Shown: in pieces, positions 1-42,557 of the stretch
Layout: each line of letters opens with the position of its first letter
How positions within the stretch are numbered: position 1 is the first letter of the stretch
Source: Ghiorsea sp.
Lineage (GTDB): Bacteria > Pseudomonadota > Zetaproteobacteria > Mariprofundales > Mariprofundaceae
Direction: 5' to 3'
Length of the DNA: 42,557 nt
Assembly: GCA_027059605.1 (NCBI GenBank)
Contig: JALSZC010000128.1
Location: 1 to 42,557 of the forward strand
Made by a program: the position numbers and the translations under genes
The notes under the pieces: generated by a model
What the model was told of the DNA's origin: nothing
The model's database searches: none
The model's input: the letters and a program-made list of their open reading frames with translations, nothing else

Positions 1-766
1 ATAGCCCCAAAAGTGTAATCATAGGTAAAAGCGCATTTTTTAGTGCTAGACGGTAGTGAATAGCTGTTTCCGAAACACCCATGGCGCGGGCGGTGGTAAT
101 ATATTCGCTGCGAATCACATCCAACATGCCTGTACGCATAAAGCGAGACATGCCCGCAAGCCCACCGATAGCGGAGACAAACACAGGCAAAATAAGGTGC
201 TTTAAGAGGTCGAGCTGTTGTTCTAGCCAACCCATTTGTTGCCAGTCGTAGTCATGTATGCCTGAGATGGGTAGCAGTTGCATGTTTACACCCAATGCCA
301 TCATGAGCAAAAGCCCCAGCCAAAAGGAGGGGATGGCAAAGGCTAGGAAGACAAACACGGTTAAACTGCGGTCCAACCATGAATCTTTGCGTACAGCAGA
401 GACTACGCCAATAGGTACGGCAACAATAAGAATCAATGCCATGGCAAGTATGTTAATCCAAAGGGTGACGGGTAAACGCTCAGTGATTTTATCCAGTACA
501 GGACGACCATCCGCAGAAAAGGAGTTACCAAAATCAAAGGTAGCAAGCCTGCTTAACCAATCAAAATACTGAATATATAAGGGTTTATCCAACCCATAAA
601 ACGAGCGTAGGCGCTCAATATCTTGGGCGGATACTTTGGGGTCAAAAGCTTGACCAACCACGGATGGTTCACCCGGAGCAAGGTGCATCATGCCAAAGGA
701 GATGATGGTAATGCCCAGAAGCAGGGGAATCATGCCCATCAGACGTTTGAGTGCGTAAGCTTTCAT
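1..766 (-). CDS. ABC transporter permease, DppB/OppB type (C-terminus runs off the window)
   Basis: Manual reverse-strand translation from ATG at 766: MKAYALKRLMGMIPLLLGITIISFGMMHLAPGEPSVVGQAFDPKVSAQDIERLRSFYGLDKPLYIQYFDWLSRLATFDFGNSFSADGRPVLDKITERLPVTLW, typical of dipeptide/oligopeptide permeases. No in-window stop, so not in the ORF track. Confidence 0.85.
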   Translation of the reverse strand, partial: MKAYALKRLMGMIPLLLGITIISFGMMHLAPGEPSVVGQAFDPKVSAQDIERLRSFYGLDKPLYIQYFDWLSRLATFDFGNSFSADGRPVLDKITERLPVTLWINILAMALILIVAVPIGVVSAVRKDSWLDRSLTVFVFLAFAIPSFWLGLLLMMALGVNMQLLPISGIHDYDWQQMGWLEQQLDLLKHLILPVFVSAIGGLAGMSRFMRTGMLDVIRSEYITTARAMGVSETAIHYRLALKNALLPMITLLGL

Positions 767-818
767 GGCTGCAAGCGTAAGGGGGGATGGGGGGTTATGC
801 AATGTGCTAATAGTTTTT

Positions 819-885
819 GTCATTTCGACTGAAGCGCAGCGGGGTGGAGAAATCTAAGAGGTGCTTCGACTACGCTCAGCATGAC
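819..885. repeat. REP-like intergenic repeat (GTCATTTCGACTGAAGCGCAGCG ... GCTTCGACTACGCTCAGCATGAC)
   Basis: Imperfect inverted ends GTCAT...ATGAC. Sequence resembles repeats scattered in many bacterial genomes. Confidence 0.55.
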
Positions 886-897
886 ATTTATCTTTAT

Positions 898-1003
898 TTT
901 CTTTGTCATCAAAGAAACGAAGCATAAATCCGCAGGATAGCGGGTTTGCGCACTTTAGTGCGGAGCCTGCACTGAGAGGCATGGATGCCTCGAATCAAAG
1001 AAA
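898..1003. repeat. Multi-hairpin intergenic element
   Basis: Consecutive inverted repeats: TTTCTTTG/CAAAGAAA (898-917), CCGC/GCGG, GCACT/AGTGC, GAGGCAT/ATGCCTC (976-991), then a further CAAAGAAAA at 996. Confidence 0.5.
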
Positions 1004-1129
1004 ATGCCCTAAATAGCTGCGTGTTTCCTCATTAAAGGCTGGAAGTCGGGCGCAAAACAAAGCATGTGTTTTGCTTTATTCCCCTTCTTCCACCCTTTGC
1101 TTCGGCACAGCTATAGCAGGGGAAACCTC

Positions 1130-1155
1130 GTCATTCCCGCATAGGCGGGAATCCA
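1130..1155. repeat. Short palindromic repeat GTCATTCCCGCATAGGCGGGAATCCA
   Basis: Nearly identical to the first half of the repeat at 22452-22516. Confidence 0.6.
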
Positions 1156-1278
1156 CTTTATTTATTCCTTCGTGTGTTTCGTGGTTCATTGATGTTCCTC
1201 TGTATTCTTTGCGGTTTAATGCTTTTACTATAAAAGTGAATTGATGCAATATTTTTATATTTTTATAAGCTACGGCTT

Positions 1279-2211
1279 ATGTTGAAATCTTATGTATCTG
1301 AAAGCTGTGAACATGTAGCAAATTTACAGCTTTATTTGTCACAAACCTCGCATGATGAAGCCTATGCCAAGGTGGCAGCAGCGATTGAAGGTGCAAGGCT
1401 TGAAGTAACCTCTGCGGTTGAAGTGAATGGAGGTTGGAAGCTTGGCATTTATGGGCAAGGCTCAAGTGGTAAGTTTTTAAGCAAGCAATTTCGCAAACTA
1501 TCTGAAGAAATAGGTATTGATATTGCCTTTGTTGAAGCCAATCCCGTACCAAGCTTAGAAGCACCTGGTATTTTGTTTATGGATATGGATAGCACATTGA
1601 TTCAGTGCGAATGTATTGATGAAATTGCAGATTTCTTAGGTATCAAAAAAGATATTGCAGCTATTACACAGCAGGCCATGGAAGGTAAGTTGGACTTCTC
1701 GGAATCCTTGATTGCTAGGGTGAAGCTATTGGCAGGTTTGGATGAATCAGTGTTAAAACGTGTGTATGACGAACGTATCCGTTTGACCAAGGGTGCTGAA
1801 AACTTAATTAAAGCGGCTCATGAAGCGGGTTGGAAGGTTGGTTTGGTATCGGGTGGGTTCACTTATTTCACGGCTTTGTTACAAGAGCGTTTGGGCTTAG
1901 ATTTCGTGGCAGCCAATACTTTAGAAATTGTAGATGGTAAACTTACGGGGCGTGTGCTTGGTGATATTGTTGATGCCCAAGTAAAAAAAGAACTTTTAAA
2001 GCAACAAAGCGAAGCATGGGGCATTGATTTGGCGGCATCGGTAGCGTTGGGTGATGGGGCGAATGATTTGCCTATGTTAGAGACTGCTGGTGTGGGTATT
2101 GCCTTTCATGCTAAACCCAAAGTGCGTGAGCTTGCGCCGTATGCATTAAGTGATGGTGGTTTAGACCAAGCTTTACATTTACTTACCCCTTATGTTTCAG
2201 ATAACCCATAG
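1279..2211 (+). CDS. serB: Phosphoserine phosphatase
   Basis: HAD motif FMDMDSTLIQCECIDEIADFLG, plus LVSGGFTYF and ALGDGANDLPML. Confidence 0.93.
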   Translation: MLKSYVSESCEHVANLQLYLSQTSHDEAYAKVAAAIEGARLEVTSAVEVNGGWKLGIYGQGSSGKFLSKQFRKLSEEIGIDIAFVEANPVPSLEAPGILFMDMDSTLIQCECIDEIADFLGIKKDIAAITQQAMEGKLDFSESLIARVKLLAGLDESVLKRVYDERIRLTKGAENLIKAAHEAGWKVGLVSGGFTYFTALLQERLGLDFVAANTLEIVDGKLTGRVLGDIVDAQVKKELLKQQSEAWGIDLAASVALGDGANDLPMLETAGVGIAFHAKPKVRELAPYALSDGGLDQALHLLTPYVSDNP

Positions 2212-2224
2212 AGAGTGAAAAGAT

Positions 2225-2746
2225 ATGACGATTAGGCGAATATTGATTTATCCTGAAGACTGTTTAAAGCAGGTAGCAAAGCCTGTGAAAGTTTTTGATG
2301 ACCCAGCTTTGCACGAGTTGGTGCAGGATATGTTGGATACCATGTATGATGCACCAGGTGTAGGGCTTGCGGCACCGCAAGTTGGTGTGTCGTTGCGTGT
2401 GGCGGTTACTGATGTGGACTGGCGCAGTGAAGAAGCCGAAGGGAAGCGCAATCATAAAGTATGGATTAATCCTGAATTTCTTTGGAAAAGTGAAGAAACG
2501 GATGTGAATGAAGAAGGTTGTTTATCCCTTCCTGAAATTTATGGTGATGTGGAACGCCCGAATGCTGTACGCCTGCGTTGGTATGATTTGAATGGCAAAA
2601 AACACGAAGAAGATTTCACAGGTTTTCAAGCTGTGGCATTGCAACATGAGTTTGACCATTTGGATGGCAAGGTATTTATTGATTACTTTTCGCCGCTTAA
2701 ACGTAAAATGATTATCAAGAAGTTGAAGAAGAAGTACCTATCATGA
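2225..2746 (+). CDS. def: Peptide deformylase
   Basis: GVGLAAPQVG, EEGCLSLP and QHEFDHLDG motifs; followed by fmt with overlap. Confidence 0.95.
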   Translation: MTIRRILIYPEDCLKQVAKPVKVFDDPALHELVQDMLDTMYDAPGVGLAAPQVGVSLRVAVTDVDWRSEEAEGKRNHKVWINPEFLWKSEETDVNEEGCLSLPEIYGDVERPNAVRLRWYDLNGKKHEEDFTGFQAVALQHEFDHLDGKVFIDYFSPLKRKMIIKKLKKKYLS

Positions 2747-3681
2747 TTAAAGTGGTATTTGCAGGTACACCTGCATTTTCTGTGGGCTGTCTTGATGCTT
2801 TGATGGCTGCTGATGAAGTAGATGTGGTAGGTGTGGTATCTCAACCTGACCGTAAATCGGGTCGTGGCATGAAGCTTACCCCATCACCTGTGAAGAAAGC
2901 AGCCTTGGCAGCAGGTATTGATGTGATTACCCCTGAAAAACTACGGGATAATGATGAAGCCTTGCAATGGTTAAAAGAAAAAGACTGTGATGTGTTGGTG
3001 GTGGTGGCATTTGGCATGATTTTACCTGTGTCATGGCTAAAAACACCTAAAGTTGCGCCGATTAATGTACATGCATCCTTGCTGCCACGTTGGCGAGGGG
3101 CTGCGCCCATTGAACGCGCCTTGCTGGCTGGTGATAGTGAGACGGGTGTATGCATTATGCAGATGGAAGAAGGCTTGGATACAGGTGGTATATACCTTGA
3201 AAAACGTATCCCCATTACGCCTGAAAGCACAGGGCATGCTTTATGGTCAGAACTAGAAATTTTGGGTGCGCAAGCTTTGATAGAAAGCTTGCCTAAAATT
3301 GTTTCAGGTGAGCTACAAGCTAAACCCCAAGATGAAGATGGGGTGACTTATGCTAAGAAAATCACCAATGATGAGCGGGTGGTTGATTGGGCTTTAGATG
3401 CTGAATATATCGAGCGTTTAGTACGTTGTTTTACACCTAAACCAGGGGTACGCACATCCTATCAAGGTAAGATGCTTAAAATCATTGCGGGTGAAGTTCT
3501 TAGTGGTTCAAAACAACAATCAGCAGGTGTTGTGGTTGATGTTAAACAAGGTTTGGATGTAAGCTGTGGAAATGGTCAAGTCTATCGCATCACACAAATT
3601 CAACCTGAAGGTAAAAAAGCCATGAATGCGGCTGATTATTTGCGCGGCACTCAAATAAAAATTGGGGAAGTGCTGGCTTGA
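2743..3681 (+). CDS. fmt: Methionyl-tRNA formyltransferase
   Basis: HASLLPRWRGAAPIERALLAGD motif; adjacent to def. Confidence 0.96.
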   Translation: MIKVVFAGTPAFSVGCLDALMAADEVDVVGVVSQPDRKSGRGMKLTPSPVKKAALAAGIDVITPEKLRDNDEALQWLKEKDCDVLVVVAFGMILPVSWLKTPKVAPINVHASLLPRWRGAAPIERALLAGDSETGVCIMQMEEGLDTGGIYLEKRIPITPESTGHALWSELEILGAQALIESLPKIVSGELQAKPQDEDGVTYAKKITNDERVVDWALDAEYIERLVRCFTPKPGVRTSYQGKMLKIIAGEVLSGSKQQSAGVVVDVKQGLDVSCGNGQVYRITQIQPEGKKAMNAADYLRGTQIKIGEVLA

Positions 3682-4112
3682 AAAAAATTGGTATTGTGCT
3701 TACTGTTGAAAAGGGTGATGTGATTATTCGTGCGCAACGCGACTCATCATGTGGTTCATGTGCAGGTAAAGCAGCCTGCGGAACATTGGGTTCTTGGAAT
3801 CTTAAAGAAAAGAATAAAGATGACTTTGATATTCGTTTGCCCAATACTTTAAATGCCAAAGAAGGCGATATTGTGACGGTAGAAGTACCCGATCAATTGA
3901 TTTTAACAGCAAGTATGATGTTTTATGGTTATCCTGTATTGGCATTTTTGATTGTTGGTGCATTTGCTTTTCAGCTTGCCGAAAGCTTAGAATTATCTGG
4001 TGACTTGTTTTCAGCTATTGGTGGTTTGCTTGGTGCAGGTATAACATGGCTATGGTTAATGAAGCGATCTGAGTGTTTTGAAATGCCAAAAATGGTTGAA
4101 ATTCAAAAGTAA
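3678..4112 (+). CDS. RseC/MucC-family protein (SoxR-reducing / sigma-E regulator type)
   Basis: N-terminal CGSCAGKAACGT cysteine cluster followed by two TM segments; precedes a Do-family protease. Confidence 0.75.
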   Translation: MKKIGIVLTVEKGDVIIRAQRDSSCGSCAGKAACGTLGSWNLKEKNKDDFDIRLPNTLNAKEGDIVTVEVPDQLILTASMMFYGYPVLAFLIVGAFAFQLAESLELSGDLFSAIGGLLGAGITWLWLMKRSECFEMPKMVEIQK

Positions 4113-4219
4113 GAACCCAATATACAAAAAGATTGCCCCCGATTTCATAAAAGATTCATGTTGCGCTTTCAATGTTTTGCGTGCTTGAACTCATGACGAT
4201 AGGAATAAGGAGATAGACC

Positions 4220-5608
4220 TTGAAACAGATGATGAAACCTTTATTGATTGCAATGCTGATGCTGGTGTTGCCACATTTAAGTTATGCAATGCCAGATAGT
4301 TTTGCAGATTTGGCAGCAGAACAAAAAACTTCGGTGGTGAATATTAGTACCACGCAATATGCCAAAGCACCACAGTTGCAAATGCCATTTGGTCATATGC
4401 CAGGCTCGCCATTTGATGACTTTTTTCGCGGCTTTTTGGATCAAATGCCTAAACAAGAGCGTCATGCCTTAGGTACAGGTTTTATTCTTTCTAAAAAGGG
4501 TTATATTGTTACGAACAACCATGTGGTTAAAGATGCAGATGAAATTGTAGTGACTTTAAGTAATGGTCAGGAGCAAGAGGCTGAGTTGATTGGTACTGAC
4601 CCAAAATTAGATTTGGCGTTATTAAAAATTAAGGGCAATGGGTTAAGAGCCGTAAAACTTGGTGATTCCGATAAATTGCGTGTGGGTGATTGGGTAGTTG
4701 CTATTGGTAATCCTTTTGGTTTAGAACAAACTGTGACAGCAGGTATTGTATCGGCAAAAGGTAGGGTGATTGGTTCAGGGCCTTATGATGATTTTATTCA
4801 AACTGATGCCGCGATTAACCCTGGCAACTCAGGTGGTCCATTGTTTAATGTTGATGGTGAGCTTGTGGGTATCAATACAGCTATTTATTCACAAAGCGGT
4901 GGGAATAACGGTATTGGTTTTGCCATTCCGATTAATTTAGCAAAATCAGTATTTAAAGACTTGCGTGAAAATGGGCATGTGCAGCGGGCAAGGTTGGGTG
5001 TGCGTATTCAAGATGTAGATAAAGCAACCATGAAAGCATTGAATCTGCCTAACCGACAAGGTGCTTTGGTGCCTCAGGTTGAAGCAGGCTCTGCGGCTGA
5101 TAAAGCTGGTATTCAGGCTGGTGATGTGATTGTAGCAGTGGATGGCCAAGTGATTCATAAGGCACATGATTTACCAATTAAAATTGCACGTCATCAACCG
5201 GGTGATAGGGTGTTGGTGGAAGTGATTCGTAACGGTAAACGTAAAACAATTCCTGTGATTGTGGAAGAGATGCCTGATGATATGGCAGCACAAAAACAGC
5301 AGCAGAAAACATCGCTTGCTAAACATGGTATTTTGGTGCAACCCTTGACCAAAGCTTTGGCAGAACAACTGCGTACACGAAGTGATAAAGGGGTTGTTGT
5401 GAAGCAAGTTTTGCAAGGTTCGCCTGCAGCCCGAGCTGGTATACAACGTAATGATGTAATTTTACGTATCGATGGGCATGTAATTGATAGTGTTCGTACT
5501 TTTGAGAAGTATGCTAAAAATCTTAGCAAAGGGCATGCGTTACGTGTGCTTCTTGATAGGCGTGGAGACCAAGTTTTTGTGATTGTTGTGCCACCCAAGG
5601 CGAAATAA
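4220..5608 (+). CDS. Do-family periplasmic serine endoprotease (DegP/DegQ-like), trypsin domain + two PDZ
   Basis: TNNHVVKDAD, DLALLKIK, NPGNSGGPLFN catalytic motifs; signal peptide; two PDZ-like repeats. TTG start; ATG at 4229 is an alternative. Confidence 0.93.
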   Translation: MKQMMKPLLIAMLMLVLPHLSYAMPDSFADLAAEQKTSVVNISTTQYAKAPQLQMPFGHMPGSPFDDFFRGFLDQMPKQERHALGTGFILSKKGYIVTNNHVVKDADEIVVTLSNGQEQEAELIGTDPKLDLALLKIKGNGLRAVKLGDSDKLRVGDWVVAIGNPFGLEQTVTAGIVSAKGRVIGSGPYDDFIQTDAAINPGNSGGPLFNVDGELVGINTAIYSQSGGNNGIGFAIPINLAKSVFKDLRENGHVQRARLGVRIQDVDKATMKALNLPNRQGALVPQVEAGSAADKAGIQAGDVIVAVDGQVIHKAHDLPIKIARHQPGDRVLVEVIRNGKRKTIPVIVEEMPDDMAAQKQQQKTSLAKHGILVQPLTKALAEQLRTRSDKGVVVKQVLQGSPAARAGIQRNDVILRIDGHVIDSVRTFEKYAKNLSKGHALRVLLDRRGDQVFVIVVPPKAK

Positions 5609-5689
5609 TTTATTTTATCACAAATTGTGACATGAAAGAGCTGTTTCTTCTGTGATGATGTGTGTGGATAAAGATAGAATATTTTTAGG

Positions 5690-5717
5690 AAAGTACGGGC
5701 GGAGTGTCCGTACTTTT
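5690..5717 (+). terminator. Rho-independent terminator after degP/Q-like gene
   Basis: AAAGTACGG / CCGTACTTT stem followed by T. Confidence 0.6.
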
Positions 5718-5792
5718 CATTCGTAGCTTTGAAGATGAGCGTCCTTGTTGAGGACAGTGAGATTGTAGTATTAAGAAAGGCAAAAGAGGGAA

Positions 5793-8323
<2,531 letters not shown>

Positions 8324-8344
8324 CTTAAAAGGTAAGTAATAAAA

Positions 8345-8364
8345 AAGGCTTCCGAAGAAGCCTT
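8345..8364 (-). terminator. Rho-independent terminator for rpsT
   Basis: AAGGCTTC cgaa GAAGCCTT; T-run on the minus strand. Confidence 0.7.
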
Positions 8365-8387
8365 ATGAATATAATCAGTGGTTTGTA

Positions 8388-8654
8388 TTAAGCCTTGATT
8401 GTTTTGATTCTAGCATTCAAACGAGATACGCTACGTGACGCAGTTTTAGCGTGTAGAACACCTTTGCGACCAGCACGTGCTAACAATGACGTTGCTTTAA
8501 CCATAGCTTCATTGGCTGATTGTTGGTCGCCAGCTTCAATTGCTTGGTGTACGCGTTTAATTGCTGTACGCATAGTAGATTTTTGAGCGCGGTTTTTATC
8601 GCGTTTTTTGATGTCTTGACGGGCGCGTTTTAAAGCTGAAACATGATTAGCCAA
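8388..8654 (-). CDS. rpsT: 30S ribosomal protein S20
   Basis: MANHVSALKRARQDIKKRDKNRAQKSTMRTAIKRV; 88 aa. Confidence 0.97.
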   Translation of the reverse strand: MANHVSALKRARQDIKKRDKNRAQKSTMRTAIKRVHQAIEAGDQQSANEAMVKATSLLARAGRKGVLHAKTASRSVSRLNARIKTIKA

Positions 8655-8823
8655 TTTGTAGTTCTCCTGAGTGCTAATGAAAGCAATACTTATATATAGT
8701 TCAAGTCTAAATTTTCGCGAAATATACTTCGCAGTATCTTAGTGTCAATAGTGGAATGTGTGGTTTCATGTAATTTTAATAATTGCTGGACGAGCTTGTT
8801 TGTTGCGGTTATAAATCCGCCCC

Positions 8824-9489
8824 ATGAAAAAAGTAATTATAGCACCCTCAATTTTATCGGCAGATTTTGCCAACCTAGAAAAAGAAATTAAAGCCATCGA
8901 TGAAGGTGGTTGTGATTGGGTTCACGTTGATGTCATGGATGGTACATTTGTGCCACCTATCACCATTGGCGATAATATCGTGAAAGCCATTCGTCCACAT
9001 ACTAAAAAAGTCTTGGATGTTCACCTAATGGTTGAGCATCCAGAAACACAGGTTGAAGCTTTCGCTAAAGCTGGAGCGGATATGATTACCGTGCATCAAG
9101 AGGTATGTGTGCACTTAGAGCGTACGTTACAACTGATTCGATCTTTAGGTTGTAAGGCTGGTGTTGCGCTTTGTCCTTCAACGCCAGTTTCAACAATAAA
9201 AAATGTATTACATTGCACGGATTTGATTTTATTGATGAGTGTAAACCCTGGTTATGGCGGGCAGTCATACATTCATGCGGTTACAGATAAAATTAAAGAA
9301 GCGCGTGCGATGTTGGACGCTGCTGGTTCAAGTGCCTTTTTGCATGTGGATGGTGGTGTGAGTCCGAAAACGATTGAAGAAGTTTCTGGCGCAGGTGCAG
9401 ACTGCTTTGTAGCAGGTTCGGCGGTGTATAATACGCCAGATTATGCAGCAGCGATTGCTGAGCTTAGAGGCATAGCGTCCCAAGTATAA
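8824..9489 (+). CDS. rpe: Ribulose-phosphate 3-epimerase
   Basis: APSILSADFANL, WVHVDVMDGTFVPPITIG, MSVNPGYGGQSYI, VDGGVSPKT. Confidence 0.97.
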   Translation: MKKVIIAPSILSADFANLEKEIKAIDEGGCDWVHVDVMDGTFVPPITIGDNIVKAIRPHTKKVLDVHLMVEHPETQVEAFAKAGADMITVHQEVCVHLERTLQLIRSLGCKAGVALCPSTPVSTIKNVLHCTDLILLMSVNPGYGGQSYIHAVTDKIKEARAMLDAAGSSAFLHVDGGVSPKTIEEVSGAGADCFVAGSAVYNTPDYAAAIAELRGIASQV

Positions 9490-9513
9490 ATTAACATATA
9501 TTAATATTTTATC

Positions 9514-9546
9514 ATGTAAAAAAAGCTTGTTTTATAAGCCTTTTTT
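9514..9546 (+). terminator. Rho-independent terminator after rpe
   Basis: AAAAAAAGCTTgttttatAAGCCTTTTTT stem with one bulge and T-run. Confidence 0.55.
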
Positions 9547-9723
9547 ATTTTTTGGTAGAGATATATGAATACAGATTAAAAGTAAGGTTATTTTTTTCTT
9601 GCCTAATCTGTTTGGTTTTGTAACTTGCGCACACATGATTTTGGTGACTATGTTACATTGGTTTTATTGGTTGACTGGTCAAGTTTATTTTTGCTGTTTT
9701 TTGAATAGGGGAGAGTTTATTAT

Positions 9724-10473
9724 ATGTTTCACTTGAAGAAAAAAGATATGGGGCGTTTTGCTATTATGTTGTTGGCATTGCCTTTAATGATGTTGTTTGC
9801 TGCAGAGGCTTATGCTGATGATGTAAGCAATGCGCCGCAACCATTTGAGTTTCCGCATGCTAGACATGCTGGAAAATTTAAAATTAATTGTATGTACTGT
9901 CATAGTGGGGCGCGTCGTAGTAAGGTGGCGGGTATTCCTCCTGTGGCAAAATGTATTGGTTGTCACTCTAACCTTCCTTCAGTGCGTGAAACGCCTCGTA
10001 TTAAGAGGCTCTTCTCATATTGGGAAAAGAAAGAGCCTATCCCTTGGTTGAAGGTTCATGATTTGCCTGATTTTGTTGAGTTTAATCATAAACGTCATGT
10101 GCAGCGTTTTATCTTTAAGGATGGTCGCTCTACACAACAAACATGTGGTATGTGTCACGGTGATGTAAAAACATTTTCTGTAGGTCGTAAAGTTAAGCCG
10201 CTAACTATGGGTTGGTGCTTAAGTTGTCATGAACAATTCCAAGGTGAGTCTGATATTGGTTTGCCTATGCCTGCAAAACGTTGGATGATTCCAGTTGCAG
10301 CAACAGACAAGCCTATTTTAGATGTTAAACATCCGCAGCCAGCAGTGCTTGACCCTGAGCACCCAGTCACGATGAAGGCATCAGATATTAAGATTATGAC
10401 TGAAAAACTGCCTAAATCTTTGAAAGAGAAGTTTGCCCGTGCGCCACATGATTGTTGGCAATGTCACAAGTAA
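9724..10473 (+). CDS. actA: Alternative complex III subunit ActA, pentaheme cytochrome c
   Basis: Five CXXCH motifs (CMYCH, CIGCH, CGMCH, CLSCH, CWQCH), N-terminal hydrophobic anchor; first gene of the act locus. Confidence 0.93.
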   Translation: MFHLKKKDMGRFAIMLLALPLMMLFAAEAYADDVSNAPQPFEFPHARHAGKFKINCMYCHSGARRSKVAGIPPVAKCIGCHSNLPSVRETPRIKRLFSYWEKKEPIPWLKVHDLPDFVEFNHKRHVQRFIFKDGRSTQQTCGMCHGDVKTFSVGRKVKPLTMGWCLSCHEQFQGESDIGLPMPAKRWMIPVAATDKPILDVKHPQPAVLDPEHPVTMKASDIKIMTEKLPKSLKEKFARAPHDCWQCHK

Positions 10474-10500
10474 GCTGTCTGGTATTTAAGGAGATTTGAG

Positions 10501-12771
10501 ATGAGTCAAAAGAATATGAATGATGAGTTAAGTCGCCGGGCGTTTTTGAAGGCAATGGGGCTTACCAGTGCTGGCAGTGCATTGCTTTTAACAGGCTGTG
10601 GCGATACAGATATTGTTAATCAAGTTTCAATTGAAGTTCGCAAAGAGCTTGTTTTGCCAGCCGTTGATCCTGAGGACTTCGTGCGCCCAGGTCGTGAAGT
10701 GCATTATGCATCCACATGTCGTCAATGTCCTGCAAACTGTAATATTCATGCGAAAACACGAGAAGGTCGCGTCATCAAGATTGAAGGTAATCCAACGTCA
10801 TCAACTAATTTAGGAAAGTTGTGTGCAATGGGTCAGGCAGGGTTACAAAGTCATTATAATCCAGACCGTATTAGGAAACCCATGATTCGTAAAGGTGGCA
10901 AGTTGGTTGAAACAACTTGGGCTGAAGCTGAAACCTTGTTGAAGAAACACTTGGGTAAGAAAAATTCAAAACTTGCATGGTTAAGCGGTGCTACAAGTGG
11001 TCATCAGGCTGTGATTACTAAAGCTTATATGGATGCAGCAGGCTCTAAGAATAGTTTTGTATTTGATACTTTGCCACCAGCGGTTGGTCTTGCTGCGAAT
11101 GAAAAAGTGTTGGGTCATGCTATGCCTAAGTATGACTTTGATAAAGCAAAATTGATTGTTTCTTTTGGTGCCGACTTCTTGGGTACTTGGGTTTCACCAG
11201 TGCAGTTTGGTACACAGTATGGTCAATTCAGAAATGCACCACGTGGTACATTGGTTCAAATTGAACCTAAGATGACTTTAACGGGCTCAAATGCAGACCG
11301 TTGGATTGCAATCAAACCAGGTACTGAAGGTCATTTGGCACTAGCATTGGCATCTTTGATTGCTGATGACGCAAACTTTAAAGGTAAAGTTCCTGCTAAA
11401 TTGGATATTGATGTTAAAGAAGCTTCTGCTGTAACTGGTGTGTCTATTGAGCGTATGCATAAGTTGCGCGACATGTTAATCTCACATAGCCCAAGTTTAG
11501 TGCTATCTGGTAATAGTGCAGAAGGTTTTGCGCATGGTACAGAAACAGCAAATGCAATTCACTTGTTGAATGTGATGCTAGGTAATATAGGTAAAACGAT
11601 TTTACCACGTGCAAAACCTACATTCCCTGAGTTGCAGCCACAACTTGGTGGTTGGGCTGATTTGAAAGCGTTTATTGACGGTTTGGCAGATGGTAGTTTT
11701 GATACAGCGGTGGTTTATGGATCTAATCCATTATTCCAAGCTCCAGGTTTTATGAAAGCTGAGGAGGCTTTTGCAAAGGCGAAGATGCGCATTGCATTCT
11801 CTGCATACCCTGATGAAACAACCATGGCTTGTGATTTGGTTCTTCCAGTGCATACATATTTAGAAGAATGGAATACGTCTATGCCTGCATATGCAGCTGA
11901 AGATGGTCATTTGAATATTCAGCAGCCTGTAATGAATCCTGTGTTTGGTAAAGGCTCTACTTATGCTTATGGTGATATTATGCTTAGTCTTGTAAGTGAG
12001 TTGGATACAACTTTTAAAAACTGGGATAATTATGGTGCTTATATTCGAGATTCTTTGGCAACTATGAAGACAGCTTTGGTTAATCCGCCTAAAGCAACAA
12101 CTACTGGTCAAACCGATGAAGAAGGTTTTCAACAAGGGGTTCTGGCTTCTGGCTTTGTAACCATTAAAGAAGCTGCAGCTTCTCCTATTAAAGCTAAAGT
12201 GCCTGCGGTGCGTTTGCCAAAACTGTCTGAAGACGATGGTAAGTATGCTTACCACCTTATTCCATCGGCACGTATGGGCTTGTATGATGGTCGTCATGCA
12301 AATAGTCCTTGGTTACAAGAGCTTCCTGATCAATTAACTTCTGTTATGTGGGACTCATGGGTTGAAATTCATCCAAATACAGCGAAGAAATTAGGCTTAA
12401 TTACAGGTGATAAAGTGAAGGTGTCATCTGCAGCTGGTTCTTTGGAGGTGGATGTGGTTGTTTTTCCAGGTATTCAAGAAGATTCAATTGCTATCCCATT
12501 AGGCAATGGTCATACCGAATATGGTCGTTATGCCAAAGGTGTGGGTGTGAATCCATTTAAGATTTTAACACCGCAATTTGATAAAGAAACAGGTGAATTG
12601 GCAACACATGCAACCAAGGTTTCTATCACTAAAATTGCAAACCGTGGAGAAGTGGTAACAAGAGCACATGGTGACTTGGTATTAGCCAGTGAAGCGATGT
12701 CACAAAAAGGACGTGAAATTGTTAAATCAGTATCGGCTGAAGACTTCAATCATAATGAAGGGGAGGGATAA
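10501..12771 (+). CDS. actB1: Alternative complex III subunit ActB1, molybdopterin-oxidoreductase-like
   Basis: Tat-like SRRAFLKAMG leader, CRQCPANC motif, Mo-oxidoreductase-type fold sequence; followed by a separate ferredoxin-type ORF. Confidence 0.92.
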   Translation: MSQKNMNDELSRRAFLKAMGLTSAGSALLLTGCGDTDIVNQVSIEVRKELVLPAVDPEDFVRPGREVHYASTCRQCPANCNIHAKTREGRVIKIEGNPTSSTNLGKLCAMGQAGLQSHYNPDRIRKPMIRKGGKLVETTWAEAETLLKKHLGKKNSKLAWLSGATSGHQAVITKAYMDAAGSKNSFVFDTLPPAVGLAANEKVLGHAMPKYDFDKAKLIVSFGADFLGTWVSPVQFGTQYGQFRNAPRGTLVQIEPKMTLTGSNADRWIAIKPGTEGHLALALASLIADDANFKGKVPAKLDIDVKEASAVTGVSIERMHKLRDMLISHSPSLVLSGNSAEGFAHGTETANAIHLLNVMLGNIGKTILPRAKPTFPELQPQLGGWADLKAFIDGLADGSFDTAVVYGSNPLFQAPGFMKAEEAFAKAKMRIAFSAYPDETTMACDLVLPVHTYLEEWNTSMPAYAAEDGHLNIQQPVMNPVFGKGSTYAYGDIMLSLVSELDTTFKNWDNYGAYIRDSLATMKTALVNPPKATTTGQTDEEGFQQGVLASGFVTIKEAAASPIKAKVPAVRLPKLSEDDGKYAYHLIPSARMGLYDGRHANSPWLQELPDQLTSVMWDSWVEIHPNTAKKLGLITGDKVKVSSAAGSLEVDVVVFPGIQEDSIAIPLGNGHTEYGRYAKGVGVNPFKILTPQFDKETGELATHATKVSITKIANRGEVVTRAHGDLVLASEAMSQKGREIVKSVSAEDFNHNEGEG

Positions 12772-12774
12772 GTC

Positions 12775-13629
12775 ATGAGTTTATCACGCATGTTGGAAAA
12801 CTGGTCGCGCCTTAACCAAAAGGATTACTATAAAGATGAACCTATTATGTGGGGGATGTCTATTGACCTTAACAAGTGTACAGGGTGTGCTTCTTGTGTT
12901 ACTGCATGTAATGCAGAAAATAATATTCCTGCTGTGGGGAAAGAAAAGTGTGGTAGTGGTCATACCATGTCTTGGATGCGTATTGAGCGTTATTGGGATT
13001 CACCAGAAGGTGAACCTGACCTAGCTGTTGAAGAGAGTGAATACCCAGAACGAGGTGCTCACTTTGCACCAATGATGTGCCAGCAATGTAACCATGCACC
13101 TTGTGAGCCTGTTTGTCCTGTAGCTGCAACATACCACAACCCAGATGGGCTAAATGCACAAGTATATAACCGCTGTATTGGTTCTCGTTATTGCGGTACT
13201 AACTGTCCATTTAAAGTGCGTTATTTTAACTTCTTTGATTATCAAGAAGATATTCCACATCCTATGGAAATGCTTCTTAACCCTGATCTTACCGTGCGTA
13301 GTAAAGGTGTAATGGAGAAGTGTACATTCTGTGTTCAGCGTTTACGTAATGCCAAAGGTGATCAAGCGGATAAAGGTATCCGAGGACATATTGAAGATGG
13401 TGCAGTGCAAACAGCATGCCAACAATCATGCCCAACAGATGCAATCGTGTTTGGTAACTTAAAAGATGGAGAAAGTAAGGTAAGCCATGCTTGGGAATCA
13501 CATGGTGTTGAATTGAACAGACATGAACAATTCAATGCTGAGGGTGAGCGTGGATACCGTGTATTTGAAGAGCTAAATGTTGAGCCTAGTGTTATGTATT
13601 TGGATCGTGTTCGAGATACCAACGCATAA
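12775..13629 (+). CDS. actB2: Alternative complex III subunit ActB2, Fe-S electron transfer subunit
   Basis: CTGCASCVTACNAEN, CQQCNHAPCEPVCPVAA, CIGSRYCGTNCPFKVRYF, CTFCVQRL...CQQSCPTDAI. Confidence 0.92.
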   Translation: MSLSRMLENWSRLNQKDYYKDEPIMWGMSIDLNKCTGCASCVTACNAENNIPAVGKEKCGSGHTMSWMRIERYWDSPEGEPDLAVEESEYPERGAHFAPMMCQQCNHAPCEPVCPVAATYHNPDGLNAQVYNRCIGSRYCGTNCPFKVRYFNFFDYQEDIPHPMEMLLNPDLTVRSKGVMEKCTFCVQRLRNAKGDQADKGIRGHIEDGAVQTACQQSCPTDAIVFGNLKDGESKVSHAWESHGVELNRHEQFNAEGERGYRVFEELNVEPSVMYLDRVRDTNA

Positions 13630-13692
13630 TTTAAACTCTGTTGTTATGATGTTATATAGCGTCACAAAAGTTTTGAAGAGGGGAAGCACCAA

Positions 13693-15087
13693 ATGAGTGA
13701 TTTTAAAATGAAGGATATAGAATGGGCTAAGATCAATGAAGATGTCTTAGCTAGTCTAGAGTCGCCAAGAAAGGCATTTTGGATTGTTTTAGCTGTTTGT
13801 ATTGCGTTGGTTTTATGTGGCGTGGCGGCTGAAATATACCAATATAACGAAGGTCTAGGTGTGGCGTTGATGAATAACCCACATTACTGGCAAACATATA
13901 TTTCAAACTTCGTATTTTGGATTGGCATGAGCCACTCAGGAACGTTATTGTCAGCTATTTTGTTACTTACACATGCAGATTGGCGTAAACCGATTTACCG
14001 TTTTGCTGAAGCCATGACTTTCTTCTCTATTGCCACAGCAGCTATTTTTCCAGTGATTCATATTGGACGAGTTTGGGATATGTATTGGGTGCTTCCATAT
14101 CCTAATCAACATGCGATTTGGCCAAACTTCCGTTCTCCATTGTTGTGGGATGCATTTGCGATTACCACTTATGCAACCTCATCAGCATTGTTCTTATATA
14201 TTGGTATGATTCCTGATTTGGCTATCTGTCGTGATAAAGCCAAAGGCTGGCGTAAAAAGCTTTATACAGCAATGTCACTGGGTTGGATGGGTAGAGCAAC
14301 TGAATGGATTGCATTCCAAAAGACTTATGTGCTAATGGCCTGTTTCTTAGTTCCACTTGCTGTGTCGGTTCACTCAATTGTGGCATCTGACTTTGCTATG
14401 TCCATGATGCCTGGTTGGCATGTAACTTCATTCCCACCATATTTCGTGGCAGGTGCTTTGTATTCAGGTTGTGCTGCGATTATTACGTTGTTTGTATTGC
14501 TTAGATATTTGTTTAAGTTTGAAGCATATATGACACCTGAAATCATGGACAAAACTGCACGTCTAACATTTGCAATTGCTATGGCTTGGAACTTCTTAAA
14601 CTTATCTGAGTACGCATCAATTTGGTATTCAAATGATATGTTTGAACATGAGATGCTGATTGATAAATTTACAGGGCCTTATGCTGGTATTGTGTGGACC
14701 ATGCTATTCTGTGCAACGATTGTACCATTTGCGATGGCTTGGAAAAAAGTTCGTGTGAATATGTGGGCAATGTTTGTCATTTCATTGCTGATTCAATTGG
14801 GCATGTGGTTGGAGCGTTTCCAAATTGTAAGTCCTCCATTAGCATCCAATCATGAACCTTGGACTCAGGTCGTGGTTTGGCCTGGCTTAGTACAAATGAC
14901 AATTACAGCAGCTAGTTTTGGTTGGTTTACCATGTTGTTCCTAATCTTCTGTAAAGTTTTCCCATCCGTATCCATGTATGAAGTGAAAGAGATGGTTTAT
15001 CACCGTAACAAACATGGTAAGAAAAAACTTCAAGATCTGGATAAAATTAAAGATGATATGATTAAAACAGAGGAGGGCTTGTCATGA
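13693..15087 (+). CDS. actC: Alternative complex III subunit ActC, NrfD/PsrC-like membrane protein
   Basis: Many TM helices; WIGMSHSGTLLSAILLL and HIGRVWDMYW; position in act locus. Confidence 0.92.
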   Translation: MSDFKMKDIEWAKINEDVLASLESPRKAFWIVLAVCIALVLCGVAAEIYQYNEGLGVALMNNPHYWQTYISNFVFWIGMSHSGTLLSAILLLTHADWRKPIYRFAEAMTFFSIATAAIFPVIHIGRVWDMYWVLPYPNQHAIWPNFRSPLLWDAFAITTYATSSALFLYIGMIPDLAICRDKAKGWRKKLYTAMSLGWMGRATEWIAFQKTYVLMACFLVPLAVSVHSIVASDFAMSMMPGWHVTSFPPYFVAGALYSGCAAIITLFVLLRYLFKFEAYMTPEIMDKTARLTFAIAMAWNFLNLSEYASIWYSNDMFEHEMLIDKFTGPYAGIVWTMLFCATIVPFAMAWKKVRVNMWAMFVISLLIQLGMWLERFQIVSPPLASNHEPWTQVVVWPGLVQMTITAASFGWFTMLFLIFCKVFPSVSMYEVKEMVYHRNKHGKKKLQDLDKIKDDMIKTEEGLS

Positions 15088-15623
15088 GAAGAATAAGAAA
15101 AAAACACTTCCTCTTTGCGACCTATGATGATTTTGAGAAAGCAAAAGAAGTTGTTGGTGAATTGAATGCTTTAGATGATAAAGAAGATATTATTGAGAAT
15201 ATTGAATTGTATTCCCCGATTGAACACCCTGAAGTCAACGATATGTTGGGTGAATTTCACCAACCTATTCAAAGATTCTCATTTTTTGGTGGTATCACGG
15301 GTACTGTACTAGGCTTTATTTTTGCCGCAGGTGTTGGGCAATCAATGTTTACTGTACAACCGCAAGGTGGTAAGTCTGTAATTACTTTTCCACCTGATAT
15401 TGTGATTGCATATGAGATGACAATTTTACTTGGTGTGCTAAGTACAATTGCTGGGTTCTTGATTTATGCAGGACTTCCAAGACGTGTTAAATCTTACTAT
15501 GATCATACTGTTGGTGTAGATCAAATTGGTATTGAAGTTGAAACAGATCCTAAGAACAACGAAAAGATTCGCGCAACACTAGAAAGCTGTGGGGCTATTG
15601 AAGTGAGGGAGCTAACATCATGA
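15084..15623 (+). CDS. actD: Alternative complex III subunit ActD (DUF3341)
   Basis: Two TM helices, FATYDDFEKAKEVV N-terminus, GLPRRVKSYYDHTVGVDQIGIEV; position between actC and actE. Confidence 0.9.
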   Translation: MRRIRKKHFLFATYDDFEKAKEVVGELNALDDKEDIIENIELYSPIEHPEVNDMLGEFHQPIQRFSFFGGITGTVLGFIFAAGVGQSMFTVQPQGGKSVITFPPDIVIAYEMTILLGVLSTIAGFLIYAGLPRRVKSYYDHTVGVDQIGIEVETDPKNNEKIRATLESCGAIEVRELTS

Positions 15624-16180
15624 AAAAGATTTTAGTAATACTATGTGCATTGTCGGTGCCATCAGCGGCTTTGGCATGGCCATGGTCTAGAGACTTGATG
15701 AATCAGCCTTCAATTAAACCACAGGAAGGTGAGTTGTTGAACCCTCCTGAGCATACAGTACCTGTTGAGGGTTTGTGGACAAAAATGGCAGATAGGGATG
15801 CAACCGAAGAGTTGAAGAATCCAATCAAGGCCACTAAAGAATCAATTTTAAAGGGTCAAGCTTTGTTTAATATTTTCTGTGCTACCTGTCATGGCACTAC
15901 GGGTACAGGTAAGGGACCAGTGGGCAAAGTATTTGAAGCAGAACCAGCTGATTTAACATCTGATTATGTTAAAAATGAGCTTACGGATGGTTGGATTTGG
16001 GGTACGATTACTTTTGGTAGTTATATTATGCCAAAGTATGGTTACGATATGAACCCTGAAGAACGTTGGCATCTGGTCAATTATATTCGTGAAGTTATTC
16101 AAAAGCCAATGACGGCAACAACTAAAGAAGAGCGCAAGTCTCAGGTAATGTCTGAGACCTCTAAAGAAGGGGGGCACTAA
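15620..16180 (+). CDS. actE: Alternative complex III subunit ActE, monoheme cytochrome c
   Basis: CATCHGTTGTGKGPVG heme site; signal peptide; position in locus. Confidence 0.92.
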   Translation: MKKILVILCALSVPSAALAWPWSRDLMNQPSIKPQEGELLNPPEHTVPVEGLWTKMADRDATEELKNPIKATKESILKGQALFNIFCATCHGTTGTGKGPVGKVFEAEPADLTSDYVKNELTDGWIWGTITFGSYIMPKYGYDMNPEERWHLVNYIREVIQKPMTATTKEERKSQVMSETSKEGGH

Positions 16181-16183
16181 GCC

Positions 16184-17236
16184 ATGGAAATGACATTACC
16201 AAACTGGGCAGTGTTGATGGACAATTTTTTGTTCACGCTCTATATCCCATTAACTGCAGTATTCTGGTCTTCAGTAATTCACTTGTCGGGTGGTAAGTGG
16301 CGTTACGAAGTTCGCTTCTTGATGGCTTCTTCACGTGCTTTATTCCCATTGGGTTTTGTACTGTTGCTTATTATTCTTGCTAATGGTGAATCGACGTTCC
16401 CTTGGATGGCAGGTGAAACTTTTGGCATGCCTTTGAATGGTTGGCATGACATTACATTTTTTAATATGCGTGAAATTATCTTGTATTTAGCTGTTTGGGC
16501 TTATTGTGCTCACTTTATTAAACTACAGCGTAAAGATTTTCCGCATTCTGACCCATCAGATAGATTACGCTTTAAGCACTGGGCATTGTTGGCACCATTT
16601 GTATATATGATTTACGGATCTATTGTTTCTTGGGATTTTGAAATGACACAAATGCCACGTTGGTTTAGTGCTGTTTATGGCTTGTACCACACAGAAAGCA
16701 TGATGCGTGCATTCTTGGCATTCTTTATCATTTCATTGTTTGTATTGCGTTGGAGAGATAACCTTAAACGACGTATCAATGATTATGTTTTTAATTATAT
16801 TGGACAAATCATGCTGGCATTAACCATTATTTGGACTTACCTTGCATTCATGCAATATCTAGTGATGTGGTATGGTGATTTGCCTGAAGATATTGAGCGC
16901 TGGCACAAAATGCTAGATGGTCCAAATGCATATTTGTATTGGGTATTTTTCTTCATGAACTCATTCTTCCCATTCTTTATGCTAATATTTAAGTCGGTGC
17001 GTAATTCACCAGCGTTACTATTGTTCCCATCAGTAAGTATTCTTGTTGGTACATTTATTGAACGCTATATGTGGATTATTAGCCCACAGGCAGACAACTT
17101 TGACCATACACCATTCTTGTCCTCATGGATTGATGTAGCGATTACCGTAATTATTCTAGGCGTTGGTACATGGTTGTGGGATAACCAAATGAAGAAAGAT
17201 GGTTTGTATTATGAAGGTGAGGAAGAAGACGTTTAG
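16184..17236 (+). CDS. actF: Alternative complex III subunit ActF, NrfD/PsrC-like membrane protein
   Basis: Polytopic membrane protein with HTESMMRAFLAFF and FIERYMWIISP; last gene of locus. Confidence 0.9.
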   Translation: MEMTLPNWAVLMDNFLFTLYIPLTAVFWSSVIHLSGGKWRYEVRFLMASSRALFPLGFVLLLIILANGESTFPWMAGETFGMPLNGWHDITFFNMREIILYLAVWAYCAHFIKLQRKDFPHSDPSDRLRFKHWALLAPFVYMIYGSIVSWDFEMTQMPRWFSAVYGLYHTESMMRAFLAFFIISLFVLRWRDNLKRRINDYVFNYIGQIMLALTIIWTYLAFMQYLVMWYGDLPEDIERWHKMLDGPNAYLYWVFFFMNSFFPFFMLIFKSVRNSPALLLFPSVSILVGTFIERYMWIISPQADNFDHTPFLSSWIDVAITVIILGVGTWLWDNQMKKDGLYYEGEEEDV

Positions 17237-17257
17237 CCATAAATAATATTATGATTG

Positions 17258-17292
17258 AAAAGGCTAGTGACATAAAGTTGCTAGCCTTTTTT
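17258..17292 (+). terminator. Rho-independent terminator closing the act locus
   Basis: AAAAGGCTAG ... CTAGCCTTTTTT. Confidence 0.75.
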
Positions 17293-17374
17293 ATGCTAAG
17301 CATATTGGGGAAAAATATTCTAGTATAGTACCTATAAATGCATTGGTAAAAGATATGCATGCTTGATAGGTTCT

Positions 17375-17442
17375 TGGACTACCCTAAAATAGTAGATACA
17401 TATTACCTTCCAAAGTGGAATGAAGCAATGACGGGTAGTCCA
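17375..17442. mobile_element. MITE-like palindromic element
   Basis: 10-nt perfect terminal inverted repeats TGGACTACCC / GGGTAGTCCA with internal TTCCA aag TGGAA hairpin. Confidence 0.4.
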
Positions 17443-17505
17443 CATAGACCTCGAAAAACATTGGGATACAAAACACCTTATGAGGTGTTCTTCAATACTC
17501 AATAA
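17440..17505 (+). pseudogene. C-terminal remnant of an IS30-type transposase
   Basis: Frame reads PHRPRKTLGYKTPYEVFFNTQ*, typical of IS30 transposase C-termini; no upstream DDE domain. Followed by IS-end-like sequence cacaggagttgcacttaagagctgaattcg. Confidence 0.65.
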
Positions 17506-17567
17506 ACTCACAGGAGTTGCACTTAAGAGCTGAATTCGTGTAGTAAAAATTTGTTTGACTTGATATT

Positions 17568-17945
17568 TTATTGGTTGATTTCAATAGCTTGCTTGCAGTT
17601 TGGGCAGTCTATCCACTGTGGTAATTCAGCATTGTTTTCTAGGGTTAGCTTAACCTGTTGCTCACATGATGGACAAGTTCCTTTTGCATACAAACCGTCT
17701 TCAGCTTTGTGAAGTAGTTTCAAGGATTTAACGATTCCCATGACAAAAAAGAGAGGAACAAGTAAAAAGTGCGCGATAGGGATAAGGACGCAAAGTGCAG
17801 CAATACCCCAAAATTTTAATAATGTTTTAATAGCACGAACCTTTTGTTCTTTTTCACTGAAGCTTTGAACCCACATTTTTGCTGGGGTAGGTGTTTTTGA
17901 TTGTTGTCCTTTAAATTGAATATCCCTAATGATTTCTTGCGGCAT
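17568..17945 (-). CDS. Membrane protein with C-terminal zinc ribbon, function unknown
   Basis: Hydrophobic segment IAALCVLIPIAHFLLVPLFFVMGIV; CPSCEQQ...CPNCKQ. Confidence 0.7.
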   Translation of the reverse strand: MPQEIIRDIQFKGQQSKTPTPAKMWVQSFSEKEQKVRAIKTLLKFWGIAALCVLIPIAHFLLVPLFFVMGIVKSLKLLHKAEDGLYAKGTCPSCEQQVKLTLENNAELPQWIDCPNCKQAIEINQ

Positions 17946-17957
17946 AAATTCTCCTAT

Positions 17958-18806
17958 TTATGGCTTGCTATTAACCATAATCAAAGGTCTTGGTTTTCTT
18001 TGTATCAAAGATAGTAAGCTAACACTGGGTAATGCCTCTATAGCTTGTTCAGGGCATATTGAAATGCATTGGTTACAGCCTGTGCAACAGTCAGCTTGAA
18101 AGTCCAAAATGAAGCGGCTACCGAACTTACGTAAAGATAAGGCTTTGCTTGGGCAAACATCCACACATTTGGCACATGCGTTACAAACTTCACTAACCTG
18201 GATGTTTCCAAGACCTAAACCTTCTATCACAGGCACAGGGATATGATTAACTTCTAGTTTAGGTAGGGCATGCAAAAAGAGTTTATGCAGTGGGGGCAAT
18301 ACGCGTGCATCACTATTTAAAATATTCTGAATATAATTGCCTGTTGGTGTTGTTTGTGTTATTTGTTGAATATTGTCGGATGCATGCTTGGCAAGGCTAG
18401 GTATCAGTGTGCGGAAAAAAGTTCTTCTTGAAGGTTCACTTTCCTTTTCTTCTACTTTTTTCTCATTGGTTTGAGGTTTTTTACCCAAATGAACATTCAA
18501 TTTTATTGCCATGGCTTGGCTAAGTTCTTTGTAATCATCAATGTTGGATAGAATTTGTTGCTTTGAACATTCTTCACAGGTTTCAATATAGACTTCTTTT
18601 ATACCTTCTGCTGCTATACATGCCAATAACATAGGGTGTAGCGCAGCTAAACATGTAGGTTTTACCTCTCCATGGTTTGTATCAAGTTTAGGACATGACA
18701 CTTGCAAACTGTTTTCACCTTTGGCTGTTTGTGCATGTGCCAATGTTAGCAGGTGAAGTGTTTCATCTATATTTAGGTTGGATGATGTATGCAAAGGTGG
18801 GTTCAT
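17958..18806 (-). CDS. Ferredoxin-type 2x[4Fe-4S] protein with a cysteine-containing N-terminal domain
   Basis: CNACAKCVDVCP and CCTGCNQCISICP; N-terminal C..C..AALHPMLLACIAAEGIKEVYIETCEECSK. Confidence 0.8.
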   Translation of the reverse strand: MNPPLHTSSNLNIDETLHLLTLAHAQTAKGENSLQVSCPKLDTNHGEVKPTCLAALHPMLLACIAAEGIKEVYIETCEECSKQQILSNIDDYKELSQAMAIKLNVHLGKKPQTNEKKVEEKESEPSRRTFFRTLIPSLAKHASDNIQQITQTTPTGNYIQNILNSDARVLPPLHKLFLHALPKLEVNHIPVPVIEGLGLGNIQVSEVCNACAKCVDVCPSKALSLRKFGSRFILDFQADCCTGCNQCISICPEQAIEALPSVSLLSLIQRKPRPLIMVNSKP

Positions 18807-18903
18807 AACCCGAAACCTTGCATGGATAGCACAGTTTTGTCATGAAGTTTTATTGAAGAAATCAGGTGATTATTACTACATGGTTGTTTAGAGTTCTGTT
18901 TGT

Positions 18904-19629
18904 ATGGATAACTCTAATGTGATTGATGCTAAACCAATAAAACAGCAGCGAAAGCATGGTGCTGTTTATACTGCTGTGAGTAAACAGCTTTGGATGATTT
19001 ATCAAAAGCGTGTGTTCCATGTTTGGAACAATGAAAAAGCGTTGAAAATGCGGCAGGTCTTTACACGACGTTACTACTTGCCGCTGATTAAGCCATGGGC
19101 TGATAAGTTAGAAGAACCCATGCAAATTTTAGAAATTGGATCTGGTCCAGTTTGTGCAGCGCAATATTTGGAAAAAGGTCAGCAAACATATATAGACCCA
19201 CTGATTAATGATTACAGAAAACTCTTTCCAGGTGTGATACCAGAGAAAGCCACATATTTTCCAATGATGGCTGAAAATATAGAAGGCTTTCAACAGACAT
19301 TTGATTTGATTTTATGTTTGGATACTTTAAGTGATGTGCATAATCCAGAATTAGTACTTCATAAAATACGTAAAATGATGAAACAAGAGGGTTATTTCAT
19401 TGTCAGCATGGATACTTGGCCATCATGGTTAGCTAGGTTGCATTACTTCTTGGCACGTTTTTTTCCAGCACTACCACAGTTTAATCGCTTATACAGCTAT
19501 ACATATCATGGTTTTAAGAACACACTATTGCGACATTTTGATGTTATTGATGAATCTACTGTACGCCCAAGTTTTTCATGGTTATCGTTAAAGAAAGAAA
19601 TACTTTTCGTTTGTAAACATAAGTCATAA
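18904..19629 (+). CDS. Class I SAM-dependent methyltransferase
   Basis: ILEIGSGPVCAAQYLE (motif I) and DLILCLDTLSDVHNPELVLHKIRKMMKQEGYFIV. Confidence 0.8.
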   Translation: MDNSNVIDAKPIKQQRKHGAVYTAVSKQLWMIYQKRVFHVWNNEKALKMRQVFTRRYYLPLIKPWADKLEEPMQILEIGSGPVCAAQYLEKGQQTYIDPLINDYRKLFPGVIPEKATYFPMMAENIEGFQQTFDLILCLDTLSDVHNPELVLHKIRKMMKQEGYFIVSMDTWPSWLARLHYFLARFFPALPQFNRLYSYTYHGFKNTLLRHFDVIDESTVRPSFSWLSLKKEILFVCKHKS

Positions 19630-20606
19630 TGTCTGAAAGAAAAAAAATTGTATTGATGCCACCCAACTGGCTGGGTGATGTGATTTTAGCGCAGCCTGCT
19701 CTGCGCTCCATTACAACGCAGTTTCAAGATGCAGACATACTTGTTTTTGGGCGAGCTTGGTTAAATGAGTTATTGCCTTTTCTCCACTTAGAACATGAAC
19801 AAATACAATATACTGAAATTTTACCGCAACATGCTGATATGCTTTTTTTATTTCCCAATAGCTTTCGTTCTGCGTGGCAAGCTTGGCGTTCAGGGGCAAG
19901 GCAACGAATAGGTTTTCGCAAAGATGGTCGCAGCTTGTTGCTGACACATGGCTACAAACCACGTATTAATTTAATCACACAGCATCATTTGTTTTATTAT
20001 TTGGATTTATTGCAGCAATATGGTCTTAAAACACCTTTTAAAGGTGTTGAATTAGTTGCACCTGAAGATGCTCGAACCAAGGCTGAATCTTTATTGGTAA
20101 GCAAAGGCTTGGATGCTAATAAAGTGGTTTGTGTAGCACCAGGTGCACAGTTTGGCGGAGCAAAAAGGTATCCTGCGGAGTCTTATGCGATTGTCTTAAA
20201 AAAGTTGTCAGAGCAAGGCTGGCATATTGTGGTGCTTGGTACAGATGCAGAGCGTGATATTGCAGTACAATGCCTTAAAGATGTACAAGGTAAACATTGG
20301 AATGCTGCAGGGGAAACAGTGTTGACCGAAGCTTTGCAATTGGTATCAGTCGCTAAACTTGTGTTGTGCAATGATTCAGGTTTGATGCATGTGGCAGCAG
20401 GCTTGGGGATTCCAACGGTGACCATGTTTGGTGCAACCAATCCTGATCGAACTTCCCCGTCTGGTCCTAAAGTTCAAGTCTTGTATTATCCTGCTAAGTG
20501 TAGCCCATGTTTGCAGCGAGAGTGTGATGTGCAAGGGCACCCATGTATGACGAACATTTTACCTGAGTATGTAATCGCAGCTTGCGAGGATTTTTTAAAT
20601 CCTTAA
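19629..20606 (+). CDS. waaF: Glycosyltransferase family 9, ADP-heptose:LPS heptosyltransferase II-like
   Basis: MPPNWLGDVILAQPALRSI, CVAPGAQFGGAKRYPAESYA, NDSGLMHVAAGLGIPTVTMFGATNPDRTSP. Confidence 0.82.
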   Translation: MSERKKIVLMPPNWLGDVILAQPALRSITTQFQDADILVFGRAWLNELLPFLHLEHEQIQYTEILPQHADMLFLFPNSFRSAWQAWRSGARQRIGFRKDGRSLLLTHGYKPRINLITQHHLFYYLDLLQQYGLKTPFKGVELVAPEDARTKAESLLVSKGLDANKVVCVAPGAQFGGAKRYPAESYAIVLKKLSEQGWHIVVLGTDAERDIAVQCLKDVQGKHWNAAGETVLTEALQLVSVAKLVLCNDSGLMHVAAGLGIPTVTMFGATNPDRTSPSGPKVQVLYYPAKCSPCLQRECDVQGHPCMTNILPEYVIAACEDFLNP

Positions 20607-22438
20607 CGATGTAAGGCAGTGAAAATACGCTCAGCTAATGATGTGGAGATGCCTTGTACTTCTTGCAACTGTTCCCGTGATGCTTTTTTAACACCTGCAA
20701 TTCCACCAAAATGTTGAAGTAGGGCAGTACGTTTTTTTGTGCCAATGCCTTCAATACCATCCAAACTAGAGCTAAACACAGCTTTTTTGCGCCGTTTTTG
20801 TAAATATTTACTGGCAAAACGATGTGCTTCATCGCGGATTCTAGCAATCAAAAGTAAGCAAGCATCATGTTGCCCAGGTTTGAGACCTTGTTTGAGTTGA
20901 GAAGGTGCATCATCCCATCCCGCCCATAAAGTTTCTTCACCCGTTTTGCGCTTGTCACCTTTGGCTACAGCAAGCAACTTGATATCAAGGTCAAAGTTTT
21001 GGTAAGCTTCTAAGGCAGCTTTAAGTTGTCCTTTACCTCCATCAATCAATAAAATATCAGGTTTGGGCATGTCTTTGTTTTGGATTGCGCTAAAAAAACG
21101 CGTTAATACTTGTGTCATGCCTGCATAATCATCGCCATGCAGTATGGGGTTAGTTTTATCTGCATCATCCAGCTTATATTTGCGATACAAATCCTTGCGC
21201 GCGCCATTGCTATCAGCATAAACAATGGCGGATAACATTTGTTTGCCACCCAAATGGGCATTATCGACGGCGGCAATCAATTCAGGTGTTTCTTGGAGCC
21301 CTAACATGGTTTGCAATGCTTTAAATGCAGCTTCTTGATTGTGACCACTGCGAGCAGCTAAGGTTTCCGTAGCACTGTTGATGACTTGATTTAACCACTC
21401 AAAACGGGTGCCTCGTTTAGGAAAGTAGAGTTGAATTTTTAGCTTTGGATAAAGCAGCTTAAAGATGTGTTGCAAAGGGGTGCGCTGGCTTTCATCGCAT
21501 GCTAATAGAATATGTTTTGGAGGGGTTTCTTGTCGGTAGCGTTCAATGATGAGTGATTGTAATACTTCAATATCATCAGCTTCCAATGCCTGATTGACCT
21601 TAATGGTATGTACTCCTAAATCACGCCCACCACGGCGTACACCAACGGCTGCCATTACGCCTTGGCTTCGCCGAATAATGGCGAGCACATCAGCATGTTC
21701 GGGCAAATCACTTTGTTCTGCATTGGCAAAAATGGTGCGCAGAGCGGCAATTCTGTCTCGAAGCACGGCAGCTTGTTCAAAATGTTTTTTTTCTGCGGCT
21801 TCAAGCATGTGTTGTTGCCAATCTTGTAATAATATTTGATCTTGTCCTTTGAGGAAGGCACGTGCATCGGCGGCTTGTTGTGCATATTTATCTTCACTTA
21901 CCATGCCGACGCATGGTGCAGAGCAACGCCCGATTTGATATTGCATACAAGGGCGCGAGCGGTTGCGAAAGGTGCTATCTTCACAATCTCTAAGCTGAAA
22001 AGCTTTTTGCATCAAATGAATGGTGGTGTGTACAGCTCCCGCATGGGGGAATGGCCCAAAGTATTCACCAGCAAGCTTTCTATCACCCCTATACATTTGT
22101 AAGCGCGGAAACTTTTCATCACGCAGCAAGATATAAGGGTAAGACTTGGAATCTTTAAGCAATACATTGTATCGTGGTTTGATTTGTTTAATAAGGTTGT
22201 GTTCTAGCACCAAGGCATCGGCTTCGGATGGCGTGATATTAAATTCAATATCACGAATGAGTGCTACCATAGCTTGGGTGCGCAACGAGTCCGAACGCTT
22301 TTGAAAATAAGAGCTTACACGTTTGCGTAAGTTTCTTGCTTTGCCCACGTATAACACCTTGCGCTTTTCATCCAACATTTGATAAATGCCAGGTTCAGCA
22401 GGCAATTCACTTAAAGGGCGGGGCGGTTTTATCCACAT
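20603..22438 (-). CDS. uvrC: Excinuclease ABC subunit C
   Basis: GIYQMLDEKRKVLYVGKARNLRKRV (GIY-YIG), LLIDGGKGQLKAA, C-terminal HhH. Start placed at M23 of the given ORF because the first 22 residues translate a repeat. Confidence 0.95.
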   Translation of the reverse strand: MWIKPPRPLSELPAEPGIYQMLDEKRKVLYVGKARNLRKRVSSYFQKRSDSLRTQAMVALIRDIEFNITPSEADALVLEHNLIKQIKPRYNVLLKDSKSYPYILLRDEKFPRLQMYRGDRKLAGEYFGPFPHAGAVHTTIHLMQKAFQLRDCEDSTFRNRSRPCMQYQIGRCSAPCVGMVSEDKYAQQAADARAFLKGQDQILLQDWQQHMLEAAEKKHFEQAAVLRDRIAALRTIFANAEQSDLPEHADVLAIIRRSQGVMAAVGVRRGGRDLGVHTIKVNQALEADDIEVLQSLIIERYRQETPPKHILLACDESQRTPLQHIFKLLYPKLKIQLYFPKRGTRFEWLNQVINSATETLAARSGHNQEAAFKALQTMLGLQETPELIAAVDNAHLGGKQMLSAIVYADSNGARKDLYRKYKLDDADKTNPILHGDDYAGMTQVLTRFFSAIQNKDMPKPDILLIDGGKGQLKAALEAYQNFDLDIKLLAVAKGDKRKTGEETLWAGWDDAPSQLKQGLKPGQHDACLLLIARIRDEAHRFASKYLQKRRKKAVFSSSLDGIEGIGTKKRTALLQHFGGIAGVKKASREQLQEVQGISTSLAERIFTALHR

Positions 22439-22451
22439 ACGACGACTATAT

Positions 22452-22516
22452 GTCATTCCCGCGCAGGCGGGAATCCATGATATATGAAGTGGATTCCCAA
22501 TCAAGTTGGGAATGAC
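22452..22516. repeat. Palindromic repeat upstream of uvrC
   Basis: GTCATTCCCgcgcaggcGGGAATCCAT...GGATTCCCaatcaagttGGGAATGAC, nested hairpins; half-copy at 1130-1155. Confidence 0.7.
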
Positions 22517-22540
22517 AGGGATTTATGATACTTGTTTTAT

Positions 22541-23362
22541 TCATTTAAGTGGTTGGCACCTCGGACAAAAAAAGGATGCTCTGCTACCAAGCACAACCTT
22601 TTCAATCGGGATTTTACAAATCAAACAGGGTTGTTTATCGCGCCCATACACTTTAAAGCTATGCGCGAAATAACCAGGGTTGCCATCGGCTTTGACAAAA
22701 TCGCTAATGGTGCTGCCGCCAGCTTCAATGGCTTCTGCAAGCACAGTTTTGATATGTTGGACTAATAATGCGTATTGTTTGGGTTTCAGGCTGTTCGCCA
22801 CTTGTGTTGGGTTAATACCAGCGCGAAATAAACTTTCTGAGGCATAGATATTACCCACTCCGACAACTACATGATTATCCATGATGGCTTGTTTAATGCT
22901 GGTTTTACGTGTTTTGACTGTGTCATGCAGGTAATTACCGCTAAAATCATCTAAAAGTGGCTCTGCGCCCAATTTAGCGAACCAAGGATGTTGGTCTAAA
23001 TCATTGGTATGACACAAGCCCGCATAACCAAAGCGGCGGGTGTCTCGATAGCGTAATGTATTGTCGTTTGTAAACATGAAGGTGACATGCTCATGTTTTG
23101 CCATCGCTTCATCTTGGCGTAATACATGAAATTGCCCCGTCATACCCAAATGCCAAATTAAGGTTTGTCCATTCTCGAAATGAAACAGTAAATACTTGGC
23201 GCGGCGCTGCACGCTTTGGATGCTTTGTTGCAGCAATGTTGAAAAGTCAGGCAAGGGGTAGCGTAGGTTTTTCCCACTATTAGATACAGACACCAGCTTC
23301 GCGCCTGTAATCTGCGGCCTTAAGCCGACAACTACGGTTTCAACTTCGGGAAGTTCAGGCAT
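22541..23362 (-). CDS. mutM: Formamidopyrimidine-DNA glycosylase
   Basis: MPELPEVETVVVGL N-terminus, VVVGVGNIYASESLF, C-terminal zinc finger CLICKIPIEKVVLGSRASFFCPRCQ. Confidence 0.96.
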   Translation of the reverse strand: MPELPEVETVVVGLRPQITGAKLVSVSNSGKNLRYPLPDFSTLLQQSIQSVQRRAKYLLFHFENGQTLIWHLGMTGQFHVLRQDEAMAKHEHVTFMFTNDNTLRYRDTRRFGYAGLCHTNDLDQHPWFAKLGAEPLLDDFSGNYLHDTVKTRKTSIKQAIMDNHVVVGVGNIYASESLFRAGINPTQVANSLKPKQYALLVQHIKTVLAEAIEAGGSTISDFVKADGNPGYFAHSFKVYGRDKQPCLICKIPIEKVVLGSRASFFCPRCQPLK

Positions 23363-23891
23363 GTTTATCTACCCCGTCAGCCGTTGGCTGCCACCCCTTC
23401 ACAAGCGAAGGGGAATGATGTACGTTGCCTGCGTTGTTATTCCCCTCTTTGAAGAGGGGTGCCCGTAAGGGTGGGGTGTTGGTATAAGACTGGACGATAA
23501 AATCTTCAAATTGTCGCATCACAAGTCCTATATCCTGCTTTACTTGTTTATCTTCAATGCGATACACTAACAATCCCAACCTCTGCAAATAGTTTTGTCT
23601 TGCTTCATCATAAGCACCTTTGGCATCATGACTTTCACCATCAATCTCAATCACCAAACTTAAAGACTTAATGTAAAAGTCTACAATATAATGACCAATG
23701 ATACGTTGCCTATCAAAATCAATGCCATGAAATTTCTTTTGCTGGACTTGCTGCCAAAACAAAACTTCAGATAATACACCCGCTTTGCGCAGAGCCTTGG
23801 CTTTATCTTTAAGCTTTGGGTTGCGGGGTAGGTTGGGCGTTTGGTGCTTGTAAATAGTTTTACCATGGATGGTGTATGTTGTTTGATTCAT
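23355..23891 (-). CDS. DUF559-family (Vsr-like, PD-(D/E)XK) endonuclease domain protein
   Basis: AKALRKAGVLSEVLFWQQVQQKKFHGIDFDRQRIIGHYIVDFYIKSLSLVIEIDGESH; C-terminal tail encoded by a flanking repeat. Confidence 0.88.
   Translation of the reverse strand: MNQTTYTIHGKTIYKHQTPNLPRNPKLKDKAKALRKAGVLSEVLFWQQVQQKKFHGIDFDRQRIIGHYIVDFYIKSLSLVIEIDGESHDAKGAYDEARQNYLQRLGLLVYRIEDKQVKQDIGLVMRQFEDFIVQSYTNTPPLRAPLFKEGNNNAGNVHHSPSLVKGWQPTADGVDKHA
23370..23481. repeat. 112-bp direct repeat, copy A (3' side of DUF559 gene)
   Basis: taccccgtcagccgttggctgccaccccttc...gaagaggggtgcccgtaagggtggggtgttg; about 11 mismatches to copy B by eye. Confidence 0.85.
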
Positions 23892-23899
23892 TCTGAGGC

Positions 23900-24011
23900 T
23901 ACCCCGTTAGCCGTTGGCTGCCACCCCTTCAAACTTGAAGGGGAATGATGTGAATTGTCTGCGTTGTTATTCCCCTCTTTGAAGAGGGGTGCCCGATAGG
24001 GTGGGGTGTTG
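23900..24011. repeat. 112-bp direct repeat, copy B (5' side of DUF559 gene)
   Basis: taccccgttagccgttggctgccaccccttc...gaagaggggtgcccgatagggtggggtgttg; same length and orientation as copy A. Confidence 0.85.
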
Positions 24012-24024
24012 TTTTGTTTAGACA

Positions 24025-24825
24025 TTAATCTTTAAGTGTTGCCAATACAGGGGCATGGTCGGAAAACCAAGAATCCGTATAAACTTCAATCTTCTCAAAC
24101 TTTTTAGCGATTTCAGGCGTGGCAATATGATAATCAATACGCCAGCCCACATTGTTGGCTCTGGCTTGCCCACGGTTGGACCACCACGAATATTGCTCTT
24201 TTTCAGGGTATAAAGTTCTAAATGTGTCCACAAAACCGCTTTCATCTATCAATGCATCCATCCACGCGCGTTCTTCGGGCAAAAAGCCTGAGTTTTTACG
24301 GTTGCCACGCCAGTTTTTTAAATCAATTTCTTTGTGACAGATATTCACATCCGCGCAGAGAATAAGTTCACGGCCTTCATTTTTTAAGCGATTCATCAGA
24401 GGAAGGAAACGCTCTAAAAAGCCCATTTTAATGGCTTGTCGCTCACCCGAGCTTGAGCCAGAAGGAAAATACACGCTCATAATACTTAAATTTCCAAAGT
24501 CAGCCATCACAAAACGACCTTCTGCGTCCATATCGCTCCAATCCACATCAGGGTCAATCGAACCCAAGCCAACATGCACAGCATCGGGTTTAACCCTGGA
24601 ATACAAGGCAACACCTGAATAACCTGGCTTTTCCGCGAAATGATAATAGCGAAAGTAGCCTTCAGGTTTGGCTTCTTCCGGGATTTGCGCTTCCTTGGCT
24701 TTAAGCTCTTGAATGCAAAGCACATCCACATCTTGCGTGGCAAACCAACTCCAAAAACCTTTACGTGTCGCGGCACGAATACCGTTCATATTGATGGTCA
24801 TGATTTTCTTGGGATGTTGTGACAC
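24025..24825 (-). CDS. xthA: Exodeoxyribonuclease III
   Basis: MTINMNGIRAATRKGFWSWFATQDVDVLCIQELKA, YFPSGSSSGERQ, ADVNICH, SDHAPVLATL. Confidence 0.92.
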   Translation of the reverse strand: MSQHPKKIMTINMNGIRAATRKGFWSWFATQDVDVLCIQELKAKEAQIPEEAKPEGYFRYYHFAEKPGYSGVALYSRVKPDAVHVGLGSIDPDVDWSDMDAEGRFVMADFGNLSIMSVYFPSGSSSGERQAIKMGFLERFLPLMNRLKNEGRELILCADVNICHKEIDLKNWRGNRKNSGFLPEERAWMDALIDESGFVDTFRTLYPEKEQYSWWSNRGQARANNVGWRIDYHIATPEIAKKFEKIEVYTDSWFSDHAPVLATLKD

Positions 24826-24884
24826 GATAAAGACCTCTCGTATATATTGTATCTAAGCATCAGTTACATTTAGTATACAAAAAG

Positions 24885-24914
24885 TTGCAAAAAGAAACCT
24901 TTTGTGTGTAGTAT
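24885..24914 (+). promoter_or_regulatory. Putative sigma70-type promoter for the TA pair
   Basis: TTGCAA - 18 nt - TAGTAT upstream of ATG 24944. Confidence 0.35.
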
Positions 24915-24943
24915 GACCCAACTATAAGATACAGGAGCATGTT

Positions 24944-25162
24944 ATGGCAGTTGCAATAAAACTTTCAGATGCCTTGGTGAATGATGCAAGATTGTATGCC
25001 AAAGCACAACACAGAACACCACCCAAACAAATTGAACACTGGGCAAAGCTTGGGAAAATGGCTGAAGAAAACCCAGACTTACCCTTTAATTTTATTCAAG
25101 AAGTGATGTTATCACATGGAGAAGCTGAGCAAGGAGAGCTTGAGCCTTATAAGTTTGGGTAA
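24944..25162 (+). CDS. ParD-like type II antitoxin
   Basis: MAVAIKLSDALVNDARLYAKAQHRTPPKQIEHWAKLGKMAEENPDLP; small, upstream of RelE/ParE-type toxin. Confidence 0.78.
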   Translation: MAVAIKLSDALVNDARLYAKAQHRTPPKQIEHWAKLGKMAEENPDLPFNFIQEVMLSHGEAEQGELEPYKFG

Positions 25163-25175
25163 GTGTTAAATCAGT

Positions 25176-25448
25176 ATGCAGGTTTTACAAACACCACGCT
25201 TTTCGAAACAACTCAAAAAGCTTAAACCAAATCAAAAAATAGCCTTAGATGAAGCTGTAAAGACGATTGTGGATAGCCCTTTGATTGGCACACAAAAATG
25301 TGGTGATTTAAGCTTTTTACGAGTATATAAATTTACGATGCTCAAACAACAGGCTTTGCTAGCTTATACTTACGATGATGAGGAAATTATCATCACCTTG
25401 TTGGCAGTCGGCGCGCATGAAAACTTTTATCGGGATTTGAAAAGATAA
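25176..25448 (+). CDS. RelE/ParE-superfamily toxin
   Basis: LQTPRFSKQLKKLKPNQKIALDEAVKTI...LLAYTYDDEEIIITLLAVGAHENFYRDLKR. Confidence 0.82.
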   Translation: MQVLQTPRFSKQLKKLKPNQKIALDEAVKTIVDSPLIGTQKCGDLSFLRVYKFTMLKQQALLAYTYDDEEIIITLLAVGAHENFYRDLKR

Positions 25449-25511
25449 TATACAGTTTTGCTCTGTTATGGTTATGCCTTTTGTGCACTGTAAGAAGGCT
25501 CCATGGCATCT

Positions 25512-26075
25512 TTATTTTAATTTTTCTAACTCTTTTCGTGCCTCTGGGGTCAATATAACACTCATTATATTAACATCATTTGTATCTTTAAACCCTAGGT
25601 CTTCCCGTAAAGCCTTAATAAATACATCGGCATCATTTATTAGGTGAAAATTATTATTTACGTTACTTTCAATAAGCTTGGCATCAAATTCCAAATACTT
25701 TTTAATTAACTGATCACTGCCCCAGTTCATTAACCCTTTTTTAAATGACATCATTTCTTGTTCTACCTTACGGCTTAATCCATTTTTCCCTTTTTTGATT
25801 TCACTTATAATTTCAAAGTATGAATTATAAAAGTGTTCAAACACTTTTTGTTTTTCTTTTAGTATATGTAGATTATACTCTCTTTCCTTAGCTTTTTTAT
25901 TGTTAATGGAAACAGTTAAAACTGAGGTGAAAGCTGCAACAATAACAGCAACAATTCCTAATATTGATATTCGAGAGTTAAGGTCGGTTACGAAAAATAC
26001 TCCCCATACTAAAAAACCTACTAATAGTAAAAAAAGGAAAAGCATCCAAAGTTTCGATAGGTTATCATTTTCCAT
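25512..26075 (-). CDS. Membrane protein of unknown function (two N-terminal TMs, charged helical C-terminal part)
   Basis: LWMLFLFLLLVGFLVWGVFFV and ISILGIVAVIVAAFTSVLTVSI, followed by a KEREYNLHILKEKQKVFEHFYNSYFEI helix. Confidence 0.65.
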   Translation of the reverse strand: MENDNLSKLWMLFLFLLLVGFLVWGVFFVTDLNSRISILGIVAVIVAAFTSVLTVSINNKKAKEREYNLHILKEKQKVFEHFYNSYFEIISEIKKGKNGLSRKVEQEMMSFKKGLMNWGSDQLIKKYLEFDAKLIESNVNNNFHLINDADVFIKALREDLGFKDTNDVNIMSVILTPEARKELEKLK

Positions 26076-26129
26076 ACTTTAGCACCTCAGCTTATTAAGA
26101 ATTAAATCTTGTCATTTTTATGTTAATAA

Positions 26130-26759
26130 TTACTCATGTTTCCAAGCTTTGATTTTCTCAATGCAATCTTCAAGTGAATGAATATCTTTGGTTTCAGGGA
26201 TAAACACGGATAAGCGGCGGGTTTCTAGATGGGTTAACCAGCCTGCAATGAATTGAAGGTAAAGTTCATCCATCTTTTCAGTGTTTTGGGCAGCTTGTTT
26301 GCCAATAAAAGCTTCGGATGAAGCAATTTCACCACGCACGGCAATATCTGGGTTGGCAATAATGGGTGTTTCATCGCTGTTTAGCATACGAAAGTTGCCT
26401 GCAAGGTCGATATACAGTAACCAAGGTTTGCCCACTTTGGCTTGGGCGATGACGTTTATCATTTGCGCCTTATCAGGGATAGGGGCAGGGGATAAGCGAT
26501 GCACGGTGACATACGATAAAATACCGCTTACAAAAAAATCAAACAACCTGACTTTACCCTTTGCTTTTAAACCTGTTTCTTTGTCTTCAACCAAGCGAAC
26601 ATTAATCCAATTGCTGACTTCTTTTTTATCTGTGAGCTTGGCATCATGTTCTTTTAAAGGTTCACCTGGTGTACATCTGCGCCAAGTGCCATCATCTTGT
26701 AATCGCCATGCTTTTTTGCCAACTTGAGGCATTGCGCCTACGGAAAAGAATAATTTCAT
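26130..26759 (-). CDS. Protein of unknown function, downstream of rnd
   Basis: Long ORF with good coding character (MKLFFSVGAMPQVGKKAWRLQDDGTWRRCTPGEPLKEHDAKLTDKKEVSNWINVRLV...). Start placed at internal Met because the ORF-track start overlaps the rnd end. Confidence 0.7.
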   Translation of the reverse strand: MKLFFSVGAMPQVGKKAWRLQDDGTWRRCTPGEPLKEHDAKLTDKKEVSNWINVRLVEDKETGLKAKGKVRLFDFFVSGILSYVTVHRLSPAPIPDKAQMINVIAQAKVGKPWLLYIDLAGNFRMLNSDETPIIANPDIAVRGEIASSEAFIGKQAAQNTEKMDELYLQFIAGWLTHLETRRLSVFIPETKDIHSLEDCIEKIKAWKHE

Positions 26760-26769
26760 TTGATGACCT

Positions 26770-27981
26770 CTATGCTGTGGTATTTTCTTTATAATCATCA
26801 ATCACAGGTAAACCTGTGTTGGGGTTAAGGCGCAAACAAATTTCACCGCGTAACAGTTGTAACAAAGCATTACCCACCAACTCGGCACGCCAGCCTTGCA
26901 AACATGGCAACTCAGGCGGTTCACCTTGCGGTTTATTGCCCCAAGAAGCGAGGACAGAAAGCTCAGATTTGTTGGCAAGAATTGTCGATGAAATACTGGC
27001 TTCATCAGCTTTAAGGCGAAGTAGGGTGTCAAGCAATTCTAGGCGTAAATCTGTGCCTGAGGTGTTGCTTTTGCGCGATGAAAGTTTGGGTCTATCTTCT
27101 TCGGGGCAATCCATGCCTTTTTGCCAAAGTTTGAGCCATGTTTCACCAAAACGGCGAATGACACCTTCATTGAGACCACGCATACGTTTCATGACATCAA
27201 TGTTTAAAGTGTCCCGTTTGGCAATTTCAATCAAAGGTTCATCGGCAATCAAACGACGGCGTGGTATATCTTTCTTTTGTGCTTGCTCTTCACGCCATAT
27301 TGCAAGCTCTCTTAGAATCGCCAAATGCTTGGGTTTAAGTTTGTTCACACCTTTAACCCGCCAAAAAACTTCATTCTTATCAATGTGATAAGTGTCTGGG
27401 TTGGTGAGTGTAGCTTGTTCTTCATCCAACCATGTGCTGCGTTTTTTAGCTTGTAACTCTTCTTTGAGTGCTTGGTAAATGGGCATCAAATAAATGACAT
27501 CATCAGCCGCATATTTTAATTGCTGTTTGGTTAAAGGGCGGCGCAACCAATCGCTAAATGACTCACCTTTAGCCAAGGCTTTTTTGGTGATGCGTTGTAC
27601 CAAATTGCCAAATCCTACTTGCTGACCATAGCCCAATAGTGCAGCAGCTATTTGGGTATCAAACATGGGCAGTGGTAATGCGCCTGCGTGTTCCAAGATG
27701 ATTTCAAGGTCTTGGCGACCTGCGTGGAAAACTTTAAGAATGTTGGGGTCGATGATGATGTCCCAAAGGGGTTTTAAATCTTTGATGGCAACAGGGTCAA
27801 TAATATAAACACCATCATGACTGCCGACTTGTAGCAGGGCAAATTTGGGGTAATAGGTCTTTTCACGGTGAAATTCAGTGTCCACATACAAGACTTTGGC
27901 TTGTTTTAAAACCTCACAAGCAGGAATCAGTGCTTGGGGTGTATCAATGAATTGGTAAGTTGAAGAATCAGTCATGGGCAC
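26770..27981 (-). CDS. rnd: Ribonuclease D
   Basis: VLYVDTEFHREKTYYPKFALLQV, VFHAGRQDLEIIL, LKYAADDVIYLMPIY; HRDC region. Confidence 0.93.
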   Translation of the reverse strand: MPMTDSSTYQFIDTPQALIPACEVLKQAKVLYVDTEFHREKTYYPKFALLQVGSHDGVYIIDPVAIKDLKPLWDIIIDPNILKVFHAGRQDLEIILEHAGALPLPMFDTQIAAALLGYGQQVGFGNLVQRITKKALAKGESFSDWLRRPLTKQQLKYAADDVIYLMPIYQALKEELQAKKRSTWLDEEQATLTNPDTYHIDKNEVFWRVKGVNKLKPKHLAILRELAIWREEQAQKKDIPRRRLIADEPLIEIAKRDTLNIDVMKRMRGLNEGVIRRFGETWLKLWQKGMDCPEEDRPKLSSRKSNTSGTDLRLELLDTLLRLKADEASISSTILANKSELSVLASWGNKPQGEPPELPCLQGWRAELVGNALLQLLRGEICLRLNPNTGLPVIDDYKENTTA

Positions 27982-28086
27982 AGCCTAGTCAGAGAATACT
28001 TAAAAGTCAGCTTGCAGTCAGGCAAGGCATTGTTAGGTTGCGGTGCATTAGATTTTGAAGCGTGTTTTATTATTGGAGTATTGGTT

Positions 28087-29880
28087 ATGACTGTTCGCAC
28101 ATATTGTGGCGATTTCCGCAAGTCTCATTTGGGACAACAAGTTAAACTTTCAGGTTGGGTTGAAACCAATCGTGACCACGGTGGTGTGATTTTTTTAGAT
28201 GTGCGTGACCGTTCAGGTTTGGTGCAAGTGGTGGCTCACCCTGATACACCAGAAATGCACAAGCTTGCACATTCCATGCGCCAACAAAATGTGATTGAAG
28301 TCTATGGTGAAGTGATTGCTCGCGATGATGAGGCTATCAACCCTAAGCTGCCCACGGGTGAAGTTGAGGTTAAGATTTCAGAGTTGATTGTGCTTAACCG
28401 CGCTGAAACACCACCATTTGCTATTGATGATGATTGCAATGCAGGCGAGCAACATCGTTTGGAATACCGCTATTTGGATTTGCGTCGCCCGACAATGCAG
28501 CGCAACCTTATTTTACGTCATAAAGTGACGCATGCAGCACGTAATTATTTAGACTCTCAAGATTTCTTGGATGTGGAAACACCAATCTTGAACAAATCTA
28601 CACCCGAAGGTGCGCGTGATTATCTTGTGCCATCGCGTGTTTACCCTGGTTCATTTTATGCGCTTCCGCAAAGCCCACAGTTGTTTAAGCAATTATTGAT
28701 GGTGGCGGGCATGGATAGGTATTATCAGGTGGCACGTTGCTTCCGTGATGAAGATTTAAGGGCAGATCGCCAGCCTGAATTTACCCAAATTGATTTGGAA
28801 ATGTCTTTTGTGAATCAAGATGATGTGATGGAAAAAGCCGAAGGTTTGATTTGCGCTATGTTTGAAGCAGGTATGGGTGAGACATTGCAAGCACCATTCC
28901 CACGCATGACTTATGAGGATGCCATGGATAAATATGGTTTAGACCGCCCAGATGTGCGTTTTGGTTTGGAGCATATTGATGTCACAGACTTGATGAAATC
29001 TGTTGATTTTAAAGTGTTCTCTGGTCCTGCCAATAATGGTGGTTTGGTAAAAGTGATTCGTGTGCCAGGTGGCAATGATAAATTAAGCCGTAAGAAAATT
29101 GATAACTACACCAAGTTTGTCTCCATTTATGGGGCACGTGGTTTGGCGTACATCAAAGTGAATGATAAAGATGATATTCCGAATGGATTACAATCACCGA
29201 TTGTGAAGAATTTGTCGGAAGATGTACTCAAAGCATTGCTGGAGAGAACTGAAGCTGAAAATGGCGACTTGTTATTCTTTGGTGCTGATACCAAAGAAGT
29301 GGTAAACAATGCGCTGGGTTATTTGCGTGTGGAATTGGGTAAAGACCTTGGTTTATTTGATGAAAAAACCAATCAATTTGTTTGGGTTGTGGATTTCCCT
29401 ATGTTTGAATGGGACAGCGAAAATAAACGTTTGCAAGCACTTCACCATCCCTTTACAGCACCTTATGATGAAGATTTGGACAAATTAGAGAGTTCACCGC
29501 TAGACATGCGTTCACAAGCTTATGATTTGGTTTGGAATGGCACGGAAATCGGCGGTGGTTCGATTCGTATTCATAAAACAGACGTGCAAGCGCGAGTGCT
29601 TAAAGCATTGGGTATCTCTGATGAAGAAGCGAATGATAAATTTGGCTTCTTACTCAAAGCTTTGGAATATGGTGCTCCACCGCACGGTGGACTGGCATTT
29701 GGTTTAGACCGTGTGTTGTCACTGATGGTGGGTGCAGAATCGATTCGTGATGTGATTGCCTTCCCGAAAACACAAAAAGCAGCCGACCCCATGGCTGAAT
29801 CACCATCACAAGTGGCTGATATGCAGTGGAAAGAGTTGGGTTTACGTAAACGTCGTACCCAAATTGATACGGAATCATAA
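28087..29880 (+). CDS. aspS: Aspartyl-tRNA synthetase
   Basis: MTVRTYCGDFRKSHLGQQVKLSGWVETNRDHGGVIFLDVRDRSGLVQVV; QSPQLFKQLLMVAGMDRYYQVARCFRDEDLRADRQPEFTQIDLEMSF; AFGLDRVLSLMVG. Start moved from 28012 by homology to the known N-terminus. Confidence 0.97.
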   Translation: MTVRTYCGDFRKSHLGQQVKLSGWVETNRDHGGVIFLDVRDRSGLVQVVAHPDTPEMHKLAHSMRQQNVIEVYGEVIARDDEAINPKLPTGEVEVKISELIVLNRAETPPFAIDDDCNAGEQHRLEYRYLDLRRPTMQRNLILRHKVTHAARNYLDSQDFLDVETPILNKSTPEGARDYLVPSRVYPGSFYALPQSPQLFKQLLMVAGMDRYYQVARCFRDEDLRADRQPEFTQIDLEMSFVNQDDVMEKAEGLICAMFEAGMGETLQAPFPRMTYEDAMDKYGLDRPDVRFGLEHIDVTDLMKSVDFKVFSGPANNGGLVKVIRVPGGNDKLSRKKIDNYTKFVSIYGARGLAYIKVNDKDDIPNGLQSPIVKNLSEDVLKALLERTEAENGDLLFFGADTKEVVNNALGYLRVELGKDLGLFDEKTNQFVWVVDFPMFEWDSENKRLQALHHPFTAPYDEDLDKLESSPLDMRSQAYDLVWNGTEIGGGSIRIHKTDVQARVLKALGISDEEANDKFGFLLKALEYGAPPHGGLAFGLDRVLSLMVGAESIRDVIAFPKTQKAADPMAESPSQVADMQWKELGLRKRRTQIDTES

Positions 29881-29891
29881 AGGATAACGTA

Positions 29892-30212
29892 TTGACAGCG
29901 CAGCATAAACATAGAACTCTAGGGCTTATGATACGTGGTCTGATGATTTCTTGTTTTCTATTGGTGTTGGCATCTTGTGCCAGTAAACCACCCGTACAAG
30001 CTATGGCAGAAGCACGAGCGGCTGTGCAGTCGGTTCGTGTGTTGTATGAGGATGAAAAAGCGCAGCAGCATAAGTCTTATCAGCATTATCAAAGTGCAGA
30101 GCAGTCTTTGCTTGAAGCAACACAAGCTTTGGATGAGAAGCGTTATGATTTAGCTAAACGAAAGGCAAGAGAAGCCAAACGTCAGGCACGGTTGGCTGCA
30201 AAACTAAAGTGA
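29892..30212 (+). CDS. Small lipoprotein-like protein (DUF4398-like)
   Basis: Lipobox-like LVLASC; helical Ala/Gln/Lys-rich MAEARAAVQSV..., LLEATQALDEKRYDLAKRKAREAKRQARLAAK. Confidence 0.65.
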   Translation: MTAQHKHRTLGLMIRGLMISCFLLVLASCASKPPVQAMAEARAAVQSVRVLYEDEKAQQHKSYQHYQSAEQSLLEATQALDEKRYDLAKRKAREAKRQARLAAKLK

Positions 30213-30251
30213 ACCTTGTTTTGATACTGTGTTGTAAAGGGGCAAAACATC

Positions 30252-31121
30252 ATGAATGAACATACACAGGCTGAGGAAGATACAGACGTGAATGAACAAG
30301 ATGTTTTGCAAAATACAGATTACCCTGAAGTTTACTTTTTTCAACATGAAGACAGCCATGCTGGCGAAGCTGTGCGAGAAATGTTTGATGCTGTGGTGCG
30401 TCATACATATGCCAATCAACGTCATATCAACTGGTTGGTTTGTACCCCTGATACCACTACAGATTCAGAAGTATTAGGTTTTGATGTTGAACAAGCGCAG
30501 GGTCATACAGGTTCTGTGATGTGTTCAGGTATTGTGTTATTTCAACACTTGGGCTGGGGTGAAGCTGCGCAAACATTACATGAAGCGATGTTTTCTGTGT
30601 TCACAGAGCAGCCACCTGAAGATATTGTGGTGCGGGGTATGGATGGGCAAGTATCTTCAATCGAATATTACGCGGCTGTGATTAATACCCTAGTCAATGA
30701 TGATAAGGCAGAGTCTTATCATGATGAGTTTTCGGATACTTTGCATGATGTTTTTGATGCCAGCGCAGAAAAAACCTCTGAATTTGCGCATGTTGCTATG
30801 GAAAAAGCGCGTGAGCAGGGCGAAAAGATTAAAACCTTGGTTGGCGATGATTTTTCAAGGGTTGCTAAGGAAAAACTCAATCCTTCACGGTTGGGTGCGG
30901 GCGCATTGGCATCTATGGCTAAGCTGATGCATGTCACTGGCGTTGCATTGTCCAAGTTTGCCGATAAAGCTGATCATGCGTTGACGTGTAAATCAGGTGA
31001 GATTACCAGTGCAGGGCGTTTGGAATGCAAAGCTTGTGGTTATGAAATGCATTTTAAAAAAACAGGGCGTATCCCGCCATGCCCGAAATGTCATAAAACA
31101 GAATTTAAGAAAGGTTATTAA
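30252..31121 (+). CDS. Zinc-ribbon-containing protein (DUF1451-like C-terminus)
   Basis: GEITSAGRLECKACGYEMHFKKTGRIPPCPKCHKTEFKKGY. Confidence 0.65.
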   Translation: MNEHTQAEEDTDVNEQDVLQNTDYPEVYFFQHEDSHAGEAVREMFDAVVRHTYANQRHINWLVCTPDTTTDSEVLGFDVEQAQGHTGSVMCSGIVLFQHLGWGEAAQTLHEAMFSVFTEQPPEDIVVRGMDGQVSSIEYYAAVINTLVNDDKAESYHDEFSDTLHDVFDASAEKTSEFAHVAMEKAREQGEKIKTLVGDDFSRVAKEKLNPSRLGAGALASMAKLMHVTGVALSKFADKADHALTCKSGEITSAGRLECKACGYEMHFKKTGRIPPCPKCHKTEFKKGY

Positions 31122-31166
31122 GATGAAGTGCATGTTCAAGCAAGTGCATGATAGGGCTATAAACGA

Positions 31167-32309
31167 ATGCGTGTAGAACAAGATAAAATATCGTGTGCTT
31201 TGAATTTAGCCATCAAATTAATGAAGCGAGAATCACCCACGCCTGAAGATGCGGGTTGCCAAGATTATATTGGTAAGACCTTGGCACCGTTAGGCTTTGT
31301 GCGCACAGAAGTAAATAGCAATGGTATTACCAACTCTATTTATACCCGTGAAGGTGAGCTTTCAGGTGTGTTGGCATTTGCTGGGCATACTGATGTAGTG
31401 CCTACAGGTCCTGTAGAGGCATGGGATTTCCCACCATTTGATGCTGTGGTGAAAGATGGCATATTGCATGGTCGTGGTGCGCAAGATATGAAAGGTGGTA
31501 TTGCTTGTTGGATGGCGGCGGTAATGCAGTTGTGTGCAACATTTGAGCCTTTACCAACGATTCAGTTGCTGATTACCTCAGATGAAGAGGGTGATTCAGT
31601 TGATGGCACTGTTCGTATTGTGGAATACTTGCAAGCGCAAGATAAATTGCCCGATGCGGTGATTGTGGGTGAACCATCGAGTGATAAACAAGTGGGTGAT
31701 ACGATTCGCCGTGGTCGTCGTGGTGTGGTACAAGTTGCCATGACATTTAATGGCAAACAAGGACATTCGGCATACCCTGATGATGCGGATAATGCGATTC
31801 ATCAAGCGGTGCAACCGCTAGCTAAGATTGCCGCCATTGATTGGGGTGAAGCTGTGGATGGTTTTCCTGCAACCACATGTCAAATTACCAATTTGAATGC
31901 GGGTACTGGGGCAAGCAATGTGATTCCAGGTAGTGCAGAAGCATTTTTGGATATTCGCTATAATCCAAGCAATAGCTTTGATGAAATTAAGGCTCGCATC
32001 ACACAAGCTTGCGATGGTGCGGATGTATCGTTTGATTTTAGGCATGAAGCCAATGCATTTTCTACACCAGATGGTAAGTTTTTAGATATGGTATGTGCTG
32101 CGATTGAATCGACTACAGGTATCACAACCAACCGTGATACGGGTGGTGGCACATCGGATGGTCGTTTCTTGGCTGCTGCAGGTGTACCCGTTGCAGAGCT
32201 AGGTCTCACCAATAGCACGATTCACCAAGTCAATGAACAAGTGGCTATCCATGAGCTGGATACACTCACCGAAATTTACACAAAAATTATCACAACATTT
32301 GAGGCATAA
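31167..32309 (+). CDS. dapE: Succinyl-diaminopimelate desuccinylase
   Basis: FAGHTDVVPTGP, GRGAQDMKGGIACWM, SDEEGDSVDGT, GGTSDGRFLAAAGVPVAELGLTNSTIHQVNE. Confidence 0.95.
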   Translation: MRVEQDKISCALNLAIKLMKRESPTPEDAGCQDYIGKTLAPLGFVRTEVNSNGITNSIYTREGELSGVLAFAGHTDVVPTGPVEAWDFPPFDAVVKDGILHGRGAQDMKGGIACWMAAVMQLCATFEPLPTIQLLITSDEEGDSVDGTVRIVEYLQAQDKLPDAVIVGEPSSDKQVGDTIRRGRRGVVQVAMTFNGKQGHSAYPDDADNAIHQAVQPLAKIAAIDWGEAVDGFPATTCQITNLNAGTGASNVIPGSAEAFLDIRYNPSNSFDEIKARITQACDGADVSFDFRHEANAFSTPDGKFLDMVCAAIESTTGITTNRDTGGGTSDGRFLAAAGVPVAELGLTNSTIHQVNEQVAIHELDTLTEIYTKIITTFEA

Positions 32310-32315
32310 TCCAAG

Positions 32316-32711
32316 ATGACAACAACAAGTACATTAACCCAACTGGGCGACAAACCTACGGCTGAAGCAAGTAAAACACTGGAAGTATTTGAAAACCCAA
32401 ACCCAGAGCGTGATTATCATATCAAAATCGATTCGCCTGAATTTACCTGCCTTTGTCCGAAAACGGGGCAACCTGACTTTGCTGAAATTAAGTTGGATTA
32501 TGTGCCTGATGAATTGTGTGTGGAGTTAAAATCACTCAAACTTTATTATTGGAGCTTTAGAGATGAAGGTCATTTTCATGAAAAAGTAACCAATATGATT
32601 GCATCGGATTTGATTGCAGCCATGAATCCGCGTTGGTTGAAAGTGACGGCTATTTTTAATGTGCGTGGTGGTGTGTATACCACGGTTGAAGTCGAGCATA
32701 GCAAAGCTTGA
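32316..32711 (+). CDS. queF: NADPH-dependent 7-cyano-7-deazaguanine reductase
   Basis: [36 protein letters not shown]. Confidence 0.94.
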
Positions 32712-32718
32712 TGATTGT

Positions 32719-33423
32719 ATGAGAATACCCTTTGTGAAAATGCAGGCACAAGGTAACGATTTCGTTATCTTAAATGGTATTAGGGATACTTTGCCTGAAT
32801 TGACACAAGCATTTATTACAAAGATATGTCATAGACACCTAGGCATTGGTTGTGACCAACTGCTGGTGTTACAACCTCACGATACTGCGGATGCTTTGAT
32901 GCTCATTTATAATGCAGATGGCTCAAAGGCTGCCAATTGTGGTAATGGTTTGCGTTGTGTCGGTGATGTATTGATGAAACAGTTGAAACAAGATGAAGTA
33001 TCTATTGCTTTGTCAGATAGAGTTGTTACAGCAAAACGAACGGATAAAGGTATTGCTGTAGTGATGGGTAATGCTGATATTGAAGACGTGGCAGAAGATT
33101 ATACGGATGTGCTGATTGGCAACCCACATCGTGTTTATTTTAAGCATGCACAAGCTTGCCCCGAGCGTAATGTGGAAATCATCAGTGATTATGATGAAAA
33201 CCATGTGGATATTCGCATTATTGAGCGGGGCACAGGTGAAACATTGGCGTGTGGTTCAGGTGCTTGTGCTACAGCAGTAGCTGTTTGGCAGAAGTTGGGT
33301 CATGTATCACCTTTAGTGATTCAAATGCCAGGTGGCAATGTTCACGTGCATCAGTTTGGCACACAGATATTGCTAACAGGCATGGTAACCTATGTGTTTG
33401 ATGGTCAATATGTTTGTGCTTAA
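32719..33423 (+). CDS. dapF: Diaminopimelate epimerase
   Basis: MRIPFVKMQAQGNDFVILNG, YNADGSKAANCGNGLRCV, GTGETLACGSGACATAVA. Start moved from 32659. Confidence 0.95.
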   Translation: MRIPFVKMQAQGNDFVILNGIRDTLPELTQAFITKICHRHLGIGCDQLLVLQPHDTADALMLIYNADGSKAANCGNGLRCVGDVLMKQLKQDEVSIALSDRVVTAKRTDKGIAVVMGNADIEDVAEDYTDVLIGNPHRVYFKHAQACPERNVEIISDYDENHVDIRIIERGTGETLACGSGACATAVAVWQKLGHVSPLVIQMPGGNVHVHQFGTQILLTGMVTYVFDGQYVCA

Positions 33424-33440
33424 CTTGCAAGTAGTGTGGA

Positions 33441-36116
33441 GTGGGTATGACAGATAAGCAATTGGCTAGGTCTAGAGAATATCAAGCACTGGTTATTGAG
33501 GACTTTAAAAAACGCGTTTATCCGCTGGCTATTGCTTGTTCAATTATTTTCTCGGTGTTTTTTGCAATCAATGTTTTAGGTACGGGAAAACCTATATTTA
33601 TTGTATCTGATGCTGTTGCCACGGTATTGTTTGCTATACTTGCAATTCTTGTCAAACGAAGTGTTGTACCACCTTATGTAGGTTCTATTTTTATTCTTAC
33701 CATTGTATTGTTTTTTTACATTACGATTATTGTTTATGGCGGCTCGTTGCATGGGATGCTGTTCTTTTACTGTACGATTCCATTTTTTGCATCTTATATG
33801 GCTGGTACGCGTATTGGAATAGCTTATGGATTGGTTATGCTAGGTACATTGCTGCTCTTTTGGGTTGTAGGTTATTTTGGATTTCTTGAAATTAGTTATA
33901 ATAATATTGAGGTGATGGTGGTGGCTATACTGCTGACGTTCACAGTGCTTTCAGCTTGGTTTTTTGAGCGTACAAGAGAAGAGGCATTTGCCAACTCTTA
34001 CCAGTCTGGTGTGCGCCATGAAACATTAATGGAAGCTTTGGATGAAGTGTATTACAGAGTGGGTATGGATGGCATTATTCAAGAGATTGGTGAGGCTATC
34101 TATGCTTTAACTGGCTATTCGCCTAGTGATGTAGAAAATCGTCCTATAGAAACATTTTATGCAGATCCAAGCACAAGGGATGCATATATTAAAGCACTTA
34201 AAGAACATGGTAATGTCAAAAACTATCCGATTGAAATATTGGGCAAGTATGGGCAGCGCGTGGCAATATCCATGAGCTCACGTATGTTTTTTGATGATGA
34301 GGGCAAACCAATTTATATTGAAGGTCTGATTCGTGATATGACGCAAGAGCGTGAAATCCAAAAAGAAAGAACTGAGAATTTACAGCATTTAAGTAACTTG
34401 AGTGTTATTGAATCAACATTATCAGAACAAGACTTTGAAGTAGGTTTGCAGCGAGCTGTAGAAGAAATCCAAAAAATATTTGCTGCAAAGCGTGTATTTT
34501 TAAGCCCTTTATGTTTTAACCCTGATGATGAGCAAGGCAGTAGCTATAAAACCATGTTTATTACAGAGTCAGAGCAAGATCCTACTTTTAATTTAAAAGC
34601 TTTGATGTGTGAAAGTGAAATGGTTACATATGCATCATCTGTGCCAGAAAAGCAGTTAAAAACACCCTTTATGATAGATGTGGAGTCTGTTTTTTCACCA
34701 GGGTTGATTCGCAAGTATCATTTATTACCAGGGCTTATGATGTTGCTTAGAGTCAAGTCAGATGCGTTGTGGGTATTGGCAGTTCAGCAAGAGGGTAATG
34801 ACTATACAGCACAGCAGAAGCGATTGTTTGTAGATATTTCACATCGAATTCGGGGTGCTTTGAGTCAACTTATTTTACAAAAAGATTTGCAAGCAACTGT
34901 AGAGCGGGTTGAAATAGCATCTCATGCAAAAAGTGAGTTCTTAGCTACTATGAGTCATGAGTTGCGTACACCACTACATGGGGTGATTGGTCTGTTGGAC
35001 TTGCTTGGTGAAGATGCAGAGCATTTATCGCCTGAGCAGCAGAGAAACTTGATGTTGGCGCAAACATCCTCCCAAGTGTTAAGCTCATTAATTGATGATG
35101 TACTTGATTTGGCAAAAATTGAGTCTGGTAAAGTAGAAATACAAAAGCAGTCGTTTTATTTGCGTGATGCTTTACATGATGCTTTGGTTCCATTTGTAAT
35201 GAAAGCACGAGAAAAAGGCTTGAGTTTAACTTTGGAAATGAAAGATGTTGCGGCGGTGGTAGAAGGTGATGTGGTGCGCCTACGTCAGGTGTTACTCAAC
35301 TTGGTTGGTAATGCTATAAAATTTACCATGCAGGGTTATGTACGCATTGTTGTGACGCAAGATGAAGGTATATTGCAAATTAATATCGAAGATTCAGGCA
35401 TTGGTATTGATAAGATGAAGCAAGATATTGTGTTCCAGCCATTCACGCAGGTTCATGATGTACATATTTTGGGTGATAACTTGCAAGAGAAAGGTACAGG
35501 TTTAGGCACAACAATTTCTCAGCACTTTGTTGAAATGATGGGTGGAACACTGACTTTACAAAGTGAACCCAATATTGGTAGTACCATGAGTATTCGTTTG
35601 CCTCTACAGCAAGTTGGTGAACAAAGGGTTAGTGAAAACCTAGATATGGTTGATTTCTCTAAGCAGGGTGAAGCAGGTTTGCTTGGAAGTGATACCCAAG
35701 CAGTTGAGCCAGAAACTTGGTCGGTACTACTTGCCGAAGATGATCCTGTGGGAAGAAGAATTGCATTAAAACGTTTACAAGGTTCGGGGTTTGATGTTGA
35801 AGAAGTGAGTGATGGGCTGGCAGCTTGGGATAAAATCCAAACGCAAGATTATGATTTGTTGCTCACTGATATTCGTATGCCAAGTTTAGATGGCATGTCA
35901 TTAACCAAGAAAATTCGAGAATATGAGGCTGCTCAAGGCAAAAAAGCGATGTTGATTATTGGTTTATCAGCTTATGCCTTGGAAGAAGTGAAAAATGATG
36001 CCTTGGCTTGTGGTATGGATGCATTTGTTTCAAAACCCGTGGATATGGCTACCCTGATGGCAACATTAGAAGAACATTGTGAAAATGAATCCCTTAAGAA
36101 AGGTTTACATTCCTAA
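33441..36116 (+). CDS. Membrane-bound hybrid sensor histidine kinase (TM region, PAS, HisKA, HATPase, REC)
   Basis: SEFLATMSHELRTPLHGVIGLLDLL, NLVGNAIKFT, DSGIGID, GTGLGTTISQHFVEMMGGTL; C-terminal receiver LLAEDDPVGRR...LLLTDIRMPSLDGM...SKP. Confidence 0.93.
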   Translation: MGMTDKQLARSREYQALVIEDFKKRVYPLAIACSIIFSVFFAINVLGTGKPIFIVSDAVATVLFAILAILVKRSVVPPYVGSIFILTIVLFFYITIIVYGGSLHGMLFFYCTIPFFASYMAGTRIGIAYGLVMLGTLLLFWVVGYFGFLEISYNNIEVMVVAILLTFTVLSAWFFERTREEAFANSYQSGVRHETLMEALDEVYYRVGMDGIIQEIGEAIYALTGYSPSDVENRPIETFYADPSTRDAYIKALKEHGNVKNYPIEILGKYGQRVAISMSSRMFFDDEGKPIYIEGLIRDMTQEREIQKERTENLQHLSNLSVIESTLSEQDFEVGLQRAVEEIQKIFAAKRVFLSPLCFNPDDEQGSSYKTMFITESEQDPTFNLKALMCESEMVTYASSVPEKQLKTPFMIDVESVFSPGLIRKYHLLPGLMMLLRVKSDALWVLAVQQEGNDYTAQQKRLFVDISHRIRGALSQLILQKDLQATVERVEIASHAKSEFLATMSHELRTPLHGVIGLLDLLGEDAEHLSPEQQRNLMLAQTSSQVLSSLIDDVLDLAKIESGKVEIQKQSFYLRDALHDALVPFVMKAREKGLSLTLEMKDVAAVVEGDVVRLRQVLLNLVGNAIKFTMQGYVRIVVTQDEGILQINIEDSGIGIDKMKQDIVFQPFTQVHDVHILGDNLQEKGTGLGTTISQHFVEMMGGTLTLQSEPNIGSTMSIRLPLQQVGEQRVSENLDMVDFSKQGEAGLLGSDTQAVEPETWSVLLAEDDPVGRRIALKRLQGSGFDVEEVSDGLAAWDKIQTQDYDLLLTDIRMPSLDGMSLTKKIREYEAAQGKKAMLIIGLSAYALEEVKNDALACGMDAFVSKPVDMATLMATLEEHCENESLKKGLHS

Positions 36117-36118
36117 GC

Positions 36119-36946
36119 GTGCTTAGCATATACAATCATGATAGGGATATTGTTCAACTGACTTATGTATATCCTGTTGTTTCTCGTCGTGCTGGAGGTG
36201 TATCCTTAGGTATTAATTTGAATCCCAATAATAAGTGCAACTGGCAGTGTATTTACTGCCAAGTTCCAAACTTACAACGTGGTGTTGCAGAAGATGTTGA
36301 TTTAACATTATTAGAAAAGGAGTTGGATTCATTTTTAGTGGAAATACTGCATGGCACATATATGCAACAGCATGTGCCAGAGCAGTGCAGGCAGCTTCAA
36401 GACTTGGCTATTTCTGGTAATGGTGAGCCAACGACCTGCCCAAACTTTTCTGATGTGGTCGCATTGATTGTGCGTTTGATGCAAAAATATCAACTGGATA
36501 TACCTTTACGGCTTATTAGTAATGGTTCTTATATGCATAAAGAGCATATACAACAGGGGTTGGCTTTGATGACCAAACAACAGGGCGAAGTTTGGTTTAA
36601 GGTTGATGCATTGGGTGAAGCGATGAGCAAAGCCATCAATGGTGTATCCTTGTCTGCATCATGGCAAGCCAAGCAATTGCAACAAGCAGCACAAGCTTGC
36701 CCAACATGGATTCAAACTTGTGTGATGCAACAGCAATTGGATGATGATATGTACATGAGCAACTATGTGAGATGGCTCAAAGACATTCTAATACAAGGTG
36801 TGAGTATTGAGGGTGTATTATTGTATGGGTTGGCGAGACCGTCTATGCAAGATGGTGGGGATAAATTAGTCTCTGCGGATAAGGCTGAATTGGTTTTATT
36901 TGCACAAAAAATTGAATCGCTTGGTTTAGCGGTTAAAGTATCTTAA
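36119..36946 (+). CDS. Radical SAM protein, COG0731-like
   Basis: SRRAGGVSLGINLNPNNKCNWQCIYCQVPN (CX3CX2C) and LAISGNGEPTTCPNFSDVVALI; GTG start 2 nt after the kinase stop. Confidence 0.85.
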   Translation: MLSIYNHDRDIVQLTYVYPVVSRRAGGVSLGINLNPNNKCNWQCIYCQVPNLQRGVAEDVDLTLLEKELDSFLVEILHGTYMQQHVPEQCRQLQDLAISGNGEPTTCPNFSDVVALIVRLMQKYQLDIPLRLISNGSYMHKEHIQQGLALMTKQQGEVWFKVDALGEAMSKAINGVSLSASWQAKQLQQAAQACPTWIQTCVMQQQLDDDMYMSNYVRWLKDILIQGVSIEGVLLYGLARPSMQDGGDKLVSADKAELVLFAQKIESLGLAVKVS

Positions 36947-36949
36947 AAA

Positions 36950-37555
36950 TTGAAGAAAGGTAGTGTGATTGAAGTGAAAGATTTAATCCATGAAGCATTG
37001 GTATCGGGTGTTGAATTGCGTAAGAAGTATATTGGGCTTCTGGATGATGATTTATTAAAAGCAGCCGAAATCATGGTGCACTGTTTGCGTAATGGCGGTA
37101 AAATATTGGCTTGTGGCAATGGTGGTTCAGCCTCGGATGCACAGCATTTTGTTGCTGAATTGGTTAACCGCTTTGAGATGAATAGACCAGCATTGGCAGC
37201 CATTGCTATGGTTAATGATGCATCAGTGATAACCAGTATTTCTAATGATTTTGCTTTTGATGCCATTTATGCCAGGCAAACAGAGGCTTTGGGTAGAGAA
37301 GGGGATGTGTTGCTGGGTATTTCAACCAGTGGTGATTCTAAAAATGTATTAAATGCGGTAGAAAAAGCGGCAGAGATTGGTATGCAAGTGATTGCTCTGA
37401 CAGGGCGAGATGGTGGTAAACTAGGCAAACATTCAGGTACAAGTGTACACTTAAATATTAACCACCCTTCAACGGCAAGGGTGCAAGAAATGCACATCAC
37501 TTGTTTACATATTTTATGTACTTTAATTGATGAAACTATGTTTGGAAAAGAATAA
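36950..37555 (+). CDS. gmhA: Phosphoheptose isomerase
   Basis: NGGKILACGNGGSASDAQHFVAELVNRFEMNRPALAAIAM; LLGISTSGDSKNVLNAVEKA. Start codon uncertain. Confidence 0.92.
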   Translation: MKKGSVIEVKDLIHEALVSGVELRKKYIGLLDDDLLKAAEIMVHCLRNGGKILACGNGGSASDAQHFVAELVNRFEMNRPALAAIAMVNDASVITSISNDFAFDAIYARQTEALGREGDVLLGISTSGDSKNVLNAVEKAAEIGMQVIALTGRDGGKLGKHSGTSVHLNINHPSTARVQEMHITCLHILCTLIDETMFGKE

Positions 37556-37564
37556 GAGAAGCTT

Positions 37565-37693
37565 ATGGATGATGATAAGGAAATAGATTACACAAGAATA
37601 TATCATTGGAATCAGAAGAAAAAGAAAAAACCTTGGCTACTTTATACGTTGATTGCCACGATTTGTTTTGCCATTGCTTGGGTAATGAGTTGA
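37565..37693 (+). CDS. 42-aa single-TM micro-protein (not in ORF track)
   Basis: Manual translation [42 protein letters not shown]; stop overlaps the likely TTG start of hldC (TTGA). Confidence 0.6.
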
Positions 37694-38163
37694 ATCAAAA
37701 CTTGTTAAGTTGGGAAAATGCTAAAGTGCTTCGTGACACATGGGCAGAGCAGGGGCAAAAGGTTGTATTTACCAACGGTTGTTTTGACTTGTTGCACCCT
37801 GGGCATCTCCAATATTTAAATGATGCCAAAGCATTGGGCGATAAGCTGATTATAGGTTTAAATGCAGATGCTTCAATTTCAAGGCTTAAAGGTGATAGCC
37901 GCCCGATTAATATGCTTGTGGATAGAGCAGCGATGCTGATGGGTTTAAAGCCTGTTGATGCTGTAGTTGCTTTTGAAGAAGATACCCCACAAAAGCTGAT
38001 TGCTATGTTGTTGCCTGATGTGCTGGTCAAAGGTGGTGATTATGCTGTGGATGATATTGTGGGAGCCAAAGAAGTGCGTGAACATGGCGGGGAAGTGATT
38101 GTTGTACCCTTTTTAGATGGTTATTCATCATCCAAACTGATTGAACGTATTAAGGCTTCATAA
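37690..38163 (+). CDS. hldC: D-glycero-beta-D-manno-heptose 1-phosphate adenylyltransferase (RfaE2 / HldE C-terminal type)
   Basis: [65 protein letters not shown]. Start proposed at TTG 37690. Confidence 0.92.
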
Positions 38164-38164
38164 T

Positions 38165-38818
38165 TCACCACGAAGAACACGAAGTTTTCTTTTGTTTTAG
38201 TAAATCTATAAAAATATCAAACCATTGATGACTAATGGCTTCTAAATTTAAGCCTTTGATACCTTGGTTTTGCATTGATGTTGCTTTGCGTGATGTACCA
38301 CAGGGGTTAATTTTTGCAAACCAAGCTAAGTCAGGATGTACATTCAGGGCAATGCCATGTGATGTGATGCCTTTGCTAATACGAATGCCTAAAGCGGCGA
38401 TTTTTTCGTTATTGAGCCACACACCAGGTAAACCGCAATCACGCGTTGCTTCCAAATCATAAGTTTGTAGCAGTTGAATTACAGATTCTTCAAGCAAATG
38501 CACATAATTACGCACATTTAAGTCATGCTGTTTTAAATCAATCATAGGATACATCATCAACTGCCCTAAACCATGGTAGGTGGTTTCACCACCACGTTCG
38601 GTTGGCACAAAAGGCGCACCCAAATTAACTGTGCTGTTATCAATGCCGCGTTTTCCCGTAGTGAAGACATGCTCATGCTCGCAAAACCACACAGTATCGA
38701 CTTCAAAGTTTGCAACATATTGCTGCATTTCCTGAAGGAATTGCGAGTATTCTTGCCTGCTCAACCATTGGTAGATTGGTGGCGTTTGGTTTTCTGATTG
38801 ACGAATGATAGTTTGCAT
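38165..38818 (-). CDS. lipB: Lipoyl(octanoyl) transferase
   Basis: VWFCEHEHVFTTGKRG, RGGETTYHGLGQLMMYPMIDL, GVWLNNEKIAALGIRISKGITSHGIALNV. Confidence 0.94.
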   Translation of the reverse strand: MQTIIRQSENQTPPIYQWLSRQEYSQFLQEMQQYVANFEVDTVWFCEHEHVFTTGKRGIDNSTVNLGAPFVPTERGGETTYHGLGQLMMYPMIDLKQHDLNVRNYVHLLEESVIQLLQTYDLEATRDCGLPGVWLNNEKIAALGIRISKGITSHGIALNVHPDLAWFAKINPCGTSRKATSMQNQGIKGLNLEAISHQWFDIFIDLLKQKKTSCSSW

Positions 38819-38897
38819 GACTGAATCCAGCGCACTTTCACAGTTTTACGATTGGAATACAATAGAAATACCACTGAAACAGAATAAGGAAATCATC

Positions 38898-39641
38898 ATG
38901 TCTTCAAGTCAAAATACTACATTTGAGCTGATTCCAGCCATTGATTTAAAGCAAGGGCAGTGTGTTCGCCTCAAACAAGGGCGCATGGAAGATGCTACGG
39001 TTTACGGCAGCAATGCAGCTGAAATGGCGGCACATTGGCAAGCTTTGGGTGCAAAAAGACTGCATGTTGTCGATTTGGATGGTGCGTTTGCAGGTAAACC
39101 TGCCAACCGTGAAGCCATCAAAGCCATTTGTGAAGTGATGGATATTCCTGTGCAGCTTGGTGGTGGTTTAAGAGATTTGAAGATGATTGAAGGCATGTTA
39201 AATCTTGGTATTGATAGGGTGATTCTTGGCTCAATTGCCATTGCAGACCCAAACATTGTAAAAGAAGCATGTGCTGCATTTCCCGACCAAGTGTGTGTGG
39301 GTATTGATGCCAAAGCGGGTATGGTGGCAGTGCATGGTTGGGATGATGTGACTGATGTCAAAGCTGTAGATTTAGCCAAACAATTTGAAGATGATGGTGT
39401 GGTAGCCATTATTTATACGGATATTGCTAGAGATGGAATGCTCTCTGGTCCCAATATTGAAGAGACAGCTAATCTTGCCAAAGCGATTTCAATTCCTGTG
39501 ATTGTATCAGGTGGTGTGGCGAAGATGGATGATGTTTTGAATTGTGCCAAACATGTAGATGATGGTATTTGCGGTGCAATTACAGGGCGTGCAATTTATG
39601 AAAATACCATTGATTTCAAAAAAGCGATGGAGCTTCTATAA
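38898..39641 (+). CDS. hisA: HisA, ProFAR isomerase
   Basis: ELIPAIDLKQGQCVRLKQGRM, VQLGGGLRDLKMIEGML, YTDIARDGMLSGPN. Start moved from 38805. Confidence 0.95.
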   Translation: MSSSQNTTFELIPAIDLKQGQCVRLKQGRMEDATVYGSNAAEMAAHWQALGAKRLHVVDLDGAFAGKPANREAIKAICEVMDIPVQLGGGLRDLKMIEGMLNLGIDRVILGSIAIADPNIVKEACAAFPDQVCVGIDAKAGMVAVHGWDDVTDVKAVDLAKQFEDDGVVAIIYTDIARDGMLSGPNIEETANLAKAISIPVIVSGGVAKMDDVLNCAKHVDDGICGAITGRAIYENTIDFKKAMELL

Positions 39642-40397
39642 ATGTTATCCAAGCGTATTATTCCTTGCCTTGATGTTGCTCACGGTCGTGTGGTGAAAGG
39701 CGTACAGTTTGTTGATATTATTGATGCAGGTGACCCTGTGGAAGCTGCCATCAAATATGATGAGCAGGGTGCTGATGAATTAACCTTTTTGGATATTCGC
39801 GCCAGCCATGAAAGTCGTGATACGCTTTATCATATGGTTACCGAAGTTGCTGAACATGTGTTTATGCCGCTCACAGTGGGCGGTGGTGTCAAAGCACTTA
39901 AAGATATTGAAGGTTTATTGCATGCTGGTGCAGATAAAGTCTCGATTAACACTGCAGCTATTTTTAACCCTGAACTGGTCAAAGAAGCCGCCGAGCGTTT
40001 TGGTTCTTCAACCATTGTCGTGGCAGTGGATGCCAAGCGTGTAGATAACTACTGGGAATGTTTTACCCATGGTGGGCGCAAAGAAACGGGTATCAATGCC
40101 GTAGAGTGGGCAAAGCGTATGTCTGATTATGGTGCAGGCGAAATTCTTTTAACAAGTATGGATGCTGATGGCACCAAAGCAGGTTATGATATTCCGCTGA
40201 CCAGAGCTGTATCCGATGCGATTTCAGCCAATGTGGTGGCATCAGGCGGTGTAGGCACGCTAGAACATATGGCAGAAGGTTTAACCGAGGGCAAAGCTGA
40301 TGCCGTGCTTGCTGCATCCATTTTTCACTTTGGTGAGTTCACCATTGCCGAAACCAAACAATATTTAGCAGATAAAGGTATTCCTGTACGTTTATAA
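39642..40397 (+). CDS. hisF: Imidazole glycerol phosphate synthase cyclase subunit
   Basis: [56 protein letters not shown]. Confidence 0.97.
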
Positions 40398-40438
40398 GTT
40401 GTGAAATATTAGCGTTTTACCCGTATGTTTTCTTTAGT

Positions 40439-41047
40439 CTATAGAGTGTGCCACACTGGATGTTTATACATCACTTTTTCAAATAACGGGCTTTCTAGGT
40501 GGGTGTTTAACCATGTTTGCAGTTTAGGGTAAGGAGCTTTGTCAAACCATGCTTTATCTACAAAAGCAAATTGACGAATAAAGGGAAAAATAGCGAAATC
40601 GGCAAGTATTGGTTGTTCGCCACACAAAAAGGTAAACTGGCACAACTGTTGTTCTAGTTTTTGAAGGAACAACTCAGCTTGTGAACGATAATCATTTTGT
40701 GAATATTCTGGGAATCGGTCGGCATATTTGTATTTATCCAACCACTGTTTAAATGTGTTGTCATTGATGTCAATTAGGGCGAGTGCTTGTTCTTTATGAC
40801 TCAGCCAATCATCAGGGTCATGTTGTTGCAATGCCCAAAGCATGATGTCTAAGCTTTCATCAATTATTATCCCATTTTCAAGTACTAATACAGGAACAGT
40901 GCCCTTGGGGGAAGCATGGAGCATGGCTTGGGGTTTATTTTTAAGGGTTATTTCTCGGTGTTCAAGTTGTATGCCTGCATATATTAGTGCAAAACGCGCA
41001 CGCATGGCATAAGGGCAACGGCGAAAGGAATAAAGAATAGGTTTCAT
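40439..41047 (-). CDS. Glutathione S-transferase family protein
   Basis: LYSFRRCPYAMRARFALIYAGIQLEHREI...PKGTVPVLVLENGIIIDESLDI. Confidence 0.88.
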   Translation of the reverse strand: MKPILYSFRRCPYAMRARFALIYAGIQLEHREITLKNKPQAMLHASPKGTVPVLVLENGIIIDESLDIMLWALQQHDPDDWLSHKEQALALIDINDNTFKQWLDKYKYADRFPEYSQNDYRSQAELFLQKLEQQLCQFTFLCGEQPILADFAIFPFIRQFAFVDKAWFDKAPYPKLQTWLNTHLESPLFEKVMYKHPVWHTL

Positions 41048-41176
41048 CTTGGGGAACTTCTAACACACGCAGAGTGGCTATCAAGTTTTATGGTGGTAAA
41101 TAAGGTCGATAGATTTGCACTATTTCTTTTGCAGTTTATCATATCAAGTTCAAAATAAAAAAGAGGGGATTTTTTT

Positions 41177-41701
41177 ATGAATAAATCTGTTTTAGCTGTA
41201 TCTTTGTTACTTATGGGTACGCTGAGTACACCTGCAATGGCAGAGGAAGGACGAGGTACTATTGGTTTAGCATCCAAGTCGATAAGCATTTCAACCACTT
41301 CAGGTTTTACCACAAACACCTATCTATGGGGCGGTATTGCTTTGGTTGCTGGTTATGATATCACGGATTCTATCTCAGTACGTGGGTCATATTATACTTT
41401 GGTTGAGACAACAGACTCAAATAGTGAAATGAATGGTTTTGATGCTGATGTGCGTTTTGGTCCGAATGGACTAGGTTTTACTTACTACGGTTCATTGGGC
41501 TATTTTAGTGATACTTGGAATGGTTCTACGGGCGGCATTTCTGAAAGCTATGGTGGTGGAACACTGGGTGTTGGTATTGGTTATAATTGGGACAGCGTGA
41601 ACTTGGATTGGAATATATTAAATATTCGTTCAAAGTCAGATTACCCTGCAACAACTGATTTGGTTGGATCTGGCTCTTTAGGTCTATCTTATCGTTTTTA
41701 A
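41177..41701 (+). CDS. Outer membrane beta-barrel protein
   Basis: Signal peptide MNKSVLAVSLLLMGTLSTPAMAEE; alternating amphipathic strands; C-terminal ...GSLGLSYRF. Confidence 0.75.
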   Translation: MNKSVLAVSLLLMGTLSTPAMAEEGRGTIGLASKSISISTTSGFTTNTYLWGGIALVAGYDITDSISVRGSYYTLVETTDSNSEMNGFDADVRFGPNGLGFTYYGSLGYFSDTWNGSTGGISESYGGGTLGVGIGYNWDSVNLDWNILNIRSKSDYPATTDLVGSGSLGLSYRF

Positions 41702-41720
41702 GTAGTCATTAACGAAAGAG

Positions 41721-41759
41721 AAAAGGCAATCTATTTTATTACATAGGTTGCCTTTTTTT
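41721..41759 (+). terminator. Rho-independent terminator
   Basis: AAAAGGCAAtCTA ... TAGgTTGCCTTTTTTT. Confidence 0.7.
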
Positions 41760-41782
41760 ATGCCAAGACTTTAGAATAGGGC

Positions 41783-42514
41783 ATGGTTGAAAATGTGAAA
41801 GATATGTTGTTTGCTCAAAAAGATGCTGCGCCGTTTGTTTTTGATGCTGATGTAACACGTGTATTTGAGGATATGATTCAACGTTCTGTACCCGGTTATG
41901 GCTTGACGCTGAAGATGATTTCTGTGATTGCAGGGCTTTATACCCAAGAAAATAGTAAATTATATGATTTGGGCTGCTCATTGGGCGCATCTACACTTGC
42001 CTTGGCGCATGGTATTAAGGTTGGTGGTGTACAAATTATAGGGGTAGATAATTCGCAAGCTATGTTAGATAAGTGTGCGGTTCATATCACCTCAAGCCCT
42101 GTACCTGTGAAGCTTGAACATGATAACATTCAGAATGTCAGGTTTGAGGATGCTTCTGTGGTTGTATTGAATTTTACGCTGCAATTTATTGCCAAAGAAG
42201 AACGCTTAGCTCTGTTACAACGCATTTATGCAGGTATGCGTCAGGGTGGGGTGTTAATTTTATCAGAAAAGGTGAGCTTTGCGGATGAATTTGTGCAAGA
42301 TAAACATATTGCATTGCATGAGTCTTTTAAGAAAGCACAAGGTTATTCTGAGCTTGAAGTGAGCCGAAAACGCCAATCTTTAGAAAATGTGTTGATACCT
42401 GAGCCTATTTCAGCGCATCATGCGCGCTTGCAGGCTGCTGGTTTTGCCAAGTCACAAACATGGTTTCAGTGTTTTAATTTTGTTTCGATGTTGGCGTATA
42501 AGACTGAAAAATAA
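41783..42514 (+). CDS. cmoA: Carboxy-S-adenosyl-L-methionine synthase
   Basis: DMIQRSVPGYGLTLKMI, YDLGCSLGASTLALA, IGVDNSQAMLDKC. Confidence 0.9.
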   Translation: MVENVKDMLFAQKDAAPFVFDADVTRVFEDMIQRSVPGYGLTLKMISVIAGLYTQENSKLYDLGCSLGASTLALAHGIKVGGVQIIGVDNSQAMLDKCAVHITSSPVPVKLEHDNIQNVRFEDASVVVLNFTLQFIAKEERLALLQRIYAGMRQGGVLILSEKVSFADEFVQDKHIALHESFKKAQGYSELEVSRKRQSLENVLIPEPISAHHARLQAAGFAKSQTWFQCFNFVSMLAYKTEK

Positions 42515-42531
42515 AAAAGTATGGTGAGGAT

Positions 42532-42557
42532 ATGATAAAAGGAATCAGGGAAGACAT
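42532..42557 (+). CDS. Start of a following gene (truncated; possibly cmoB by synteny only)
   Basis: ATG followed by IKGIRED... to the window edge; too short to identify. Confidence 0.25.

Follow-up and report, generated by a model that had tools for sequence, protein, structure and literature searches.

The window, as we call the whole 42,557-nt stretch of DNA analysed here, comes from a Ghiorsea MAG and carries, between xthA and mutM, a DUF559 gene with a 113-nt direct repeat on either side. DUF559 is a very common protein family whose function is unassigned. The ORF at 23355-23891 on the minus strand matches Pfam DUF559 at 2.5e-26 and 92.1 bits, above the curated cut-off of 20.6, and an alignment with relatives from several phyla revealed that its VDFY and EIDG motifs, which hold catalytic-type residues, are kept. 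Judged by its sequence, the protein is a DUF559 member and a predicted nuclease of the PD-(D/E)XK, Vsr-like kind; DUF559/YcjD had been assigned to the PD-(D/E)XK superfamily, in the vicinity of Vsr, and a YcjD profile detected Vsr (PMC1189080). The only solved sequence relative of the DUF559 domain in the window is PDB 3hrl, an endonuclease-like protein (E 6e-13). Because the ORF runs through one of the repeats (copy A), its C-terminal ~45 residues are repeat-encoded; the domain proper stops near 23508, before this part. The features of the locus are:

22541..23362, minus strand: mutM, encoding Fpg/MutM, which flanks the insertion site on the right and overlaps with the end of the nuclease ORF
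23353..23362, minus strand: right copy of the putative target duplication, ATGCCTGAAC, at the mutM start
23355..23891, minus strand: DUF559 nuclease ORF, 178 aa; PF04480 domain at about 23508-23816, C-terminal part read through copy A
23369..23481, no strand: palindrome doublet copy A, between the nuclease gene and mutM, 90% identical to copy B
23369..23375, minus strand: tail GGGGTAG of the outer half-unit of copy A
23394..23413, no strand: hairpin CCCCTTCACAAGCGAAGGGG (CCCCTTC-N-GAAGGGG) of the outer half-unit of copy A
23442..23459, no strand: hairpin CCCCTCTTTGAAGAGGGG of the copy-A half-unit adjoining the gene
23473..23480, plus strand: tail GGGGTGTT of the gene-adjoining copy-A half-unit, pointing gene-ward
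23899..24011, no strand: palindrome doublet copy B, lying between xthA and the start of the nuclease gene and made of two half-units of triplex type in inverted orientation
23899..23905, minus strand: tail GGGGTAG of the gene-adjoining copy-B half-unit, pointing gene-ward; mirror of the arm GAAGGGG with A changed to T
23924..23943, no strand: hairpin CCCCTTCAAACTTGAAGGGG (CCCCTTC-N-GAAGGGG) of the copy-B half-unit adjoining the gene
23972..23989, no strand: hairpin CCCCTCTTTGAAGAGGGG of the outer half-unit of copy B
24003..24010, plus strand: tail GGGGTGTT of the outer copy-B half-unit; the arm AAGAGGGG mirrored, each A changed to T
24016..24025, minus strand: ATGTCTAAAC, following the stop of xthA, as the left copy of the putative target duplication; 8/10 in the window
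24025..24825, minus strand: xthA, encoding an exonuclease III (XthA)-type protein, the left flank of the insertion site

A first-pass annotation of this DNA had described two direct repeats with about 11 mismatches and a period of 530, two hairpins in each (CCCCTTC...GAAGGGG and CCCCTCTTTGAAGAGGGG), and between them a DUF559 gene lying between the exonuclease III gene and mutM, the whole being no classical IS. This description was borne out: the repeats, at 23369-23481 and 23899-24011, are the sole long direct-repeat family in 22500-25500 (113 nt, 90% identity, 11 mismatches, start-to-start spacing 530), the genes are as described, all four hairpins lie at the exact positions, and DUF559 is the only gene between the repeats. 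The direct repetition is thus real; each repeat, however, is no single unit but a doublet of two inverted ~47-nt half-units, as 29 copies from eight Ghiorsea genomes revealed when compared. Half-units are also found alone in the genus. Rfam returned no match for the window and an RNA family reading was dropped, a defence system was rejected on PADLOC matches that were marginal only (best E 0.006), and tblastn against plasmids found only distant DUF559 matches. Directly beyond xthA, at 24944-25448, the window encodes a ParD-like antitoxin and ParE-like toxin pair.

In each Ghiorsea unit a hairpin whose 5' arm is polypyrimidine (CCCCTTC or CCCCTCTT) is followed by a second hairpin, which is variable, and then by a G-rich tail. 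Folded as single-stranded DNA, the two copies in the window are far more stable than their shuffles (z -4.7 and -3.8; none of 200 shuffles was as good). In 16 hand-picked copies, one of them from Bacteroidota, three of the four pairs of the second hairpin carry compensatory changes (7 cells), with a covariation score reached by none of 500 shuffles, and the pairing is thus maintained. The tail reads as the purine arm mirrored, with A either kept or replaced by T (GAAGGGG and GGGGTAG; AAGAGGGG and GGGGTGTT). In purine-motif triplexes the triads are G.GC and T.AT or A.AT, and the relation of arm to tail follows, at the level of sequence, the rule predicted for an intrastrand triplex of this motif.

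The association of DUF559 with such hairpins extends far beyond Ghiorsea. We surveyed 70 DUF559 loci, drawn widely from Pseudomonadota genomes, and took control genes out of 20-kb stretches of these genomes. At 64 of the 70 loci a hairpin with a polypyrimidine arm is present no farther than 260 nt away, on both sides in 37, versus 3 of 122 control ORFs (p 2e-20 for both-sided hairpins at DUF559 loci versus controls). Only 2 of 70 stretches taken 1 kb away from the same loci hold one, and none of 30 GIY-YIG nuclease genes, a matched small-nuclease control, has one. Likewise, a repeat scoring at least 40 is common to the 300 nt on the left and the 300 nt on the right at 46 of 70 DUF559 loci versus 2 of 123 controls, and one scoring at least 50 at 38 of 70 versus 0 of 123. 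The hairpin is present at 29 of 30 Bacteroidota DUF559 loci, and flanked DUF559 examples occur in Chloroflexota (L009) and Bacillota (L014) too. One of the genomes encountered, the 1-Mb Gracilibacteria genome G302, has six DUF559 matches, each with 3-5 in-frame TGA codons (L012, L161, L164, L169, L174, L176, L177), as expected where a lineage reads TGA as an amino acid.

The units are also oriented. In the hairpin nearest the gene the tail points gene-ward in 97 cases and away in 14 (p 2e-16), and the conserved arrangement is hairpin-tail, gene, tail-hairpin, with the two units inverted. The window has this arrangement plus outer half-units, one extra on each side, which give rise to the direct 113-nt repeats. 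The direct-repeat bracket described by the first-pass annotation is present in the window; across bacteria it is the inverted, gene-adjoining half-units that are conserved instead.

Arm and tail match each other locus by locus. The mean mirror score is 0.82, versus 0.57 (sd 0.014) with arms permuted among loci and 0.42 with the downstream sequence shuffled. Perfect mirror tails number 93 of 146, with A positions taken by A or T about equally; GGAGGGG pairs with GGGGTGG in 20 of 20 cases, and further mirror pairs are GGGAGAAGG with GGATGAGGG and AAAGGGGGA with AGGGGGATT. Four loci (L078, L087, L108, and L109) have a ATCTCCCCC-arm hairpin on one side only, an arm type without a perfect mirror tail, which may be derived and may have lost its third strand. 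Arm type also follows the nuclease: it correlates with the distance between nuclease sequences (Mantel r 0.44, p 0.0005, n 65, host shared ancestry uncorrected; eight DUF559 loci that gave no translation under the motif filter were left out of this test). The closest relatives of the Ghiorsea nuclease found outside the genus are from Bacteroidota (54-62% identity; L178-L187) and come with a Ghiorsea-type unit, that of L178 reading CCCCTTC..GAAGGGGTGGCAG..CTGACGGGGTAG; because of this cross-phylum case, mere co-inheritance is disfavoured.

The presence of the nuclease goes along with the number of units in the genome. Across 299 Pseudomonadota genomes, in which copies were counted by genome searches, three or more CCCTCTCCC-loop-GGGAGAGGG hairpins are present in 47 of the 79 that have a strong DUF559 match, as opposed to 13 of the 220 that lack such a match (odds ratio 23, p 6e-22), a link that holds when stratified by family (odds ratio 22, p 3e-6). 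DUF559 genomes contain 2637 of the 3042 CCCTCTCCC hairpin copies, and the reversed control pattern is almost absent from the same genomes. The 13 genomes that keep at least three hairpins without a strong DUF559 match, one of them with 107 and some of them incomplete assemblies, mean that the link to DUF559 is not absolute and that copies can persist or arise without it.

The xthA-mutM junction itself is polymorphic within the genus, where the relatives compared are MAGs. Its 14 alleles fall into three states: the DUF559 cassette in four (G000, which is the genome of the window, G003:C45, G004:C307, and G005:C37), an empty junction in four (G013, G014, G015, and G003:C92), and a two-gene ccdA-ccdB pair in six (G001, G002, G006, G007, G008, and G012; Pfam CcdA and CcdB matched the G007 copy). 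In the empty junctions the xthA stop and the mutM start overlap (TTAATGCCTGAAC and close variants), and these alleles are without any palindrome, which implies that the whole repeat-nuclease-repeat arrived at xthA-mutM. They also rule out a conserved xthA-nuclease-mutM operon. In a mutM tree the filled alleles of G000, G003:C45, and G004 form one clade beside empty ones, and that of G005 stands apart. On the G003 contigs C45, C51, and C92 xthA is present three times, once at a filled junction and once at an empty one, and this MAG is probably a strain mixture.

In the G004 allele (L062), the insert has ATGCCTGAAC on either side as a perfect duplication (10/10), of which one copy continues xthA and the other starts mutM. 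This perfect 10-bp putative target duplication was seen at no other locus, and the window has a degenerate form of it (8/10); its sequence fits an insertion by a staggered cut that would have left mutM intact. Compared with the window, the G004 nuclease is ~70% identical and the upstream repeat 96% identical, a contrast that could stem from fast divergence or from an exchange of the central gene while the repeats around it were conserved.

As for the repeat elsewhere, a search of the genome and its relatives, proposed by the first-pass annotation, found the 113-nt repeat at this locus only in its own genome, and in other Ghiorsea species both as repeat-DUF559-repeat and as solo copies. Together with the empty alleles, this goes against the refuting case named by the annotation, in which the repeats would be confined to this locus and the gene order conserved without empty sites, and it supports the self-contained, moving nuclease-plus-repeat cassette that the annotation had suggested; its accompanying idea of excision by recombination between the repeats found no counterpart, as none of the 14 alleles has a single repeat. 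A solo element at another Ghiorsea locus (L033) is present in G005, G004, and G013 and absent or replaced in others, with flanks too diverged for a duplication to be read.

The units belong with a repeat class known from E. coli, the BoxC/PIT/TM-ECO intrastrand triplex motif, with which the CCCTCTCCC type is identical. This motif was described in more than 260 genomes, and the E. coli form makes a triplex in vitro by CD and NMR (Holder et al., 2015; PMC4666352). According to that study, no mobility activity was found beside the motifs, and YcjD and DUF559 go unmentioned there (PMC4666352). Such a unit adjoins E. coli ycjD, annotated as DUF559, and its other strand is, letter for letter, entry 9 of the MG1655 table (PMC4666352). 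The Ghiorsea units resemble BoxC/PIT/TM-ECO in having a polypyrimidine arm, a polypurine arm and a G-rich third strand mirroring the purine arm, and in being intergenic, dispersed and arranged as inverted doublets; the E. coli motif is polymorphic among strains. All four hairpins of the window have the polypyrimidine 5' arm and polypurine 3' arm, and the tails GGGGTAG and GGGGTGTT have the form of the third strand. The short loop of 1-6 nt is absent: between arm and third strand, Ghiorsea, like Bacteroidota, has a second hairpin, of ~13-18 nt in Ghiorsea, and because of this longer connection we class the Ghiorsea palindromes as a variant of the triplex motif, triplex-capable by sequence. Beyond the BoxC/PIT/TM description, the unit is here tied to DUF559 and its arm types are widened to CCCCTTC, CCCCTCC, CCTTCTCCC, and CCCCCTTT.

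Other reports touch on the same ground. For Enterobacter sp. 638, 100 copies were reported (PMC2869309), and in a study of Legionella evolution a transposase/DUF559 segment is a recombination hotspot (PMC12308824). Our literature search, with subscription journals and preprints outside its scope, found no paper tying DUF559 to palindromes or triplex motifs; given this partial coverage, the link may have been noted before. Within E. coli, fabI-sapF was rejected as a clean empty site, the region without ycjD carrying a different operon. At yiiM-cpxA the element is present in 156 of 5426 genomes (query covered at least 80%), and three strains with another allele have a GTAG-type REP in its place; at alx-sstT a triplex-motif doublet alternates with a single chimeric hairpin, 75 nt shorter (L258, L265, and L268). 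We take both as polymorphism only and not as proof of insertion, the alx-sstT difference being equally readable as a deletion between arms.

In their layout the elements resemble REPIN/RAYT systems, with inverted palindrome doublets dispersed in many enzyme-free copies, an enzyme gene flanked by the same palindromes and a pairing of enzyme with repeat. The enzyme differs, being a PD-(D/E)XK nuclease here and an HUH (Y1) transposase of IS200/IS605-like type in RAYTs, as do the tail, here a predicted triplex third strand, and the apparent 10-bp target duplication at one locus. The tags differ as well: RAYT-associated REPs carry GTAG (PMC3733652), and in the Ghiorsea units GTAG is not 5' of the stem, nor does CGTC stand at its foot, the unpaired ends being GGGGTAG and GGGGTGTT. 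Because both the defining enzyme and the tag are wanting, we keep the element out of the REPIN/RAYT class. With nothing but the DUF559 nuclease between the repeats and no transposase, it is not a classical IS or MITE either. That a RAYT or other IS200/IS605-type transposase moves the palindromes, with DUF559 genes merely carried between them, could draw on the Y1 transposase genes present in 14 of 16 genus genomes; we consider it very unlikely, as the enrichment is particular to DUF559, with none around GIY-YIG genes, and DUF559 units are without the GTAG tag. The six Y1 loci of the genus that we looked at have no polypyrimidine hairpin in their flanks, which further disfavours movement by RAYTs. 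G005 stands out with 12 matches to Y1 (IS200-type) transposases, several of them broken, versus 0-3 in sister genomes.

Homing endonucleases are found among Vsr-like nucleases, and the nuclease could therefore cut pre-existing solo palindromes, its cassette then being copied in by double-strand-break repair, with the repeats as targets. Nuclease-free solo units are indeed common, and the direct doublets that the window has at both sides are the relic expected of insertion into a doublet. The element shares its nuclease superfamily with Vsr-like homing endonucleases and E. coli Vsr; it differs from the former in having no intron or intein, no split host gene and palindrome-free empty sites. It is these empty alleles that disfavour homing, in which a gene splits its own cleavage site; moreover, the conserved layout of inverted units with tails inward contains no split site, and homing alone leaves the origin of hundreds of solo copies unexplained, so that we regard it as unlikely. 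Somewhat less likely still is a housekeeping or stress enzyme for the removal or repair of triplex or hairpin DNA or of 5mC-derived mismatches, beside which the adjoining palindromes would be regulatory (terminator, autoregulation) and the rest coincidence. Such a role would suit Caulobacter VsrA, a DUF559 protein that acts with a solitary cytosine methyltransferase and is linked to DNA damage (PMC12907096), and hairpins at gene ends can be terminators. It does not sit well with hundreds of units far from the nuclease yet enriched in nuclease genomes, with presence/absence polymorphism at xthA-mutM, with co-occurrence of nuclease and unit type across phyla, or with units on both flanks with their tails inward; the inward tails on both sides and the dispersed copies rule out a terminator-only role. 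Chance repetition, or low-complexity likeness of intergenic palindromes around a stable gene, is hardly credible: short palindromes are common in intergenic DNA, but same-genome controls give 2-3%, and the permutation and orientation tests contradict it.

We consider it fairly probable that the window cassette is a member of a widespread two-part element, in which a DUF559 nuclease is bracketed by cognate triplex-capable palindromes and would drive their spread. From the observed pairing, orientation, structure, covariation, copy-number association and site polymorphism we infer that the nuclease spreads the palindromes. The nuclease would recognise the folded unit, as a hairpin or an intrastrand triplex, when it is exposed in replication or transcription, and would introduce a nick or cut at the unit or beside it. 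Once the freed ends were repaired or re-joined, the unit, or the whole cassette of unit, nuclease and unit, would sit at an intergenic position new to it, which would gain a short target duplication. The outcome would be like that of REPIN/RAYT, with another enzyme and another DNA structure. Small nucleases of the PD-(D/E)XK superfamily normally cut DNA and do not join it, so re-joining by host repair must be assumed. More tentatively, and with confidence a little short of even, we propose that DUF559 proteins are enzymes dedicated to mobilising triplex palindromes of one superfamily, found bacteria-wide and comprising BoxC/PIT/TM and relatives: a Vsr-like nuclease, in place of a transposase, would act on an intrastrand triplex and spread itself along with hundreds of non-coding copies.

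In E. coli, repeats of the BoxC type have been on record since the 1990s; hundreds of genomes contain them, and the regions that they mark are unstable. To our knowledge, no enzyme has been tied to them so far, and the most complete study is the one that saw no mobility activity next to them (PMC4666352). Our results point to the DUF559 nuclease as the missing partner that may spread this long-known, unexplained class of bacterial repeats. Should nuclease and repeats belong together, both puzzles would become directly testable in E. coli K-12, where one motif adjoins ycjD. It would also mean that a nuclease of a repair/restriction superfamily can fill the role that RAYT transposases have for REPs, and that what is recognised in a mobile element can be a non-B DNA structure.

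A different palindrome family also occurs in the window. CGTC-tagged REPs (dRS3-type) are dispersed palindromes described as having no dedicated transposase (Di Nocera, 2013; PMC3733652), and they differ from the DUF559 units in sequence and in having no third strand. In the window, CGTC-type REPs (GTCATTCCC..GGGAATCCA) form an inverted doublet at 22456-22512, just upstream of uvrC and partly read into an N-terminal extension of the uvrC ORF, and a single copy lies at 1134-1151, near the window start. CGTC REPs were found at 2 of 30 GIY-YIG loci and at 0 of 69 DUF559 loci. Seven of the 30 small GIY-YIG genes are flanked by other palindromic repeats (L239, L240, L228, L231, L244, L245, and L249), two by CGTC REPs on both sides, and GIY-YIG may be a second nuclease family of this kind, as the partner of CGTC REPs.
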